This document shows, piece by piece, positions 1-64,000 of a stretch of DNA of 64,000 nucleotides. Made by a program: the position numbers and the translations under genes. The DNA lies in NCBI RefSeq assembly GCF_012163135.1, contig NZ_JAAVUP010000002.1, positions 868,001 through 932,000 of the forward strand. Reading direction: 5' to 3'. Under the pieces are notes generated by a model. That model saw only the letters and a list, made by a program, of their open reading frames with translations, was not told the DNA's origin and made no database searches. Each line of letters begins with the position of its first letter. Position 1 is the stretch's first letter. The stretch comes from Neoroseomonas oryzicola (lineage in GTDB: Bacteria; Pseudomonadota; Alphaproteobacteria; Acetobacterales; Acetobacteraceae).

Positions 1-1353
1 CGCGATCCGGCGGCGTCCAACCTGCCCGCGGTGATCGAGCCGCCGGAGCCGGAGGAACTGCCCGCCGCGCCGTCGGCCGCGCTGACGCCGCAGCAGCGCC
101 AGAAGCAGGAATTGCGGGCGCTCTGCCTCGCGCGTATCGACCCCGCCTCGGTCGCCGCCCTGCCGCAGGAGGCGCTGTTCGCCGAGGTCGAGCGGATGAT
201 CGCCGAGATCGCCGATGGCCAGCGCATCGGCCTGTCGGCGCGCGAACAGCGCGAGGTGGCGGCGGAACTGGTCGACGACATGCTGGGCCTCGGCCCGCTC
301 GCCCCACTGCTCGAGGACGAGACCGTCACCGACATCATGGTCAACGGCCCCTTCCGTGTCTTCGTGGAACAGAAGGGGCGGCTCGGCATGTCGAACGTCC
401 GTTTCCGTGACAACGCGCACCTCGCGGGCATCGCGCAGCGCATCGCCGCGCAGGTCGGGCGGCGGATCGATGAGAGCAGTCCGATGGTCGATGCGCGCCT
501 GCCCGACGGCAGCCGCGTGAACATCATCTTTCCGCCGCTGTCGCTGCTCGGGCCGTGCCTGTCGATCCGCAAGTTCGCCAAGCGGAAGATCGATTTCGGG
601 CAGATGGTCCGCAACGGGTCGATCGCGCCGGCGATGGCGCGGATCCTCGAGATCGCGGCGCGCGCGCGGCTCAACGTCATCGTCTCGGGCGGCACGGGCT
701 CGGGCAAGACGACGATGCTGAACGCGCTGTCGCGCCTGATCGATTCGTCCGAACGCATCGTCACCTGCGAGGACGCGGCCGAACTGCAGCTGCAGCAGCC
801 GCATGTCATCCCGCTCGAGACGCGCCCGGCGAACCTCGAGGGGCGCGGGGAGGTGACGCAGCGCGACCTGGTGAAGAACGCGCTGCGCATGCGGCCCGAC
901 CGCATCATCCTCGGCGAATGCCGCGGCGCCGAAGCCTTCGACATGCTGCAGGCGATGAACACCGGCCATGACGGGTCGATGTCCACCATCCACGCGAACA
1001 ACACGCGCGACGCCGTCACCCGCATCGAGAACATGGTGCTGATGGGCCAGACCGCGCTGCCCGCGCGCGCCATCCGCCAGCAGATCGTCTCGGCCGTCGA
1101 CATCATCGTGCAGATCGAGCGCATGCGCGACGGCGTCCGCCGCGTCACCCAGATCACCGAGGTCTGCGGGCTGGAGGGTGAGGTCGTCGTCCTCAACGAC
1201 ATCTTCCAGTGGGAATACCTGGGCGAGGAACCGGGCGGGCGGCTGCGCGGGCTCTATCGCGTCAGCCGGGCGCGGCCGGGCTTCGCGCCGCGCCTCGCCT
1301 ATTTCGGGCTGGAGCGGGCCTGGCACACCGCGCTCGACGAGGTGCCGGAATGA
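1..1353 (+). CDS. cpaF: Tad/Cpa pilus assembly ATPase (CpaF/TadA family), 5' end outside window
   Basis: Secretion ATPase that powers assembly of Flp-type (Tad) pili at the inner membrane. The reading frame is open from the first base. A GTG at 31 could start a 440-residue protein but has no recognisable ribosome binding site, so the true start probably lies upstream. Counted from that GTG, the Walker A motif GGTGSGKTT sits near residue 220. The Walker B/Asp-box region contains ILGECRGAEAFDML, followed by the family's MSTIHANN histidine box. The stop overlaps the next start (ATGA at 1350-1353), so the gene is translationally coupled to tadB. The family assignment is secure; only the N-terminus is unknown. 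Confidence 0.93.
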   Translation, partial: RDPAASNLPAVIEPPEPEELPAAPSAALTPQQRQKQELRALCLARIDPASVAALPQEALFAEVERMIAEIADGQRIGLSAREQREVAAELVDDMLGLGPLAPLLEDETVTDIMVNGPFRVFVEQKGRLGMSNVRFRDNAHLAGIAQRIAAQVGRRIDESSPMVDARLPDGSRVNIIFPPLSLLGPCLSIRKFAKRKIDFGQMVRNGSIAPAMARILEIAARARLNVIVSGGTGSGKTTMLNALSRLIDSSERIVTCEDAAELQLQQPHVIPLETRPANLEGRGEVTQRDLVKNALRMRPDRIILGECRGAEAFDMLQAMNTGHDGSMSTIHANNTRDAVTRIENMVLMGQTALPARAIRQQIVSAVDIIVQIERMRDGVRRVTQITEVCGLEGEVVVLNDIFQWEYLGEEPGGRLRGLYRVSRARPGFAPRLAYFGLERAWHTALDEVPE

Positions 1354-2315
1354 ATGGCGCCGCGGCCCTGCTGCTCGCGCTGCTGCTCGGCATCGGCCTC
1401 GCGCTGTGGGGGCTGCACAGCACGGGCAGCCGGGGGCGCGGACGGCGGCTGGCCGCGCGCTTCGCGGCGCATTCGCTGCCCCATGCGCGCGTGCGGATGC
1501 AAAGCCGCCTGGCGCAGAAGGCCCCGCGCGCCACCTGGCTGCGCATCCCCGAACCGCTCGAGGCGCGGCTCGCCGCCATCTTCGGCTGGGATCTCGAGCG
1601 GCTGGACCAGTATCCCGCCGCGCCGGCGCTGCTGGTGCTGCCCTGTGCCGTGCCAGGGCTGGTCGCCGGCGCCTATGCCTCCTCGATGCTGGGCGGCTTC
1701 GGCTGGGCGATCGCCTTTCCGGTCTGGATCCTTCTGGCGCGCATGGTGTTCGGTGCAATGCACCGGCGGCGGGCGGATGCGCTCTACCGGCAATTGCCGG
1801 ATGCGCTCGGGATGGTGGTGCGCGCCGTGCGCGCCGGCATCCCGGTGGTCGAGGCGCTGCGCACCGTCTCGCGCGAAGTGCCGGAGCCGACCGGGGGGGA
1901 ATTCCGGCGCCTGTCGGACCAGCTCGCGATCGGCATCCCGATGGAGGAAGCGCTGCGGCGGCTCGCCCGGCGCTCGGGCCTGCCGGAATACCGCTTCTTC
2001 GCCGTCTCGCTGACCTTGCAGAACAGCGCCGGCGGCAACCTGACCGAGACGCTCGACAACCTCGCCGACGTGGTGCGCAAGCGCGTGGCGACGCGGCTGC
2101 GCGGGCACGCGCTGGCGAGCCAGGCGCGGGCCAGCGCCTATGTGCTCTCGGCGGTGCCGCTGCTGGCGGCCTCGGCGCTGCTGCTGATCAACCCGGGCTA
2201 TGTGCTGATCCTGTTCCGCGACGCGCGCGGGAACATGGTGCTGCTGGCGGCCATCGCCTCGCTCGCGGTCGGGCTGGGCAGCATGAAGGCCATCATCCGC
2301 AGGAGCCTCACGTGA
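1350..2315 (+). CDS. tadB: Tad pilus inner-membrane platform protein TadB
   Basis: Polytopic membrane protein of the type II/IV secretion F family (T2SSF), which forms the platform on which the Tad ATPase acts. The start is the ATG overlapping the cpaF stop, giving 321 residues. A strongly hydrophobic segment covers residues 4-24. The cytoplasmic T2SSF domain follows in the middle, with a stretch containing PDALGMVVRAVRAGIPVVEA. Two C-terminal hydrophobic segments end the protein. Size and order match TadB, which normally lies between cpaF and tadC. The next gene begins within its stop (GTGA). Confidence 0.92.
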   Translation: MNGAAALLLALLLGIGLALWGLHSTGSRGRGRRLAARFAAHSLPHARVRMQSRLAQKAPRATWLRIPEPLEARLAAIFGWDLERLDQYPAAPALLVLPCAVPGLVAGAYASSMLGGFGWAIAFPVWILLARMVFGAMHRRRADALYRQLPDALGMVVRAVRAGIPVVEALRTVSREVPEPTGGEFRRLSDQLAIGIPMEEALRRLARRSGLPEYRFFAVSLTLQNSAGGNLTETLDNLADVVRKRVATRLRGHALASQARASAYVLSAVPLLAASALLLINPGYVLILFRDARGNMVLLAAIASLAVGLGSMKAIIRRSLT

Positions 2316-3232
2316 ACCGCGTGCTGCTGCTCCAGGCCGGGGTCGCGGTGCTCGCCTGCGCGGCGCTCGGGCTCGCGCTGCTGCTGCCGCGGATGCGGCG
2401 GGCGGAACGGCTGCAGGGGCGGATTGACACGCTGCGCGGCATCGGCGCGCGGCCGCAGCCGGAACGGGCGCCCTGGCCGCAGCGCCTGGCGCGTGGGGTG
2501 GGCCAGGCCGTGCTGGGATCGGGCCTCGTGAAGGGGGAGACGCTGACGGAGCTGCAGCGCACCGTGGTCGCGGCGGGCTTCCGCGGGCCGCGGGCGGTGG
2601 CGGTGTTCATCGGCGCCAAGGTCATGCTGATGGGCGGGCTGCCGGTCGTCGCGCTGCTGCTCACGGCCGGGCAGAACCCGGTGCTGCGGAACTTCCTCGT
2701 CGCCGGGGCGGCGGTGGCGGGGCTCGTCATGCCGGAGGTGGTGCTGCGGCGGATGCGCGCCGCGCACGCCGCGCAGGTGGAACGCGGCCTCGCGGATGCG
2801 CTCGACCTGATGGTGATCTGCGCCGAGGCGGGGCTGCCACTCGAAGCCGCGGTGGAGCGGGTCGCGACCGAGATGCAGGACGCCAACTGCGCCGTCTCGG
2901 CCGAATTCGCCAATGTCGCGACCGAACTGCGCATCCTGTCCGACCGGCGGGAGGCGCTGCAGAACATGGGTGACCGCACCGGCCTCGACAGCCTGCGCCG
3001 CCTCGGCGGGACGCTGGCGCAGACGCTGCAATACGGCACGCCGCTGTCCCAGGCGCTGCGGACCCTGGCGACCGAGCTGCGCCACGAGACCCTGATGCGC
3101 TTCGAGGCGCGGGCCGCGCGGCTGCCGGCGCTGCTCACCCTGCCGACCATCGCCTTCATCCTCCCCTGCATCTTCCTGATCGTCGGCGGGCCCGCGGTGC
3201 TGCGGGTCCTCGATCTCGCCGCGCGACCCTGA
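2312..3232 (+). CDS. tadC: Tad pilus inner-membrane platform protein TadC
   Basis: Second T2SSF-family platform protein, 306 residues, starting at a GTG that overlaps the tadB stop. It has an N-terminal hydrophobic segment (residues 3-26), a pair of hydrophobic segments around residues 95-135, and a cytoplasmic F domain with LADALDLMVICAEAGLPLEA, typical of TadC. A C-terminal membrane segment contains PTIAFILPCIFLIVGGP. TadB and TadC are thought to form a hetero-oligomeric platform. The first base-to-base gap of this operon follows it: tadD starts 18 bases later. Confidence 0.92.
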   Translation: MNRVLLLQAGVAVLACAALGLALLLPRMRRAERLQGRIDTLRGIGARPQPERAPWPQRLARGVGQAVLGSGLVKGETLTELQRTVVAAGFRGPRAVAVFIGAKVMLMGGLPVVALLLTAGQNPVLRNFLVAGAAVAGLVMPEVVLRRMRAAHAAQVERGLADALDLMVICAEAGLPLEAAVERVATEMQDANCAVSAEFANVATELRILSDRREALQNMGDRTGLDSLRRLGGTLAQTLQYGTPLSQALRTLATELRHETLMRFEARAARLPALLTLPTIAFILPCIFLIVGGPAVLRVLDLAARP

Positions 3233-3250
3233 GCCGAAGGAATTGGCCCC

Positions 3251-3901
3251 ATGCGCAGGATGCTCGCCCTCCTTCTCGCCGGCCTGCTGGCGGCCTGCGG
3301 AGCCGCCACCTCGGACCCGCAGGCGCTGGGCGGCGTCGCGCACCCGGCCGACGCGCCGGCGCGGCTGCACCAGGCGGAAATGCTGGCCAATGCCGGGCGA
3401 TGGCGCGAGGCGGCCGACGCCTATTCGGACGCGATCCGCATGGACGGGACGCTGCGGGCCGCCTGGCTCGGCCTCGGCCGGGCACGGCTGCGCGGCGGCG
3501 ACCTCGAGGGCGGGGAACGCGGCTTCCGCGACGCCATCGCCGCCCTGCCACGCGACCCCGGCGCGCAGTCGGGCCTCGGCGTCGCGCTCGACCTGCAGGG
3601 GCGGCACGCGGAAGCGCAGGCGGCCTATCGCGCCGCACTCGCGCTCGATCCGTCGCATGTCGGGGCGCGCACCAACCTCGCCCTGTCGCTCACGCTGTCG
3701 GGCCATGGCGCGGAGGCGGTGCAGATGATCGAGACCGTCGCCCGCGCCCCCGAGGCGACGCCGCGCCAGCGGCACAACCTCGCACTCGCCTACGCCGCGT
3801 CCGGAGATGCGCCGCGCGCGGCCGAACTCCTCGCGCCCGAACTCGGGGAGGAGAGCCGGGAGGCGGTCACGGCCTGGCGCGCCGCCCTCGGCGGGTCATG
3901 A
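3251..3901 (+). CDS. tadD: TPR lipoprotein, TadD-like
   Basis: Predicted outer-membrane-directed lipoprotein of 216 residues with tetratricopeptide repeats. The signal peptide ends in a lipobox LLAAC, with Cys16 as the expected lipidation site. Successive TPR units follow, for example around residues 38-70, 72-105 and 106-140 with the pattern A-x(6)-L-x(2)-DP. TadD lipoproteins act as pilotins or assembly factors for the Tad secretin. Position in the operon and domain make-up support the assignment; TPR sequence alone would not. Its stop overlaps the next start (ATGA at 3898-3901). Confidence 0.85.
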   Translation: MRRMLALLLAGLLAACGAATSDPQALGGVAHPADAPARLHQAEMLANAGRWREAADAYSDAIRMDGTLRAAWLGLGRARLRGGDLEGGERGFRDAIAALPRDPGAQSGLGVALDLQGRHAEAQAAYRAALALDPSHVGARTNLALSLTLSGHGAEAVQMIETVARAPEATPRQRHNLALAYAASGDAPRAAELLAPELGEESREAVTAWRAALGGS

Positions 3902-4377
3902 GGCGCCGTCGCGGCGCGATCCTGATCGAGTTCGCCCTGACGGGGCCGCTGCTCTTCGCCCTGATGATGACGGTGATGGAAGGCGCCTGGCAGGCGCTGA
4001 CGGCCGCGACGCTCGACATCGGGGCGCGGGAGGCGAGCCGCTTCGGCGCGACCGGTGCCGCCGCGCCCGACTGGCTGCCGCCCCCTGCGCCCGCGACGCG
4101 CGAGGATGCGGTACGGCGCGTCGTGCTGTTCTTCGGGCCCTATGTGCTGCGGGCCGACCGGCTCAGCGTCGCGATTGCATCCTACGGCACCGCGGGCGCC
4201 CTCGCGACGCCGGATGCGGGGCGCGCCGGGGCCGGCGCGGCGGGGGAGACGGTGCTCTATGAGCTCTCCTACCGGCAGCCCTTCCTCACGCCCTTCCCGG
4301 CGTTGCTGCTCGGCCAGCCTGAGATCGACCACCGGACACGGATGATCGTGCGCAATGAGCCCTTTCCGGCCTCGTGA
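3898..4377 (+). CDS. tadE: TadE-like pseudopilin
   Basis: Small membrane-anchored protein of 159 residues of the TadE family. A short arginine-rich head (MRRRR) is followed by G6-AILI-E11 and a hydrophobic helix to about residue 30. Glycine followed five residues later by glutamate is the signature of prepilin-like proteins processed by the TadV/CpaA prepilin peptidase. The rest is a soluble domain with no motif I recognise. It starts inside the tadD stop and overlaps the next gene by 23 bases, so expression is likely coupled. Confidence 0.85.
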   Translation: MRRRRGAILIEFALTGPLLFALMMTVMEGAWQALTAATLDIGAREASRFGATGAAAPDWLPPPAPATREDAVRRVVLFFGPYVLRADRLSVAIASYGTAGALATPDAGRAGAGAAGETVLYELSYRQPFLTPFPALLLGQPEIDHRTRMIVRNEPFPAS

Positions 4378-4924
4378 CCGACGCCGCGGCTCGGTCGCGA
4401 TCGAGTTCGTGCTCGTCGCGCCGGTGATCGCGATGCTCGGACTCGCCGTGCTCGACGTGGTGGATTTCCTGCGGGTCACGCTGCGTCTCGAACGCACGGC
4501 GGGGGAGGTCGCCAACATCGTCGCGCAGTACGAGATGCTGACGGAATCCGACGTCGCCGCGCTGTTCGACCTCGCCGCGCGCATCGCCGCGCCGCATCGC
4601 GTGACCCAGGCGGATGGCGCGGTGATCCTCTCGGGGCTGGCGAACCAGGGCTCGGGGACCGTCGTGCTGTGGCAGCGGCGGGCCGGGGCGGGCGGCTATG
4701 CCAGCGCCTTCGGCAACGAGGGCGGGCCGGCGACGATCCCGCCACGCTCGGCCGACCTGGTGCTGACGAGCGGGCAGGGGGCCATCGTCGCCGAGGTCTT
4801 CCTCGCGCGCGAACCCTGGATCCTCGCCGGGCGCTTCCTGCCCTCGGATCCCTTCACGCGGCTGCAGAGCTTCGCGCTGCAGCGGCCGCGCATGGTCTCG
4901 ATCCTGCGGATGACCACGTCGTGA
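4355..4924 (+). CDS. second TadE/TadF-like pseudopilin
   Basis: 189-residue protein with the same architecture as the preceding gene: basic head, then G12-SVAI-E17 and a hydrophobic helix running to about residue 40. This is the prepilin-like cleavage signature. Tad loci often encode two such minor pseudopilins, TadE and TadF, and this is the likely TadF equivalent, although its sequence resembles TadE-family openings. It overlaps the upstream gene by 23 bases and the downstream GTG start by four (GTGA at 4921-4924). Two dissimilar pseudopilins in a row support a complete minor-pilin set. Confidence 0.82.
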   Translation: MSPFRPRDRRRGSVAIEFVLVAPVIAMLGLAVLDVVDFLRVTLRLERTAGEVANIVAQYEMLTESDVAALFDLAARIAAPHRVTQADGAVILSGLANQGSGTVVLWQRRAGAGGYASAFGNEGGPATIPPRSADLVLTSGQGAIVAEVFLAREPWILAGRFLPSDPFTRLQSFALQRPRMVSILRMTTS

Positions 4925-6438
4925 GGCGCCTGCGGGCCCTGCTGGCCGGCAGGCGCGGCGCGGTCGCCATGCTGGCCGGCCTCGCGGCGCTGCCGCTGCT
5001 GGTCATGGCGGGGGCGGCGATCGACCTGACGCGGCTCTACATCCTGCATTCGCGCCTGGTCACCGCGACCGACGCCGCGGCCCTGGCAGGCGCCCGCGCC
5101 ATCAACGACGCGGACCGCGACACCCAGATCCAGCGCTGGTTCTGGGCCAACTTCACCCGCACCACGCCCGGGCGCACCGCCGGCTTCATGGGATCGGAGG
5201 TGACCGCCTTCACCATCTCGGTCGAGGATTCCAACCGCGTGGTGCGCGTTCGCGCGCGTGCGGCCATCCCCACCACGGTGCTGCGGCTGATCGGCCAGGA
5301 CACGCTGGTCGCGCAGGCCGACCAGGCGGCGCGACGGCAGGACCGCGGGATGGAACTCGCCCTTGTGCTCGACGTCACGGGGTCCATGGCGGGGGCTGCG
5401 ATGACCGCGCTGCGCGACGCCGCGACGGACATGATCAACATCCTCTATGGACCGAACGAGACGGTGCCGAACCTCTGGGTCTCGGTCGTCCCCTATACCG
5501 CCACGGTCAATATCGGGCGGTCGCGGACGGGCTGGCTGGCGGCGGGCAGCCTCGATCCCACCGCCTATGGCAGTACGGTCTGGCGTGGCTGCGTCCAGGC
5601 CCGCCACCAGAACGGGGAGGACGAGACCGACACGCCGCCCTCCCTCGCGCCCTTCCGGCCGCATCTGTGGCGGTCGACCGTCGGGCGCTACTCGCCCAAC
5701 CTCGGCGACAACGAGTGGACCAACACCACCATCACCGAGCCCAACCCCGAGAACCCGCCGAGCGACGCCGCGCAGAACAACCTCGGCAACAATGCGAAGG
5801 GGCCGAACCTCGGTTGCGGGCGGGCGATCCTGCCCCTGACCCAGCCCCGCAGCACCATCCTGACGGAGATCACGAACCTGCGCGCGACCCATCGCGGCGG
5901 CACCATGGCCAATCTCGGCCTGCAGATGGGTTGGGCGAACCTCTCGCCGCGCTGGCAGGGTCTGTGGGGCAATGCGGCGCTGCCGCTCGCCTACAACACG
6001 CCGTTCATGGACAAGGTCCTGGTCCTCATGACCGACGGCAACAACGAATGGTACGACTGGCCCGAGGGCGCGCCCGGTTCCTGCCGGGCCACCGGCTCCA
6101 GCCCGCCCTGCCGCAGCAGCTACGTGAACGACGGGGATGCCGACATGACCGCCTATGGGCGGCTGAAGGAGAACCGGCTCGGCCTCTCCAACCCGACCAA
6201 TACCAATGCGCGGACCGAGATCGATGCGCGCATGAGCCGCCTGTGCACCCGGATCAAGCAAGCGGGGATCACGGTCTACACAATCACCTTCAACGTCACC
6301 TCCTCGACCACGCAGACCCTCTACCGGAATTGCGCCTCCCGCCCCGAGGCCTACTTCAACAGCCCCGACACCACGGCGCTGCGGGCCGCCTTCCGGGAGA
6401 TCGCCGGGCAGCTGGCCAATCTGCGCCTCGTGCGGTGA
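4921..6438 (+). CDS. tadG: TadG-like pilus assembly protein with von Willebrand factor A domain
   Basis: 505-residue protein starting at a GTG that overlaps the previous stop. A TadG-type N-terminus (GRRGAVAMLAGLAALPLLV, residues 10-28) contains the membrane anchor and runs into a helix with the pattern SRLVTATDAAALAGAR. A VWA domain follows near residue 140, with a MIDAS-like DVTGSM. The canonical form is DxSxS, so the first serine is a threonine here. A later LVLMTDGNNEWYD gives the MIDAS aspartate. A long region rich in Asn and Pro is inserted between these VWA elements (about residues 215-320). It is the last gene of the Tad run; the next gene starts 59 bases on and is unrelated. Confidence 0.85.
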   Translation: MRRLRALLAGRRGAVAMLAGLAALPLLVMAGAAIDLTRLYILHSRLVTATDAAALAGARAINDADRDTQIQRWFWANFTRTTPGRTAGFMGSEVTAFTISVEDSNRVVRVRARAAIPTTVLRLIGQDTLVAQADQAARRQDRGMELALVLDVTGSMAGAAMTALRDAATDMINILYGPNETVPNLWVSVVPYTATVNIGRSRTGWLAAGSLDPTAYGSTVWRGCVQARHQNGEDETDTPPSLAPFRPHLWRSTVGRYSPNLGDNEWTNTTITEPNPENPPSDAAQNNLGNNAKGPNLGCGRAILPLTQPRSTILTEITNLRATHRGGTMANLGLQMGWANLSPRWQGLWGNAALPLAYNTPFMDKVLVLMTDGNNEWYDWPEGAPGSCRATGSSPPCRSSYVNDGDADMTAYGRLKENRLGLSNPTNTNARTEIDARMSRLCTRIKQAGITVYTITFNVTSSTTQTLYRNCASRPEAYFNSPDTTALRAAFREIAGQLANLRLVR

Positions 6439-6497
6439 ATCTTGCCCGGCGGCCGCGAAGCCTGTAGGCGGCGGGCATTCCGTCACGGGAGGATCAC

Positions 6498-7472
6498 ATG
6501 AACCGCAGGCAGGCCCTGGCGATCGCCGCCGCATCCCTTGCCGCGCCGCGCGTCGCGCGCGCGCAGGACAACTGGCCGACCCGACCCGTCACCCTGCTGG
6601 TGCCCTTCGCGGCCGGCGGGTCGAACGACGTGGTGGCGCGCCTGGTCGCCCCGGCGCTCGAGCAGAAGTTCGGCCAGCCCTTCATCATCGACAACCGTCC
6701 GGGCGGCGGCGGGTCGCTCGGCATGGGCATGGTCGTGCGCGCGCGTCCGGACGGGCAGACTCTGCTCGTCTCCTCGGCGTCGAACCACGTCTTCCACCCG
6801 CTGGTCTCGGGCGACCTCGGCTACGATGCGCGGGAATCGCTGGTCGGCGTCTCGATGCTGACGGACGTGCCGACGGTGCTCGCGGCCAATCCGCGCGTCG
6901 GCGTGTCGAACGTGCAGGAACTGATCGCCAAGGTGCGCGCGACGCGGGGCGGGATGTCCTTCGGCTCCTCCGGCGTCGGCACCTCGAACCACCTGGCGGG
7001 CGAGCTGTTCCGCATGCGCACGGGGCTCGACCTGACCCACGTGCCCTATCGCGGCGGCGGGCCGGCCCTGACGGACCTGGTGGCCGGCACCATCCCCATC
7101 GCCTTCATGAACCTGCCGACCGTGGCCCCGGCCGCGGGGGACGGGCGGGTGAAGATCCTTGCCGTCTGCACGGCCGAGCGCGTGTCCATCCGGCCGGACC
7201 TGCCGACGGTGATGGAACAGGGCGTGCCCGACTTCGCGGTGCGGTCCTGGACCGGCCTGTTCGCGCCCAAGGGCACGCCGGAGGCGATCGTCACCCGCCT
7301 CGGCGCCGCGGTGCGGGAGGCGCTGGCCTCCCCGCAGGTGAACGGGCGCCTGATCGCCATCGCGAGCGAGCCGATCGTGATGACCCCGCAGGAGACCGAC
7401 GCCTTCGTCCGCCAGGAATACGACCGCTGGACCCCGGTGGTGCGCGCGGCCAACATCTCGGCCAACGGCTGA
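6498..7472 (+). CDS. tripartite tricarboxylate transporter receptor (Bug/TctC family)
   Basis: Periplasmic solute-binding protein of 324 residues. The export signal has a twin arginine (MNRRQALA) and ends near ARAQ at residue 23. Family motifs follow: PVTLLVPFAAGGSNDVVARL near residue 30, then GQPFIIDNRPGGGGSLG. Further on come the SSGVGTSNHLAGELFR and HVPYRGGGPALTDL segments that bind carboxylate ligands. A strong GGGAGGA ribosome binding site precedes the ATG. No TctA or TctB membrane subunit is in the window. It leads an operon with a hydratase two bases downstream, so its ligand is probably the substrate of that pathway. Confidence 0.93.
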   Translation: MNRRQALAIAAASLAAPRVARAQDNWPTRPVTLLVPFAAGGSNDVVARLVAPALEQKFGQPFIIDNRPGGGGSLGMGMVVRARPDGQTLLVSSASNHVFHPLVSGDLGYDARESLVGVSMLTDVPTVLAANPRVGVSNVQELIAKVRATRGGMSFGSSGVGTSNHLAGELFRMRTGLDLTHVPYRGGGPALTDLVAGTIPIAFMNLPTVAPAAGDGRVKILAVCTAERVSIRPDLPTVMEQGVPDFAVRSWTGLFAPKGTPEAIVTRLGAAVREALASPQVNGRLIAIASEPIVMTPQETDAFVRQEYDRWTPVVRAANISANG

Positions 7473-7474
7473 CG

Positions 7475-8251
7475 ATGACCCCCGAGGCACGGCGGGACCT
7501 GGCGGGCCTACTCGCCACGGCGCGCCGGGAGGGTCGGCAGATCCCGCCGCCCCACGACCTGCCGGAGGATGCCGAGGAAGGCTACGCCGTCGCCGAGGAG
7601 GTCGCGGCGCTGCTCGGCTGGGAGCGCCGCGGCTGGAAGGTCGCGGCCACGACGCCCGAGATGCAGCGCCGCCTGCGTGCCACCGAGCCCACCCGGGGGC
7701 CGATCTACGCCCGCTTCGTGACGGACTCGCCCGCGGTGGTCCCGCACGCGCCGCTGCTGGACCCGATCGTCGAATGCGAGGTGCTGCTGCGGCTCGACCG
7801 CCCGCTGCCGCCGCGCGAGGCGCCCTGGACGGCGCAGGAGGTCGAGGCGGCGATCGGTGCCGCGCTCGGCGGCATCGAGGTCGCGGAATGCCGCTTCCCG
7901 ATGGATGCGCTGCCGGCGATGTCGGCGATCCTCGCCGATGGTGCGGGGAACGGGCACTATGTCGTCGGCCCGGAGATCCCGGGCTGGCGGGAAGCGGACC
8001 TCGCCGCGATGCCGGTGGCGCTCGAGGTGGACGGCGTCCGCCGGCGCATCGGATGCGGCGCCGACGCCATGGGCCATCCCTTCCGCGTGCTGCTCTGGCT
8101 CGCCGAGGCGCTGCGCCGGCGCGGCGAGGGCCTTGCGGCGGGCGACTTGGTGAGCACCGGCACCTGCACCGGCATGCTGCGCCCCGCTCGCGGCCAGCGC
8201 ATGCGTGCGCGCTTCGGGGATGACTGCAAGGTCGACCTCGCCTTCGCCTGA
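7475..8251 (+). CDS. 2-keto-4-pentenoate hydratase family protein
   Basis: 258-residue protein of the 2-keto-4-pentenoate hydratase/fumarylacetoacetate hydrolase fold (MhpD-like). These enzymes hydrate or hydrolyse 2-oxo acids from ring cleavage using a divalent metal. The metal-binding E-x-E is visible as DPIVECEVLLRL near residue 100, with further acidic positions in GGIEVAECRF. The N-terminal WKVAATTPEMQRRL segment matches the family's substrate loop. It starts two bases after the receptor gene. The exact substrate cannot be read from sequence; the neighbours suggest a nitrogen-containing or cyclic acid, which is inference. Confidence 0.85.
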   Translation: MTPEARRDLAGLLATARREGRQIPPPHDLPEDAEEGYAVAEEVAALLGWERRGWKVAATTPEMQRRLRATEPTRGPIYARFVTDSPAVVPHAPLLDPIVECEVLLRLDRPLPPREAPWTAQEVEAAIGAALGGIEVAECRFPMDALPAMSAILADGAGNGHYVVGPEIPGWREADLAAMPVALEVDGVRRRIGCGADAMGHPFRVLLWLAEALRRRGEGLAAGDLVSTGTCTGMLRPARGQRMRARFGDDCKVDLAFA

Positions 8252-8313
8252 CCCCGCATTGACGGCGCCAGGCGCCTGACGCAGCGTCCCGCCAACGACC
8301 GGAGGGCCGCGCG

Positions 8314-9219
8314 ATGAAGCTTCCTGGCCATGGGCGCTACGCCCACAGCGCCATCCCGCAACGACCGACCTATGAATGGCCGAACGGGACGCGGCTCGCA
8401 GTCGTGGTCTGCAACAACATCGAGGCCTTCGCCTATCGCGCCGGCCTCGGGTCCGACAGCACCGGCGCGGCCGCACCGCAGGGCCAGCGCAACTACGCCT
8501 GGCGCGACTACGGCAACCGCGTCGGGCTGTGGAACATGCTCGAGATGCTCGACGAGCTCGACATCCCCTGCGCGCACAACGTCAACGGCGCGGTGCTCGA
8601 TGCGTGTCCCGAAATCGCCCCGGCGCTGAAGGCCCGCGGCGACGAGTTCATCGGACATGGCCGCACCAATGCCGAGCGCCAGGACGGGATGTGGGAGGAG
8701 GACGAGCGGCGCCTGATCGCCGAGAGCCGCGACGCCATCATCCGCCATGCCGGGGCGGCGCCGCAGGGCTGGCTCGGGCCCTACATCGCGCAATCGGCGG
8801 TGACGCTCGACCTGCTGAAGGAGGAAGGCTTCTCCTACGTCATGGACTGGCCGGCGGACGACCAGCCCTTCTGGATGACGACGCGCGCGGGGCCGATGCT
8901 CTCGGTGCCCTACTCCATCGAGCTGAACGACAGCCCGGCGCTGGTCTTCCGCCAGCATTCGGGGCGGGAATTCGCCCAGATGATCATCGACCAGTTCGAC
9001 GAGATGCTGGAACAGTCCCGCCGGCGCCCGCTGGTCTGCTCGGTCGTGCTGCATCCCTTCATCGTCGGCCAGCCCTTCCGCCTGCGGCCGTTGCGCGACG
9101 CGCTGCGGCACATCCTGTCGCATCGGGACCGGCTGTGGCTGGCGCGGCCGGGCGAGGTCGCGCACTACGTCGCCTCCCTGCCGCGCGGCATCGTGCCGGG
9201 GTCGGAGGCGCTGCCGTGA
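8314..9219 (+). CDS. polysaccharide deacetylase family protein, PuuE-like (first copy)
   Basis: 301-residue NodB-fold protein with no signal peptide, so cytoplasmic. Its start (GHGRYAHSAIPQRP, YEWPNGTRLAVVV) is typical of the allantoinase-like PuuE subgroup rather than of chitin or peptidoglycan deacetylases. Metal-site candidates are the histidine in EFIGHGRTN and the VVLHPFIVGQPFRLRPL segment near residue 250. The subgroup acts on C-N bonds of small cyclic amides such as allantoin. It is followed by a second divergent copy that starts within its stop codon, so the two may form a heteromer or act on successive intermediates. Confidence 0.82.
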   Translation: MKLPGHGRYAHSAIPQRPTYEWPNGTRLAVVVCNNIEAFAYRAGLGSDSTGAAAPQGQRNYAWRDYGNRVGLWNMLEMLDELDIPCAHNVNGAVLDACPEIAPALKARGDEFIGHGRTNAERQDGMWEEDERRLIAESRDAIIRHAGAAPQGWLGPYIAQSAVTLDLLKEEGFSYVMDWPADDQPFWMTTRAGPMLSVPYSIELNDSPALVFRQHSGREFAQMIIDQFDEMLEQSRRRPLVCSVVLHPFIVGQPFRLRPLRDALRHILSHRDRLWLARPGEVAHYVASLPRGIVPGSEALP

Positions 9220-10118
9220 GCGACGAGGAAGCCGGCCGCGCCCGCGACTTCATCGGCTATGGCCGCACCCCGCCCGATCCGCGCTGGCCGGGCGGGGCGC
9301 ATGTCGTCTGCAACTTCGTCATCAACTACGAGGAAGGCGGCGAGGCGAGCGTCCCGGACGGCGACCCGAACAGCGAGAACGCGCTGACCGAGGGCAGCAC
9401 CGCGCCGGTGAAGGGGCGCGACCTCGCCGCGGAATCCATGTTCGCCTATGGCAGCCGCGCGGGCTTCTGGCGGCTGCACCGCATCTTCACCGCGCGGGGG
9501 CTGCCCTGCACGGTCTTCGCCGTGGCGCGCGCCCTGCAGCGCAACCCGGAGGCCTGCGCCGCCATGCGGGAGGCCGGCTGGGACGTCGCCGGCCACGGCC
9601 TGCGCTGGGAGATGCACAACGCCTTCGACAAGGCGACCGAGCGCGAGCGCATCGCCCAGGCCACCGCGATCATCACGCGCTGCATCGGGGAGCGCCCCGC
9701 CGGCTGGTACACGCGCTACGCGCCCTCGCTGAACACGCGCCGCCTGCTGATCGAGGCCGGCTACGAGTACGACAGCGACGCCTATGACGACGAACTGCCC
9801 TATTGGGTGAAATGCGCCGGGCGGGATGCGCTGGTGGTGCCCTATTCGCTGGTCCACAACGACGTGCGTTTCCCGCGCATGGGGATGTCCTCGGGCAGCG
9901 AGTATTTCGACTACATGCGCGACGCCATCGAATGCGTGCTGCGGGAGGATCCGCCGCGCATGCTCTCCTTCGGGCTGCACAACCGCATCATCGCCCATCC
10001 GGGCCGCGCGATGGGCCTCGCGAGGCTGCTCGACTGGATCGGTAACCATCCGCGCGTCGCGGTGATGCGCCGCGTCGACATCGCGCGCCATTGGCGCAAG
10101 GAACATCCCGCCCCATGA
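9216..10118 (+). CDS. polysaccharide deacetylase family protein, PuuE-like (second copy)
   Basis: 300-residue NodB-fold protein starting at a GTG that overlaps the upstream stop (GTGA). It has the PuuE-type layout: DFIGYGRTPPDPRWPGGAHV at the start, WDVAGHGLRWEMH near residue 125 as a metal-binding segment, TRYAPSLNTRRLL, and LHNRIIAHPGRAMGLARLLD near residue 260. The last segment matches the H-P-x-x-x-x-x-P-G-R signature of allantoinase-like enzymes. This copy is closer to the PuuE pattern than its neighbour. No export signal. It overlaps the following lyase gene by four bases, so all three are translationally coupled. Confidence 0.83.
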   Translation: MSDEEAGRARDFIGYGRTPPDPRWPGGAHVVCNFVINYEEGGEASVPDGDPNSENALTEGSTAPVKGRDLAAESMFAYGSRAGFWRLHRIFTARGLPCTVFAVARALQRNPEACAAMREAGWDVAGHGLRWEMHNAFDKATERERIAQATAIITRCIGERPAGWYTRYAPSLNTRRLLIEAGYEYDSDAYDDELPYWVKCAGRDALVVPYSLVHNDVRFPRMGMSSGSEYFDYMRDAIECVLREDPPRMLSFGLHNRIIAHPGRAMGLARLLDWIGNHPRVAVMRRVDIARHWRKEHPAP

Positions 10119-10981
10119 CCCGCGACCTGCCGACCTGGCGTTCCCTGCTTTATGTGCCGGCGAGCGCGGAGAAGTTCGTCGCGAAGGCGCATGAGCGCGG
10201 CGCGGATGCGGTGATCCTGGACCTCGAGGACGGCGTCGCGCCGGATGCGAAGGATGCCGCGCGGGCGGGGCTGCCGGCATCCGTCGCGAGCGTGCGGCGG
10301 AACGGCGCGGCCGTGCTGGTGCGCATCAACCGGCCGCTGCGCATGACGGTGCGTGACATCGCCGCGGCGGTCGCGGCTGGGGCGGATGCCCTGGTCTGCA
10401 CCAAGATCATGGGCGCGGACCATGTGCGGATGCTGTCGGAACTGACGGCCGAGTCCGAGGCCGAGGCCGGCCGCCCGGTCGGGTCCGTGCGCTTCGTCGC
10501 GCTGATCGAGGATGCGGCGGCGCTGGCCCATGCCCAGGCGATCGCGGCGGCCGATCCGCGCGTGGTGGCCCTCGGCGTCGGCGGGGAGGACCTCGCGACG
10601 GATCTCGGCGCGGAGCCGACGCCGGATGCGCTCGACCTGCCGAAGCGGCTCGGCGTCATCGCGGCGCGCGCGGCGGGCGTGCTGCCGCTGGGCTTCATCG
10701 GCACCGTGGCGGGGCTGAAGGACCTCGACGGCTATCGCGCCATGCTGCGCCGGTCGCGCGCCATCGGCTTCGCGTGTGCGTCCTGTGTTCATCCCTCCCA
10801 GGTGCCGATCATCAACGAGGAATACGGCGCGCGGCCCGAGGAGGTGGACCGCGCGAAGCGCCTGGTCGCGGCCTTCGAGGCGGCGCTCGCCGAAGGCAAG
10901 GGCGCCGCCGCCTTCGAAGGCGAGATGATCGACAAGCCGATCGTCGAGCGCGCCCGCCGCCTGATCGCCCGCGCCGGCTAG
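10115..10981 (+). CDS. CitE-like HpcH/HpaI aldolase/lyase (CoA ester lyase family)
   Basis: 288-residue TIM-barrel lyase of the citrate lyase beta subunit/malyl-CoA lyase family. It cleaves or forms C-C bonds in acyl-CoA or 2-oxo acid substrates with Mg2+. Motifs: RSLLYVPAS at the N-terminus, DAVILDLEDGVAP near residue 32, the acidic metal ligand in LIEDAAALAHA, VGGEDLATDLGA, and ASCVHPSQVPIINEEY near the C-terminus. I chose the ATG at 10115, which overlaps the previous stop, over an upstream in-frame ATG inside that gene. Its stop TAG shares a CTAG with the stop of the convergent gene. It ends the catabolic operon begun by the Bug receptor. Confidence 0.88.
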   Translation: MTRDLPTWRSLLYVPASAEKFVAKAHERGADAVILDLEDGVAPDAKDAARAGLPASVASVRRNGAAVLVRINRPLRMTVRDIAAAVAAGADALVCTKIMGADHVRMLSELTAESEAEAGRPVGSVRFVALIEDAAALAHAQAIAAADPRVVALGVGGEDLATDLGAEPTPDALDLPKRLGVIAARAAGVLPLGFIGTVAGLKDLDGYRAMLRRSRAIGFACASCVHPSQVPIINEEYGARPEEVDRAKRLVAAFEAALAEGKGAAAFEGEMIDKPIVERARRLIARAG

Positions 10982-11745
10982 ACGACGGCGGTCATGCCGC
11001 CGTCCACGTACAGCAGGTGCCCGTGGACGAAGTCCGAGGCCGGCGCGGCGAGGAACACCGTCGCGCCGACCAGTTCCTCGACCTTGCCCCAGCGCCCCGC
11101 CGGCACGCGCTTGCACAGCCAGTCGGTGAAGGTGGGGTCCTGCACCAGGGCGCTGGTCAGTTCCGTGTCGTAGTAGCCGGGGGCCACGCCGTTCACGTTG
11201 ACCCCGTGCTTCGCCCATTCCGCGCAGAGCGTGCGCGTCAGCATCCGCAGCGCGCCCTTGCTCGACGCATAAGGCGCGATGGTCGGGCGGCCGAGCTCGC
11301 TTTGCACCGAGCAGATGGTGATGATCTTGCCGCGCCCGCGATGGACCATGCGCTTGCCCGCGGCCTGGCAGCAGAACCAGACGCCGTCGACATTCACCGA
11401 CATCACCTTGCGCCAGGTCTCCGGCGGCATGTCGACCGACGGCGCGCGCAGATTGATCCCCGCATTGGCGACCAGGATGTGCAGCGGGCCGTGCGCCTGC
11501 TCGATGCCGGCGATGCCGGCCTCGACGGCGTCGGGATCGGTCACGTCGAAGGCGGCGATCTCGGTCTTGAGGCCATGGCTCGCGAGGGTGCGCTGCGCAT
11601 TGGCGAGCCGGCCCGTGTCGCGGCCGTTCAGCACCACCTTCGCGCCCGCCTCGGCCAGCCCCTTGGCGAGGGCGTAGCCGATCCCCTGGCTCGATCCGGT
11701 CACCAGGGCGAGCCGCCCGGTCAGGTCGAACAGCGCATGCGACAT
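10978..11745 (-). CDS. SDR-family NAD(P)-dependent oxidoreductase
   Basis: 255-residue classical short-chain dehydrogenase. Cofactor motif TGSSQGIG near residue 17, NAGIN near 94, and catalytic Ser in CSVQSELG with YASSK near residues 160-164. The closest well-known relatives by pattern are gluconate 5-dehydrogenase and 3-oxoacyl-ACP reductase-like enzymes; the substrate is not determined. It converges tail-to-tail with the CitE-like gene, sharing the palindromic CTAG as both stop codons. It is divergent from the next dehydrogenase with 50 bases between starts, so a shared regulatory region is possible. Confidence 0.9.
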   Translation of the reverse strand: MSHALFDLTGRLALVTGSSQGIGYALAKGLAEAGAKVVLNGRDTGRLANAQRTLASHGLKTEIAAFDVTDPDAVEAGIAGIEQAHGPLHILVANAGINLRAPSVDMPPETWRKVMSVNVDGVWFCCQAAGKRMVHRGRGKIITICSVQSELGRPTIAPYASSKGALRMLTRTLCAEWAKHGVNVNGVAPGYYDTELTSALVQDPTFTDWLCKRVPAGRWGKVEELVGATVFLAAPASDFVHGHLLYVDGGMTAVV

Positions 11746-11795
11746 TCCCGCTTCCTCCTGTAGGATCGCCGGAAGGCTAGGGGGGAGCGACGCGG

Positions 11796-12737
11796 ATGGA
11801 CAAGCCTGGGCTGCTGGTGGTGGGCGTGCTGCCCGACTGGGACCTCGAGGCGCTGGCGCAGCGCTTCACGCTGCACCTGCTATACGGGGCCCCCGACCGC
11901 GCCGCCTTCCTCGCGCAGCACGGGCCTTCGATCCGCGCCATCGCGACCAAGGGCGAGCTCGGCGCCGATGCGGCGATGATGGATGCCTGCCCGCAGGCGA
12001 AGATCATCGCCTGCTACGGCGTGGGCGTGGATGCGATCGACCTCGCCGCCGCCCGCTCCCGCGGCGTCGCTGTGACCAACACCCCCGGCGTGCTGACCGA
12101 GGAAGTGGCCGACATGGCCTTCGCGCTGCTGCTCGCGACCGCGCGCGCCATCCCGGAAGGCGATGCCTATGTCCGGACCGGCGCCTGGCTGCAGCAGGGG
12201 CCGATGCGGCTGACGACGCGCGTCTGGGGGAAGCGGCTCGGCATCGTGGGACTGGGGCGGATCGGGCAGGCCATCGCGCGGCGCGCGGAAGGCTTCGGCA
12301 TGGCCATCGCCTATTCGGGGCGCAGCAAGAAGGACGTGCCCTACGCCTATCACCCGAGCCCGGCCGCGCTCGCGCCGCATGTCGACATCCTGGTCGTCTC
12401 GGCCGCCGGCGGCGCGGCGACGATGGGCCTGGTGGACCGCGCGGCGATCGAGGCGCTGCCGCAGGGGACGATCTTTGTGAGCGTCTCGCGCGGGACGGTG
12501 GTGGACGAGGCGGCGCTGGTCGATGCGCTGAAATCGGGACGCATCGCGGCCGCCGGGCTCGATGTGTTCATGAACGAGCCGGCGATCGACCCCGTCTTCG
12601 CGACCTTTCCGAACGTGGTGCTCTCGCCGCACCAGGCCTCGGGCACGGTCGAGACGCGCAAGGACATGGGTGCCTTGATGCGCAGGAACCTCGAGGCGCA
12701 TTTCGACGGGCGCCCCTTGCCGACGCCCGTCGGATAG
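11796..12737 (+). CDS. D-isomer-specific 2-hydroxyacid dehydrogenase (hydroxypyruvate/glyoxylate reductase type)
   Basis: 313-residue NAD(P)-dependent dehydrogenase of the D-2-hydroxyacid family. The nucleotide-binding motif GLGRIGQAIARR lies near residue 151. The catalytic triad is visible as Arg in VSVSRGTVVDE, Glu in MNEPAIDP, and His in LSPHQASG near residue 281. The family reduces 2-oxo acids such as hydroxypyruvate and glyoxylate. It is divergent from the SDR and runs towards the peroxiredoxin gene, with only four bases between the two stops. A second, distinct family member occurs at 50362-51300. Confidence 0.9.
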   Translation: MDKPGLLVVGVLPDWDLEALAQRFTLHLLYGAPDRAAFLAQHGPSIRAIATKGELGADAAMMDACPQAKIIACYGVGVDAIDLAAARSRGVAVTNTPGVLTEEVADMAFALLLATARAIPEGDAYVRTGAWLQQGPMRLTTRVWGKRLGIVGLGRIGQAIARRAEGFGMAIAYSGRSKKDVPYAYHPSPAALAPHVDILVVSAAGGAATMGLVDRAAIEALPQGTIFVSVSRGTVVDEAALVDALKSGRIAAAGLDVFMNEPAIDPVFATFPNVVLSPHQASGTVETRKDMGALMRRNLEAHFDGRPLPTPVG

Positions 12738-12741
12738 CGGT

Positions 12742-13263
12742 TCAGGCGTGGGTGCCGCGGATCGGGTAGTTCATCTCCTGGATCCGCTTCGCCCCGCGCG
12801 CGATGGCGGCGAGGTCGGGTCGCGCGAAGGGCGCGTTCGATATGTCCACGATCTGGACCCTGCCGTCGGGGTTGATGAGGAACAGCCCCGGCTCCGCGAA
12901 GGGCCGGTCGGTTTCCTGCGGCGAACGCGGATCCGAGACATAGAGCCCGAGCGCCTGCATCTGCGCGACGCCCAGCCCGTAGCCAACCGGGAAGCGCCAG
13001 CCGAACTGGGCGACGTCGGCCGCCGCCTTCTCCTCCGAATCGGCGGAGACGGCCATCACCTGCACACCGGCCTCGGCGAAGGTGTCGATGAGGCCGTCGA
13101 GCGTGGTGAGGTAGGGCTTGCACAGCGGGCAATGCTTGCCGCGATAGACGACGAGCAAGCGCCAGCCCTCCATCGCGCCGGGCGCGACTTCGCCACCACC
13201 GAGGCGCGGCACGCTGATTGCGGGGAAGGCCGCCCCCGCGGCGATCTTGTTGGCCATGGTCAT
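12742..13263 (-). CDS. AhpC/TSA-family peroxiredoxin-like protein
   Basis: 173-residue thioredoxin-fold protein. The peroxidatic region reads YRGKHCPLCKPYL, giving a CxxC pair (Cys45 and Cys48), as in several AhpC/TSA-like redox proteins rather than the TxxC of classical peroxiredoxins. I chose the ATG at 13263; a second ATG two codons downstream (13257) is equally possible. It is the last gene of a TetR-GST-GST operon, starting 13 bases after the upstream stop. The context suggests detoxification of electrophiles or peroxides with glutathione or thioredoxin as electron donor. Confidence 0.85.
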   Translation of the reverse strand: MTMANKIAAGAAFPAISVPRLGGGEVAPGAMEGWRLLVVYRGKHCPLCKPYLTTLDGLIDTFAEAGVQVMAVSADSEEKAAADVAQFGWRFPVGYGLGVAQMQALGLYVSDPRSPQETDRPFAEPGLFLINPDGRVQIVDISNAPFARPDLAAIARGAKRIQEMNYPIRGTHA

Positions 13264-13276
13264 GGTGGCTTCCGTG

Positions 13277-13963
13277 TCAGGCGCCGAAGCAGGGTGCGCG
13301 GCGGGCCATGCCGCCATGGAGGTCGAGCATCCGTTCGCGCCAGGCGCACAGCGTGTCGTCGAGTTCCAGCACCCGCAGCGGGCTGACGCTGCGGGCCCAC
13401 ATGAAGCCGCCGAAGACGATGAAGTCGGCGTAGTCCGGCGCCGCGCCGCCGAGGAAGTCGCGCCCCTTCAGCGCCTGGCGCAGCGGCTGCAGCGTCGCGC
13501 GGAAGGCCGGCAGGCGCGCCTCGCGGTCGGCCGTCACTTCCGCGAGCGGCATGCCGAAGCGCTTCTCGCGGCTTTCGATGAAATAGGCGCGCTCCTCGCC
13601 GAGCAGGGGCGGGATGTCCGAGACGATCAGCCGGACGAGCCCCGCCTGCAGCACGGTGTCGTTCCATGCCGCGACGAAAAGATAGGGCGCCGGCGCGCCG
13701 TGCAGCAGCGACGGCGCCTCCGGATACGCCTCGTCGAGATACTGCGCGATGGCCCAGGAATCCGGGACCGTACGCTCGCCATCGACCAGCACGGGCACCT
13801 TGTCGTGGCCGGCGAAGGCGAGGCGATCGGTCTCGGTGAATCGCCAGGGCACGCTCTCGAAGTCGAGGCCCTTGTGGGCCAGCGCCATGCGCGCGCGCCA
13901 GCAGAAGGGCGAGAAGACCCGCGCCGGATCGCTGCCGCAGAGCTCGAAAAGCTGCCGCGCCAT
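13277..13963 (-). CDS. glutathione S-transferase family protein
   Basis: 228-residue GST. The N-terminal thioredoxin-like half begins RQLFELCGSDPARVFSPFCWRARMALAHKG, with a cis-proline segment DKVPVLVDGERTVPDSWAI near residue 55. That segment holds the expected glutathione contact Asp-Ser. A helical C-terminal half follows. Pattern resembles Beta/Zeta-like bacterial GSTs; class is not certain. The start overlaps the upstream GST stop by one base (TGATG), so the two are translated together. It likely forms part of a regulated detoxification operon with the TetR protein and peroxiredoxin. Confidence 0.87.
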   Translation of the reverse strand: MARQLFELCGSDPARVFSPFCWRARMALAHKGLDFESVPWRFTETDRLAFAGHDKVPVLVDGERTVPDSWAIAQYLDEAYPEAPSLLHGAPAPYLFVAAWNDTVLQAGLVRLIVSDIPPLLGEERAYFIESREKRFGMPLAEVTADREARLPAFRATLQPLRQALKGRDFLGGAAPDYADFIVFGGFMWARSVSPLRVLELDDTLCAWRERMLDLHGGMARRAPCFGA

Positions 13964-14673
13964 CAGCGGGCCCCCACCGTCGCGGCGGTCTGGCCGAACA
14001 GCAGCGCGACGGAGGCGGCGCTGACGGTCGGCGCGCTGTTCACCTCCTTCGCACGGGCATAGGCGCGCTCGGTCGCCGGGCGGGCGCGGATCGCCTCGAA
14101 CCAGCGCTTCAGATGGGGGAAGTCCTCGAGCTTCTGGCCCTGGCGCTCATGCGGGACGATCCAGGGATAGGTCGCCATGTCGGCGATCGTGTAGTCCTCC
14201 CCGGCCATGAAGGCGCGGTCCGCGAGGCGCTTGTTCAGCACGCCGTAGAGCCGGTTGGTCTCGTTGACGTACCGGTTGATCGCGTAGGGGATCTTCTCCG
14301 GCGCGTACTGGGAGAAGTGGTGGTTCTGCCCCGCCATCGGGCCGAGCCCGCCCATCTGCCAGAACAGCCATTGCAGCACCTCGGCGCGCGCATGGACCTG
14401 CGCGGCTGCGGGGATGAAGCGGCCGATCTTGTCGGCGAGGTAGAGCAGGATCGCCCCGCTCTCGAACAGGGCGACCGGGGCGGACCCGTCGGCCGGCGCG
14501 TGGTCGACGATCGCGGGAATGCGGTTGTTCGGCGCGATGGCGAGGAAGTCCGGCTTGAACTGGTCGCCGGTCGAGATGTTCACCGGGATGATGCGGTAGG
14601 GCAGCCCCGCTTCCTCGAGGAACATCGTCACCTTGTGGCCGTTCGGCGTGGTCCAGTAGTGCAGGTCGATCAC
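13963..14673 (-). CDS. glutathione S-transferase, YghU/YfcG-like (Nu class)
   Basis: 236-residue GST starting at a GTG that overlaps the tetR-type stop by four bases. The N-terminus (LHYWTTPNGHKVTMFLEEAGLPY) and APNNRIPAIVDH near residue 50 are typical of the YfcG/YghU group, which act as disulfide-bond reductases or peroxidases with two bound glutathiones. A later QWLFWQMGGLGPMAGQNHHF is also characteristic of that group. It is distinct from the GST immediately downstream, so the operon carries two non-redundant GST types. Confidence 0.9.
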   Translation of the reverse strand: MIDLHYWTTPNGHKVTMFLEEAGLPYRIIPVNISTGDQFKPDFLAIAPNNRIPAIVDHAPADGSAPVALFESGAILLYLADKIGRFIPAAAQVHARAEVLQWLFWQMGGLGPMAGQNHHFSQYAPEKIPYAINRYVNETNRLYGVLNKRLADRAFMAGEDYTIADMATYPWIVPHERQGQKLEDFPHLKRWFEAIRARPATERAYARAKEVNSAPTVSAASVALLFGQTAATVGAR

Positions 14674-15269
14674 GGGGCGGTCTCCGCAGCGGGGGGATCG
14701 AGAAGGGTCAGGGCCTGGCGCACGGCGCCGCGCAGCAACGCGGGCTCGGGCCGCGCGCGCGCCAGGACGCGCAGCCCCATCACGGTGGTCAGGAACAGGC
14801 GGGCGAGGTCGCGGGGCCGCGCGCGGCGCGCGATCGTCCCGTCCTGCTGGCCGCGTTCCACGCAGCGGTGGAAGAAGGCCTCGAGCTCCCCGAGGCGCTC
14901 GGCGACGACGGCGCCGACCTCCTCGTCATGCGGCGCGACCTCGAGCGCGGTGTTCACCAGCATGCAGCCGCGGCGATCGATCAGGGATCGCTCGGCGCTT
15001 TCCTCGAGAAAGGCCTCGATGGCGCGGCGCGGCGGATTGGCCGCCTCGTGCCGCGCGATGCGCTCGCGCATGTTGGCATCGAGGTAGCGGTCGAGGCAGC
15101 GGGTGAAGAGCGCCCGCTTGTCGCCGAAGGCGTTGTAGAGGCTCGCCGCGCCGAGCCCCATGCAGGTGCCGAGGTCGCGCACCGAGGTCGCGGCGTAGCC
15201 GTGTTCCCAGAAGCGGATGGTCGCGGCCTCGAGGGCGGCGTCCTCGTCGAAGGTGCGCGGGCGGGACAC
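14670..15269 (-). CDS. TetR/AcrR-family transcriptional regulator
   Basis: 199-residue regulator starting at a GTG. The N-terminal helix-turn-helix is clear: AATIRFWEHGYAATSVRDLG at residues 15-34, then MGLGAASLYNAFGDKRALF. The C-terminal ligand-binding part contains RRGCMLVNTALEVAPHDEEV, typical of the YxaF/LmrA-like group that often controls electrophile-responsive genes. It is first in an operon with two GSTs and a peroxiredoxin and presumably represses it. Two perfect palindromes lie directly upstream, one within the promoter spacer, and are the obvious binding sites. The inducer is unknown. Confidence 0.9.
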   Translation of the reverse strand: MSRPRTFDEDAALEAATIRFWEHGYAATSVRDLGTCMGLGAASLYNAFGDKRALFTRCLDRYLDANMRERIARHEAANPPRRAIEAFLEESAERSLIDRRGCMLVNTALEVAPHDEEVGAVVAERLGELEAFFHRCVERGQQDGTIARRARPRDLARLFLTTVMGLRVLARARPEPALLRGAVRQALTLLDPPAAETAP

Positions 15270-15284
15270 GGAGCGGCTCCATGC

Positions 15285-15308
15285 ATTCTGTATCGTGCGA
15301 TACAGAAT
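15285..15308. promoter_or_regulatory. inverted repeat, candidate TetR operator
   Basis: Perfect 11-base arms (ATTCTGTATCG and CGATACAGAAT) around a 2-base centre. It overlaps the -10 edge and the probable transcription start of the tetR operon. Its AT content stands out against the GC-rich surroundings. Length and position fit an autoregulatory TetR site. Confidence 0.65.
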
Positions 15309-15334
15309 TTATGGAGCGATCGCTCCAATAGCAA
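15306..15334 (-). promoter_or_regulatory. promoter of the tetR-GST-peroxiredoxin operon
   Basis: Minus-strand sigma-70-like promoter: -35 TTGCTA (15334-15329), 17-base spacer, -10 TAAATT (15311-15306). Sixteen of the 17 spacer bases form a perfect palindrome (15312-15327). The position fits the GTG start at 15269. Confidence 0.55.
15312..15327. promoter_or_regulatory. palindromic operator in promoter spacer
   Basis: Perfect 16-base palindrome TGGAGCGATCGCTCCA located between the -35 and -10 elements. Occupancy by a dimeric regulator would block RNA polymerase. The neighbouring TetR-family gene is the likely source of the regulator. Confidence 0.55.
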
Positions 15335-15338
15335 GCCC

Positions 15339-16586
15339 CTATTCGGCGGCCTGCTTCGCCGCGGCTTCCCGCACCACGCCGAGGCCGCGCAGGCGGGCGA
15401 GTTCCGCCGCGCCGAGCACGGGGGCGAGGATCTCGTCATTGTGCTCGCCGATGCGCGGCGCCGGGCGCGCCAGCACGCCGGGCGTGCCCGACAGCCGCGG
15501 CACCAGCCCGTGCATCGGCAGCCAGCCGCCGGGCATGTCGGCGTCGGGCACCTCGATCAGCGCCTCGCGCTCGATCGCGTAGGGATCCTTCTCGAGCATG
15601 GCGGTGTCCATGATCGGGCCGATCGTCACGCCGGCCTTGTCGAAATGCGCGAGGTTCTCCTCGAGCGTCCGCTCGCCGATCCAGCCGCCGATGATGGCGT
15701 CGAGTTCCTGCCAGTGCTGCAGCCGTGCCGGATTGTTGGCGAAGCGCGGGTCGGCGATCATGTCCTCCCGCCCGATGGAGCGGAACAGCTTCTCCGTCAT
15801 GCCCTGGGTCGAGGCCGAGAGGCACACCCAGCCGCCATCCTTGGTGCGGTAGGCGTTGCGCGGGGAAGTGTTGGTCGAGCGGCTGCCGGTGCGCGGCTTG
15901 CGCTTCTGGGTAATGCGCCAGTTCGCGACCTGCGGTTCGAGCACGCTGAACAGCGGCTCGAAGAGCGAGACGTCGAGCACCTGGCCGCCGCCGCCCGCTT
16001 CCGCATGACGCAGCGCGATCATCGCGACCGAGGCGCCGTAGAGGCCCGCATAGGCATCGCCCATGAACATCGGCGGCAGCACCGGCTCGCGGTCGTCGAA
16101 GCCGTTGACGGCCGCGAAGCCGGAATAGCCCTCGACCAGCGTGCCGAAGCCGGGCTTGTGCTGGAACGGCCCGTCCTGGCCCCAGCCCGAGATGCGCACG
16201 ATCACCAGGGCGGGATTGATTTCCAGCAGCACCGAAGGCGGCAGGCCCATCGCCTCGAGCACGCCGGGGCGGAAGGATTCAACGAAGATCGCGGCGTCCT
16301 TCACCAGCGCCTTGACCACCGCGATGCCCTCGGCGCGCTTCAGATCCAGCGCGACCGACTTCTTGTTGCGGCAGATGGTCTTCCAGGATGTCTCGACGCC
16401 GCCGACGCGCCAGGCGCGCAGCGTGTCGCCCTCGGGCGGTTCGACCTTCACCACCTCGGCCCCGTGGTCCGAGAAGACCTTGGTCAGCACGTTGCCGGCG
16501 ACGAGGCGCGAGAGGTCCACCACCCGCACGCCGTCCATGGCGCCGCGCGCGGCGGGGTCGAAGTGCTTGCGGTGGATGCCGGTCAT
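15339..16586 (-). CDS. CaiB/BaiF-family (family III) CoA-transferase
   Basis: 415-residue CoA-transferase that moves CoA between carboxylic acids through an enzyme-bound anhydride. The N-terminus GVRVVDLSRLVAGNVLTKVF and the KSVALDLKR segment are diagnostic. The predicted catalytic aspartate is in MFMGDAYAGLYGASVAMIAL near residue 178. It lies eight bases downstream of a Bug-family receptor gene on the same strand, so the acid imported by that system is probably activated here as a CoA thioester. Acceptor and donor acids cannot be read from the sequence. Confidence 0.92.
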   Translation of the reverse strand: MTGIHRKHFDPAARGAMDGVRVVDLSRLVAGNVLTKVFSDHGAEVVKVEPPEGDTLRAWRVGGVETSWKTICRNKKSVALDLKRAEGIAVVKALVKDAAIFVESFRPGVLEAMGLPPSVLLEINPALVIVRISGWGQDGPFQHKPGFGTLVEGYSGFAAVNGFDDREPVLPPMFMGDAYAGLYGASVAMIALRHAEAGGGGQVLDVSLFEPLFSVLEPQVANWRITQKRKPRTGSRSTNTSPRNAYRTKDGGWVCLSASTQGMTEKLFRSIGREDMIADPRFANNPARLQHWQELDAIIGGWIGERTLEENLAHFDKAGVTIGPIMDTAMLEKDPYAIEREALIEVPDADMPGGWLPMHGLVPRLSGTPGVLARPAPRIGEHNDEILAPVLGAAELARLRGLGVVREAAAKQAAE

Positions 16587-16594
16587 GGCGGTCC

Positions 16595-17563
16595 TCAGTC
16601 GATGCGGATGTTCGCGAGCTGTGCGACCTCGCGCCAGCGGGCGATGTCGGCGCGCAGCATGGCGGTGAATTCCGCGGGCGTCGCGGGGGAGGGGCGGGCG
16701 CCCTCGCCCTGGTAGAGCCGCGCCATGTCAGGGTCGCGCAGGGCAGCGTTGGCCTCGGCGTTCAGCCTTTCGAGCAACGGCGCCGGCAGACCGTGCGGCG
16801 CGAAGAGGCCCCACCAGATCGAGATGTCGTAGTCGAGCCCGCTCTCGGTCACGAGCGGCGCGGGCGGCGAGCCCTCCGGGATGCCCTGCGCGCTGTAGGC
16901 CAGGAGCCGCACGCGCCCGTCCCGCACCACGCCCGCCGCGCTCGGCAGCGTCGTGATCATCAGCTGGATGTGGCCCGCGACGAGGTCCGTCACGGCCGGG
17001 CCGGTGCCGCGATAGGGCACGTGGTTCATCTGCACGCCGGCGCGCTGGCAGAAGTATTCCGTGACGAAGTGGTTGATGCCGCCGGGCCCCGAGGTGCCGT
17101 AGTCGATCCGCCCGGGACGTTCCTTCGCGAGGTTCACGAGGTCCCGCACGCTGCGCGCCGGCAGGTCGTTGTTGACGATGACGATGAAGGGCGAGCGCCC
17201 CAGCCAGGCGACCGGCGTGAAGTTCTCGAGCACCCCCCAGGGCACGCGCTGGGAGACGGAGGTGGTCGCGAAGGAGGAGGAGGAGACCATCAGCGTGTAG
17301 CCGTCCGCAGCGGTCTGGGCGACTGAGGTCGCGCCGATCGCCCCGCCGGCGCCAGGCCGGTTCTCGATGATCACCGGCTGGCCGAGCCGCTGCTGCAGCC
17401 GTTCGGCGAGCGGGCGGGCCACCACGTCGTTCGACCCGCCGGGCGGGAAGGGCACCACGATCTTCACCGGCCGGTTTGGCCAGGCGCCCTGTGCGCGCAC
17501 CGCCGGCGCGGCGAGCACAAAGCCCGCCGCCAGCGCCGCGCGGCGTCCCGTCATCATGGTCAT
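16595..17563 (-). CDS. tripartite tricarboxylate transporter receptor (Bug/TctC family)
   Basis: 322-residue periplasmic solute receptor. I chose the ATG at 17563 because GGGAG lies just upstream and the signal peptide (TGRRAALAAGFVLAAPAVRAQ) then has normal length with a twin arginine; longer in-frame starts exist to 17605. Motifs: VVPFPPGGSNDVVARPLAER, GQPVIIENRPGAGGAIG, GTSGPGGINHFVTEYF and HVPYRGTGPAVTDL. It precedes and probably co-transcribes with the CoA-transferase gene. Ligand unknown; family members bind small carboxylates, amides or aromatic acids. Confidence 0.92.
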   Translation of the reverse strand: MTMMTGRRAALAAGFVLAAPAVRAQGAWPNRPVKIVVPFPPGGSNDVVARPLAERLQQRLGQPVIIENRPGAGGAIGATSVAQTAADGYTLMVSSSSFATTSVSQRVPWGVLENFTPVAWLGRSPFIVIVNNDLPARSVRDLVNLAKERPGRIDYGTSGPGGINHFVTEYFCQRAGVQMNHVPYRGTGPAVTDLVAGHIQLMITTLPSAAGVVRDGRVRLLAYSAQGIPEGSPPAPLVTESGLDYDISIWWGLFAPHGLPAPLLERLNAEANAALRDPDMARLYQGEGARPSPATPAEFTAMLRADIARWREVAQLANIRID

Positions 17564-17694
17564 GGTCGTCACTCCCGGTCGTTTCCTGGCGCGAGTGTCG
17601 CCCAACCCGCAACGCGCCGGAAGCCGGGGACGTCAGCGCTGCGTTAACCCGCGCCTGTCACATCGCTGGGGCAGACCAGGAGGGTCCGCCGCCG

Positions 17695-18174
17695 ATGGAG
17701 TCGGACAGGCCGTTCCGGGAATGGCCGCTGGAACAACTGGCCGAACAGGCCATGCTGCATCGCGCCGATGCACGGGTGCTGGCCGGCCTCGCCGCGGAGG
17801 CCGCCCGCCGCCCCGGCGTGCGCGCCAAGGCCGTCCATGCCCGCATCCGCCAGATGCAGGACGGGGCAGGCCCATTGGCCGGCGCAGGCGTGCCCGAGCT
17901 GCGGGAGATGCTCGCCGCCGCGGCCGGGGAGATCGCCCGGCTGCGCGCGCGCCTTGCCGCTGTGACGGCCGAGGAGGCGGGGGCGGGGCCACATCGCCGC
18001 GTCTACCTCACCCCCGATGCCCCGGCCTGGCTGATTGCGGAAGTGCGTCGCGCCTTCCGCAGGCGCTACCATCCCGATTCGCAGCCCGACCCATCGCGCA
18101 GGACGCGGGCAGAAGAGGTGTTTAAGCGCGCAGAAGCAGTGTTCATGGCAATTGAGCGCACGAAACAGTTGTAA
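17695..18174 (+). CDS. J-domain-like protein (HPD motif), first of tandem pair
   Basis: 159-residue protein of no named family. The start at 17695 is set by AGGAGG at 17678-17683; the frame extends further upstream without support. The N-terminal third (WPLEQLAEQAML onward, residues 10-52) is helical and resembles the same region of the next gene. The C-terminus reads YLTPDAPAWLIAEVRRAFRR, then YHPD (HPD at residues 126-128) and a charged helix. This matches helix II, the HPD loop and helix III of a DnaJ J domain, with helix I reduced. It could stimulate an Hsp70, or the HPD may be a chance remnant; duplication of the motif in the neighbour argues for function. Confidence 0.7.
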   Translation: MESDRPFREWPLEQLAEQAMLHRADARVLAGLAAEAARRPGVRAKAVHARIRQMQDGAGPLAGAGVPELREMLAAAAGEIARLRARLAAVTAEEAGAGPHRRVYLTPDAPAWLIAEVRRAFRRRYHPDSQPDPSRRTRAEEVFKRAEAVFMAIERTKQL

Positions 18175-18215
18175 TTGCTGGAATCGATTCGCTGGCTCGC
18201 GCAACCGCGAGTTTC

Positions 18216-18244
18216 TTGAACTGAGACGTAAGCCCGGTTACGTT
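18216..18244 (+). promoter_or_regulatory. candidate promoter with inverted repeat
   Basis: TTGAAC (18216-18221) and TACGTT (18239-18244) are spaced by 17 bases, in front of the gene starting at 18278. An inverted repeat ACGTAA-GCCCGG-TTACGT (18226-18243) fills the spacer and the -10. It is the only AT-rich stretch in the 103-base gap. The -10 match is weak. Confidence 0.35.
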
Positions 18245-18277
18245 CGAATTTCGAGAGCGGGGACCAGAATAGACCCC

Positions 18278-18844
18278 ATGGCGGCAGGAACAATTCCGCT
18301 TCCAAACCGGAAGTCGATCCAGAGCTGGCCTTCGGCCCGGCTGCTGGAACTCGCCGAGGCGCATGTCGGCGATCGCGACCTGTTGGAATTCATCCAGGTC
18401 GAGCTTAAGCGCCGTGACGTCGAGGTCGCGCACGCCGCGGCCCAGCGCGTCGCGGACCTGCTGAGCCGCGGCGTCGCGCCGGCTGCCGCCGCAGCGCCCG
18501 CGGACGACGAGGACGAGGACGCTCTCGCCCAGCGCGACCTCCGGATCGGCGCCCTGAAGGCGCGCATCGAGGCACTTGAGCAGCGCGTGCGCGAATCGGA
18601 GATGCGGGCGACCGCGGCGGAGCGGGCGCTGTCGATGGAATCGCTCCCCGCGCGCGGCGGCGGACTGCTGCGCCGGGTCCATCTGGCGGATACCGCGCCG
18701 GCCTGGCTGATCGACGCGGCGCGCCGCGCCTTCCGCCTGCGTTTCCACCCCGACCGCTTCGCCGACCCGCTGATGAAGTCGCGGGCCGAGGAAACCTTCA
18801 AGGAAGCCGAGGAAGTCTTCCGCCAGATCTCCGGCGGAAGCTGA
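18278..18844 (+). CDS. J-domain-like protein (HPD motif), second of tandem pair
   Basis: 188-residue protein paralogous to the preceding gene. The N-terminal region shares the pattern W-P-x-x-x-L-x-x-x-A (residues 17-26) and a following helix. Residues 83-118 form a likely coiled coil (heptads in DLRIGALKARIEALEQRV). The C-terminus has APAWLIDAARRAFRLRF, then HPDRF (HPD at 157-159) and KSRAEETFKEAEEVF, a better J-domain match than its sister. A poly-Ala/acidic linker (residues 67-82) separates the parts. Both genes are on the plus strand with separate putative promoters. Function unknown; an Hsp70 co-chaperone role is an inference. Confidence 0.72.
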   Translation: MAAGTIPLPNRKSIQSWPSARLLELAEAHVGDRDLLEFIQVELKRRDVEVAHAAAQRVADLLSRGVAPAAAAAPADDEDEDALAQRDLRIGALKARIEALEQRVRESEMRATAAERALSMESLPARGGGLLRRVHLADTAPAWLIDAARRAFRLRFHPDRFADPLMKSRAEETFKEAEEVFRQISGGS

Positions 18845-18861
18845 CCGGCTGCACGGGGCGG

Positions 18862-18893
18862 ATCCCGACCGGGTTGGTTTGCCCGGCCGGGAT
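18862..18893. terminator. hairpin between convergent genes
   Basis: Stem of about 11 pairs with one mismatch, ATCCCG..CCGGG against CCCGG..CGGGAT, loop TTGGTTTG (18874-18881). It lies between the J-like gene and the minus-strand bcp. There is no clear T tract. Confidence 0.45.
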
Positions 18894-18949
18894 GCCAGCG
18901 CGCCGGGAGAACGCGCCGTCGCCCTGCGCCAGTCCGGCCGTGACCGGCT

Positions 18950-19417
18950 TCAAAGCGCCGCGGCCGCCTCGAGCACCTGGGCCGCATGGGCCTCGGGCTT
19001 CACCTTGCGCCAGACCTTCACGATCTTGCCGTCGGCGCCGACCAGGAAGCTGCTCCGCTCCATGCCCATGTAGGTCTTGCCGTACATCGACTTCTCGACC
19101 CACACGCCATAGGCCTCGGCGACCTTGTGGTCCTCGTCAGAGGCGAGCGGGAATTCGAGGCCGAATTTCTGGGCGAACTTGTCGATCGGCGGGATCGGGT
19201 CCGGGCTGACGCCGATCACCTCGAGCCCCAGCTTGCCGAGCTGCGGCAGGGCCTCCTGCACGCCGCAGGCCTGCTTGGTGCAGCCCGGCGTATTTGCCTT
19301 CGGGTAGAAATACAGCAGGTAGGGCTTGCCCTTCAGCGCGGCGGAGGAGACCTCCCGCCCGCCCGAGGCCTTCATCTTGAACGCGGGCGCCTTCTTGCCC
19401 TCGGCCAGTTCGGTCAT
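18950..19417 (-). CDS. bcp: peroxiredoxin, Bcp/PrxQ type
   Basis: 155-residue thiol peroxidase that reduces H2O2 and alkyl hydroperoxides, usually with thioredoxin. The diagnostic motif is ANTPGCTKQAC: the peroxidatic cysteine is in PGCT, with the resolving cysteine five residues later, as in PrxQ enzymes. YLLYFYPKA precedes it and SDEDHKVAEAYGVW follows, both typical. The start overlaps the glnE stop by four bases, so bcp is the second gene of a glnE-bcp operon. That pairing is seen in several alphaproteobacteria, which is family knowledge rather than read here. Confidence 0.94.
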   Translation of the reverse strand: MTELAEGKKAPAFKMKASGGREVSSAALKGKPYLLYFYPKANTPGCTKQACGVQEALPQLGKLGLEVIGVSPDPIPPIDKFAQKFGLEFPLASDEDHKVAEAYGVWVEKSMYGKTYMGMERSSFLVGADGKIVKVWRKVKPEAHAAQVLEAAAAL

Positions 19418-22404
19418 TCGCGATCCCCGTTGATGTCGGGGCGGCCGAGGCGCCGTTCGAACACCGCGCGGACCTCGTTCGCCCGCCGGGCGATCTGTGC
19501 CTGGAGTGCCGGAAGGTCAACCGGCGCCTCGTCGGGCGTGAGGCGGCGGCAGACATTCAGCAGGGCGGCGGCGACGCTGTCGGGCAGCACTTCCTCCTTC
19601 CAGCGGCCCACGGTCAGGCGCAGCAGGCCGCTCACGGTCCGCCAGAGCCGCTCGGCGCCGATCAGGCGGGCGGCCTCCTCCGCGTCCAGCACCCCGGCCT
19701 CGGCGAGGCGCGCCAGGGCGAGGCGCGTCGTCGTCGCGAGCACGCCCGGATGCTGCCGGACATGGGCGATCTGCAGGGCCTGGGCGACGAATTCCACCTC
19801 GACCAGCCCGCCGCGGCCGAGCTTCAGGTCCCACGGCCCGTCGGGCGGCAGGTCCCGCAGCATCCGCGCGCGCATCGCGACCGCGTCGGGGATCGCCTTT
19901 TCCGCCGCGTCCGGGCGCAGCAGGGCGGCGCGGATCGCCGCCTCGATCTTGCGTTTGAGGCCGGGCGGGCCGGCGACGACCCGCGCGCGGGTCAGCGCCA
20001 TGCGCTCCCAGGTCCAGGATTCCTCGGCGTGGTAGCGCTGGAAGGAGGAGAGCGAGACGGCGACCGGCCCCTTCGAGCCCGAGGGCCGCAGCCGCATGTC
20101 GACCTCGTAGAGCCGCCCTTCCGCCCCCGGCGCGTTGATCGCGCCGATCACCTGGTGCGCGAGGCGCGCGAAGTATTGGCTGACCGGCAGCGGGCGGGGG
20201 GCTGGCTGGCCGCGCTTCGCCTTGCCTTCGCTCATCTCCGCCTCGGCGGCGTGGTCGTAGATGAGGACCAGGTCCAGGTCCGATCCGGGCAGCATCTCCC
20301 GCCCGCCGAGCTTGCCGAGCGCAACCACGGCGAGAGCACCGCCCTTGACCTTCCCGTGCCGCTCCGCGAAGGCAGCGGTGACATGGGGCAGCAGGGAGGA
20401 AATGGCGGCGTCGGCCAGCGCGGAGCGCGCCTCGCCCGCCACATCCACGTCGATCGACCCTTCCAGGGTCGCGGCGTCGATCTCGAACTTGCCTTCCTGG
20501 ACCAGGCGCCGGGCGGCCTCGAAGGCTTCCTCGATGTGCCGCGCGTCCTTCAGCTGGGCGGGCAGGGTCTGCGCGGCGTTGCCGATCGTCCCGCCGGCGC
20601 CGACCAGCAGCCCCTCCAGCGCCGCCGTGTGGCTCGCCAGGAAGTCGGCGAGCTGCGGCGCGGCGCCGAGGATGCCGGCCAGCCGGTCGAGCAGCGCCGG
20701 GTTGCGCGACAGCAGGCTGAGCACCTGCACGCCGGCCGCGAGCCGGCCCAGCACCCCGTCGAGGCGAGCGAGCGCCGCATCAGGGTCGCGCTGCTTCGCG
20801 AAGGCGCCGAGCAGGGCGGGCATCAGGGCGGTGAGGATCTCGCGCGCCCGTTCGCTGCGCGTCGCGCGGGTGTGGCCATGGTGCCAGCCGCGGACCAGCG
20901 CCGCGACGCCCGAGGGGTTCATGTAGCCCATGGACCGCAGCGTCGCGATCGTCGCCGGGTCGTCCTCGACGCCGGTGAACACCAGGCTGCCCTTGGTCTC
21001 CTCCGAGGCGAGCGTCGGCTCGGCCTCGAACATCCGGCCGTAATGGCGCTCGACCTTGACCATGTGGCCGGTGAAGGCAGCACGGAAGGCCTCCGGATCC
21101 TTGAAGCCGAGGAAGGAGGCGATGCGCGCCACGCCCTCGGCGTCTTCCGGCATGCGGTGGGTCTGCCGGTCGGCGACCATCTGCAGCCGGTGCTCGAGGT
21201 TGCGCAGGAAGACATAGGCGTCGGCGAGGTCGGCCGCCGCCCGCCGGTCGATCTTGCCCGCCGCGGCGAGGGAGGAGAGCGCGCCGAGCGTCGTCGGGTC
21301 GCGCAGCCCGGGATCGCGCCCGCCCCAGATCAGCTGCAACACCTGGGCGGTGAACTCGATCTCGCGGATGCCGCCGCGACCGAGCTTCACGTCATGGCCC
21401 TCGACCTGCACGGTGTCGTGGGCGCCCTTGGTCCCCTTGTGGGCGTGGATCTGGCGCTTGATCGAATGGATGTCGGCGACGGCGGCGAAATCGAGGTGGC
21501 GGCGCCAGACGAAGGGGCGGATCTCGCGCAGGAAGGATTCGCCCGCGGCACGGTCGCCCGCCACCGGGCGCGCCTTGATCATGGCGGCGCGTTCCCAGTT
21601 CTGGCCCATGCTCTCGTAGTAGGTGATGGCCGCCGGGATGGAGACCGCGAGCGGCGTCGCGGCCGGGTCGGGGCGGAGCCTGAGGTCGGTGCGGAAGACG
21701 TAGCCCTCCGCCGTGCGTTCCTCGAGCAGCCGCACCAGGTCGCGGGCGATCCGGACATAGACCGCCTGGGCCTGGTCGGCGTGGTAGGCTGCCGCCGACG
21801 GCTCGAACAGCACCATGAGGTCCACATCGGACGAGTAGTTCAGTTCCCGCCCGCCGAGCTTGCCCATGCCGAGCACGACGAGGCCGGAATTCCGCCCGAC
21901 GATGCGCGGATCCGCCCGGCTGGCGCCGGAAAGCCGGAGTTCGCCCCGTTCCGCCGCATGGCGCAGCAGGTGGGCGCAGGAGGCATCGATCGAGGCCTCG
22001 GCGAGGTCCGACAGCGCCCCGGTCACCCGGTCGAGCGGCCAGAGCCCGGTGATGTCCCCGAAGGCCGCGGCGAGCGCCCCCTGCCGCTTGGCCTGGCGCA
22101 GCAGCGTCGCCAGCGCGGGGCGGGGCGTGGCGGGATCGATGCGCCCGAGCGGATCGACGGCGCGGGCGAAGGCCTCGTCCGGCCCCCGTTCGGCCATCAG
22201 GAGCAGCGTCGCCGACTCCCGTGCCGCGAGGTCCGCGAGGTAGGGGCTGTGCCCCCCGAGCGCCTCCAGCAGCGCGGCCCCGGCCGGGGTCGCGGCGAAG
22301 GCGGCCTCCGCGGCGCCGCGTTCGGCAAAGGTGTCCCGCGCCGCGGTGGCCGCGGCGGGATCGAAGGGGCGGGGCAGGCGCTCGGGCGCGAAACAGGCCG
22401 GCAT
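19414..22404 (-). CDS. glnE: bifunctional glutamine synthetase adenylyltransferase/adenylyl-removing enzyme
   Basis: 996-residue enzyme that adenylylates and deadenylylates glutamine synthetase in response to PII, controlling nitrogen assimilation. It has two nucleotidyltransferase domains. The N-terminal (adenylyl-removing) active site is in GGRELNYSSDVDLMVLF near residue 190. The C-terminal (adenylylating) one is in GGREMLPGSDLDLVLIYDH near residue 705, each with the D-x-D metal pair. The length agrees with the family (about 950-1000). It is divergent from the AsmA-like gene with only 17 bases between starts, so the promoters must overlap neighbouring coding sequence. Confidence 0.96.
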   Translation of the reverse strand: MPACFAPERLPRPFDPAAATAARDTFAERGAAEAAFAATPAGAALLEALGGHSPYLADLAARESATLLLMAERGPDEAFARAVDPLGRIDPATPRPALATLLRQAKRQGALAAAFGDITGLWPLDRVTGALSDLAEASIDASCAHLLRHAAERGELRLSGASRADPRIVGRNSGLVVLGMGKLGGRELNYSSDVDLMVLFEPSAAAYHADQAQAVYVRIARDLVRLLEERTAEGYVFRTDLRLRPDPAATPLAVSIPAAITYYESMGQNWERAAMIKARPVAGDRAAGESFLREIRPFVWRRHLDFAAVADIHSIKRQIHAHKGTKGAHDTVQVEGHDVKLGRGGIREIEFTAQVLQLIWGGRDPGLRDPTTLGALSSLAAAGKIDRRAAADLADAYVFLRNLEHRLQMVADRQTHRMPEDAEGVARIASFLGFKDPEAFRAAFTGHMVKVERHYGRMFEAEPTLASEETKGSLVFTGVEDDPATIATLRSMGYMNPSGVAALVRGWHHGHTRATRSERAREILTALMPALLGAFAKQRDPDAALARLDGVLGRLAAGVQVLSLLSRNPALLDRLAGILGAAPQLADFLASHTAALEGLLVGAGGTIGNAAQTLPAQLKDARHIEEAFEAARRLVQEGKFEIDAATLEGSIDVDVAGEARSALADAAISSLLPHVTAAFAERHGKVKGGALAVVALGKLGGREMLPGSDLDLVLIYDHAAEAEMSEGKAKRGQPAPRPLPVSQYFARLAHQVIGAINAPGAEGRLYEVDMRLRPSGSKGPVAVSLSSFQRYHAEESWTWERMALTRARVVAGPPGLKRKIEAAIRAALLRPDAAEKAIPDAVAMRARMLRDLPPDGPWDLKLGRGGLVEVEFVAQALQIAHVRQHPGVLATTTRLALARLAEAGVLDAEEAARLIGAERLWRTVSGLLRLTVGRWKEEVLPDSVAAALLNVCRRLTPDEAPVDLPALQAQIARRANEVRAVFERRLGRPDINGDRE

Positions 22405-22421
22405 GATGGGGCAGGGAAGCG

Positions 22422-25400
22422 GTGAGGCGCGCCGCCGGTCAAGCCGGGCGCTATGTGAGCCGCTGCCTGCGGCTCATCCTCGCGGGCACCGTGCTGGCGG
22501 CGGCGGGGGTGACCGCGCTGGCTTGGCGGCTCGAACAGGGTCCCATGCCCATCCCCTGGCTGGCCAAGCGGGCCGAGGCGGTGCTCAACGCCGCCGGCGG
22601 CCCGACGCGGCTCGAGATCGGGGGCGCCTCGGTCACCTGGGCCGGCTGGCGGGAGGGGCACCGCTCGCCCCTCGGGCTTTTCCTCGAGCAGGTCCGGGCG
22701 GTCGAGCCGGACGGCGCGGTCCGGGCGGAACTGCCCGATGCCATGATCTCGCTCTCGGTGACGTCGCTGCTGCGCGGGCAGGTCGCGCTGCGCGCGCTCG
22801 AATTGCGGGGACTCGAGCTGCGCGCCATCCGCGCGGCCGATGGCGGCTTCCGGCTCGACCTCGGCACCCTCGGCGGGCAGGGCGGCGCGGCGGCGGAGAG
22901 CCCGCCCGCGGCCGAGGGCGACGGCATCCTGCTCGAGATGCTGGCGGACCTGATGCAGCCGCCGACCGAGGGCTCGCCGCTCGGGGCGCTGCAGTCGCTC
23001 CGGCTGCTCGATGCGCGGCTGACCGTCGCCGATGCGCAGCTCGGCCGGTCCTGGAGCGCCGAACTCGGCCGCCTCTCGATGACCCGGCGCCAGGGGGGCG
23101 GCGTCGACCTGGCCGGCACCGGCGACTTCGCCCTGGGCGGCGAGACCGTGCCGCTGCGCATCGGCGGGATGCTGGAAGGCGCGGCCTTCCGGGGGACCGC
23201 GGCGCTGACGCTGCCGTCGATCCGACCGGCGGCCCTGGCGCGGGCGGCGCCAGTGCTGGGCGCCCTCGCGGCGCTCGACGCGCAGGCCTCGGTGACGCTC
23301 GCCGTGCGGATCGAGGGGCTGCGCATTCCATCCGAGGCCGAGGCGCGGCTGCGGGTCGGGCCGGGCGTGATCGACCTCGGCGCACGCGGCCGCGTCCCGT
23401 TGCAGGCGCTGGAGGCGGACGCCGGCCTGGCCGATGGACGGCTGCGCCTGTCGAGCGTCGTGCTGCGCACCGCCCCGCCGCCGGGTGCCGCGGCACGGGC
23501 GCCGACCATCACCGGCCAGGCGGAAGCGCGACAGACGGATGCCGGCTGGCAGGCCGAGGCGACCCTTCGCGTCGACGAGGTCGCCTTCGCCGACCTGGGC
23601 CATTACTGGCCGTCGGGGATCGCCCACGGCGCGCGGGAATGGATCACCGAGAACATCACCGCCGGGCGGGTGCGCGGCGGCGAATGGCGCATCGGCCTGG
23701 AGGGGGACCCGGCGGGCGGGCGGGTGGCCGTCACCGCCCTCGAGGGCAGCGCGACCGCCGAGGATGCCGAGGTCCACTGGCTGCGGCCGATCCCACCGGC
23801 GCAGCATGTGCGCGGCGTCGCGCGCTTCGGGCGCGAGGCGATCGAGCTCGAGGTCGGCGGCGGGCGGCAGGCCGGCGGCGCGATCGGCGTGCGCGACGGG
23901 CGCATCCGCTTCGCCTTCGACACCGAGCCCGAATCGGCCGAGATCACCTTGCAGCTCGACGGGTCGCTGCCCGATGTCTGGACGCTGCTGAAGCACCCGC
24001 GGCTGCATCTGTTCGACACCCGCCCGCCGCCGGTGCCCGCGATCTTCGGGACGCTGCGGGAAGCCCGGCTGCAGATCGCCTTCCCGCTGATCTCGGAGCT
24101 GCCGGTCGAACGCCTGCGCGTCAGCGCGACCGGCCGGGCGAGCGAGGTGCGCGTGCCGCGCGCCCTGCTGGGCAAGGACCTCGAGCGCGGGGTCTTCGAG
24201 TTCTCCGCCGACACCGAGGGGCTGCGGATCAACGGCACCGGCGTGCTCGCAGGCATTCCGCTGCGCATCCAGCAGGAAGCCGATTTCCGCCCCGGCAACG
24301 CGAACCAGGTGGTGGCGCGGGAGGTCGTGACGGGCCGCGCCGATGCGCGGCAGATCGCGGGGCTGGGCCTCGACCCGCGGCCCTTCGTCGAAGGCCAGGT
24401 CGGCATCGATTCGCGCAGCGAGACGCGTCGCAACGGGCAGACCCGCGTCCGGCTGCGCACCGACTTCACCCAGTCGCGCCTGGCCGTCGACGCGCTGTCC
24501 TGGGCCAAGCCGCCGGGCGTGACCTCGGCAGGCGAGGCGATGCTGATCCTGCAGAACGGCACGCTGCAGCGCATCGAGGGCATCCGCGTCACCGCCCCCG
24601 ATGCGCTGCTGCGCGGCACGGCGGGCGAGACGCGCGACAACATCCCCGGCCGGATCGAGATCCAGCAGGCGCAGTTCGGCCGCAACCGCATGACAGGGGA
24701 GATCTTTCCGCCGCGCTCGGGCTCGGCCGGCTGGCAACTGGCGCTGCGTGGGCCGGTGCTGGACCTGGCGCCGGTGCTGGCCGCGCCGGCGCCGCCGCCG
24801 GCCACCGCGGGAGAGGAGGGCGGCGGGCAGAGCGTCTCCGTCGAGGCCCGCTTCGATCGGATGCTGCTGCGCGAGGATCGCGCGCTGACCGGCGTTTCCG
24901 CCTCGGCCCGCGTCAACGGCCAGGGCGTGGTGAACGCGGCGGAGGTGCGCGGCCGTGTCGATGGCGGTGGGACCTTCGAGATGCGCATCGCGCCCGAGGG
25001 CGGCGGCCGGCGCTTCCTGCTGACCAGCGAGGATGGCGGCGCCCTGCTGCGCGCCTTCGGCGTGCTGCGCACCGTCCAGGGTGGGCGGCTGACGGTCGAT
25101 GCCACCTACCCGCATTCGCGCGCCGGCGCGCCGCTGACCGGCGCGGCGGAGCTTGAGAACTTCGCGGTGCGCGACGCGCCGGCGCTCGCGAAGCTGCTGC
25201 AGGCCATGACGGTCTATGGCGTGTTCGAGGCGCTGTCGGCCCAGGGCCTCACCTTCGCCTCCCTGACCGCGCCCTTCACGCTGACGCGGGAATCGCTGGT
25301 GCTGAACGATGCGCGGGCCTTCTCGGTCTCGCTCGGCATCACCGCCAAGGGGCGCATCGACCGGATGCGCGAGACGATCGACATGGAGGGCACCATCGTG

Positions 25401-25619
25401 CCGGCCTATGTCTTCAACTCGCTGCTCGGGCGCATCCCGATCCTGGGGCGGGTGTTCAGCCCCGAGCGCGGCGGCGGGCTGTTCGCCGCGACCTATCGGA
25501 TGCGCGGGCCGCTCTCGGATCCGAACATCACGGTCAATCCGCTCGCCGCGCTGACGCCGGGCTTCCTGCGCGGCGTCTTCGGGCTGGGGCAGGAAGGCGC
25601 GCCGACGACGCCGCGATAG
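22422..25619 (+). CDS. large AsmA/YhdP-like envelope protein (DUF3971 and AsmA C-terminal type)
   Basis: 1065-residue protein with one N-terminal membrane anchor (about residues 14-32, LRLILAGTVLAAAGVTALAW) and a very long periplasmic part of beta-rich repeats. WLEQGPMPIPWL-like and SLRLLDARLTVADAQLG segments match the YhdP/AsmA group. The C-terminal FNSLLGRIPILGRVF followed by YRMRGPLSDPNITVNPL is its hallmark ending. Such proteins are thought to bridge the envelope and move phospholipids to the outer membrane. It starts at a GTG with GGGAA a few bases upstream. It runs alone, divergent from glnE. Confidence 0.85.
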   Translation: MRRAAGQAGRYVSRCLRLILAGTVLAAAGVTALAWRLEQGPMPIPWLAKRAEAVLNAAGGPTRLEIGGASVTWAGWREGHRSPLGLFLEQVRAVEPDGAVRAELPDAMISLSVTSLLRGQVALRALELRGLELRAIRAADGGFRLDLGTLGGQGGAAAESPPAAEGDGILLEMLADLMQPPTEGSPLGALQSLRLLDARLTVADAQLGRSWSAELGRLSMTRRQGGGVDLAGTGDFALGGETVPLRIGGMLEGAAFRGTAALTLPSIRPAALARAAPVLGALAALDAQASVTLAVRIEGLRIPSEAEARLRVGPGVIDLGARGRVPLQALEADAGLADGRLRLSSVVLRTAPPPGAAARAPTITGQAEARQTDAGWQAEATLRVDEVAFADLGHYWPSGIAHGAREWITENITAGRVRGGEWRIGLEGDPAGGRVAVTALEGSATAEDAEVHWLRPIPPAQHVRGVARFGREAIELEVGGGRQAGGAIGVRDGRIRFAFDTEPESAEITLQLDGSLPDVWTLLKHPRLHLFDTRPPPVPAIFGTLREARLQIAFPLISELPVERLRVSATGRASEVRVPRALLGKDLERGVFEFSADTEGLRINGTGVLAGIPLRIQQEADFRPGNANQVVAREVVTGRADARQIAGLGLDPRPFVEGQVGIDSRSETRRNGQTRVRLRTDFTQSRLAVDALSWAKPPGVTSAGEAMLILQNGTLQRIEGIRVTAPDALLRGTAGETRDNIPGRIEIQQAQFGRNRMTGEIFPPRSGSAGWQLALRGPVLDLAPVLAAPAPPPATAGEEGGGQSVSVEARFDRMLLREDRALTGVSASARVNGQGVVNAAEVRGRVDGGGTFEMRIAPEGGGRRFLLTSEDGGALLRAFGVLRTVQGGRLTVDATYPHSRAGAPLTGAAELENFAVRDAPALAKLLQAMTVYGVFEALSAQGLTFASLTAPFTLTRESLVLNDARAFSVSLGITAKGRIDRMRETIDMEGTIVPAYVFNSLLGRIPILGRVFSPERGGGLFAATYRMRGPLSDPNITVNPLAALTPGFLRGVFGLGQEGAPTTPR

Positions 25620-25675
25620 GGTGACGCGCCGCCGCTTGCGTCCTAGCCTGCCCCGCGGATCGCAAGGAGCAGCCC

Positions 25676-26977
25676 ATGACCGGCATCGCGAAGAGCCCCG
25701 AGGAACTCGCGCTGATGGAGGCCGCGAAGCGCGTGCTGCCCGCGGGCGGCTTCGGCAACTTCCCCGCCGACATCGTGATCCGTTCCGGCAAGGGCGGCCA
25801 CGTGCAGGACGTCTCGGGCAACGACTACATCGACTACCTGCTCGGGTCCGGGCCGATGTTCATCGGCCACGACCATCCGGCGGTGACCGAGGCGGTGCTC
25901 GAGCAGATCCCGAAGGGCACCACCTTCTTCGCCAACAATGAGCACGGCATCCGCCTCGCCGAGGCGATCGTGGACGCGGTGCCCTGCGCCGAGCAGGTGC
26001 GCTTCCTCACCTCCGGCACCGAGGCCGATTTCTACGCCATGCGCCTCGCGCGCGCCTATCGAGGCCGCCCGAAGATCGTGAAGTTCGAGGGCGGCTACCA
26101 CGGCATGTCCGACTGGGCGCTGATGAGCCTCGCACCCAAGCGCCTTGCCAACTTCCCCGAGGCGGTACCCGACAGCCCGGGCATCCCCGACGCGCTGCGC
26201 AACCAGGTGCTGGTCGCCCCCTACAACGATATCGAGGCCGCGGTGCGGCTGATCGAGGCGCACCAGGACGAGATCGGCGGCGTCATCATGGAGCCGCTGC
26301 AGCGGCTGATCCCGCCCAAGCCCGGCTTCCTGCAGGCGGTGCGCGAGGTGACCGCGCGGCTCGGCATCCCGCTGATCTTCGACGAGGTGGTGACCGGCTT
26401 CCGCTTCGCCTATGGCGGCGCGCAGGAATACTACGGCGTGACGCCGGACATCTGCACCATGGGCAAGATCGTGGGCGGCGGCTTCCCGCTGTCGGCCATC
26501 GGCGGCAAGCGCGAGATCATGGCCCTGTTCGACAAGGCGGCGGTCGGCGAGGAGCGGTTCCTCACGCAGATCGGCACGCTGTCGGGCAATCCGGTCGCCG
26601 CCGTCGCGGGGCTCGCGACGCTCGAGGTACTGCGCGAGCCTGGCACCTACGAGAAGGTCTTCGCCACCGGCCGTTCCCTGATGGACGGCATCGCGACGCT
26701 GATCGCGGAGGCCGGCATCCCGGCGCAATGCGTGGGCGAGCCGGTGCTGTTCGACGTCGTCTATGCCGAGGGCGACCTGCGTGACTACCGCAGCATGCTG
26801 CGCCAGGACGCGGCCATGCAGAAGCACGTCAACACCGTGCTGCGCGCCCGCGGCATCCTGAAGGGGGACAGCAAGTACTACGTCTCGACCGCGCATACCG
26901 CGGCCGACATCGCGCAGACCCTCGACGCCTTCCGCGCGGCGCTCGCGAGCCTGCCGGCGACGCGCAAGGTCGCCTGA
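25676..26977 (+). CDS. class III PLP-dependent aminotransferase/aminomutase
   Basis: 433-residue PLP enzyme related to glutamate-1-semialdehyde aminomutase and other class III aminotransferases. The fold signs are DYIDYLLGSGPMFIGHDHP near residue 50, RFLTSGTEADFYAMRLARA near 110, FEGGYHGMSDW, and IFDEVVTGFR near 235. The PLP lysine is in MGKIVGGGFPLSAIGG near 265. The segment TLSGNPVAAVAGLATLE replaces the GTxSGNP of GSA aminomutase, so heme biosynthesis is not implied. Probable role: transamination or isomerisation of an amino acid in catabolism. A hairpin follows before the chorismate mutase gene, suggesting separate transcription. Confidence 0.85.
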   Translation: MTGIAKSPEELALMEAAKRVLPAGGFGNFPADIVIRSGKGGHVQDVSGNDYIDYLLGSGPMFIGHDHPAVTEAVLEQIPKGTTFFANNEHGIRLAEAIVDAVPCAEQVRFLTSGTEADFYAMRLARAYRGRPKIVKFEGGYHGMSDWALMSLAPKRLANFPEAVPDSPGIPDALRNQVLVAPYNDIEAAVRLIEAHQDEIGGVIMEPLQRLIPPKPGFLQAVREVTARLGIPLIFDEVVTGFRFAYGGAQEYYGVTPDICTMGKIVGGGFPLSAIGGKREIMALFDKAAVGEERFLTQIGTLSGNPVAAVAGLATLEVLREPGTYEKVFATGRSLMDGIATLIAEAGIPAQCVGEPVLFDVVYAEGDLRDYRSMLRQDAAMQKHVNTVLRARGILKGDSKYYVSTAHTAADIAQTLDAFRAALASLPATRKVA

Positions 26978-26986
26978 CGTCTTGAC

Positions 26987-27018
26987 GGAAGGGCCCGCGC
27001 GCTTCAGCAGGCCCTTCC
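26987..27018. terminator. hairpin after aminotransferase gene
   Basis: Perfect 9-base stem GGAAGGGCC/GGCCCTTCC with a 14-base loop, lying between the aminotransferase stop and the chorismate mutase start. There is no T tract, so it could also act as a leader structure. Confidence 0.4.
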
Positions 27019-27048
27019 CAGACGAGACGCCACACGGGGGAGACGGCC

Positions 27049-27360
27049 ATGGCGGACAGCCAGGACGCGGCGCGGCAGGAACTGCTCGCGATGCGCAAGA
27101 CCATCGACAACATCGACGCGGCGATGATCCATATGCTCGCCGAGCGCTTCCGCTGCACCCAGCGGGTCGGCGCGCTGAAGGCGAAGCACGACATGCCGCC
27201 CGCCGACCCGAAGCGGGAGGAGCAGCAGGTCGCCCGCCTGCGCGCCCTCGCGAAGGAAGCCGACCTCGATCCCGAATTCGCCGAGAAGTACCTCGCCTTC
27301 GTGATCCGCGAGGTGATCCGCCATCACGAGGCCTTCGCGCGCACCCGGCACGAGGGCTGA
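27049..27360 (+). CDS. chorismate mutase (AroQ class)
   Basis: 103-residue all-helical protein converting chorismate to prephenate for Phe/Tyr synthesis. Expected active-site residues are visible: Arg in AMRKTIDNID, Arg and Lys in RVGALKAKHD, and the RE pair in DPKREEQQ, equivalent to Arg11, Arg28, Lys39 and Arg51-Glu52 of the E. coli domain. The C-terminal helix is FVIREVIRHHEAF. It is a free-standing monofunctional AroQ-alpha enzyme with no fused prephenate dehydratase. A GGGGGAG ribosome binding site precedes the ATG. Confidence 0.92.
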   Translation: MADSQDAARQELLAMRKTIDNIDAAMIHMLAERFRCTQRVGALKAKHDMPPADPKREEQQVARLRALAKEADLDPEFAEKYLAFVIREVIRHHEAFARTRHEG

Positions 27361-27389
27361 CGCCCGGGCCAGCCTTCAGGAACGCCCCG

Positions 27390-28022
27390 TCACTTCGTCC
27401 CCCACATCCGGTCCCCCGCGTCGCCGAGGCCGGGCCGGATGTAGCTGTGGTCGTCGAGCTGCCGGTCGATCGCCGCGGTCCAGACCGGCACGTCCGGGTG
27501 ATGGGCGTGGAAATGCGCGAGGCCCTCGGGCACCGCGAGCAGGCTGACGAAGCGGATGTCCCTGCACCCGCGCGCCTTGAAGCGGTCCACGGCCGCGACG
27601 GCGGAATGGCCGGTCGCGAACATCGGGTCGAGGATCAGCACCAGGCGTTCGGCGACGTCCGGCGGTGCCTTGAAATAGTATTCGACCGCCTGCAGCGTCG
27701 CCGGGTCGCGGTAGAGCCCGACATGCGCGACGCGCGCCGCCGGCACCAGCGCCAGCATCCCGTCCAGCATGCCGAGCCCGGCGCGCAGCACCGGCGCCAG
27801 CACGAGTTTCCGCCCCGCGATGCGCGGTGCCATCATCGGTTCGAGCGGCGTCGAGATCGGCGTCTGCTCGAGCGGCAGGTCCCGCGTCACCTCGTAGCAG
27901 AGCAGCATCGAGATCTCGCCCAGCAGGCGGCGGAAATCGCCCGAGGGGCAGGAGGCCTCCCGCATCAGGGTCAGCTTGTGCTGCACCAGCGGGTGGGTGA
28001 CGTGGTGGACCTGTCCCGTCAT
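27390..28022 (-). CDS. upp: uracil phosphoribosyltransferase
   Basis: 210-residue enzyme of pyrimidine salvage, making UMP from uracil and PRPP. Motifs: [14 protein letters not shown] at the N-terminus, [19 protein letters not shown] near residue 80, the PRPP loop [18 protein letters not shown] near residue 130, and the C-terminal [17 protein letters not shown]. Canonical enzymes have PMLATGGS in the PRPP loop; here it is PMFATGHS. The ATG at 28022 gives the normal family length. It stands alone and is divergent from the sugar dehydrogenase across an AT-rich gap. Confidence 0.95.
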
Positions 28023-28130
28023 GCGCCGATGCGACCCCTTCTGCGCGGTTCGACCGGACGCCGACGCGCCCGCCGGACGTCTTTCGCGCAAAGCCGGGCG
28101 GCCCGCCAGGGGCGGCGAAGGAAGAAACCA

Positions 28131-28172
28131 ATAAGTTGAAATTTAAATCTTACAATTTTACTGTGGCGGGCA
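28131..28172 (+). promoter_or_regulatory. AT-rich promoter island
   Basis: The stretch from 28127 to 28162 is about 80% A+T in a region of about 70% G+C, just upstream of the sugar dehydrogenase. TTGAAA (28136-28141) with TACTGT (28159-28164) at 17 bases is one possible pair; TACAAT (28151-28156) is the best -10 match but lacks a -35. It may also serve upp on the other strand. Confidence 0.4.
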
Positions 28173-29414
28173 ATGCCCGATACCGGTCTCCTGCCCGAAG
28201 CACTGTTCCAGCCGGCCGACCAGGCCGGGCGCGTCGTCGTCATCGGGCTCGGCTATGTCGGGCGGCCGCTGGCGCTGGAAGCGGCGGCGAGCGGCTTCGA
28301 GGTGACGGGCTTCGACCTCGACCCGGCCGCCGTGGCCGCCTGCCGGGGCTCGATCCGCGCCACCTGCCGCGCCCAGGACCTGCCGCCGGCCTCGACCTGG
28401 CTGATCTGCGTGCCGACGCCCCTCGATGCCGAGGGGCGGCCCGACCTGTCCGCCGTCGCCGCGGCGCTCGAAACCTGCCGCGCCCATGCGCCGGAGGGCG
28501 CGCTGGTCTGCCTGGTCTCGACCTGCCAGCCCGGCGCGACCAACGGGCTGTGCCGCCGCATCCTCGAACGCTATGGGCGGGAGGTCGGGCGCGACATCTT
28601 CCTCGCCGTCTCGCCGGAACGCGAGAACCCGGGCGATCCGATGGGCGGGCCGCGGCGTATCCGCCGCCTGCTCGGCGCGCCGGACCCGGTCTCGCTGGCC
28701 CGGGCGCGGGCCTTCTGGGAACGGGTGACGGACCGCGTCATCACCGTCTCGGCGCCCGAAGTGGCGGAATGCGCGAAGCTGCTCGAGAACACCTATCGCC
28801 TGGTGAACGTCGCGCTGATGGACGAGCTCCATCGCGCCTTCGCCGCCTTCGGGGTCGCGACGCGGGAGGTGGTGGCGGCGGCCGCCACCAAGCCCTTCGG
28901 CTTCCAGCCCTTCTGGCCGGGGCTCGGGGCCGGTGGGCACTGCATCCCGGTCGACCCGGCCTACCTCCAGATGGAGGCACGGCGGGCCGGGGCGGCATCC
29001 TCGCTGCTCGACGCGGCGCTCGCGGCGAACCGGGGGCGGCCGGCGCGGGTGCTCGGCGCGGTGGTGCAGGCGATGGATGGGCGGCTCGCCGGGCGGCGCA
29101 TCCGCGTGGCGGGCGTGACCTACAAGCCCGGCGTGGCGGACCTGCGCGGCGCCGCGCCGGTCGCGCTGCTGCAGGGGCTCTCGGCCTGCGGGGCGGATGT
29201 GTCCTGGTGCGACCCGCTGGTTAGCGACGTGCCGGAGGACCTCGCCCGCTGGCCGCGGGCCGCGACCTTCGCCGAGGGCGCGCCCGAGGCGATCGTGCTC
29301 GGCACGCCGCACCGCGACTTCGACCTCGCACGCCTGGCTGGGGCCGCGCCGATGGTCTTCGATCCCTTCGGCGTACTGCCGCAGGACCCCGAGGGCCGCG
29401 TGCGCGTCGTGTGA
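28173..29414 (+). CDS. nucleotide-sugar (UDP-N-acetylhexosamine-type) dehydrogenase
   Basis: 413-residue NAD-dependent enzyme that oxidises a UDP-sugar at C6 to the uronate. The Rossmann motif VIGLGYVGRPLALEA lies at residues 23-37. SPERENPGDP and VAECAKLLENTYRLVNVAL near residue 205 supply substrate and catalytic groups. The catalytic cysteine is in GLGAGGHCIPVDPAYL near residue 257. The GGHCIPVDP form is that of WecC/WbpA-type dehydrogenases (UDP-ManNAc or UDP-GlcNAc) more than UDP-glucose dehydrogenases. No other capsule or O-antigen gene adjoins it on this strand; a glycosyltransferase lies 1.7 kb away on the opposite strand. Confidence 0.88.
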   Translation: MPDTGLLPEALFQPADQAGRVVVIGLGYVGRPLALEAAASGFEVTGFDLDPAAVAACRGSIRATCRAQDLPPASTWLICVPTPLDAEGRPDLSAVAAALETCRAHAPEGALVCLVSTCQPGATNGLCRRILERYGREVGRDIFLAVSPERENPGDPMGGPRRIRRLLGAPDPVSLARARAFWERVTDRVITVSAPEVAECAKLLENTYRLVNVALMDELHRAFAAFGVATREVVAAAATKPFGFQPFWPGLGAGGHCIPVDPAYLQMEARRAGAASSLLDAALAANRGRPARVLGAVVQAMDGRLAGRRIRVAGVTYKPGVADLRGAAPVALLQGLSACGADVSWCDPLVSDVPEDLARWPRAATFAEGAPEAIVLGTPHRDFDLARLAGAAPMVFDPFGVLPQDPEGRVRVV

Positions 29415-29424
29415 TCCGCGACGG

Positions 29425-31050
29425 TCAGCGCGGCGGGGCGGTCAGCCGCGAGGGCAGGACAACGGTGTTCCCCACCGCATAGACGACGCAGGTGCCGACC
29501 AGCCTTTCGCGCTGCGCCATCGTCCGGCAGGCGGCGAGCGCCTTCTGCGCGGCATCCTGGTCGTCCCGCGCGCCGGTCGCGACGGCAACGCGCCCCTGCG
29601 GATGCAACGCCATCGCCTTGGCGCCGGGCTGCGACGCATAGGTCATGACCTCGGACATCTCGGGGCGGCGGCGGGCGGCGATGGCCGGCACGCGCTCGGG
29701 GTCGTAGGCGCCGGCATACTGCAGGCGTGACATGTCGCGCCGGCGGGTCGCGAGTTCCGGCGGCACGACCGTGTCGTTCACCGCGACCAGGATGCAGGGC
29801 GTGCCGAAGGTCAGCTGGCAGCGTTCGAGCATCACCACCTCGGCGTCCTCGGCGGTCGCGAAGCCCTGGACGCGGAAGGCGGTCGCGCGTTCGGGGTTCA
29901 CCGCCAGCGCGCGGTTCCCCGGGGAGGCGAGGTAGCCATCCGCCGTCGTGCGCGCATTGGCAGGCGACAGGTTCGGGATGCGGGGCGCGAGCGCCGCGCT
30001 GGTCAGCCGCGGCGCCGCGGCGGCGACCGGTTCGGCCGGGCGGGGCTGCGGTGCGACGGGCGCGACCGGCGCAACCGCCGCGGCGACGGCGGGGGCCGGC
30101 TCCATCACCTGCAGCCGCGCGCGCGCGAGCGGGGCGAAGGTGCCGTTGGGGAAGCGCTCGAGATAGGCGCGGTAGTCCGCGACCGTGTTGCCCGCGCGCA
30201 CCGTCTCCCAGAACAGCAGCTCGGCGCGGTCGTCGCGCGGCGTGGCGGGGGCGGGCGGGGCCGGCGTCGCAGGCACGTTGATGGCCGCGGGGACGAAGTA
30301 GAAGGCGCCCTCCATCGCCGAGTGTTCCCAGGGCACCTGGCGGCCGCCGGTCGCCTCGCGCACCTCGCGCCGCACCTCGGCCATCATGGCCCGCAATTCG
30401 AGGCCGGGGGTCGCGATCTTGCGCAGCAGGGCGGCGGTGAAGGGACTGTTCTGGCCGGCGCCGTCCTCGGCGACCTCGCCCGGCGCGGTGGCGAAGGCGA
30501 TCAGCGTGCCGACCGCGGCGCGCACCGGCGTCAGCCCCGGCCCCGTGGCGATGCCGCGCGTCGCGCTGGCAAGTCGCAGCCGGAAGGGATTGTCGCGGCA
30601 GCCATCGAGCAGGACGATCGACACCCGCGCGCTTTCGAGCTGCGCGAGGATGCTGTCGAGCTCCAGCGCCTCGAAGCGCAGGTCGCGGTCGGTGCGGATG
30701 TCGGTCGAGACCGGCAGCAGCCAGTTCCGCCCGCCGTATTCCAGCGCATGGCCGGCGTAGAAGAACAGCGCGGCCTCGGCGCCCACGGCCCGCTGGCCGA
30801 GCCGCCGGACGGCCTGTTCCATCGCCAGCCGGTCGGGGTCGATCACCAGGTCGGTCTCGAAGCCCATGCCGCGCAGCAGTTCGGCCAGCGCGCGCGCATC
30901 GTTGGGCGGGTTGGCGAGCGGCGGGATGGCGCGATAGGCGCCGACGCCCATCACGAGGGCCACGCGCGCGCCCGGCTGCGCGGCGGCCGGTGCGGCAAGC
31001 ACCAGCAGCGCGGCGAGGGCGACGATCAGGTGGCGCAGGCAGCCTCGCAT
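29425..31050 (-). CDS. secreted caspase-like (peptidase C14) protein with C-terminal repeat domain
   Basis: 541-residue protein. I placed the start at the ATG (31050) that gives a clean Sec signal peptide (LIVALAALLVLAAPAAAQ, cleavage near residue 25). The p20 caspase fold follows: VALVMGVGAYRAIPPLANPPND, the catalytic His101 in FFYAGHALEYGGRNWLLP, and Cys151 in IVLLDGCRDNPF. This is the dyad of bacterial orthocaspases. After a Pro/Ala linker (about residues 255-345), two related cysteine-containing segments end the protein (CQLTFGTPCILVAVNDTVV and CRTMAQRERLVGTCVVYAVG), likely a duplicated small domain. It is third in an operon after a ThDP enzyme and a glycosyltransferase. The role is unknown. 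Confidence 0.85.
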   Translation of the reverse strand: MRGCLRHLIVALAALLVLAAPAAAQPGARVALVMGVGAYRAIPPLANPPNDARALAELLRGMGFETDLVIDPDRLAMEQAVRRLGQRAVGAEAALFFYAGHALEYGGRNWLLPVSTDIRTDRDLRFEALELDSILAQLESARVSIVLLDGCRDNPFRLRLASATRGIATGPGLTPVRAAVGTLIAFATAPGEVAEDGAGQNSPFTAALLRKIATPGLELRAMMAEVRREVREATGGRQVPWEHSAMEGAFYFVPAAINVPATPAPPAPATPRDDRAELLFWETVRAGNTVADYRAYLERFPNGTFAPLARARLQVMEPAPAVAAAVAPVAPVAPQPRPAEPVAAAAPRLTSAALAPRIPNLSPANARTTADGYLASPGNRALAVNPERATAFRVQGFATAEDAEVVMLERCQLTFGTPCILVAVNDTVVPPELATRRRDMSRLQYAGAYDPERVPAIAARRRPEMSEVMTYASQPGAKAMALHPQGRVAVATGARDDQDAAQKALAACRTMAQRERLVGTCVVYAVGNTVVLPSRLTAPPR

Positions 31051-31097
31051 GACAGTCGGTCCATACACGATCGAACCGGCCTGCGCATTGCGTTCGC

Positions 31098-33518
31098 TCA
31101 CGTGCCCTGAAGCACTTCGTGGCGCGATGCCCGCAACAGCGCGGTGAGGCGCGGCGCGAGCAGCAGCGACTGCCCCCGGCTCTGGCGGCGCGCGCGACTG
31201 TCTGCATTCTCCGGTGGTGGCGCCTCGCCCGGCAGCAGCAGCGGCAGGGTCCGGCGCTCCTCTTCGGTGAACAGCGCCGCGAGGCCAGGTGCGCCTAAGA
31301 CCGGAACACTGCCGGCGAGCAGGGCGCGCACGAGGCCGTCGCGATCCGTCACCACCATCGTCTCGGGCCCGGCCGGCATCCCGGCGGCATCCGCGGCCGA
31401 GACCGTCCCGCAGGGCGGGGCGAGCGCCGGCAGGACGATGGCGCGGTCCTGCAGCAGCGCGCTGCGCCGCGTCGCGCGCGACGGCACGACGACATCGAGC
31501 CCGCGCGCCGTCGCGGCATTGGCATAGGCGTCGCGGTCGTCCTCGATCAGCCAGCCGATGACGGGGCCGAGGAAGCCGGCCTCGCGCAGCGGCGCCACCC
31601 AGTCGGCGCCGTCATGGGCGCGCAGCAGGCGCAGCACCAGGTCGGCGCCGGGGGCGTGGTCCGGCAGCTCGCCCCGGATGTCTAGGGCGATGCCCTCGGC
31701 GGCGAGCGCGGCGCGCGCCTCCTCCCGCGCCGCGGGGGCGATGGTCTCGGCGCACCAGGCGTCGACCAGCAGCAAGCGCACGGCGCGGCCATGCTGGGTC
31801 AGCGCGCCGCGCAACCGCGCGCGGATCGCCTCCTGCCGCGCGGGCGGGGGCGCGGGCGCGGCGACGCGGTCGCGCACGGCGACCTGTTCGTCGGCCAGCG
31901 CGGTCCGCGCCGCCGTCCGCTGCGCGGCATGGATGCGATAGAAGGCGGCGGGCCAGGGCACTTGCAGGATGCGCGGCCGTTCCGCCGCCGCGCGCAGCCA
32001 GAGCTCGTAGTCGAAGACGGCGGCGAGCGAGGTGTCGAGCCGCCCGCCCAGCCTCTCCCAGAAGCCCCGTGCGACCAGCGCCTCGGGCTGGAGGAAGAAG
32101 CGGCCTTCCGCCCAGCGGCCGAAGACGTCGCCGAGCGCCTCGGTCGTGAAGCCGGCCGGTCCCTCGGCGAGTGGGCGCTGGTGGCCGATGATGCGCCGCC
32201 CGCGATGGGGCAGGGAGGAACCGTGGACGATGTCCACCTCCGGTGCCCGCGCGAAGGCGGCGCCGAGGCGATGCAGCGCGCCGGGCGCGAGCAGGTCGTC
32301 GGCGTTGATCCAGCCGAGCAGGTCGGCGTCGCTGCCGGCGAAGCCCTTGCAGATCGCCTCGGCGGGGCCGTTGTCGGGCTCGCTGATGACGTGGTGCAGG
32401 TGGTGGCGGTGGCGGGCGATCAGCGCCGCCGTGCCGTCAGTCGATCCCGCGTCGACGATGACGTGCTCCACCGCCGGGTAGCCCTGGGCGGCGACGGAGA
32501 GGATCGTCTCCTCGAGCCAGGGGCCGGGATTGAAGCAGGGTGTGACGAGGCGAATGCGCGGCCATGACGCGCCCGCCGGCAGCAGCGCGTCGAAGCCGGC
32601 GGGCGGGCGGGCGAAGGGCCAGGGCAGTTCGCCGAAGCGCGGCCAGGCGGCGCCGGCCATCGCGGCCTCATCTGCCGCGGGCAGGGGGGCGAGGATGGCG
32701 GCGGCGGCGTCCGGATCGCCCGCCGCCAGCGCCGCGTAGCCGGCATTGAACCGCGCGGCGGGATCGGCGGGCGCGAGGTGGTGCGCGAGCGCGAAGGCGA
32801 TGCCCGCGCGCGCCGGGCGATGGGTCGCGAGGTGCCGCAGCCCGCCCTCGTTCGGCGCAGCCTCCCCGATGGCGGCGAGCAGCCGGGCGCGCTGGTTGTC
32901 TCCGGCCGCGATCGCCGCGGCGCCGAGGGTTCGCAGCAGGTCGCCCCGCCCCGCTTCCTCGGCGAGGCGGGCGAGTTCCGCCAGCGCCTGCTCCGGCATC
33001 TCCGCGATGGCGCCGGCGGCGGCCTCGGCCATTTCGGCGAGCAGCGCTGTGTCCGCGCCCTCGTTCAGGCTGCGGCGATAGGCGGGTAGCGCGGCGTCGA
33101 GGAAGCTGCGCCGCATCAGCGGTCGGGGACTGGCGCGCCAGGAATGGCGCAGCACGTCGACGGCGGCCTCCACCGCACCGATGCGGCGCAGCGTGTCGCC
33201 GGTCATGCCGAGCAGGTCGGTCAGCACCGGGTCTGTCGCCGCGGCGCCATAGGCCGGGGCGGCGACCGCGCGCGCCGCCGCCGGGCGCGCGAGCCGCGCA
33301 TGCAGCAGCGCGACCTTCAGCCGGTGCGCCGCGTCCTCCGGCGCCTCGTCCAGCGCGGCCTCGGCCAGTGCGACGGCCTCGGCCTCCTGCCCGGCATCGG
33401 CGGCGGCGCGGGCGGCGGAGAGCAGCGCCTCCGGCCAGGGCAGGCCGAGCCGGGCGACGAGCAGCCGCCGCGCGCCCTCGGGCAGTCGTCCCGACAGGTG
33501 CGGCGGCAGCGGCGCCAT
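31098..33518 (-). CDS. TPR-glycosyltransferase fusion (GT2 core)
   Basis: 806-residue protein with three parts. Residues 1-270 are Ala-rich helical repeats of TPR type. Residues 300-530 are a family 2 glycosyltransferase: RLVTPCFNPGPWLEETILS, VIVDAGSTDGTAALIARH, the DxD-like LGWINADDLLAPGAL, and later FDYELWLRAA. Residues 550-806 (starting VRLLLVDAWCAET) look like a degenerate second glycosyltransferase-like domain with no clear catalytic motif. It begins immediately after the upstream stop with no spacing and is followed by the caspase-like gene after 47 bases. It probably modifies a surface polysaccharide or protein; the acceptor is unknown. Confidence 0.82.
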   Translation of the reverse strand: MAPLPPHLSGRLPEGARRLLVARLGLPWPEALLSAARAAADAGQEAEAVALAEAALDEAPEDAAHRLKVALLHARLARPAAARAVAAPAYGAAATDPVLTDLLGMTGDTLRRIGAVEAAVDVLRHSWRASPRPLMRRSFLDAALPAYRRSLNEGADTALLAEMAEAAAGAIAEMPEQALAELARLAEEAGRGDLLRTLGAAAIAAGDNQRARLLAAIGEAAPNEGGLRHLATHRPARAGIAFALAHHLAPADPAARFNAGYAALAAGDPDAAAAILAPLPAADEAAMAGAAWPRFGELPWPFARPPAGFDALLPAGASWPRIRLVTPCFNPGPWLEETILSVAAQGYPAVEHVIVDAGSTDGTAALIARHRHHLHHVISEPDNGPAEAICKGFAGSDADLLGWINADDLLAPGALHRLGAAFARAPEVDIVHGSSLPHRGRRIIGHQRPLAEGPAGFTTEALGDVFGRWAEGRFFLQPEALVARGFWERLGGRLDTSLAAVFDYELWLRAAAERPRILQVPWPAAFYRIHAAQRTAARTALADEQVAVRDRVAAPAPPPARQEAIRARLRGALTQHGRAVRLLLVDAWCAETIAPAAREEARAALAAEGIALDIRGELPDHAPGADLVLRLLRAHDGADWVAPLREAGFLGPVIGWLIEDDRDAYANAATARGLDVVVPSRATRRSALLQDRAIVLPALAPPCGTVSAADAAGMPAGPETMVVTDRDGLVRALLAGSVPVLGAPGLAALFTEEERRTLPLLLPGEAPPPENADSRARRQSRGQSLLLAPRLTALLRASRHEVLQGT

Positions 33519-35153
33519 CTATTCCGCCGCGCGCATGGCAGGCGCGGGCAGCACCGCGGCGAGGGAGGTCCGCACCACGATCGCCGCCGGGCCCGGCGCG
33601 GCCAGCGCGGCCTCGAGCGCCGGAAGGTCGGCATTGCTGTCCACCCGCGTCACCGGCACGCGGAAGGAGGAGCACCAGGTCACGAAGTCCGGGTTCTCCA
33701 GCGTCGTGCCGGAGACGCGGCCCGGGTGCGCCTTCTCCTGGTGGATGCGGATCGAGGCATAGGTGCCGTTGTCCGACAGCAGCAGCTTCAGCGGCACGCC
33801 GCGCGCGACGGCGACGGCGAATTCGCCCGCCGTCATCAGCGCCCCGCCATCGCCCACCGCCGCGATCACCTGGCGGTTCGGGTAGCGGAGCGATGCCGCC
33901 ACGCCCGCCGGCACGCCGAACCCCATGGCCCCCGAGACGGGCGCGAGCAGCCGCTGCGGCGGCGTCCAGGGCACCTTGCGGTAGAAGGGCGCGCCGAAGG
34001 TGCCGGCATCGAGGGTTATGATGGCATCCGGCGCCGCGATCTCGCCGATGCGTCGCGCGACCTCGGCGAAGGCGACGCCGTCATTGTGGTTCGCCGGGCG
34101 GACCCCGGTGTCGGACACATGAATGGCGCGCAGGCGGGCGTTCCAGGCTTCGCGCGCGGCCGGGGCCGCGGGCCGTTCCGCGCCGAGGGCGGCGATCAGC
34201 GCCTGGGCGTCGGCGGCGAGCGCCATCTCGGCTGGGAAGAGCCAGCCGAGGAAGCGCGGCTCGGCGCAGACATGCACCAGCCGCTTCCCCGGCGCGGGCC
34301 AGGTCCACCCCTGGGTCGTGATGTCGGTCAGCCGCGTCCCCAGCGCGAGGACGAGGTCGCTCTCCGCGAAGGCCGCCCGCTGCGCGTCCGGGTTCCGCAG
34401 GCCGAGGTCGCCGGCATAGAGCGCATGGTCGTTGGGGAAGAGGTCCTGGCGGCGGAAGGAGACCGCGACGGGCAGCTGCCAGGCCTCGGCGAAGGCCTGC
34501 AGCGCCTCCCGCCCGCCCGGCCGGTCGAAGGCATGGCCGGCGAGCAGGATCGGCCGTTCCGCCGTGCGCAGCATCGCCGCGAGGCGCGCGACCTCCGCCG
34601 GCGCCGGGATGGCCGGGGCGGGGATCGTCGCGGGCATGACGGGCGCGGTGCAGGGCTCGGCCAGCACGTCCTCCGGCAGGGAGATCACCACCGGGCCCGG
34701 CACGCCCTGCATCGCCATGGCGTAGCCGCGCGCGATCAGTTCCGGGACCTGGTTCGGCTCGGTCGCCTCGCCGACCCATTTGGCGATGCCGCCGAACATC
34801 CGGGTGTAGTCGATCTCCTGGAAGGCGTTGCGGCGCAGGTCGCGCTTCTCGACCTGGCCGACCAGCAGGATCAGCGGCACGGCGTCCTGCTCGGCCGTGT
34901 GCACGGCGATCGAGGCGTTGCAGGCGCCGGGCCCGCGGGAGACCAGCACCACGCCTGGCCGCCCGGTCATCTTCGCGTCGGCCACCGCCATGAAGCCGGC
35001 CCCGCCCTCGGACCGGCAGGTGACGAGGTCGATCCTGGGATGAGCGTGCAGCGCATCGAGCAGCGCGATGTAGGACTCACCCGGAACGCAGAAGGCGCGG
35101 TCGATCCCCTGGTCTGCGAGGAATGCGATCAGGCGCTCGGCGGCAGTGGGCAT
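33519..35153 (-). CDS. thiamine diphosphate-dependent enzyme (acetolactate synthase-like)
   Basis: 544-residue ThDP enzyme of the acetolactate synthase/benzoylformate decarboxylase superfamily. The ATG at 35153 gives the standard opening AAERLIAFLADQGIDRAFCVPGESY. The catalytic glutamate that activates ThDP is in TCRSEGGAGFMAVADAKMTG near residue 48. The C-terminal ThDP-Mg site is GDGGALMTAGEFAVAVARG to LLLSDNGTYASIR near residue 430. No small regulatory subunit gene is present and flanking genes are not for branched-chain synthesis, so a catabolic carboligase or decarboxylase is more likely than housekeeping IlvB. It is first in a minus-strand operon. Confidence 0.85.
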   Translation of the reverse strand: MPTAAERLIAFLADQGIDRAFCVPGESYIALLDALHAHPRIDLVTCRSEGGAGFMAVADAKMTGRPGVVLVSRGPGACNASIAVHTAEQDAVPLILLVGQVEKRDLRRNAFQEIDYTRMFGGIAKWVGEATEPNQVPELIARGYAMAMQGVPGPVVISLPEDVLAEPCTAPVMPATIPAPAIPAPAEVARLAAMLRTAERPILLAGHAFDRPGGREALQAFAEAWQLPVAVSFRRQDLFPNDHALYAGDLGLRNPDAQRAAFAESDLVLALGTRLTDITTQGWTWPAPGKRLVHVCAEPRFLGWLFPAEMALAADAQALIAALGAERPAAPAAREAWNARLRAIHVSDTGVRPANHNDGVAFAEVARRIGEIAAPDAIITLDAGTFGAPFYRKVPWTPPQRLLAPVSGAMGFGVPAGVAASLRYPNRQVIAAVGDGGALMTAGEFAVAVARGVPLKLLLSDNGTYASIRIHQEKAHPGRVSGTTLENPDFVTWCSSFRVPVTRVDSNADLPALEAALAAPGPAAIVVRTSLAAVLPAPAMRAAE

Positions 35154-35154
35154 C

Positions 35155-35180
35155 GGGCAAGGTTTCCTTGTGGCTTGCCC
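35155..35180 (-). promoter_or_regulatory. leader hairpin before the ThDP enzyme
   Basis: Arms GGGCAAG (35174-35180 read on minus) and CTTGCCC (35161-35155) pair one base from the ATG at 35153. The AAGGAAA that would serve as ribosome binding site sits in the 12-base loop. It might tune translation; this is inference from position. Confidence 0.35.
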
Positions 35181-35286
35181 CTCCGATAGCGCGGGACCGG
35201 CCGGTGATCCATGGCGGGGGATGGCTTTGGGCACTGTTCGGGCTATGGAAGGTCCAGAAGCATGGCGTGCGCCCCCCGTCCGGGAG

Positions 35287-35304
35287 GGGTCACAGCCGTG
35301 ACCC
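35287..35304. promoter_or_regulatory. inverted repeat before tandem Bug receptors
   Basis: Perfect 7-base arms GGGTCAC/GTGACCC around AGCC, 12 bases upstream of the first of three receptor genes. It is a candidate operator or 5' leader hairpin. Confidence 0.35.
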
Positions 35305-35316
35305 AGGGAGACGTCC

Positions 35317-36303
35317 ATGATGCCGGATCGCCGCGCAACGCTTGCCCTTGCCCTCTCCGCCGGGCTGGTCGCCCCGCGACTTGCGCTGGCCCAGGCCGCG
35401 ACCGGGTGGCGGCCGAACCGCTCGATCCGCCTGATCGTGCCCTTCGCGCCGGGTGGGTCGAACGACATCGTCGGCCGCATCCTGGCCGATGCGGCGGGCG
35501 GCATCCTGGGTCAGCCCGTCGTGGTCGAGAACCGCGCCGGCGCGGGTAGCGTCATCGGCGCGGAGGCTGCCGCCCGCGCGCCGGCCGACGGCTACACCGT
35601 CCTCATCAACAGTGCCCATGCGGCGGTGCCCGCCCTGGTGGCGCGCGTGCCCTACGACACCATCAACGACTTCGTCGGCATCGCGATCGCCGGCTTCTCG
35701 CCGCATGTGCTCGTCGTCAACGCGCGCCTGCCCGTGCAGACCGCGGCTGAGTTGGTCGCGCTGCTCAAGGCCAATCCGGGCCGCTACAACTTCGCCTCCG
35801 CCGGCATCGGCAGCGGCGTGCACCTGGCCGGGGAGATCTTCCGCGGCGTCAGCGGCACGCAGTTCGAGATGGTGCACTACCGCGGCGGCGGGCCCGGCGT
35901 CGCGGCCCTGGTGAACGGGGAAGCGCAGTTCGGCACGCCGACCATGGCGTCCTCGATCGGGCAGATCCGCGGCGGCACGCTGCGCGCCCTCGCGGTCGCG
36001 GCGGAGAACCGGAGCGCGGCGCTGCCCGATGTGCCGAGCGCGCCGCAGGCCGGCCTGCCGGGGCTGATCTTCGAGGAGTTCTTCCCCATCCTCGCGCCCA
36101 AGGGCACGCCGCCCGAGGCGGTCGCCGCCCTCGGCGTCGCCTTCCGCGCCGCGATCCAGCAGAGCGCGCCGCGGCTGAACGAGGTCGCGGGCGTCGCGCC
36201 GCGCGCGGGGCTCGACACGCCGGACAAGGTCATGGGCGTCGTGCGCGACGGCGTGCAGCAATACACCAGCATCCTGCGCGCCGCCGGCGTGCAGCCCGAA
36301 TAG
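35317..36303 (+). CDS. tripartite tricarboxylate transporter receptor (Bug/TctC), tandem copy 1
   Basis: 328-residue periplasmic receptor with twin-arginine signal MMPDRRATLALALSAGL, cleavage near ALAQ at residue 26. Motifs: RLIVPFAPGGSNDIVGRILA, GQPVVVENRAGAGSVIG, FASAGIGSGVHLAGEIFR and HYRGGGPGVAALVNG. It ends with AAGVQPE, an ending repeated in the two genes that follow. First of three paralogues with 30-70 bases between them and no membrane subunits nearby. Ligand unknown. Confidence 0.92.
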   Translation: MMPDRRATLALALSAGLVAPRLALAQAATGWRPNRSIRLIVPFAPGGSNDIVGRILADAAGGILGQPVVVENRAGAGSVIGAEAAARAPADGYTVLINSAHAAVPALVARVPYDTINDFVGIAIAGFSPHVLVVNARLPVQTAAELVALLKANPGRYNFASAGIGSGVHLAGEIFRGVSGTQFEMVHYRGGGPGVAALVNGEAQFGTPTMASSIGQIRGGTLRALAVAAENRSAALPDVPSAPQAGLPGLIFEEFFPILAPKGTPPEAVAALGVAFRAAIQQSAPRLNEVAGVAPRAGLDTPDKVMGVVRDGVQQYTSILRAAGVQPE

Positions 36304-36333
36304 GCCGGGCCGGCCAACAGGGAGGAGACGACA

Positions 36334-37308
36334 ATGAACATCACAAGGCGCCCGCTGTTGCTGGCGGGCCTGTTCGCGCCCGCGATCGCCCGGGCCCAGG
36401 CCGCGTGGCGGCCGGACCGGCCCGTGCGCATCGTCGTCCCCTTCGCGCCGGGCGGGGCGACCGACGTCGTCGCGCGCGTGCTGTCCGAAACGCTGGCCGC
36501 GCAACTGGGCCAGCCGGTCGTGATCGAGAATCGCGCCGGCGGCGCGGCGGGCCTGATCGGCAGCGACTCCGTGGCGAAGGCGGCTCCGGACGGGCATACG
36601 CTGCTGCTGCATTCCAACGCGCATGTCATCGCGCCCAGCCTCGTGGCGCGGATGCCCTACGACCCGATCGCCGACTTCGCGGCCGTCGCATACAACGGCC
36701 GCGTGCCGCAGGTGCTGGTGGTGAACAACCGCCTACCGGTGACCGACATGGCCAGCCTGATCACCTGGCTGCGCGCCAATTCGGGGAAGATCAACTTTGC
36801 CTCGGCCGGCATCGGCAGCGGCAACCACCTGGCGTCCGAGGTGTTCCGCGCCGCGCTGCCGGGGATCGAGATGCAGATGGTCCAGTACCGCGGCGGCGGG
36901 CCGGCCATGGCGGCGGTGATCTCGGGCGACGCGCATATGGCGATCGACCCCATCGCGTCCGCCGTCAGCCACATCCGCGCCGGCACGGTGCGGGCCATCG
37001 CGGTGGCGGGGCCGACGCGCGCGGCGATCCTGCCGGACACGCCCTCGGCCACCGAGGCAGGGCTCCCGGCCTGGTCCATCGCCGCCTGGTTCGCGACCTT
37101 CGCCCCGGCGCGCACGCCGCCCGCGGCGATCGCGACGCTCAACGCGGCCTTCAACGCGACCTCCGAGCGGCTGGCCACGCGGCTCGGGGAACTCGGCGTC
37201 GAGCCGCAGCCGCAATACGCGACGCCCGAGGCGGTGATGGCCTTCGTGCGCGAGGACATGGTGCGCAGCGCCGCCATCCTGCGTGCCGCCGGCGTGCAGC
37301 CCGAATGA
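36334..37308 (+). CDS. tripartite tricarboxylate transporter receptor (Bug/TctC), tandem copy 2
   Basis: 324-residue receptor with signal NITRRPLLLAGLFAPAIARAQ. It is the closest relative of copy 1: both share FASAGIGSG-x-HLA near residue 155 and QYRGGGPAMAAVISG against HYRGGGPGVAALVNG. It also ends in AAGVQPE. GGGAGGAG 5' of the ATG is a strong ribosome binding site, and the gene follows copy 1 by 30 bases. Recent duplication with different ligand preference is plausible. Some binding-pocket positions differ from copy 1 (for example the segment after QLGQPVVIENRAGGAAG). Confidence 0.92.
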   Translation: MNITRRPLLLAGLFAPAIARAQAAWRPDRPVRIVVPFAPGGATDVVARVLSETLAAQLGQPVVIENRAGGAAGLIGSDSVAKAAPDGHTLLLHSNAHVIAPSLVARMPYDPIADFAAVAYNGRVPQVLVVNNRLPVTDMASLITWLRANSGKINFASAGIGSGNHLASEVFRAALPGIEMQMVQYRGGGPAMAAVISGDAHMAIDPIASAVSHIRAGTVRAIAVAGPTRAAILPDTPSATEAGLPAWSIAAWFATFAPARTPPAAIATLNAAFNATSERLATRLGELGVEPQPQYATPEAVMAFVREDMVRSAAILRAAGVQPE

Positions 37309-37378
37309 TGTAGCCTTCCCATCCCGAGGACCGGCCGCCCTACGAGCCGTCCCGGCCAATCGAGGAGATGCCGCGTCC

Positions 37379-38353
37379 ATGATGAACCGTCGCACCCTGC
37401 TCGCCGCCGCGGGCAGCCTGCCGCTCGCGGCACCGGTACTGGGGCAGTCGCCCTGGCCGAACAAGCCGGTGCGCGTGATCGTGGGCTTCCCGCCGGGCGG
37501 GTCGCTCGACGTCATGACGCGGCTCGCCTGCGAGCAGATGCAGTCCCGCTTCGGCCAGGCCTTCGTGGTCGAGACGCGGTCCGGCGCCTCGGGCAACATC
37601 GGGGCGGAGGCGATCGCGCGCGCGACGCCCGACGGCTACACCATCGGCACGATCAGCATGCACAACCTGCTGATCAACCCGCTGCTGTTCACGCGGCTGC
37701 CCTATGACGCGCGCAAGGACTTCGCCTGGATCAGCGCGATGTGGGACCTGCCCAATGTCGCGGTGGTCCCCGCCCAGCACGTGCCCGCGCGCACCGTCGC
37801 GGAATTCGTCACCTGGGCGAAGGCGCGGCCGAACGGGGTCAGCTACGGGTCCTCGGGCGTCGGCACCACGATCCACCTGTCGGGTGCCTACCTCATGGCG
37901 CAGGCGGGCATCCGGGCGGAGCACGTGACCTTCCGCGGCGCGGCGCAGACCATCCCGGCGATGCTGTCGGGCGACATCCAGATCGCCGTCGACAACCTCG
38001 CCTCCTACGTGCCGGTGATCCAGGAAGGGCGGATGCGGCCGCTGGCGGTCACGACGCGGGAACGCTGGCCGGGCCTGCCGGACGTGCCAACCATGGCCGA
38101 GGCCGGCTTTGCGGGGCTGTCCTACGGGCCGTGGCATCTCTGGGCGGCGCCGGCGGGCACGCCGCGCGCGATGATCGACCGCCTGTCGCAGGAAATCCGC
38201 ACCGCCTTCGCCGACCAGGCGCTGCAGCAGCGCGCGATCGGGATGGGGGCGCGTCTGCTCGGGACGACGCCGGAGCAACTCGCGGAACGGCTCGAGCGGG
38301 AACGCCCGATCTGGGCGGAGATGGTGCGGATCTCCGGGGCGCAGCCCGAGTAG
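37379..38353 (+). CDS. tripartite tricarboxylate transporter receptor (Bug/TctC), tandem copy 3
   Basis: 324-residue receptor, starting at the first of two adjacent ATGs. Signal MMNRRTLLAAAGSLPLAAPVLGQ. It is more divergent than copies 1 and 2: VIVGFPPGGSLDVMTRLACE instead of VPFAPGGSNDIV, GSSGVGTTIHLSGAYLMAQ, and FRGAAQTIPAMLSGDIQIAV lacking the YRGGGP signature. It ends in SGAQPE, close to the other two. It is followed by a strong hairpin, so the tandem array ends here. Confidence 0.9.
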   Translation: MMNRRTLLAAAGSLPLAAPVLGQSPWPNKPVRVIVGFPPGGSLDVMTRLACEQMQSRFGQAFVVETRSGASGNIGAEAIARATPDGYTIGTISMHNLLINPLLFTRLPYDARKDFAWISAMWDLPNVAVVPAQHVPARTVAEFVTWAKARPNGVSYGSSGVGTTIHLSGAYLMAQAGIRAEHVTFRGAAQTIPAMLSGDIQIAVDNLASYVPVIQEGRMRPLAVTTRERWPGLPDVPTMAEAGFAGLSYGPWHLWAAPAGTPRAMIDRLSQEIRTAFADQALQQRAIGMGARLLGTTPEQLAERLERERPIWAEMVRISGAQPE

Positions 38354-38389
38354 GGACGCGCAGGGGCGCCGCCCCTCCGGACCTCCCCG

Positions 38390-38411
38390 CCAAAGGCCGA
38401 AAGGCCTTTGG
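38390..38411. terminator. GAAA-tetraloop hairpin between convergent genes
   Basis: Perfect 9-base stem CCAAAGGCC/GGCCTTTGG closed by a GAAA tetraloop (38399-38402). A smaller stem, AGGGGC-GCC-GCCCCT, lies just upstream from about 38371. It sits between the third Bug gene and the minus-strand DUF4139 gene, so it can serve both strands. Confidence 0.6.
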
Positions 38412-38423
38412 GAACCGTGACCG

Positions 38424-40466
38424 TCAGGTGCCGCGCTGGAGCAGGGCGATGACGGCGCGCTGCCAGGTCTCCCAGGCCTGGTCCATCGCGGCGCCGGCCT
38501 GTTCGGCTTCGCGGCTCGCGACGTTCAGGCGCCGGCGGGCCTCCTGCTGCTCGGCGCCGGTGCGGTCCTCGGCGGCCTTGCGCGCGCGGTCCAGCGCCTG
38601 GTCCGCGGTGCGATAGGCCCGCGCCTTCATCCGCGCATCGTCGAGCAGCCGGCGCAGCTCCTGCATCGCGGTGACGACGCTGGCGAGGTCCTCCTTGCCC
38701 GGCGTGCCGTCGGCGACGCGGCCGAGGATCTCCTGCAGCCGCTCGAGCGTGCCGGGGCCGCCGGGCAGGCGGCGCAGGTTCTGCTCGATGTCGAACTGCT
38801 GCCAGCGCAGCAGCACGGGTTCGCCGAGGCCGGTGTCCCACAGCGGCACGTCCTGGCGCACCGCGCGTTCGAAGGGCAGGCGGATCGTCTGCGTCGTGCC
38901 GTCCAGCGCGGCCTCGAAGCGCAGGCCGTAATCGCCTTCCGACACGGTCGCGAAGCGCGGCGTCGCGCCCGGGCGCCGCGGCACGTCGATGACAAGCGTG
39001 CCCCGCGCCCCGCGCGGGTCGATCGCGATCGCCGTCTCCTCGCTGCGCGCAAGGTCGATGGCCACGAAGCCGCGGCGCAGCTGGATGCGCGTCACCCGCT
39101 CGGTGGTCGAGGAGGACTGGCTGTACTGCACGTCGCGATCGCGCGCGAAGGCGAGGATGCGGCCATCGCCCGCGGGCATGGCGCGGATCTCCGCATCGCC
39201 GAGGAAGACGCCAGCCTCCGGGCCCTCGAGGCCGTAGACCGTCGCGAGGCCGTCGGGCAGCGCACTCTGCGACGCGTTGCGGATGCGAACCGCGTTGAGC
39301 GGGTTCCGCGCCGAGAGGTCCTGGATCCACCAGATGCGTTCGGCCGGCAGGCGGACATCGAGGAAGGGGACGTTCGCCGTCTCGCCGCTGCGGATGGTGA
39401 CGGGTTCGGCGAGCACGAAGGCGACGCGCCCGGCCGAGGCCTCGGCGGTGGCGGCGGTGGCCGGCTGGGCCGGGGCGCCCCCACCGATGCGGCCGCGCGC
39501 GTCGCCGCCATCGGCCAGGCGCGCGGCCTGGGGCGCGGCGGCGCTCATCTCGGCCGCAGCGCGCGGCGCGGGCGCGGCCATGAGCGGCGCCGGCGGCGGG
39601 GCCGGGCGCGCGCCGGTGTCGGGGCGCACCTGCACCGCACCGGCCACGCGCACCGGCAGTTCGGGCCGCGGCACGGTGATCGGTTCGTAGATCGGCTGGC
39701 GGAAGGCCGCGGCATCCCCCGAGACGAGGGCGAGGCGGATGCGGTCCCAGTCGCTGCCCGAGGCGTTCTCGACCACCGCCCAGCCCTGCAGCCGCGCCTG
39801 GGCGTTGCCGCCGGTGGCACCCATCGGCGGCACCAGCAGGCGGTAGGAGGGCTTCCACAGCGGCGCGCCCGCGACGTAGAGCACCGCGACCGTGCGCGCG
39901 CGGTCGGCGCGCAGGCGGATCTCGATCGCGCGTTCGTCCGCGGCGCGGGCGGCGGCGAGCGCCTCGGCCGCGCGTGCGACGCGCGCGGCGAGGCCGGCGT
40001 CCGTCAGCTTCACCTCGTCGCCCTCGCGCAGCAGCACGGTGACAAGGCCGCGCTCGGTGATGAGGGACAGGCGCAGGCCGGCGGTGACCTCGGATGCGTC
40101 GGCGATGCGGCCGCGGGTGCCGCCGGCCTCGGCTTCCTGGCCGCGCAGGGCGGCAAACAGGCGGGTGCGCGATTCGAAATCCTCGGGACGCAGGGGCAGG
40201 CCGCGGAAGGCCTCGCCGGCCAGGTCGCGGGCGGGCAGGCGCAGGCCCTCCACCGTGCCGGCGGTATCCACGACGATCAGGCTGCGCAGCAGGTCGTCCA
40301 CGTCCTCGGTCGGCGCGCGGAAGGTCACGCTGTCCTGCGGCCCGACCTCGCCGGCGCGCTCGATCTGCGCAAGGCCCGCGGAGGAGAGCGTCACGCTGCG
40401 CACCGGCAATTCGTTCCCAAGGGCGGTCGAGGCCATCAGGACGAAGGCCAGGGTCAGGCGGCGCAT
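38424..40466 (-). CDS. DUF4139/DUF4140-type exported protein
   Basis: 680-residue protein with a signal peptide (RRLTLAFVLMASTALG, about residues 2-17). The N-terminal part (LPVRSVTLSSAGLAQIER) matches the DUF4140 start. The body has the DUF4139 repeats: LYVAGAPLWKPSYRLLVPP near residue 215, WDRIRLALVSGDAAAFRQP, and WWIQDLSARNPLNAVRI. A Pro/Ala-rich stretch (about residues 285-330) interrupts the domain. The end is a coiled coil (about residues 590-670). Related proteins are called mucoidy-inhibitor-like but have no settled function. It follows lysE by 48 bases on the same strand. Confidence 0.78.
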   Translation of the reverse strand: MRRLTLAFVLMASTALGNELPVRSVTLSSAGLAQIERAGEVGPQDSVTFRAPTEDVDDLLRSLIVVDTAGTVEGLRLPARDLAGEAFRGLPLRPEDFESRTRLFAALRGQEAEAGGTRGRIADASEVTAGLRLSLITERGLVTVLLREGDEVKLTDAGLAARVARAAEALAAARAADERAIEIRLRADRARTVAVLYVAGAPLWKPSYRLLVPPMGATGGNAQARLQGWAVVENASGSDWDRIRLALVSGDAAAFRQPIYEPITVPRPELPVRVAGAVQVRPDTGARPAPPPAPLMAAPAPRAAAEMSAAAPQAARLADGGDARGRIGGGAPAQPATAATAEASAGRVAFVLAEPVTIRSGETANVPFLDVRLPAERIWWIQDLSARNPLNAVRIRNASQSALPDGLATVYGLEGPEAGVFLGDAEIRAMPAGDGRILAFARDRDVQYSQSSSTTERVTRIQLRRGFVAIDLARSEETAIAIDPRGARGTLVIDVPRRPGATPRFATVSEGDYGLRFEAALDGTTQTIRLPFERAVRQDVPLWDTGLGEPVLLRWQQFDIEQNLRRLPGGPGTLERLQEILGRVADGTPGKEDLASVVTAMQELRRLLDDARMKARAYRTADQALDRARKAAEDRTGAEQQEARRRLNVASREAEQAGAAMDQAWETWQRAVIALLQRGT

Positions 40467-40514
40467 GGGCGTTCTCCTCTCCGCAGGGGCGCGGAGGGTA
40501 GGGGGGCGCGCCGT

Positions 40515-41102
40515 CTAGAGGAAGGCCGGAACGATCGAGGCGACCATCAGCGCCGCCATCACGATGTTGAAAGTCCGCAGCGCCGCGGGCGCGCGCAGGA
40601 CGCTCGCCGCGCCGGCGCCGAGCCAGGCCCAGGCCAGCGTGCAGGGGAATCCGACGAGGACGAAGGCCGCGGCGATGCGCAGCGTCTCGGTCAGCGTGTC
40701 GCCGGACGGGGTGGTGAAGGCAGGGATTGCGGCCATCGCGATCATCCAGGCCTTGGGATTGACCCATTGGAACAGGGACGCGCCGATGAAGCCGAGCGGC
40801 GGCCGCGGCGGTCCTTCCCCCGGCGCGCCGGCCCGCGCGATCTTCCATGCGAGGAAAAGCAGCCAGGCCCCGCCGCCCCATTTCAGCGCGATGTGCAGCG
40901 CGGGCCAGGCGGCGAAGGGTGCGGCGAGGCCGAGGCCGACGATGACCAGCATGGCCGCGAAGCCGAAGGCGATGCCGATCATGTGCGGCACCGTCGCGCG
41001 CACGCCGTTGTTCGCGGCCGAAGCCGCGACCATGAGCACGTTCGGCCCGGGCGTGATGGAGGTGGCGACGGCGAAGGCGAGCAGCGGGGCCAGGGATTCC
41101 AT
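40515..41102 (-). CDS. LysE-family amino acid exporter
   Basis: 195-residue integral membrane protein of the LysE/RhtB family. The N-terminus LAFAVATSITPGPNVLMVAAS carries the conserved TPGPN. About five to six hydrophobic segments follow, with WLLFLAWKIARAG and FQWVNPKAWMIAMAAIPAF typical of the family. It exports amino acids or analogues. The initiation ATG is only a few bases from a possible -10 (minus-strand TAAAAT, 41114-41109), so the mRNA may be nearly leaderless. It is divergent from ridA across an AT-rich palindrome. Confidence 0.9.
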   Translation of the reverse strand: MESLAPLLAFAVATSITPGPNVLMVAASAANNGVRATVPHMIGIAFGFAAMLVIVGLGLAAPFAAWPALHIALKWGGGAWLLFLAWKIARAGAPGEGPPRPPLGFIGASLFQWVNPKAWMIAMAAIPAFTTPSGDTLTETLRIAAAFVLVGFPCTLAWAWLGAGAASVLRAPAALRTFNIVMAALMVASIVPAFL

Positions 41103-41113
41103 GCCGTGATTTT

Positions 41114-41132
41114 ATGTCAGTAATACTGACAT
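41114..41132. promoter_or_regulatory. AT-rich inverted repeat between lysE and ridA genes
   Basis: Perfect 8-base arms ATGTCAGT/ACTGACAT around AAT in an AT-rich gap. It overlaps possible promoter elements in both directions (minus TAAAAT at 41114-41109, plus TAATAT at 41133-41138). It is a candidate operator for a regulator encoded elsewhere. Confidence 0.5.
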
Positions 41133-41198
41133 TAATATGCGACCTTGCCGGACCGCCCATGCACGTGTCGCATGCGATGGTGGTTTGAGGAGGACGCG

Positions 41199-41666
41199 AT
41201 GTCGAACGAAACCCCCGAACAGCGGCTCGCCGCGCTGGGACTGACGCTGCCGCCGGTGCCGCAGCCGATCGGGACCTATGTGCCCTACCGGGTGGAGGGC
41301 GGCTTCGTCTACACCTCGGGCCAGGGCCCGCGGCGGCCGGATGGCGTGAAGGTGCGCGGCAAGGTGCCCTCTGAGATGAGCATCGAGGAGGCCTATGGCT
41401 ATGCCCGGATGATCGGGCTCGGCCTCCTGGCGACGGCCGCGGCGGGCGCAGGCGGGCTCGCGCGACTGAAGGCCGTGAAGGTGCTCGGCATGGTGAACAG
41501 CGACATCGACTTCGAGGACCATCCGAAGGTGATCAACGGGTGTTCGGACCTGTTCGTCGCCGTGCTGGGCGAGAATGGCCGGCATGCACGCTCGGCCGTG
41601 GGCATGATGTCGCTGCCCGGCCGCATTCCGGTCGAGATCGAGGCGATCTTCCGCATCGTCGACTGA
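41199..41666 (+). CDS. RidA/YjgF-family protein
   Basis: 155-residue protein of the Rid family, whose archetype hydrolyses reactive enamine/imine intermediates from PLP enzymes. The start at 41199 is set by GAGGAGG immediately upstream. Visible family elements are GGFVYTSGQGP near residue 32, SIEEAYGYARMIGLGLLATA, and the C-terminal GRIPVEIEAIFRIVD. The E. coli RidA arginine in the R-x-C/R-x-A region is not evident: the equivalent region is ARSAVGMMSLPGRIPVEIE. It therefore belongs to one of the other Rid subgroups. Neighbours are a deacylase and an amino acid exporter. Confidence 0.87.
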   Translation: MSNETPEQRLAALGLTLPPVPQPIGTYVPYRVEGGFVYTSGQGPRRPDGVKVRGKVPSEMSIEEAYGYARMIGLGLLATAAAGAGGLARLKAVKVLGMVNSDIDFEDHPKVINGCSDLFVAVLGENGRHARSAVGMMSLPGRIPVEIEAIFRIVD

Positions 41667-41687
41667 CGGCGGCGACCCGGAGGAGCT

Positions 41688-41710
41688 GCGCGGGGGCGGG
41701 GCCCCCGCGC
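41688..41710. terminator. strong GC hairpin between convergent genes
   Basis: Perfect 10-base stem GCGCGGGGGC/GCCCCCGCGC with a GGG loop, followed by TTCC. It lies between the ridA-like stop (41666) and the minus-strand deacylase stop (41716), so it could terminate both. Confidence 0.6.
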
Positions 41711-41715
41711 TTCCG

Positions 41716-43170
41716 TCAGACGCGATTGCGCGTGACGAGCCGTCCCGGCTTTTCCCCCGTCGCGCCCTTGCCGGCGACGAAGGTGGGCACGCCGTTCGCC
41801 CAGACTTCCTCGATGCCGGCGCTTTCCTGCTTCGGTTCCTCGAAGGTCGCCTTGTCGATGACGGTGTCGGCGTCGAACAGCACCAGGTCGGCATAGGCGC
41901 CCTCGCGGATCACGCCGCGGTCGATCATGCCGAACAGGGACGCCGTGCGACCCGTCATCTTGTGGATGGCGGTCTCGAGGCTGAACAGGCGCAGCTCCCG
42001 CGCATAGAGCCCGAGGACGCGCGGGAAGGTGCCCCACAGGCGCGGATGCGGATGCGCATCGTGCGGGATGCCGTCCGAGCCGATGACCGAGGACGGATGC
42101 GCCATGATCCGCCGCACGTCTTCCTCGTCCATCTGCCACGTGACCTGGCCGGCCGGCAGCAGGCGCTGGGCCGCCATCCGGATGTCGGTGTTCCAGCCGC
42201 GCGCGATGTCCGAGAGGTACTTGCCAGCCATCTCCGGATGCGGGACGGACCAGGTGATCATCACCTTCACGTCGTCGCGCAGGCGGTCCGGCATCAGGAC
42301 GGTGGACCCGGCCGGGTAGGGGTACATGTCGAAGAAGACGTCCTGCGACTGCGTGTAGGCGTCGATCAGCGCCAGCGTCTGCGTCGAGCGGCCGTAGTTC
42401 TCGGGCATCGAGCATTTGTGGTGGCTGATCCAGACCGGCACGCCGACGCGCTTGCCGATCTTCGCCGTCTCCTCGATCGAGGCGCAGACGCGGTCGGCCT
42501 CGTCGCGCATGTGGGTGACGTAGATGCCGCCATAGGCGCGCAGCGGTTCGGCGACCGCGATCACCTCCTCGGTCGGCGCATGCATGTTCAGCGGGTAGTA
42601 GAGGCCGGTCGAGAAGCCCGAGGCGCCTTCGGCGAGCGAGTTGCGCACCTTGAGGCGCATCGTCTCGATCTCGGAATCCTTGGCCGGGCGCATGACGTCG
42701 CCGTTCATCACGTCGACGCGCATCGTTTGGTGGCCGACCAGGGCGTAGGTGTTCACCTCCGATCCGCGCTTCTTCAGTTCATGCGCGTAGTCGCCGAAGC
42801 TGTCGAAGCGCCACCAGCCATCCTCCCCGATCAGGTCGAGCGGCGCCGGCGGGCGGGAGGCGAAGCGCGCCGGGGCGAGCGAGACGCCGCAATTGCCGAC
42901 GACGACGGTCGTGACGCCCTGGCTGATCTTGCAGGTCATGCATTCCGCCCCGCACATCACCGCGCGGTCGTCATGCGTATGGGCGTCGATGAAGCCCGGC
43001 GCGAGCGCCTTGCCGTTCGCGATCACCTCGCGGTCGGCGCTGTAGCCGCCGAGGTCGCCGACCGCGACGATGCGGTCGCCGGTGACGCCGACGTCGCCGC
43101 GCTGCCGCGGCGCCCCCGTGCCGTCGAAGATCGTCGCATCCCGGATGATGAGGTCGCAGCGCAGCGCCAT
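41716..43170 (-). CDS. N-acyl-D-amino-acid deacylase/D-aminoacylase-type amidohydrolase
   Basis: 484-residue amidohydrolase. N-terminus CDLIIRDATIFDGTGAPRQRGDVGV is the usual beta-sandwich start. The metal motif is FIDAHTHDDRAVM near residue 65, and the cysteine that bridges metals in D-aminoacylases is in GVTTVVVGNCGVSLAPARF near residue 95. Later histidines appear in YVTHMRDEADRVC and WISHHKCSMPENYG. The family removes acyl groups from N-acyl-D-amino acids or acts on dihydropyrimidine-like substrates. It is divergent from a LivK-type receptor gene (start 43330) and convergent with ridA. Confidence 0.88.
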   Translation of the reverse strand: MALRCDLIIRDATIFDGTGAPRQRGDVGVTGDRIVAVGDLGGYSADREVIANGKALAPGFIDAHTHDDRAVMCGAECMTCKISQGVTTVVVGNCGVSLAPARFASRPPAPLDLIGEDGWWRFDSFGDYAHELKKRGSEVNTYALVGHQTMRVDVMNGDVMRPAKDSEIETMRLKVRNSLAEGASGFSTGLYYPLNMHAPTEEVIAVAEPLRAYGGIYVTHMRDEADRVCASIEETAKIGKRVGVPVWISHHKCSMPENYGRSTQTLALIDAYTQSQDVFFDMYPYPAGSTVLMPDRLRDDVKVMITWSVPHPEMAGKYLSDIARGWNTDIRMAAQRLLPAGQVTWQMDEEDVRRIMAHPSSVIGSDGIPHDAHPHPRLWGTFPRVLGLYARELRLFSLETAIHKMTGRTASLFGMIDRGVIREGAYADLVLFDADTVIDKATFEEPKQESAGIEEVWANGVPTFVAGKGATGEKPGRLVTRNRV

Positions 43171-43329
43171 GGTCGATCGGTCCCGAACAGGAAGACGTGA
43201 TGGCTCGATCATGGACCGGGCGGGCGCGCGGCGGAACCCCGCCCCCTTGCATCGGCGCCCCGCGCGCGGCCAGCATGCGGTCCGCAGAAGCAAGGGGCAG
43301 CAAGTCCCGGCGCGAGCAGAGGAACGTTC

Positions 43330-44577
43330 ATGACCGCATTCAACCGCCGCCAGGTCCTGGCAGGGGGCGCCGCTGCCGGTGCCGCCGCGATCGCGCCGAC
43401 CAGCCGGGTCTGGGCGCAGGCGCGCGACCAGGTGATCCGCATCGGCGTGCTGGCCGATTTCTCCGGGCCGTACCGGTCGACCTCGGGGCCGACCAGCCTC
43501 GCGGCGGCGCAGCAGGCGGCCGAGGACCTCGGCGTCGCGCAGCGCGGGCTGCGGGTGGAGGTGATCCAGGGCGACCACCAGAACCGGCCCGATGTCGCGC
43601 TCGCCCTCGCCCGCCGCTGGGTCGACCAGGACGGCGTGGACATGATCTGCGAGACGAACAATTCCGCCGTCGCGCTCGCCGTCGCGAACCTGGTGAAGGA
43701 GAAGGACAAGATCCAGCTCACGTCCGGCGCGGCGAGCTCCGCGCTGACCGGCGCGCAGTGCAGCACGCACACGATCCAGTGGACCTACGACACCTGGATG
43801 TTCGCCAACGTGGTCGGCGGCGCCTCGGTCCGGGCGGGCGGCGATTCCTGGTACTTCATCACCGCCGACTACGCCTTCGGCCACCAGCTGGAACGCGACA
43901 CCGGCCAGTTCGTGCAGAAGGCCGGCGGGCGGGTGATGGGCAGCGCGCGCTATCCCTTCCCCGGCACGTCGGACTTCTCCTCCTTCCTGCTGCAGGCGCA
44001 GGCGAGCCGGGCGAAGGTCGTGGGCCTCGGCATGGCGGCCGCCGACATGGTGAACTGCGTCAAGCAGGCGCATGAATTCGGGCTGACGCGGCGCGGCCAG
44101 CAGCTCGCCGGCATGATCATGTTCGTGCAGGACATCCGCGGCATCGGGCTCGAGGCCGCGCAGGGCATGCTGCTGAGCGAGGTCTACTACCATGACCTCA
44201 ATGACCGCACGCGCGGCCTCGCGCAGCGCATCCTGCGCCGCACGCCCGACAACATGCCGAGCCAGGAGCACGCGGGGACCTATTCCTGCTGCATCCACTA
44301 CCTCAAGGCGGTGATGGAGGTCGGCGCCGCGCGGGCCAAGGCGAGCGGCATCGAGGTCATCAACGTCATGAAGCGCATGCCGACCGACGACGACGCCTTC
44401 GGACCGGGCCGCGTGCGCGAGGACGGGCGCAAGATCCACCCCGCCTACCTTTTCGAGGTGAAGAAGCCCGAGGATAGCCGCGGCCTGTGGGATTTCTACA
44501 AGCTGCGCGCCACGGTGCCGGCCGAGGAAGCCTTCCGTCCGCTCTCCGAAGGCGGCTGCCCCCTGGTGCGAGGCTGA
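43330..44577 (+). CDS. ABC transporter substrate-binding protein, branched-chain amino acid (LivK) type
   Basis: 415-residue periplasmic receptor with a Tat-like signal (MTAFNRRQVLAGGAAAGAAA) cut near WAQ at residue 30. The type 1 periplasmic-binding fold is shown by IRIGVLADFSGPYRSTSGP, VIQGDHQNRPDVALALARRW, and WYFITADYAFGHQLERDTGQF near residue 185. Such receptors bind amino acids, amides or aromatic acids. No LivH/M/G/F genes adjoin it. Placement divergent from the D-aminoacylase suggests an N-acyl or D-amino acid ligand, which is inference. Confidence 0.9.
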   Translation: MTAFNRRQVLAGGAAAGAAAIAPTSRVWAQARDQVIRIGVLADFSGPYRSTSGPTSLAAAQQAAEDLGVAQRGLRVEVIQGDHQNRPDVALALARRWVDQDGVDMICETNNSAVALAVANLVKEKDKIQLTSGAASSALTGAQCSTHTIQWTYDTWMFANVVGGASVRAGGDSWYFITADYAFGHQLERDTGQFVQKAGGRVMGSARYPFPGTSDFSSFLLQAQASRAKVVGLGMAAADMVNCVKQAHEFGLTRRGQQLAGMIMFVQDIRGIGLEAAQGMLLSEVYYHDLNDRTRGLAQRILRRTPDNMPSQEHAGTYSCCIHYLKAVMEVGAARAKASGIEVINVMKRMPTDDDAFGPGRVREDGRKIHPAYLFEVKKPEDSRGLWDFYKLRATVPAEEAFRPLSEGGCPLVRG

Positions 44578-44581
44578 TTTC

Positions 44582-44617
44582 CGCGAGGGGCAGGCGCGAA
44601 CGCGGCCTGCCCCCGCG
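44582..44617 (+). terminator. hairpin after LivK-type receptor gene
   Basis: Stem of 13 pairs with a single bulge (CGCG-A-GGGGCAGGC against GCCTGCCCCCGCG), loop of nine bases, followed by ATTCCC. It starts four bases after the receptor stop. Confidence 0.5.
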
Positions 44618-44645
44618 ATTCCCGCGTGACAACCATCCCTAGCGG

Positions 44646-44675
44646 TTGATTGGCCTGGGACACACAACATCTAGT
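44646..44675 (+). promoter_or_regulatory. promoter of the ribonucleotide reductase gene
   Basis: TTGATT (44646-44651) and TCTAGT (44670-44675) are spaced by 18 bases, 83 bases upstream of the start. The -10 lies inside a candidate NrdR box, so NrdR binding would block transcription. Confidence 0.45.
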
Positions 44676-44677
44676 GG
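44662..44677. promoter_or_regulatory. candidate NrdR box 1
   Basis: ACACAACATCTAGTGG matches 13 of 16 positions of the published NrdR-box pattern acaCwAtATaTwGtgt and lies over the -10 of the nrd promoter. NrdR is the ATP/dATP-responsive repressor of ribonucleotide reductase genes. Confidence 0.6.
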
Positions 44678-44693
44678 CAACGAAGTGGCATTC

Positions 44694-44709
44694 CTGATAC
44701 CACTTGTCC
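44694..44709. promoter_or_regulatory. candidate NrdR box 2 (weak)
   Basis: CTGATACCACTTGTCC shares 7 of 9 core positions (w-A-y-x-x-s-T-w-G) with the NrdR pattern and starts exactly 32 bases after box 1. Tandem boxes are typically spaced by whole helical turns. The outer flanks do not match. Confidence 0.35.
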
Positions 44710-44757
44710 TGCCGGCGCGACGCGGAGGGGCGACGCGGCCGGAAGGGGAATGTCGCG

Positions 44758-47178
44758 ATGGATGGAATGCAGGCCGGTGCCCGTCTGGCACCGAACGGGA
44801 TGGTGCGGCCGCTGCCCGGGGGCGCCTTCGGGGAGGCGCCGCTGACGCCGCGCCCGCTCGATGCCGGCATGGGCCTGGCCGTCGCCCGCCGCACCGTCTT
44901 CCGCCCTGAGGATGCCGAATGCTTCGGCCGCGTCGCCGACCGTGTCGCGGAAGGGAACATGTCGTTGCTCGGCCGTCCGCTGGGCGCGCGGGAGGTCGCG
45001 GAACGCGCCCGCCTGCGCAACGCCATCGCGACCGGCGCGCTGATCACCTCCGGTCGCCACCTGCAGCATGGCGATGCGCAGCAGGCCAGCCGCAACATGG
45101 AGGTCTTCACCAACTGCGCGACGGCGATCGCCTCCTTCGCCAAGTTCTACCTGCTGCTGAACGGGTCGGGCGTCGGGCGCGCGTATGACGACGCACTGGT
45201 CGCGGTGGACTGGGCGCAGGCGCCGGACGTGGTGCTGCACCTCTCGCCCGACCATGCAGACTTCCCGAGCGACCGCGCGGCGCTGCACCGCTTCGGCACC
45301 GAATTCGGCCTGCTGCCCTGGGGCACCGGCGAAGCGGCGTTCGACGAGGCCGCCGTGCGACGCTTCATCGCGGAGGAATGGCTCGCTTCGACTGCCGATG
45401 CGCCGGCGGGCGCCATCGTGCACGCCATCGAGGACAGCCGCGAAGGCTGGGCCAAGGCGATCGAGCGGCTGGAAAGCCTCGCCTTCGAAGGCGCGCGCGG
45501 CCGCACGCTGGTGCTGGACTTCTCCGCCATCCGCCCGCGCGGCGCGCCGATCGGCGGCATGCAGGGGCGGCCGGCCTCGGGGCCTCTGTCGCTGATGCGC
45601 GCCTTCATGGCGATCCGCCGGGATGTCATCGCCCCGGCGCGCGACGGACGCCTCGCCGAACCCTGGGAACAGGCGATGCTGGTCGACCACCACCTCTCGG
45701 TCGAGGTGCAGGTCGGCGGTGCACGCCGCGCCGCGCGCATGGCGACCAAGAACTGGCGCGACCCGGGCATCATCCGCTTCATCCGCGCCAAGTCCGAAGG
45801 CGGGCTCTGGACGGCGAACAACTCCGTCATGGTCGATGCCGCCTTCTGGCGCGGTGTGCAGGCTGCCCGCGCCGGGTCCGCGCGCGCCGAGGACAAGCGC
45901 GCGCTCGAGGTCTTCGAGGAAGTCACCCGCTGCGCCTTCGTCAACGGCGAGCCCGGCTTCATCAACGGCGACATGCTGGAGGACCACCGGACCGGCCGCG
46001 CGCGGGAGAAGCCCGTGCACCATGACGGCCGCGACGTGCGCTCGGCGCGCTACCAGGTGGACCATGCCTCCGCGTTGCTGGCCGACCTCGCGGCCCGCGC
46101 GGCCGAGGCGCATTTCCCCTGCACCACCAACCCCTGCGGCGAGATCGTCCTGCACGTCACCGGCGGTTATTGCGTCATCGCGGATTTCGCGCCGCTGCTG
46201 GCCTGCCCGATCGATCCGGCGACGGTGATCCCGGGCGTGATGCCCGACGCCATGGCCGCGGACTGGGACAACCGCGTGGAGGATGCCGTGCGCCTCGGCG
46301 TGCGCTTCCTGATGCGGGCGAACTCCATGGACGCGCTCTATGCCGAGGAGGTGCGGCGGACCAACCGCATGGGCATCGGGCCGACCGGGCTGCACGAATG
46401 GGCCTGGGCCCGCTTCGGCCTCGGCTTCGACGACCTGCTCGACGAGGCGAAGGCCGCGCCGTTCTGGGAGGCGCTGGCGCGCTTCTCGGAGGCCGCGAAG
46501 GAGGAAGCCGACGCCTATGCCGAGGAACTCGGCCGCGTGCGGCCCTTCACCGTCACGACGGTGAAGCCCGCCGGCACAACCTCGAAGCTGTTCGGCCTGA
46601 CCGAGGGCGCGCATCTGCCGGCCCGGCGTCAATACCTGCGCTGGGTGCAGTTCAAGGGCACCAAGGGCGAGTCCGGGAACTGGCTGCCGGATTCCGATCC
46701 GCTGCTCGCGGACTACGAGGCGCGCGGCTATCCGGTGCGCACGCTGCGATCCTTCCCCGGCATGAGCATCGTCGGCTTCCCGACGCTGCCGCTGATCCAG
46801 CGGCTCGGCCTCGGCGACCGGCTCAAGACCGCGCCGGAGGCCAGCCCGGAGGAGCAGTATCGCTGGCTGTCCCTGATGGAGCGCCACTGGATCGGCGCCG
46901 AGCGGGGCAACCAGATCTCCTACACGCTCAAGGTCTATACCGACCGGCACGACCTCGAGGCCTTCCGCGACATTCTGCTGACGCACCAGCCGCAGGTGCG
47001 CTGCTGCGCCGTGCTGCCCTCGGCGCCCGATGCCGCGCTCGGCTACGAATACCTGCCGGAGGAAGAGGTCGATGAAGCCGAGTTCCAGGCCATCGTCGCC
47101 GCCATCCGCGACCCCGCGCTGCATGAGGCGCTGGACATGGCGCACCTGGCCTGCGCCGGCGGCGTCTGCCCGATCTGA
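44758..47178 (+). CDS. nrdJ: adenosylcobalamin-dependent ribonucleoside-triphosphate reductase (class II)
   Basis: 806-residue class II reductase that makes deoxynucleotides using B12, close in layout to the monomeric Lactobacillus RTPR. The start is set by GGAAGGGGAA eight bases upstream. Active-site residues are visible. Cys120 in NMEVFTNCATA is the first of the reducing pair. Cys460 in TNPCGEIVL is the thiyl-radical cysteine, flanked by the Asn and Glu of NxCxE. A cysteine 12 residues later in GGYCVIADF is the second of the pair. C-terminal Cys799 and Cys804 (CAGGVCPI) are the swinging arm that relays electrons. RRTNRMGIGPTGLHEW and KPAGTTSKLFGLTEG are other conserved segments. Monocistronic. 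Confidence 0.93.
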   Translation: MDGMQAGARLAPNGMVRPLPGGAFGEAPLTPRPLDAGMGLAVARRTVFRPEDAECFGRVADRVAEGNMSLLGRPLGAREVAERARLRNAIATGALITSGRHLQHGDAQQASRNMEVFTNCATAIASFAKFYLLLNGSGVGRAYDDALVAVDWAQAPDVVLHLSPDHADFPSDRAALHRFGTEFGLLPWGTGEAAFDEAAVRRFIAEEWLASTADAPAGAIVHAIEDSREGWAKAIERLESLAFEGARGRTLVLDFSAIRPRGAPIGGMQGRPASGPLSLMRAFMAIRRDVIAPARDGRLAEPWEQAMLVDHHLSVEVQVGGARRAARMATKNWRDPGIIRFIRAKSEGGLWTANNSVMVDAAFWRGVQAARAGSARAEDKRALEVFEEVTRCAFVNGEPGFINGDMLEDHRTGRAREKPVHHDGRDVRSARYQVDHASALLADLAARAAEAHFPCTTNPCGEIVLHVTGGYCVIADFAPLLACPIDPATVIPGVMPDAMAADWDNRVEDAVRLGVRFLMRANSMDALYAEEVRRTNRMGIGPTGLHEWAWARFGLGFDDLLDEAKAAPFWEALARFSEAAKEEADAYAEELGRVRPFTVTTVKPAGTTSKLFGLTEGAHLPARRQYLRWVQFKGTKGESGNWLPDSDPLLADYEARGYPVRTLRSFPGMSIVGFPTLPLIQRLGLGDRLKTAPEASPEEQYRWLSLMERHWIGAERGNQISYTLKVYTDRHDLEAFRDILLTHQPQVRCCAVLPSAPDAALGYEYLPEEEVDEAEFQAIVAAIRDPALHEALDMAHLACAGGVCPI

Positions 47179-48375
47179 TCAGCCGTCGAGCAGGCGCAGC
47201 GCCGCCTCGGGACCCGCCAGGATCTCGGTGAGCCTGGCAAGGTCCGCCGGGTTCGCCCCTGGCGCGGCGCGCAGCGCGCCGAAGGCGTCCGTCACGCGGC
47301 GCAGCGCGGCGTCGTAGGCGGTCGCGCCGCCCAGGGCGCGCCCGGCCTGTTCCAGCCGGCGGATCGATCGCGCCGTGCGCTCGATCTGCATCATCGCGCC
47401 GTCGTCGATGCGCCCCGCGTTGCGGGCCATGGGCTCGATGAGGCTTTGAGTCGTCGCGTCGACGAACGCGGCCCGGCAGGCCTCGTCCACCTGGCGGCGC
47501 AGCGCGGCGACGCGCTGGCGGCGTTCGGGGCGGCGCACCATCGGGGAGGCATCGAGGTCCTCGATGGCCTCGGCGAAGGCTTCCGCGAGGCGGGCGGCGC
47601 CGGCCGCATCGCCCGCCGGCAGGTCGGGCGTGCAGCCCTCGAGCCAGCGGTCGAGCACGCGTTCCGCGCTGCCCGGCGGCGCGGCGCGGGATGCCGCGGC
47701 GGCGGCCGCGACGGTGCCGGGCCGCGCGGCCTTGAGCAGGATGGTGGCGATCATCGCCTCGATCACCATGGGGTCCTCACCGGCGGCGGCGGCGATGGCG
47801 TCGCGGACCATCGGCTCGGGCGGGCCCTCGGCGGCGAGGGCCAGCGCGGCCCAGAGCGCATCGGCGTGGCGCCAGACGCCGGCCGACAGCGCGGCGCAAT
47901 GACGGAAATCGGCGGGGCCGAGGCCGCTCGCCTCCCATTGCGGCGGCATCGCCACGGCCGCCGCCGCGGCGGCACGCCACAGCCGCCGTCCGGCGCGCTC
48001 GATCGCGGCGGCATCGGCGAAGGTTGCGCCGGCGAAGACTTCCTCGATGGCGGCGGCCTCGGCGCCCAGCGCCTCCTGCATCGCGGTCCCGATCGGAAGC
48101 AGGGCGCTGCGCGGCAGCGTCCCCTCCTTCCGGTTCCAGGCGCGCGGATCGACGATGGCGCCGTCGAGCGGCAGGAAGAGCAACCGCGCGAAGGAGATCG
48201 GCCGCGGCGGCCGCAGCCGCCGCAGGCGCGGCCGCGCGGCGTCGAGCAGCCGGTCGGCCTCCCGCCGGTCCGCCATGCGGTCGAAGACCGCGACGACGCG
48301 CGCGAGCGCCTCGTCCGAGGCCGCGGCGACGGCGTGGGTCAGCCGACGCTGCTCGGCGGCGTTCGCTCCGCTCAT
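47179..48375 (-). CDS. uncharacterised Ala-rich helical protein
   Basis: 398-residue cytoplasmic protein that I do not recognise. It is strongly Ala/Arg-rich and predicted almost wholly helical, with no signal peptide, membrane segment or nucleotide-binding motif. The N-terminal third contains PRLRRLRPPRPISFARLLFL and DGAIVDPRAWNRKEGTLPRS, the most distinctive and probably conserved part. The rest resembles a helical-repeat scaffold. The start overlaps the stop of the upstream gene by four bases, so the two proteins are made together. It ends one base from the reductase stop on the other strand. Confidence 0.7.
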   Translation of the reverse strand: MSGANAAEQRRLTHAVAAASDEALARVVAVFDRMADRREADRLLDAARPRLRRLRPPRPISFARLLFLPLDGAIVDPRAWNRKEGTLPRSALLPIGTAMQEALGAEAAAIEEVFAGATFADAAAIERAGRRLWRAAAAAAVAMPPQWEASGLGPADFRHCAALSAGVWRHADALWAALALAAEGPPEPMVRDAIAAAAGEDPMVIEAMIATILLKAARPGTVAAAAAASRAAPPGSAERVLDRWLEGCTPDLPAGDAAGAARLAEAFAEAIEDLDASPMVRRPERRQRVAALRRQVDEACRAAFVDATTQSLIEPMARNAGRIDDGAMMQIERTARSIRRLEQAGRALGGATAYDAALRRVTDAFGALRAAPGANPADLARLTEILAGPEAALRLLDG

Positions 48376-49502
48376 GCGGCCCGCGCCCGGAGGCGCTCAT
48401 TGCGCGCGACGATCTCGATCATGCGGCCGCTCCGCCAATCCTCATTGGCGCGGACCAGGCGGCGCAGGCGGGTCGGGCGGTCCCAATCCTCGGTGACGCC
48501 GAGCCAGTCCTCGACCTCCCGCGGCATGACGGGGGCGAGGAGGGCCATTTCCCACAGCGCGCCGGGGCGGGTGTCGGGCTCGGCGTCGCGCCACAACTCG
48601 CAGATCACCTGCCAGCCATCGAGCAGCCAGTCCGGCCGCGTGGCGCGCCGGCCGAGCGGTGCTGCGTCCTCCCGCCAGGCGCGCAGCAGCGTGGGCGTGT
48701 CCGACAGCAGCCCGTCGAGGTCGCGGAAGGCGGCGTCCGCGCAATGCAGCGTCAGCTTCGCCGCGTCGGTGACGAGCACGGCCGCGTGCTGTTCGCCCGG
48801 ATCGGGGCTCTGGGCGATCCAGAGCTCGATCTCCTCGACCATGCGGCGCAGGCCGGCGACCAAGGCGCGGGTGCGCGAGACAGTGCGGTCGCCCGGCACG
48901 CCGACGCCGCAGAAGGCGGCGGCCAGCGCCTCGAGCCAGGCGGCGACGATTTCGGCGCTGACGCCGATGCGCGGGGCGAAGCGCGCCACGGCGCGGCGGG
49001 CGCGCGATTCGATGTTCTGGGGCGTGTCGGATTGCGGGGGAATGGCGGCTTCCTCCCGCGTCTCGGTGCGGCGGATCAGGTCGAGCAGCAGCAGGAAGTT
49101 CGCGCGCATCCGGGCGGCGGATTCGGCCCCGCGCGCCTCGGCGACCGCGGCGGCGGCGGCGCGCCCGGCCAGGCCCTCGGCCGCGACGGCGCGCGCTGTC
49201 TCCCGCACCAGGGAGGGTGTCACCGCCGTCTGGTCCGACAGCCGCTGCCACAGGCGCCGGTCATGCAGCGTGGGCGAGCAGACCTCGGGCATCGCGGCCC
49301 AGGGGACGATGTAGAAGCCGCGCCCACCGGCGGGGTTGGAGATGACGAGTTCGAGCCCCGATCGCGTCTCGGTCGGGCGGATGCGCGCGCCGAGCAGGAA
49401 GGGCGTGGTGAAAGGCACCGTCACGCCGCGGTCGAGGAAGGTCGCCGGCTGGTAGGCCGCCGTGCCGAAACGCTCGAGGAGGTCGTGGCGGATCGCTGTC
49501 AT
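48372..49502 (-). CDS. uncharacterised protein, coupled to the Ala-rich protein
   Basis: 376-residue protein not matching any family I know. I chose the ATG at 49502, since the protein then begins TAIRHDLLERFGTAAYQPATF, and the frame further up lies inside the neighbouring coding strand. The first 90 residues look beta-rich (GRGFYIVPWAAMPEVCSPTLHD) and the rest helical, with conserved-looking WLLDGWQVICELWRDAEPDT and MPREVEDWLGVTEDWDRPTR. No catalytic motif, signal or transmembrane segment is evident. It overlaps the next gene by four bases, which points to a two-protein complex. Confidence 0.68.
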   Translation of the reverse strand: MTAIRHDLLERFGTAAYQPATFLDRGVTVPFTTPFLLGARIRPTETRSGLELVISNPAGGRGFYIVPWAAMPEVCSPTLHDRRLWQRLSDQTAVTPSLVRETARAVAAEGLAGRAAAAAVAEARGAESAARMRANFLLLLDLIRRTETREEAAIPPQSDTPQNIESRARRAVARFAPRIGVSAEIVAAWLEALAAAFCGVGVPGDRTVSRTRALVAGLRRMVEEIELWIAQSPDPGEQHAAVLVTDAAKLTLHCADAAFRDLDGLLSDTPTLLRAWREDAAPLGRRATRPDWLLDGWQVICELWRDAEPDTRPGALWEMALLAPVMPREVEDWLGVTEDWDRPTRLRRLVRANEDWRSGRMIEIVARNERLRARAA

Positions 49503-49548
49503 CCGGCGCGCATCCTGGCGCGCCGGAGGTAAAGGAGCGGTGAGCGCC

Positions 49549-50331
49549 TCAGCGCCCCTGGAACACCGGCTTGCGCTTGGCGAGGAAGGCCTCGGCCGCG
49601 TTGCGGAAGTCCTCGGTATAGGCGAAGGAACCCTCGCGCTCGCGGTCGGCCGCGCTGATCGGCTGCGCGCCCCGCAGCTTCTGCATCGCATACTTGTGGA
49701 AGCGCGCCGAGAGCGGCGAGCCCTGCGCGATGCGCTCGGCCAGCGCCGCGGCTTCCGCATGCACCGTGCCGTCGGGCACCAGGCGCGACAGCAGGCCCTT
49801 GCCGAAGGCCTCCTCGCCCTTGAAGACGCGGCCCTCGATCAGGATCTCGGCGGTCACGGCATAGCCGCAGATCTGCAGGATAGGGTCGATCTCCTCGAAG
49901 GCATAGTAGATGCCGAGGTTGCGCGCGGGGATGCCGATCCGCGTGGCCTCCGACCCGATGCGGAAGTCGCACATGGTCGCGATGCCGCAGCCGCCCCCCA
50001 TGGTCCAGCCCGAACAGGCGGCGATGGTCGGATGGATGCAAGTGCGGATGGCGTGGAAGGCGTTGTGCAGCTCGCTGCCGTAGACCGCCTCGCGTTCCGG
50101 CGTGCCGCGCTCGCGCGCGAAGGCGGAGATGTCGGCCCCGGCGCAGAAGGCTTCGGTGCCGGCGCCGCGCACGATCACCGCGCGCAGGGATTCGTCGGCC
50201 GAGAGCGCGTCGAACGCCTCCCCCAGCGCGATCCACATCGGCAGGTCGAGACAGTTGCGCTTGTCCTCGCGGTCGATGAGGACGGTGGCGACGACGCCCT
50301 CGCGGGACGTCTTGATCAGGTCGTGCGGCAT
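49549..50331 (-). CDS. crotonase-superfamily protein (enoyl-CoA hydratase-like) lacking both catalytic glutamates
   Basis: 260-residue crotonase-fold protein. The oxyanion-hole segments are intact: FCAGADISAFA near residue 62 and TMGGGCGIATMCD near residue 110. In true hydratases the second segment reads GGGCELA with Glu144, and QPE supplies Glu164. Here these positions are Gly116 and Ala136 (in IGIPARNLG), so simple enoyl-CoA hydration is unlikely. A nearby EEIDP (residues 146-150) could supply acid groups. Decarboxylase, isomerase, hydrolase or carnitinyl-CoA-like roles are possible. It follows the dehydrogenase gene by 30 bases on the same strand and probably belongs to that operon. Confidence 0.83.
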   Translation of the reverse strand: MPHDLIKTSREGVVATVLIDREDKRNCLDLPMWIALGEAFDALSADESLRAVIVRGAGTEAFCAGADISAFARERGTPEREAVYGSELHNAFHAIRTCIHPTIAACSGWTMGGGCGIATMCDFRIGSEATRIGIPARNLGIYYAFEEIDPILQICGYAVTAEILIEGRVFKGEEAFGKGLLSRLVPDGTVHAEAAALAERIAQGSPLSARFHKYAMQKLRGAQPISAADREREGSFAYTEDFRNAAEAFLAKRKPVFQGR

Positions 50332-50361
50332 GGCGCGCCCCTTTAGCCTGGATTGGGTCGC

Positions 50362-51300
50362 TCAGGCGACCCGGTGCAGCAGCGGCTCCCTGGCCGCGAG
50401 GCGCCGGACATTCTCCGCCGCGATGGCGAAGGACCGGTCGAAGGTGCCCGTGGTCAGCCAGGCGATGTGCGGGGTGACGACGACGTTGGGCAGGCTGAAC
50501 AGCGGGTCGCGCGGATCGGCCGGTTCCTGGGCGAAGACGTCAAGACCGGCGGCGGCGAGGTGGCCGGACCGCAGCGCCTCGGTCAGCGCGGCCTGATCCA
50601 CCAGGCCGCCCCGCGCCGTGTTCACCAGCACCGCGCCCATCTTCATCCGCGCGATCGCGCCGGCGTCGATCAGGCCGCGGGTTTCCGGTGTCTCGGGGAT
50701 GTGCAGGGAGACGATGTCGGCTTCCGACAGCAGGCCGGCGAGGGTGCGGTAGGAGCCCTCGGCATCCTCCTTCGGCGTGCGCGCGGTGTAGAGCAGCCGG
50801 CAGCCCAGCGCCGCGAGCACCGGGGCGAGCAGGGCGGGGATGGCGCCATAGCCGACGAGGCCCACGGTCCGCCCGCCCAGTTCGAACAGGCTGTCCTGCA
50901 GTTCCGGCTGCTGCGACCAGCCCTGGCCGGCGCGCGTCGCGGCGTCGAAATGCGCGACGCGTCGCAGCGCGGCGAGCATCAGCAGCAGCGTCAGTTCCGC
51001 CACCGCGCGCGAATTGGTGCCGGGCAGGTTGCACACCGCGATGCCGCGTGCCTTCGCCGCCTCGACGTCGATGGTGTTCACGCCGACGCCGATCTTCTGG
51101 ATCAGGCGCAGCCGCGGCGCGGCGGCGATGTCGGCGGCCGAGAGCGGCCGCAGCACGTGCCAGATCGCCTCGGCCTCCGGCAGGGCACGGGCGAAGGCGG
51201 CGTCGTCGGTGTCCGACACGACCGTGAGGTCGAGGCCCGGCAGGTGCGACAGCCGCTCCGCGAGCCCGGGCCCGGCGCGGTAATGCAGCAGGACCTTCAT
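50362..51300 (-). CDS. D-isomer-specific 2-hydroxyacid dehydrogenase (hydroxypyruvate reductase-like)
   Basis: 312-residue NAD(P)-dependent dehydrogenase. Cofactor motif VGLVGYGAIPALLAPVLAAL near residue 142. Catalytic Arg in VNTARGGLVDQ, Glu in AQEPADPRDPLF and His in VVTPHIAWLTTG near residue 278 are all present. It starts inside the stop of the enolase-like gene (four-base overlap), so both are translationally coupled. In this setting it may form or consume the 2-hydroxyacid that the upstream kinase phosphorylates. It is only distantly similar to the enzyme at 11796-12737. Confidence 0.9.
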   Translation of the reverse strand: MKVLLHYRAGPGLAERLSHLPGLDLTVVSDTDDAAFARALPEAEAIWHVLRPLSAADIAAAPRLRLIQKIGVGVNTIDVEAAKARGIAVCNLPGTNSRAVAELTLLLMLAALRRVAHFDAATRAGQGWSQQPELQDSLFELGGRTVGLVGYGAIPALLAPVLAALGCRLLYTARTPKEDAEGSYRTLAGLLSEADIVSLHIPETPETRGLIDAGAIARMKMGAVLVNTARGGLVDQAALTEALRSGHLAAAGLDVFAQEPADPRDPLFSLPNVVVTPHIAWLTTGTFDRSFAIAAENVRRLAAREPLLHRVA

Positions 51301-52586
51301 CGCCGCGAACGGCCGAGCACCGCGCCGCCGGCGAAGCGCGCGCGGGCGCCGAGGCCTTCCTCGATGCGCAGCGCCTCGTTCCACTTCGCCATGCGCTCGG
51401 AGCGCGCGAAGGAGCCGACCTTCAACTGCCCGACGCCCCAGCCAAGCGCGAGGTGGACGATGGTGACGTCCTCCGTCTCGCCCGAGCGGGCGGAGACGAT
51501 GCCGGCATAGCCGACCTCCTTCGCCGCCTCCCACGCCGCCTTGGTCTCGGTCAGCGTGCCGCGCTGGTTGGGCTTGATCAGCACGGTGTTGGCCGCGCCC
51601 ACCTTGGCGGCCTCCCGCACGCGTGCGGCGTCGGTGACGAGGAAGTCGTCGCCCACCACCTGCACGCGGTCGCCGACTTCCTTGGTGAAGGCGGCGAAGC
51701 CGTCCCAGTCGTCCTCGGCCAGCGGATCCTCGATGGAGGCGATCGGATAGGCCTTGAGCCAGCCGAGCAGCATCCTGATCATGCCGTCGGTGTCGAGCTC
51801 GCGGCCTTCGAGGCCGAGGCGATACTTCCCGCCCTTGCCGAAATCGGTCGAGGCGATGTCGAGCGCGATCGCGACCTGTTCGCCCGGCTTGAAGCCGGCG
51901 CGCTCGATCGCGGCGACGAGCGTCTCGAGCGCCTGTTCGTTGGCGTCGAAGGCCGGCCACCAGCCGCCCTCGTCGGCGACGCCCTGCAGCTTGCCGCGGT
52001 CCTTCATGATGGCGCCGGCGGCGCGGTAGACCTCGGCGGTCCAGTCCAGCGCCTCGGCGAAACTCGTCGCGGCCGGGCAGATCACCAGGAAGTCCTGGAT
52101 GTCGACGCGCCGCCCGGCATGGGCGCCGCCGCCGAGGATCTGGATCTGCGGCAGGGGCAGCAGCGTTGCATCCTCGCCGCCCAGATGCTTCCACAGCAGC
52201 ATCCCGTTCGCATGCGCCGCGGCGTGTGCGGCGGCCATCGAGACCGACAGCGTGGCGTTCGCCCCGAGCCGCGACTTGTTCGGCGTGCTGTCGAGCGCGA
52301 TGAGCTTCGCGTCCAGCCCCGCCTGGTCGGCCGCATCCATGCCGAGGATCGCCGGGGCGATCACCTCGTTCACCGCGGCGACCGCGCCCCTCACGTCATA
52401 GCCGCCGAAGGCGGTGCCGCCGTCGCGGCGGTCCAGCGCCTCGCCGCTGCCGGTGCTGGCCCCCGCGGGCGCGATGGCGAGGCCACGCGCGCCGCCGGCC
52501 AGGCGCAACTCGGCCTCGACCGTCGGGCGGCCGCGGCTGTCCCAGACGCGGCGGCCGCGTACGCCCGCGATGATCGTCGAACTCAT
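51297..52586 (-). CDS. enolase-superfamily paralogue (phosphopyruvate hydratase-like) with altered active site
   Basis: 429-residue enolase homologue. Most enolase signatures are present: AGASTGSGEALDRRD (loop serine Ser44), TPNKSRLGAN, GGGAHAG (His156), ADEGG (Glu206), ALDIAS (Asp243), SIEDPLAEDDWDGF (Glu286), GDDF (Asp313), LIKPNQRGTLTET (Lys338) and SARSGETED with Arg367-Ser368, then Lys389. Against yeast enolase, His373 is Ala366 and Glu168 is Asp165. The bulky substrate-loop residue after ASTG is also lost, and GGWWPA replaces the usual GGxAPN. The metal site and general base are kept while a phosphate/substrate contact is gone. It lies between a kinase and a dehydrogenase, each overlapping by four bases, so it is unlikely to be the glycolytic enzyme. 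Confidence 0.85.
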   Translation of the reverse strand: MSSTIIAGVRGRRVWDSRGRPTVEAELRLAGGARGLAIAPAGASTGSGEALDRRDGGTAFGGYDVRGAVAAVNEVIAPAILGMDAADQAGLDAKLIALDSTPNKSRLGANATLSVSMAAAHAAAHANGMLLWKHLGGEDATLLPLPQIQILGGGAHAGRRVDIQDFLVICPAATSFAEALDWTAEVYRAAGAIMKDRGKLQGVADEGGWWPAFDANEQALETLVAAIERAGFKPGEQVAIALDIASTDFGKGGKYRLGLEGRELDTDGMIRMLLGWLKAYPIASIEDPLAEDDWDGFAAFTKEVGDRVQVVGDDFLVTDAARVREAAKVGAANTVLIKPNQRGTLTETKAAWEAAKEVGYAGIVSARSGETEDVTIVHLALGWGVGQLKVGSFARSERMAKWNEALRIEEGLGARARFAGGAVLGRSRR

Positions 52587-53590
52587 TGAGTGATCTCGTC
52601 CTCCCAGGCCCGGCGCACCGTCCGCAGCCGGTCCGGCGGCGCCAGCAGCAGCGCGCGCGCCACGCGGCGCACGCGGTCCTTGTCCTTCTCCTCGGTCAGG
52701 TACTCGACCGGGCTCTTGCCGTCCACGCGGGCCAGGAACAGGCCGGGCAGCAGGCTGGCGGCGCGGGATTCGACCACGGCGGGCGCTTCCCATCCCACGC
52801 CCACCAGGTAGGCCGTGGCCAGCGCGTCGAAGCAGGCGAGGAAGCCCTGCGCCGCGCCCGGGTTCCACAGGCACTTCAGCAGCAGGTGGTTGAGGCAGAA
52901 AGCGAGGTCGAAGGCCGGATCGCCCCACCAGGCGCATTCCGCGTCGAGGAAGACCGGTCCTTCCGGCCCGACGAGGATGTTCTTCGGGCTGACATCGCCA
53001 TGCACCAGCGTGCGCTTCGTCGCCGCCGTCCGCGCGACCAGCGCGCCGAGCTGCGGGGCGAGGTCGGGATGCGCGGCGGCGGTGGCGACGAGGTAGGGCT
53101 CGAGCCGGATCGCGTGGAACAGGTTGTCGGTCGGGAAATCCGAAGCGAGTTCCGGCCGCTCGGCCATGCGCGACTGGATGCGCGCCAGGCGGCGCCCGAC
53201 CTCGGCGGCGAAGCCGGCATCGGCCTCCCCGTCGCGCAGGCGCGCCTTCCATACCGGATAATCCTCGGGCGGCAGCCACTGCATCGCCAGCGTGCCGGTC
53301 GCCTCATGCTGGCCAAGCAGCTCGGGCACCGCCGACGGCGCTGCTTCCCGCGCCCGGGCCAGCCATCGCGCCTCGTAGCGGTTGCGCACGACCGGCGCAC
53401 GCCAATCCGCCGCGACCTTGAGCTTCGCCAGCGCGCGCTTGACGCAGACGTCGCGTCCGTCGGGCAGGACGACATGCCAGATGTCTGAGGATACGCCGCC
53501 CGACAGCGGCACGCCGTGCGCCGTCGCCCCCGGGGCGAGCAGCCCCATGGCGCGCAGGCCTTCCTGCATTTCTCCCGGAACGTCTTCCAT
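52583..53590 (-). CDS. aminoglycoside phosphotransferase-fold small-molecule kinase
   Basis: 335-residue APH/choline-kinase fold protein. I chose the ATG at 53590 over an in-frame TTG three codons up. The catalytic loop TLVHGDVSPKNILV (HxDxxxxN) lies near residue 195 and the metal aspartate in PVFLDAECAWWGDPAFDLAF near residue 215. The ATP lysine is likely in DVCVKRALAKLK near residue 50. The sequence resembles methylthioribose kinase-like and other metabolite kinases rather than drug-resistance enzymes. It is the first gene of the operon with the enolase-like and dehydrogenase genes, so a hydroxyacid such as D-glycerate is a reasonable candidate substrate. Confidence 0.85.
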   Translation of the reverse strand: MEDVPGEMQEGLRAMGLLAPGATAHGVPLSGGVSSDIWHVVLPDGRDVCVKRALAKLKVAADWRAPVVRNRYEARWLARAREAAPSAVPELLGQHEATGTLAMQWLPPEDYPVWKARLRDGEADAGFAAEVGRRLARIQSRMAERPELASDFPTDNLFHAIRLEPYLVATAAAHPDLAPQLGALVARTAATKRTLVHGDVSPKNILVGPEGPVFLDAECAWWGDPAFDLAFCLNHLLLKCLWNPGAAQGFLACFDALATAYLVGVGWEAPAVVESRAASLLPGLFLARVDGKSPVEYLTEEKDKDRVRRVARALLLAPPDRLRTVRRAWEDEITQ

Positions 53591-53717
53591 CCGGCACAAG
53601 CGTAGCGCAGTCCGGCCACATGACCAGAGAGGGCAATTTCCGGGCTGTGCAGCGGGGATGCGGCTGCTAGCGTCCCAGCATTGGGAGAAAGCCGGTCACA
53701 ACAAATCCGGAGGCAAC

Positions 53718-55307
53718 ATGTCCGTCAGCCGTCGTTCCGTCCTCGCCCTTACCGCGGCGGGAGTTGCAGCGCCGCGACTTGCCGGTGCACAGGGCGCCAA
53801 CGTCCTGCGGTTCATTCCGCAGATCGACCTCGCCTTCCTCGATCCGCACTTCACCACCGCCTATGTGACGCGCGGCCATGGGCACATGGTCTTCGACATG
53901 CTCTACGGGTCGGACGCGTCGTTCAATCCGCATCCGCAGATGGTGCAGGGCCACACCATCGAGAATGACGGCAAGCTGTGGAACCTGACGCTGCGGCCGA
54001 ACCTGTTCTGGCACGACGGGGAAAGGGTGACGGCGCGCGACTGCGTCGCCTCGATCCGGCGGTGGGCGAAGCGCGACGCGCTGGGCGGGGCGCTCATGGA
54101 ACGCACCGACGAGCTCAGCGCGCCCGACGACCGCACCATCCGCTTCGTTCTCAAGCGGCCCTTCCCGCTGCTGCCGGCGGCGCTCGGCAAGGTGACCTCG
54201 CCGATGCCGGCGATGATGCCGGAACGGCTCGCCAACACCGACCCGTTCACGCAGATCACGGAGATGGTCGGCAGCGGCCCCTTCCGCTTCGTCGCGAACG
54301 AGCGGATCGCCGGGTCGCGCAACGTCTACGTGAAGTTCGACCGCTACGTCCCGCGCGAGGACGGGCCGATGGAATGGAATGCCGGGCCGAAGCGCGTCTT
54401 CATCGAGCGCGTCGAGTGGACCACCATTCCCGACGCCGCCACGAAGGTCGCGGCCCTCGCGCAGGGCGAGCAGGACTGGTGGGAGAACCCCACCCACGAC
54501 CTGCTGCCGCTGCTGCGGCGGAACCGCCAGGTGAAGATCGAGGTGACCAACCACACCGGTTCGGTCGACATGATGCGGCCCAACCACCTGCAGCCGCCCT
54601 TCAACAATCCGGCGATCCGCCGCGCCATGCTGCACGCCTTCAGCCAGGCGGATTTCATGCAGGCGATCGTCGGCAACGACGCGGCGATGTACCACGTCCC
54701 GCACGGCGTCTTCTGCCCCGGCACGCCGATGGCGAGCGAGGCCGGGCTCGAGCCGCTCAAGGGCCCGCGCGACCTCGCCAAGGTCAAGGAGATGCTGAAG
54801 CAGGCCGGCTACGCGAACGAGAAGGTCACCCTGCTCGCCGCCGTCGACTACGCCCAGTTCAAGGCGATCGGCGAGGTCATGGCCGATGTGATGGGCCGCA
54901 TCGGGATGAACGTGGACTATGTCGCGACCGACTGGGGCACCATGCTGTCGCGGCGCAACAACCGCGGCCCGGTCGACCAGGGCGGCTGGTCCTGCTTCAA
55001 CACCGGCTGGGAGGGCGTGGACCACATGGACCCGTCCAACCACTATGCCATCCGGGGCAACGGCAACGACCGCGCGGGCTGGCCCGGCTGGTGCGTCAGC
55101 CCGAAGCTCGAGGAACTGCGCGAGGCCTGGTTCGAGGCGCCGACCATCGCCGCCCAGCAGGAGATCTGCCGCCAGATCCAGGTCCAATGCATGGTCGACG
55201 TGCCCTCGATCCCGCTCGGCCAGTACCTTCAGCCCATCGCCTACCGCGCGAACGTCACCGGGGTGCAGAAGGGCTTCCCGACCTTCTGGAACGTGCGGAA
55301 GGGTTGA
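53718..55307 (+). CDS. ABC transporter substrate-binding protein, dipeptide/oligopeptide (SBP_bac_5) type
   Basis: 529-residue periplasmic receptor. The start is fixed by CGGAGG at 53708-53713. Tat-like signal SVSRRSVLALTAAGVAAPRLAGAQ. The family pattern is clear: VFDMLYGSDASFNPHPQMVQ, WNLTLRPNLFWHDGERVTARD near residue 90, VGSGPFRFV near 190, and PFNNPAIRRAMLHAFSQADFM near 295. Ligands in this family are peptides, opines, nickel-chelates or glycosides. No permease or ATPase gene adjoins it. It is divergent from the kinase operon with 127 bases between, so it could supply that pathway. Confidence 0.92.
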   Translation: MSVSRRSVLALTAAGVAAPRLAGAQGANVLRFIPQIDLAFLDPHFTTAYVTRGHGHMVFDMLYGSDASFNPHPQMVQGHTIENDGKLWNLTLRPNLFWHDGERVTARDCVASIRRWAKRDALGGALMERTDELSAPDDRTIRFVLKRPFPLLPAALGKVTSPMPAMMPERLANTDPFTQITEMVGSGPFRFVANERIAGSRNVYVKFDRYVPREDGPMEWNAGPKRVFIERVEWTTIPDAATKVAALAQGEQDWWENPTHDLLPLLRRNRQVKIEVTNHTGSVDMMRPNHLQPPFNNPAIRRAMLHAFSQADFMQAIVGNDAAMYHVPHGVFCPGTPMASEAGLEPLKGPRDLAKVKEMLKQAGYANEKVTLLAAVDYAQFKAIGEVMADVMGRIGMNVDYVATDWGTMLSRRNNRGPVDQGGWSCFNTGWEGVDHMDPSNHYAIRGNGNDRAGWPGWCVSPKLEELREAWFEAPTIAAQQEICRQIQVQCMVDVPSIPLGQYLQPIAYRANVTGVQKGFPTFWNVRKG

Positions 55308-55325
55308 GGGACAGGCAGGTCAGCC

Positions 55326-55359
55326 CCGCCGGGGCCGCGCGCCATGCGCGCCCCGGCGG
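55326..55359 (+). terminator. hairpin after peptide receptor gene
   Basis: Perfect 10-base stem CCGCCGGGGC/GCCCCGGCGG with an inner GCGC/GCGC extension, 18 bases after the receptor stop. There is no T tract. Confidence 0.5.
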
Positions 55360-55412
55360 ACCGTGCTAGAAGCGGGCAGCCGACCTCTATCGCGGAGCGC
55401 CGACGGACCAGC

Positions 55413-56381
55413 ATGGCCAAGGACGATTGGGATATTCCGGAGCACCTGCAGCCCGATCCGACCGACTACGACTTCGACCTCGGCAGCGCCCTCGGCGCCA
55501 TCGTCGGCCTGCGGTCGACCGTGCCGGCGGATGCCTTCACTGCCCGGGTGCTGGGGACCGAGCGCGAGGGCAGCGGCGTCGTCATCCGCGACGGGCTCGT
55601 CCTGACCATCGGCTACCTGGTGACCGAGGCCGAGACGATCTGGATCACCGCCGCGGACGGCCGCGCGGTGCCGGGCCATGCCCTGGCGGTCGACCAGGAA
55701 ACCGGCTTCGGGCTGGTGCAGGCGCTCGGTCGGCTGGGTGTCGCGCCGTTGGAATTCGGGGACAGCGAGACGGCGCGGATCGGCGCGCCCATGGTGCTCG
55801 CCGCCGCGGGCGGGCGGGGCAACGCCGTCGCCTGCAAGCTGGTCGCGCGCCAGCCCTTCGCTGGCTACTGGGAATACCTGCTGGAGGACGCGCTGTTCAC
55901 CGCGCCGGCGCACCCGTCATGGGGCGGGGCGGGGCTGATCGGGCCGGACGGCAAGCTGCTCGGCATCGGATCGCTGATCCTGCAGCAGGGGGAGGAGGGC
56001 CGGCGGCTCGACCTCAACATGGTGGTGCCGGTGCACCGGCTGACGCCGATCCTGGACGACCTGCTCGCCTATGGCCGGGTCAACCGTCCGGCGCGGCCCT
56101 GGCTCGGCCTTTATGCGACCGAGGACGACGAGGGCGTGGCGATCGCCTCCCTCGCACCCGGCGGGCCTGCCGAGAATTCGGGGGTGCGCACCGGGGACCG
56201 CGTGCTGTCGGTGGACGGCGCGGCGGTGACGGACCTCGCCGAGCTCTGGCGCGCGGTCTGGTCGTGCGGCGATGCCGGGGCGACGGTGAAGCTGAAGCTC
56301 GGCCGGTCGCGCGGCACGCGGGACGTGACGGTGGTCTCGAGCGACCGGGCGAGTTTCCTCAAGCACCCGAGGATGCACTGA
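55413..56381 (+). CDS. degenerate HtrA-like protein: trypsin-fold domain without catalytic triad plus PDZ
   Basis: 322-residue cytoplasmic protein (no signal peptide). Residues 25-215 follow the layout of S1C/HtrA proteases: GSGVVIRDGLVLTIGYLV corresponds to the GSGVI-x-LTNxHVV block, and LEFGDSETARIGAPMVLAA and GKLLGIGSLIL also align. The triad is lost: histidine is Tyr68, the TDLAVL aspartate block reads TGFGLV, and the GNSGGP serine block reads PSWGGAG (Trp170). Residues 228-315 are a PDZ domain (WLGLYATEDDEGVAIASL, then GGPAENSGVRTGDRVLSVDG). It is probably a peptide-binding scaffold. It ends exactly where the cupin gene begins. Confidence 0.8.
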   Translation: MAKDDWDIPEHLQPDPTDYDFDLGSALGAIVGLRSTVPADAFTARVLGTEREGSGVVIRDGLVLTIGYLVTEAETIWITAADGRAVPGHALAVDQETGFGLVQALGRLGVAPLEFGDSETARIGAPMVLAAAGGRGNAVACKLVARQPFAGYWEYLLEDALFTAPAHPSWGGAGLIGPDGKLLGIGSLILQQGEEGRRLDLNMVVPVHRLTPILDDLLAYGRVNRPARPWLGLYATEDDEGVAIASLAPGGPAENSGVRTGDRVLSVDGAAVTDLAELWRAVWSCGDAGATVKLKLGRSRGTRDVTVVSSDRASFLKHPRMH

Positions 56382-56936
56382 ATGACCGGCGTGATCGTCG
56401 TTCCGCCCGGCCAGGGCGAGCAGCACTGGCAGCCCCAGCCGGCCAATGGCTGGATCGAGGTGCTGGCCGCGCCCCGCTTCGCCGGCGCGCCGGCGGGCTT
56501 TTCGGCCGGACTGCAGGAACTGCCCCCGCTCGGCAAGATCCGCGAGCATGCCCATCCGGCGCAGACCGAGATCTTCTGGATCGTGCAGGGCCAGGCGCTG
56601 GCACGGCTGGACGGGTCGGTGCGGCGCATCACCGCCGGCACCTTCATGGTGGCCCCGCCCCATGCGCGGCACGGCTTCATCAATGACGGCGATGTGCCCT
56701 ACCGGATGCTGTGGATGCTGATCCCGGCGGGGCTCGAGGATTTCTTCATCGCCATCGGCCGACCGAAGGGCCCGGGACTGCCCGACCCCACGCCCTATCC
56801 GCGGCCGACCGAGACGGGGTCGATCGAGCTCGCCACCGTGTTCGAGACGCTCGATCCGCCGCCCGAGGCACCCTGGGACACCGCGCCGATCACCGATCCG
56901 TCGGTCCTCGAGCCGCTGCGCCGCATCGCCACCTGA
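56382..56936 (+). CDS. cupin-domain protein
   Basis: 184-residue small-barrel protein starting on the base after the upstream stop. Cupin motif 1 is HAHPAQTEIFWIVQGQALARL near residue 56, with metal ligands His-x-His and Glu; motif 2 supplies a histidine in MVAPPHARHGFINDG near residue 92. A C-terminal extension of about 60 residues contains PRPTETGSIELA. It might be a dioxygenase, an isomerase or a ligand-sensing protein. Tight coupling to a pseudoprotease is unusual, and no pathway is evident. Confidence 0.83.
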   Translation: MTGVIVVPPGQGEQHWQPQPANGWIEVLAAPRFAGAPAGFSAGLQELPPLGKIREHAHPAQTEIFWIVQGQALARLDGSVRRITAGTFMVAPPHARHGFINDGDVPYRMLWMLIPAGLEDFFIAIGRPKGPGLPDPTPYPRPTETGSIELATVFETLDPPPEAPWDTAPITDPSVLEPLRRIAT

Positions 56937-57031
56937 ACTCCGGCTTGCGGCGCGACGCGCTTCCGCCGAGGATCGCGCCCGGGACCAAAGGGGCGGCCGC
57001 GCAGACGGCGCCCCGATCCGGAGGAAACGAC

Positions 57032-58369
57032 ATGACCCGTGGCATCAGCCGCCGCCAGGCGCTCGCAGCCGGCTCCGCCCTGCTCGCGGCGCCCGCGATC
57101 GTCGAGAAGGCCAATGCGCAGAGCGCCTTCGACTGGAAGCGATTCCGCGGCGAGCGGATCGAGGTCACGGTCCAGCTTTCCCCCCGCGGGCAGCTGCTGC
57201 AGCGCGGCAACCAGGAATTCGAGGAACTGACCGGCATCCGCTGCGGCATCGAGGTCGTGCCCGAGCAGCAGCACCGCCAGAAGATCATCGTCGAGTACGC
57301 CTCCGGCCGGCCATCCTTCGACGTGGCGGAACTCAGCCTGCACGTGAACAAGCGGCAGGTGGGCAAGGCGCGGTGGAACACCGACATCCGCCCGCTGATC
57401 CAGGATACGAACCTGACCTCGCCCGATTTCGACTTCGCCGATTTCGGCGCGGGGATGGTGCAGTACGCGACCCAGGCCGACGGTCGCATGGACAGCCTGC
57501 CGGCGTTCGCCGACTACTTCATCATCTACTACAACAAGGAGCTCTTCGCGGCCCGCAACATCGCCGTTCCCACCACCTGGGACGAGATGTACGAGGCGGC
57601 GAAGCGCCTCGCGGACCCGTCGCGGCAGGTCTATGGCCATGTCGGGCGCGGCCTGAAGAACGCGAATGTCGTGCTGTGGTCGTCCTACCTGCTCGGTACC
57701 AACCAGCGGGACATGATCGACGGCAATCGCCAGCTCATCACCGACACGCCGGACGCGATCTGGGCCGGCGAGATGTACAAGAAGTTCCTCCGCGACGTCT
57801 CCCCGCCCGGCTCGATCGGGTTCAACTGGAACGAATGCCAGACGACCTTCATGCAGGGCCGCGCGGCGATGTGGGTGGACGGCATCGGATTCGCGGCGCC
57901 GCTCGAGGACCGCGCGCGGTCGCGCGTGGCCGGCAAGGTCGGCTATGCGCTGGTGCCGAAGGGGCCGGGGGCGAACCACCATTGCGCGCTGTTCGGCGCC
58001 GGCTACGGCATCCCCGAGGCGTCGCGCAAGAAGGGGCCGGCCTGGTATTGGCTGCAGTGGGCGCTCAGCAAGCAGAACCAGCTGCGCTTCCTGACCACCG
58101 GTGCCGGCGTGCCGGCCCGCTCCTCGCCCTTCAGCAACGAGGAAGCGATCGCCGCGAGCACCTTCCCGCGCGAGTTCTTCCAGACGCTGTCCGCCAGTGC
58201 CCGCATCGCGCGCGCCGGCCTGCCCGAGATCGTGCCGGTGACGCAGTTCCGCGACGTGATCGGTACGGCGCTGACCAACACGATCAGCGGCGCGGACGTC
58301 GCGACCGAGCTGCGCCGCGCGACCGCCGAGTTCCGCCCGGTGCTCGAGCAGAGCGAGCGCGAGAGCTGA
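57032..58369 (+). CDS. carbohydrate ABC transporter substrate-binding protein
   Basis: 445-residue periplasmic receptor of the SBP_bac_1 (sugar) family. GGAGGAAA precedes the ATG. Tat-like signal MTRGISRRQALAAGSALLAAP, cut near NAQ at residue 29. Typical blocks: ERIEVTVQLSPRGQLLQRG, YASGRPSFDVAELSL, YFIIYYNKELFAARNIAVP near residue 165, and TTFMQGRAAMWVDGIGF near residue 270. It is followed at 68 bases by two matching permeases, so the three form an import operon for sugars, polyols or similar compounds. Confidence 0.92.
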   Translation: MTRGISRRQALAAGSALLAAPAIVEKANAQSAFDWKRFRGERIEVTVQLSPRGQLLQRGNQEFEELTGIRCGIEVVPEQQHRQKIIVEYASGRPSFDVAELSLHVNKRQVGKARWNTDIRPLIQDTNLTSPDFDFADFGAGMVQYATQADGRMDSLPAFADYFIIYYNKELFAARNIAVPTTWDEMYEAAKRLADPSRQVYGHVGRGLKNANVVLWSSYLLGTNQRDMIDGNRQLITDTPDAIWAGEMYKKFLRDVSPPGSIGFNWNECQTTFMQGRAAMWVDGIGFAAPLEDRARSRVAGKVGYALVPKGPGANHHCALFGAGYGIPEASRKKGPAWYWLQWALSKQNQLRFLTTGAGVPARSSPFSNEEAIAASTFPREFFQTLSASARIARAGLPEIVPVTQFRDVIGTALTNTISGADVATELRRATAEFRPVLEQSERES

Positions 58370-58437
58370 GACCCGCCGGGGCGGGCGCCGCCGTCGCGGC
58401 CCCGCCCCGCACACCGGACGCGGCGGAGGACTGACCC

Positions 58438-59352
58438 TTGGCGAGCGACATCGCCCTATCGCAGGCAGCGGCGGCGGAGACCAAGCGCCGCCGCAACTAT
58501 GCGCGCCACTACGCCTGGTTCGTGGTGCCGGCGGCCGTCGTCGTGATCGCCGTGATCATCTTTCCCTGGGTCTTCACTCTCTATGTCTCCGCCTTCAACT
58601 GGCACCTGGGCGGGGAGCGGGAATGGGTCGGCTTCGGCAACTACGTGAAGCTGTTCACCGACAGCCGCTTCGGCTGGGCGGTGGCGCGCACGCTGTTCTA
58701 CACGGGGCTCGCGGTCGTGCTGCCGATGATCTTCGGCCTCGCCGCCGCACTCGCCTTCCATCGCAAGTTCCCGTTGCGGGGGCTGGCGCGCACGGTGTTC
58801 ATCCTGCCGATGATGGCGACACCCGTCGCCGTCGCGCTCGTCTGGACCATGATGTTCCACCCGCAACTCGGGGTGCTGAACTGGCTGCTGAGCCAGGTCG
58901 GCCTGCCGCCCAGCCTCTGGGTCTACAGCGCCGAGACGGTGATCCCGACGCTCGTGCTGGTCGAGGTCTGGCACTGGACGCCGCTGGTGATGCTGCTGAT
59001 CCTGGGCGGCCTCGCCTCCCTGCCGACCGATCCCTATGAGGCGGCGAAGATCGACGGGGCCAATGCCTGGCAGGCCTTCCGGCACATCACTATGCCGCTG
59101 CTCGCGCCCTTCGTCGTGGTGGCGCTGATCATCCGCACCATCGACGCGCTGAAGGCCTTCGACACCATCTACGTCATCACCCAGGGCGGTCCCGGCCAGG
59201 CGAGCGAGACGATCAACATCTTCCTCTACCTGCAGGCCTTCGCCTTCTACAACGTCGGCTACGCCAGCGCCGTGGTGGTGGTGTTTTTCGCGATCATCAT
59301 GCTCCTCGCCGCGCTGTTGCTCTGGACCCGCCAGCGGGTGAAGGCGACATGA
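58438..59352 (+). CDS. carbohydrate ABC transporter permease, MalF/UgpA type
   Basis: 304-residue membrane protein with about six hydrophobic segments. The TTG at 58438 is the start: GGAGGA lies seven bases upstream, and the protein then begins with a short polar head before the first helix (VVPAAVVVIAVIIFPWVFTLY). The EAA loop that docks on the ATPase reads PYEAAKIDGANAWQAFRHITMP near residue 200. Its stop overlaps the next start by four bases, so both permeases are made together. Confidence 0.93.
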   Translation: MASDIALSQAAAAETKRRRNYARHYAWFVVPAAVVVIAVIIFPWVFTLYVSAFNWHLGGEREWVGFGNYVKLFTDSRFGWAVARTLFYTGLAVVLPMIFGLAAALAFHRKFPLRGLARTVFILPMMATPVAVALVWTMMFHPQLGVLNWLLSQVGLPPSLWVYSAETVIPTLVLVEVWHWTPLVMLLILGGLASLPTDPYEAAKIDGANAWQAFRHITMPLLAPFVVVALIIRTIDALKAFDTIYVITQGGPGQASETINIFLYLQAFAFYNVGYASAVVVVFFAIIMLLAALLLWTRQRVKAT

Positions 59353-60176
59353 GGAAGCTGAAGCGCACCCTGTCGAACGCCGCCTTCGGCGTGTCGGTGC
59401 TGCTGCTGGTCTCGCCGGCGGCGCTGGTCTTCCTGTGGATGCTGTCGCTGTCGCTGAAGAATGAGCTCGACAACACCGCCTTCCCGCCGATCTTCATCCC
59501 GGACCCGCCGACGCTCGACAACTATCGCGAGGTCTTCGCGCGCAACGACTTCCTGCTGTTCGCCTGGAACAGCGTGGTGGTGTCCTTCTCGGCGACGGGC
59601 CTCGCACTCGCGATCGGGGTGCCGGCCGGCTACGGCATCGCGAAGATGCGCGCCATGCGCGCGGCGGCGCTGATCCTGATCGCGCGCATCACGCCGGGCC
59701 TGTCCTACCTGATCCCGCTGTTCCTGCTGTTCCAGTGGCTCGAGCTGACCGGGACGCTGGTGCCCATCGTCATCACGCACCTGGTCATCACCGTGCCGAT
59801 CGTGGTCTGGGTGATGATCTCCTTCTTCGAGGGATTGCCGGCGGAGCTCGAGGAAGCGGCGCTGGTGGATGGCGCGACGATCTGGCAGGCCTTCCGCTAC
59901 GTGGCGATGCCGCTCGCGCGGCCGGGCATCACGGTCGCCACCATCCTCGCCTTCATCTTTTCGTGGAACAATTTCGTCTTCGCCATGGTGCTGGCGGGGC
60001 GCGAGACGCGCACCCTGCCGGTCGCGGTCAACAACATGCTGACCTTCGAGCAGATCTCCTGGGGGCCGCTCTCGGCCGCGGCGCTGCTGGTGACGGCGCC
60101 GGTGCTGATCCTGACGCTGCTGGCGCAGAAGCAGATCGTTGCCGGATTGACCGCGGGCGGTGTCAAAGGGGCGTGA
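59349..60176 (+). CDS. carbohydrate ABC transporter permease, MalG/UgpE type
   Basis: 275-residue membrane protein, partner of the preceding permease. First helix VSVLLLVSPAALVFLWML near residue 15. The EAA loop is LEEAALVDGATIWQAFRYVAMP near residue 160, and FSWNNFVFAMVLAGRETRTLPVAV follows. It ends the operon at 60176; no ATP-binding subunit gene follows in the next 4 kb, so the ATPase must come from elsewhere, such as a shared UgpC/MsmX-type protein. Confidence 0.93.
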   Translation: MRKLKRTLSNAAFGVSVLLLVSPAALVFLWMLSLSLKNELDNTAFPPIFIPDPPTLDNYREVFARNDFLLFAWNSVVVSFSATGLALAIGVPAGYGIAKMRAMRAAALILIARITPGLSYLIPLFLLFQWLELTGTLVPIVITHLVITVPIVVWVMISFFEGLPAELEEAALVDGATIWQAFRYVAMPLARPGITVATILAFIFSWNNFVFAMVLAGRETRTLPVAVNNMLTFEQISWGPLSAAALLVTAPVLILTLLAQKQIVAGLTAGGVKGA

Positions 60177-60234
60177 GCGCAGGCTTTCAACACGGGGCCA
60201 ACCTGCCTACTATCTAATGGACAAGGAGGCCCGC

Positions 60235-60555
60235 ATGAGCCTGCGCCGCATTCCGCCCGCCGTCCGCTTCATGGTCCTGCATGGCCTGGTGGGCTTCGGC
60301 CTGTCCGCAATCTTCGTGGCGGCCGTGCTCTGGGCCGATCCGGGTGGGGTGGGCAGCCTGATCCTGAAGCATGGTGGGCTGCCGGTCATCGCCATGCTGT
60401 GGTTCTTCAGCGGCCTGACCTTCGGTTCGGTGCAGATCGGCACGGCGATCATGCTGCAGGACGGTCAGGACGAAGGCGGCCGTGGCCGCCGGATGCGCCT
60501 GCCGCCGGCGCTGCGCCCGGTCCCGGTCGCCCTTCCTGCCCGTCGCCGCGGCTGA
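60235..60555 (+). CDS. small two-helix membrane protein of unknown function
   Basis: 106-residue protein. The start at 60235 is chosen because AAGGAGG (60222-60228) stands at the right distance; an ATG at 60217 overlaps that site and is poorer. Two hydrophobic helices are predicted, residues 12-33 (FMVLHGLVGFGLSAIFVAAVL) and 46-70 (LPVIAMLWFFSGLTFGSVQIG), separated by a short loop with DPGG. A basic, Pro-rich tail follows. I do not recognise a named family, but similar short inner-membrane proteins are widespread in alphaproteobacteria. It converges with the AhpD-like gene; their stops touch. Confidence 0.72.
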   Translation: MSLRRIPPAVRFMVLHGLVGFGLSAIFVAAVLWADPGGVGSLILKHGGLPVIAMLWFFSGLTFGSVQIGTAIMLQDGQDEGGRGRRMRLPPALRPVPVALPARRRG

Positions 60556-61095
60556 TCAGGCCTCTGCCGTCGCCTCCTCCTCGATGCCGAGGGCCGAGGA
60601 GAATCGGTTGAAGAAGCCGGTCAGGGTGATGCGCAGCGTCAGTTCGACGATCTGCGCATCGGTGAAATGCTCGCGCAGCGCCCGGAACAGGCGCTCGGGC
60701 ACGCGGTGGCTGTTCTCCCAGGCCGCGACGGAATAGGCGATCACGGCGCGGTCGCGATCCGTCAGCGACGGATGGTCGAGGCCTTCCGGCAGGGCTTCCA
60801 CCACCTCGGGCGGGATGCCCTCCACCGCCAGGAAGGGCTGGTGGTGACCGATGCAGTAGTCGCAGGCGTTCAGTTTCGACACCACCACGATCGCCAGTTC
60901 CAGGCAGCGGCGCGGCAGCGTTCCCGCGGCACGCAACTCCATCAGCATCGGCATCAGGTGGCGCAACACCGCCGGCACATGCGCGAAGACCTCCAGCTGC
61001 CCTTCGAAGGGGCCGTAGGTGGTCACGTAACGCTGCCAGATGGCGGCGAGGTCCTCGGGCAGGTCGTCGGGGCGGACGGGCGTCACGCGGGGCAT
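60556..61095 (-). CDS. AhpD-like carboxymuconolactone decarboxylase/peroxidase-related protein
   Basis: 179-residue helical protein of the CMD/AhpD superfamily. The redox motif LELAIVVVSKLNACDYCIGHH (CxxC-x3-H, near residues 80-97) with the upstream glutamate matches alkylhydroperoxidase AhpD-like proteins. GGAGGAG precedes the ATG at 61095. It could act in peroxide or radical defence, or as a decarboxylase; the CxxC favours the first. It is divergent from the M20 hydrolase gene with about 125 bases between starts. Confidence 0.87.
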   Translation of the reverse strand: MPRVTPVRPDDLPEDLAAIWQRYVTTYGPFEGQLEVFAHVPAVLRHLMPMLMELRAAGTLPRRCLELAIVVVSKLNACDYCIGHHQPFLAVEGIPPEVVEALPEGLDHPSLTDRDRAVIAYSVAAWENSHRVPERLFRALREHFTDAQIVELTLRITLTGFFNRFSSALGIEEEATAEA

Positions 61096-61220
61096 GGCGG
61101 TCTCCTCCTGGGCCAATGATGCTGCGGCGCGGCGCGGGCAGCGTCCAGGGGCGGGCGCTGGACGGGCCCGCCGCGCGGCGCGAGAGTGCGCCCCGTCATT
61201 CGCCCACGAAGGAACCCGGC

Positions 61221-62642
61221 ATGCGGAATACCGAAGAGATCTGGCGCTACGTCGACGCCAAGGCCGAGGACGCGATCGGGCTCGCCGACCGGGTCTGGGG
61301 CATGCCCGAGCTCTGCTATGCCGAAGTCCGGTCCTGCGCCGAGCACACCGCGATGCTCGAACAGCACGGCTTCCGCGTGACGAAGGACGTCGCCGGCATC
61401 CCGACCGCCGTGATGGGCGAGGCGGGGGAGGGCGGTCCGGTGATCGCCATCCTCGGCGAATACGATGCGCTGCCGGGCCTGTCGCAGGAAGCGGGCGTCG
61501 CCGAGCACAAGCCCCTGCCGGGCGACGGGTCGGGCCATGGCTGCGGGCACAACCTGCTCGGCGCGGCCTCGCTGCTCGCAGCCTCGGCCGTGAAGGACTG
61601 GATCGAGAAGAACGGCATCAAGGCGCGCGTGCGCTACTACGGCTGCCCGGCCGAGGAAGGCGGCGCGGCCAAGGGCTTCATGGTGCGGTCGGGCGCCTTC
61701 GACGACGTGGACATGGCGATCTGCTGGCACCCGGCCGCCTTCACCGGCGTGAACGAGGCGGTCTCACTCGCCAACACGCGCATCGACTTCTCCTTCACCG
61801 GCCGTGCCTCGCATGCCGCGGCGGCGCCGGAGCTCGGGCGCTCGGCGCTCGACGCGGTCGAGCTGATGAATGTCGGCGTCAACTACATGCGCGAGCACAT
61901 GCCCTCGGACGCGCGCATCCACTATGCCTATCTCGACGCCGGCGGCATCGCGCCCAACGTGGTGCAGGGCACGGCGAAGGTGCGCTACCTGATCCGCGCG
62001 AAGGACCTGGTGGGGCTGAACCAGCTCGTCGCGCGGGTGCGCAAGATCGCTGATGGCGCGGCGTTGATGACCGAGACCTCGGTCAGCACCAAGGTGGTGA
62101 GCGCGGTGTCGAACCTGCTCGCCAACACGCCGCTCGAGCAGGCGATGCACGAGAACATGCAGCGCCTGGGTCCCCCGCAGTTCGACGAGGATGACCGCGC
62201 CTTCGCGCGCGAGATCCAGAAGACCCTGTCCGACGAGGACATCGCCGCCGCCTTCCGCCGCCATGGCCTGAAGGTCGAGCGCGACAAGGCGCTGTGCGAC
62301 ATCATCGTCCCGCTGGATGCGCATGGCAGCGGGGGGGTCGGTTCGACCGACGTCGGCGACGTGTCCTGGGCGGTGCCGACGGTCCAGGCGCGCGGAGCGA
62401 CCTATGCCATCGGCACGCCGGGCCATTCCTGGCAGCTGACGGCGCAGGGCAAGTCCGGCATCGCCCACAAGGGCCTGGTGCATGTCGCGAAGATCATGGC
62501 CGGCACCGCGGTCGACGCCATCGTGAAGCCCGAGCTGCTGGACGCGGCCAAGGCCGACCACAAGGCGCGCACGGATGCGCACCCCTATGTGTGCCCGCTG
62601 CCGCCCGACGTGAATCCGCCGATCAAGATGTCGGCGGACTGA
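61221..62642 (+). CDS. M20-family amidohydrolase (AbgB/IAA-amino-acid hydrolase type)
   Basis: 473-residue metallohydrolase. The start follows GAAGGAA, and the upstream extension of the frame lacks support. Metal ligands of the M20 fold are seen in ILGEYDALPGLSQEAG near residue 78, DGSGHGCGHNLLGAAS near residue 110, and CPAEEGGAAKGF near residue 145 with the catalytic glutamate pair. The dimerisation-domain histidine is in FTGRASHAAAAPELGRSALD. The family cleaves amides such as p-aminobenzoyl-glutamate or N-acyl amino acids. The LivK-type receptor on the opposite strand may supply its substrate. Confidence 0.9.
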   Translation: MRNTEEIWRYVDAKAEDAIGLADRVWGMPELCYAEVRSCAEHTAMLEQHGFRVTKDVAGIPTAVMGEAGEGGPVIAILGEYDALPGLSQEAGVAEHKPLPGDGSGHGCGHNLLGAASLLAASAVKDWIEKNGIKARVRYYGCPAEEGGAAKGFMVRSGAFDDVDMAICWHPAAFTGVNEAVSLANTRIDFSFTGRASHAAAAPELGRSALDAVELMNVGVNYMREHMPSDARIHYAYLDAGGIAPNVVQGTAKVRYLIRAKDLVGLNQLVARVRKIADGAALMTETSVSTKVVSAVSNLLANTPLEQAMHENMQRLGPPQFDEDDRAFAREIQKTLSDEDIAAAFRRHGLKVERDKALCDIIVPLDAHGSGGVGSTDVGDVSWAVPTVQARGATYAIGTPGHSWQLTAQGKSGIAHKGLVHVAKIMAGTAVDAIVKPELLDAAKADHKARTDAHPYVCPLPPDVNPPIKMSAD

Positions 62643-62649
62643 AGCCAAT

Positions 62650-62692
62650 CTGCCGGCCCGCCCCGCCCCCGTCCCCTGGGGCGGGCCGGCAG
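62650..62692. terminator. bidirectional terminator hairpin
   Basis: Perfect 15-base stem CTGCCGGCCCGCCCC/GGGGCGGGCCGGCAG with a 13-base loop (62665-62677), between the M20 gene stop (62642) and the convergent receptor stop (62700). It is the strongest hairpin in the window. Confidence 0.7.
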
Positions 62693-62699
62693 GACGTCG

Positions 62700-63902
62700 T
62701 CAGACGTCGGCCCCCTGGATCACATCCCCGAACCGTTCCCAATGCGCGCCGCTCCATTTCTGGAGCTGCATCTGGCGGATCGGATGGAAGTTGGTCGGGC
62801 TGGTGCTGACCTTGATGCCGGGCAGCAGCAGCGGCACCTCGAGGTCGTGGATGTTCGCGACCTGGCGCATGATGTTCTCGCGCGAGAAGTCGCCCTCGCA
62901 CTGGCGCAGCACCTGCATCAGCGTGAAGGAAACGTTGTAGGCGGTGGCATAGCCGCTGTCGGACATGTCCGCCTCGGGCAGGTATTTGCGCATGAATTCG
63001 CGCCAGGCCTGCATGTGCCGGTCGTCGTTCCAGACCGGGTCGGTGATGTCCTTCTGGTAGGCCGAGGTGATGATGCCGACCCCGCGCTCGGGTCCGGCCG
63101 GGCGCATCACCGCGGCGATCGAGATCGACACGTTGGACAGGAAGTGCATCGGCTGCCAGCCGATGTCATGGACCTTGCGGATGGTCTGGGCGGCGAATTT
63201 CGGCGTCGCGGCCGTGACCAGCACGTCTGCGCCGGTGCCGCGCAAGGAGACCACCTGCGAATCGATTGTGGGGTCCGTGACCTCGTAGGAGGCGGTGGTG
63301 ACCATCTGGTCGAAGCGCGCGCCGAGAACGTCCTTCACGCCGGTGACGTAGTCCTTGCCGAAGTCGTCGTTCTGGTAGAGCAGCGCGACCTTGGCGTTCG
63401 GCTTCTGCTCCAGCATCCACTTGGCGTAGATCTGCGCCTCCGTCCGGTAGGAGGGCTGCCAGCCGATGGTCCAGGGCGTGTCCTGGTAGTTGCCCCATTT
63501 GTCGGCGCCTGTCGCAAGGAACAGGTGCGGCACGCGGCGCTGGTTCACGTAGCGCACGATGGCGGAGTTGGACGGCGTGCCGAGGGTGTGGAACAGCAGC
63601 GCGACGCGATCCTGTTCGACCAGGCGGCGGGTCTGTTCGACGGCGCGGGGCGGGCTGTAGCCGTCGTCGTAGGTGATGAAGTTGATCTGCCGGCCGCCGA
63701 CCCCGCCCTGGTCGTTGATCATCTTGAAATAGGCTGCGTCGCCCCGCCCGATCACGCCATAGGCCGAGGCCGGGCCGCTATAGGGCATGAAGTTGCCGAT
63801 CTTGAGTTCCGTCGCGGTCACGCCGACGGTCACCGCGGCGCCGATCCTCGGCGCGGCCAGCATCGCCGCCGAGGCGGCGAGGAGAGTGCGACGCTGCATC
63901 AT
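62700..63902 (-). CDS. ABC transporter substrate-binding protein, branched-chain amino acid (LivK) type
   Basis: 400-residue periplasmic receptor with signal MMQRRTLLAASAAMLAAPRIGAA. Type 1 periplasmic-binding fold: LKIGNFMPYSGPASAYGVIG, YDDGYSPPRAVEQTRRLVEQD near residue 80, LFHTLGTPSNSAIVRYVNQ, and VALLYQNDDFGKDYVTGVK near residue 175. It is preceded on the same strand by the end of a probable LivM-type permease, so it belongs to a Liv-type ABC operon that continues beyond the right edge. It converges on the M20 hydrolase. Confidence 0.92.
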   Translation of the reverse strand: MMQRRTLLAASAAMLAAPRIGAAVTVGVTATELKIGNFMPYSGPASAYGVIGRGDAAYFKMINDQGGVGGRQINFITYDDGYSPPRAVEQTRRLVEQDRVALLFHTLGTPSNSAIVRYVNQRRVPHLFLATGADKWGNYQDTPWTIGWQPSYRTEAQIYAKWMLEQKPNAKVALLYQNDDFGKDYVTGVKDVLGARFDQMVTTASYEVTDPTIDSQVVSLRGTGADVLVTAATPKFAAQTIRKVHDIGWQPMHFLSNVSISIAAVMRPAGPERGVGIITSAYQKDITDPVWNDDRHMQAWREFMRKYLPEADMSDSGYATAYNVSFTLMQVLRQCEGDFSRENIMRQVANIHDLEVPLLLPGIKVSTSPTNFHPIRQMQLQKWSGAHWERFGDVIQGADV

Positions 63903-63928
63903 CTTGGGTCCTCCCTGGATGTCGTGGT

Positions 63929-64000
63929 TCAGCCCTCCGGGCGCCGCCGCAACAGGGCGCGGATCCGCTGGGGGAAGCCCGCGAAGCCTTGCGGCAGCAG
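63929..64000 (-). CDS. 3' end of a probable LivM-type ABC permease
   Basis: Only the last 23 codons are in the window, ending in TGA at 63931-63929. The residues LLPQGFAGFPQRIRALLRR have the form of the C-terminus of branched-chain amino acid permeases (usually PxGLxG followed by arginines). Position directly upstream of a LivK-type receptor on the same strand fits. The 5' end lies outside the window and identity rests on context plus this short tail. Confidence 0.5.
   Translation of the reverse strand: MLPQGFAGFPQRIRALLRRRPEG

Follow-up and report, generated by a model that had tools for sequence, protein, structure and literature searches.

A tandem pair of small paralogous proteins with C-terminal J-domain-like modules in Neoroseomonas oryzicola: predicted class-C-like co-chaperones of DnaK

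Introduction

The J-domain normally switches on an Hsp70 chaperone. In human P58(IPK)/DNAJC3, a helical part is followed by a C-terminal J-domain. According to PMC8215388, class C J-domain proteins, e.g. DjlA, have only the J-domain in common with DnaJ; it may lie anywhere in the chain, and the remainder of these proteins is heterogeneous. The same source places the contacts of the J-domain with DnaK at R22, K26, R27, K48 and K51 and at the HPD. In PMC1906734, helix II, the HPD, F47 and L57 matter for function, the Y7A and L10A forms of Agrobacterium DnaJ are inactive, Y25 is important, and residues of helix IV are important in Agrobacterium DnaJ but not in E. coli DnaJ. Agrobacterium is a closer relative than E. 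coli of the bacterium considered here. Contact residues are also reported to vary and coevolve between J-domain/Hsp70 pairs (PMC7289447).

Here we describe two adjacent genes of Neoroseomonas oryzicola, found in a window of 64,000 nucleotides (the whole stretch of DNA that was analysed), whose products are, judging from their sequences, probably two small J-domain co-chaperones of DnaK, class-C-like and specific to this lineage. They belong to a small, uncurated family with a narrow known range, no description of which was found in the literature searched, most subscription journals being outside its reach.

Results

The gene pair and the architecture of its products

Positions 17695-18844 begin with the ATG of protein 1 and finish with the stop codon of protein 2 (Table 1). 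The original prediction, that these are tandem paralogues with a shared AWLI-x(3)-RRAFR-x-R-x-HPD segment and related N-termini, was borne out in each part. The literal pattern occurs in both proteins (AWLIAEVRRAFRRRYHPD; AWLIDAARRAFRLRFHPD), their C-terminal 58 residues are 59% identical (E 1e-19), and the N-terminal profiles of the two sets of orthologues align over 52 residues in hhalign with a probability of 94.4% and a score of 38.6, the maximum among 100 column shuffles being 20.0. The two genes lie side by side in all 11 related loci, ten of them titled Neoroseomonas or Roseomonas and one a Rhodospirillales MAG (at one of the 11, L008, a contig end cuts protein 1), and dN/dS was 0.053-0.181 in seven chosen orthologue pairs. 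Based on this conserved tandem order and the low dN/dS, both genes are real, and both are under purifying selection. The nearest named relative of protein 2, at 91% identity, is in Neoroseomonas marina.

Table 1. Coordinates of the two genes and of the regions of their products within the window.
Feature	Position	Strand	Basis and remarks
Protein 1 (P0001), 159 aa: N-terminal helical region, long helix, C-terminal J-like module	17695..18174	+	mean pLDDT 84.0
Protein 1 N-terminal helical region, residues 5-58, starts RPFREWP	17707..17868	+	model helices 12-21, 26-38, 42-57; related to protein 2 N-terminus
Protein 1 long helix, coiled-coil-like, residues 66-95	17890..17979	+	model; heptad-like spacing by eye from sequence
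Protein 1 J-like module, residues 98-159: helix II 111-125, HPD, helix III 133-158	17986..18171	+	model and profiles
HPD of protein 1, residues 126-128	18070..18078	+	sequence
Protein 2 (P0002), 188 aa: architecture as protein 1, paralogue	18278..18844	+	mean pLDDT 73.7
Protein 2 N-terminal helical region, residues 12-66, KSIQSWPSARLLELAEAH...	18311..18475	+	model helices 19-28, 33-45, 49-65; related to protein 1 N-terminus
Protein 2 long helix, residues 78-120, heptad spacing I-x2-L-x3-I-x2-L-x3-V	18509..18637	+	model; spacing by eye from sequence and aligned rows
Protein 2 J-like module, residues 129-188: helix II 142-156, HPD, helix III 164-187	18662..18841	+	model and profiles
HPD of protein 2, residues 157-159	18746..18754	+	sequence

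AlphaFold2 models, built from 15 sequences for protein 1 and 13 for protein 2 (pTM 0.37 and 0.34; mean pLDDT in Table 1), are all-helical in both cases, and the long helix of each protein can be read by eye, from its heptad spacing, as coiled-coil-like. As originally proposed, the proteins are without zinc or substrate-binding domains, there being no Pfam row for a G/F region, a zinc finger or the beta-sandwich client domains, and neither has any other Pfam domain above threshold. Pfam rows for DUF1192, Sugarporin_N, Csm1_N and SlyX are weak, and those that could be placed map on or near the long helix below threshold. For the N-terminus, the BAG-domain and other helical rows obtained with VIA-align were no better than those for unrelated bundles, and we claim no fold for it.

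Relationship of the C-terminal modules to J-domains

By profile comparison, the C-terminal ~60 residues of both proteins are homologous to J-domains. A module alignment (A4; 19 rows, hand-picked from the module rows plus L066) was compared by hhalign with 17 J-domains from this genome and its relatives, four near-duplicates having been left out of 21 readable domains, and the resulting match (88.8%, E 2.5e-6, score 32.5) spans columns 2-56, from helix I through helix III. This score was reached by none of 600 column shuffles, in 400 of which the HPD was kept in place: the best values were 17.7 when all columns were shuffled, 25.7 when the HPD stayed in place and 28.6 when it stayed and each side was shuffled (200 shuffles each). 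Among solved sequences, the best match of the A4 profile was 6z5n_A (DNAJB1; E 1.7e-5) and the leading rows were nearly all DnaJ/Hsp40 by name; mitoribosomal mL77, a ribosome-bound J-like protein, was also among the matches. A search of 398 genomes of the phylum matched eight, namely the organism's own and seven others, and in all seven the matched protein was by sequence a DnaJ/CbpA-type J-domain.

Pfam DnaJ was matched at E<=0.1 by 15 of 20 module members (best 3.9e-4) and NCBIfam NF008035 (DnaJ) by 13 of the 20 at the same limit; with full-length proteins, 8 of 28 gave a Pfam DnaJ match at E<=1 (best 0.019). Protein 1 scored 12.2 bits against PF00226, below the gathering score of 27.8, and protein 2 gave no Pfam DnaJ row at full length, its module alone reaching 13.7 bits against the cut-off of 27.8. 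The HMMER null is thinner than that of hhalign, in that, among 3000 J sequences shuffled around a fixed HPD, the best reached 20.4 bits and the second 16.4, and only three of the 17 real J-domains lay above 20.4 bits in that comparison. Because the modules fail the Pfam threshold and have no helix IV, we regard them as derived from a J-domain and J-like in anatomy, and not as standard members of the family.

The predicted structures are compatible with this assignment. The segment had been likened to J-domain helix II, HPD loop and helix III, and this likeness is supported by the profile comparison and by both AlphaFold2 models, in which helices II and III form a hairpin with the HPD in its loop. 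Both proteins end with helix III, helix IV being absent. The reduced helix I of the original prediction fared unevenly: helix I is absent from the model of protein 1, and a reduced helix fits that model and the sequence, but the hhalign match covers the helix-I stretch and the protein 2 model has a weak, low-confidence helix (residues 129-139) at this place. With neither model did Foldseek reach E<=0.001. For protein 1 its top row was P58(IPK) (E 0.14, probability 0.66), with the J-domain 2qsa at probability 0.80 and E 3.6; for protein 2 the top rows were unrelated and P58(IPK) stood fifth (E 1.4). In VIA-align, protein 1 superimposed on 5nro_B (DnaJ) with Z 5.7 and rmsd 2.9 and on 2qsa with Z 5.5 and rmsd 2.0, and the protein 2 module on the P58 J-domain with Z 5.5 and rmsd 2.5 (55 aligned residues each time), all three being tied with unrelated helical folds. 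In view of these ties and of the non-significant Foldseek rows, the structures are consistent with a J-domain and not decisive.

Conserved and altered residues

Residues were compared in DnaJ numbering and in the ungapped hhalign register, counting fetched loci only, taking identical modules once and skipping matches with fewer than 20 residues after the HPD. The HPD is unchanged in all 48 distinct modules and in both distant relatives described below. Also kept in 48 of 48 modules are an Arg at K26, F47, K48, a Phe at Y54 and an Ile or Leu at L57, and helix II has a mean net charge of about +3. K51 is Glu in every one of the 48, basic residues are not maintained at R22 and R27, Tyr occurs at Y7 in only three, L10 is mostly Val and Y25 mostly Arg. 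Thus K26 (as Arg) and K48 are kept among the five electrostatic DnaK contact positions and three are lost, a count that in helix II depends on the alignment register: the HMMER register differs by three residues missing at the end of that helix and gives the two distant relatives a Leu at K26, but in both registers a conserved Arg of the proteins falls on K26. Since the HPD is kept while Y7, L10, Y25, R22, R27 and K51 have changed, the trigger appears intact and the core and the docking charges appear altered. At locus L010 the protein 1 orthologue (4339-4854) carries a second HPD directly after the first in the loop (YHPDTHPD).

Distribution and history

A survey of phylogenetic range, as the original prediction had called for, gave a narrow one: the genus, one more genus of the order and two genomes of another order. 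Every one of the 35 genomes searched in the genus has at least one copy: 16 have two adjacent copies (contig ends split one of those in G284), 16 a single match and three some other second match, i.e. a decayed copy (G294), a fragment (G434) or two copies on separate contigs (G440). In the order, the family was found in 29 of 395 genomes and 2 of 84 genera. A family-level search with protein 2 alone matched 7 of 200 genomes, of which one was rejected because its match (L020) is by sequence a long membrane-protein-like ORF. In the class (385 genomes), G788 holds the one relative beyond the family that stood out, and in the order to which it belongs a relative is present in two of seven genomes (G788 and G823). 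Seven weak rows of the class search (E 6e-4 to 7e-3) were left out of the count of relatives, as was a match in G559 at 8.3e-6, which is the N-terminal J-domain of another protein. Relatives can be missed, because these searches cover a sample of each group and evaluate limited numbers of candidates in each genome.

The distant relatives in G788 and G823 (P0003 and L120) share with the pair a predicted long helix and a C-terminal HPD module that is 37-38% identical to that of protein 2. They differ from it in that the place of helix I reads LYxQVGL, which is closer to DnaJ, in that the N-terminal profile match is absent or partial, and in that each genome has one match. A flhB-like gene adjoins the distant relative at both loci (L084 and L120).

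In the tree, protein 2 forms a clade (100/100) apart from the P1-type rows, and the paired protein 1 sequences form another (97/98). Because the tree is unrooted, two histories are possible: judging from these sequences, the pair may stem from an old duplication followed by loss, or from a later duplication followed by fast change. In G294, a decayed protein-1-like copy (L078:7384-7560) with two stop codons and NPD in place of HPD sits between protein 1 and the peroxiredoxin gene, together with an intervening small ORF that is lipoprotein-like by its start. We considered this remnant as a sign that single-copy genomes have lost protein 2 and rejected it, since it matches protein 1 best and so is no proof of such a loss.

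Genomic context

Neighbouring genes, named by Pfam, were surveyed at 21 loci. At the 11 loci with the pair, TctC precedes protein 1 in nine and peroxiredoxin follows protein 2 in nine, both on the other strand; some of the misses are contig ends (L008, L013), while L005 is without TctC and L007 has no peroxiredoxin gene there. All seven loci of the genus that carry a single copy have CoA-transferase and TctC ahead of protein 1, and peroxiredoxin comes directly after protein 1 in three (L081, L086, L087) and after the decayed copy in L078; no peroxiredoxin gene was seen at L079, L080 and L085. In the second genus, one locus (L083) reads TctC, protein-1-like gene, another TctC-like gene, peroxiredoxin and GlnE, and the other (L082) has only TctC in common. 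The pair thus looks like a unit of its own that has been vertically inherited. A role read from the neighbours (CoA-transferase III, TctC, peroxiredoxin, GlnE) was dropped because the flanking genes lie on the opposite strand. At the surveyed loci, position does not tie the pair to dnaK or to heat shock genes.

A promoter and terminator scan of 17500-19000 found none, including no sigma-70-like promoter, and Rfam gave nothing at gathering scores in 15000-22500. Plasmids yielded no tblastn match to P0001, P0002 or P0003 and phages none to P0001, none of 113 pattern matches to A4 in viral contigs was confirmed, and PADLOC returned no family at E<=0.1; nothing in these searches points to a mobile element or a defence function.

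The only full-length HSP70 match in the genome is DnaK, encoded beside dnaJ. Among partial HSP70 matches, one is in a protein that is MreB-like by sequence and two are in a single ORF, which may encode a divergent HSP70-like protein; the partial match at C1:921951-922703 leaves room for another partner. Elsewhere in the genome there are five Pfam DnaJ matches, one of them below the cut-off, and three of the five end their protein (C12:330009-330164, C1:1257187-1257360 and C12:239940-240029, all outside the window, the last being the one below the Pfam cut-off). The C-terminal position of the J-like module, which had been contrasted with the usual N-terminal one in DnaJ, is therefore not unusual, the J-domain of class C proteins being free to lie anywhere (PMC8215388).

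Discussion

We propose that the two proteins act as a pair of small J-domain co-chaperones particular to this lineage, a reading that we consider somewhat better than even. The homology to J-domains, the residues that are kept, the low dN/dS, retention in all 35 genomes of the genus and the presence of a full-length DnaK were counted in its favor; the lost contacts, the changes at Y7, L10 and Y25, the scores below the Pfam threshold, the Foldseek and VIA-align results, the HMMER null, the lack of helix IV, the missing link to dnaK or heat shock, the absence of a sigma-70-like promoter and the further partial HSP70 match were counted against it. Such co-chaperones would dimerise, bind and stimulate DnaK and deliver a client to it. 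The N-terminal helical region would bind a client, a docking partner or a cell structure, and the coiled-coil-like helix would form homo- or heterodimers. The C-terminal module has helix II, the HPD loop and helix III together with a degenerate helix I. It would engage DnaK in its ATP state, docking the positively charged helix II on the nucleotide-binding domain and placing the aspartate of the HPD at the interdomain network; the ATP hydrolysis thereby triggered would let DnaK clamp whatever the N-terminal part had brought.

Several features set the pair apart from the systems that it resembles most. In comparison with class C proteins, it has a J-module below the Pfam threshold, with a degenerate helix I and no helix IV, and it occurs as a tandem pair with no other Pfam domain above threshold. 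The module shares with the J-domain of E. coli DnaJ (5NRO) and with PF00226 helix II, the HPD and helix III, an Arg at K26, F47, K48 and an Ile or Leu at L57, but R22, R27, K51, Y7 and Y25 are not kept and there is no helix IV. P58(IPK)/DNAJC3 (2y4t, 2y4u) offers an analogy of layout, its match being non-significant and the protein itself much larger.

The loss of three of the five electrostatic DnaK contacts (K51 being Glu throughout), the loss of Y7 and Y25 in most modules and the lack of helix IV are what would be expected if a J-domain descendant no longer drove Hsp70 and had become a hairpin with a structural or dimerising role inside a coiled-coil scaffold protein, and the ribosome-bound J-like proteins among the sequence matches (mitoribosomal mL77) point in the same direction. 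Against this stands the HPD itself, for which a bare hairpin would have no evident structural need: it is unchanged in every module counted and in both relatives at 37-38% identity, and the sole decayed copy that was found has lost it (NPD). The reported variation and coevolution of contact residues between J-domain/Hsp70 pairs (PMC7289447) also count against it. We consider a scaffold hairpin unlikely, although it is the strongest competitor of the co-chaperone reading.

The intact HPD bears in a similar way on the idea that the proteins are negative regulators, which would block the J-domain site of DnaK or associate with other J proteins and thereby control DnaJ/DnaK instead of supplying it with clients; an activator needs the HPD, but a pure decoy could lose it. 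Small size, the lack of a recognised client-binding domain, the coiled-coil-like helix and the tandem diverged copies would suit such regulators, and the phage J protein Rki has been suggested (PMC3486835) to compete with DnaJ for DnaK. On balance this role seems improbable to us. That two helices with an HPD in the loop resemble a J-domain by chance is more improbable by far. The single-sequence Pfam scores given above fall short of the threshold, helical hairpins occur widely and the structural scores do not discriminate, but the profile score was reached by no shuffle, whether or not the HPD was kept, and the best matches both in solved sequences and in the 398 genomes are J-domains.

Taken a step further, co-chaperone action by the pair could take the form of stripped helix II-HPD-helix III J-domains carried at the C-termini of two mutually pairing coiled-coil partners, a two-pronged recruiter of DnaK serving some client or structure specific to this acetobacteraceous branch, whose arms have diverged, one towards binding and the other towards triggering; we offer this as a speculation that is rather doubtful in its specifics. 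A curated model applied at its own cut-off misses divergent J proteins like these two. If the modules work, they would test how little a J-domain can consist of, being without the usual helix I tyrosine and helix IV and with helices II and III differently charged, and the tandem diverged copies would provide a natural case of J proteins specialising on one common DnaK.
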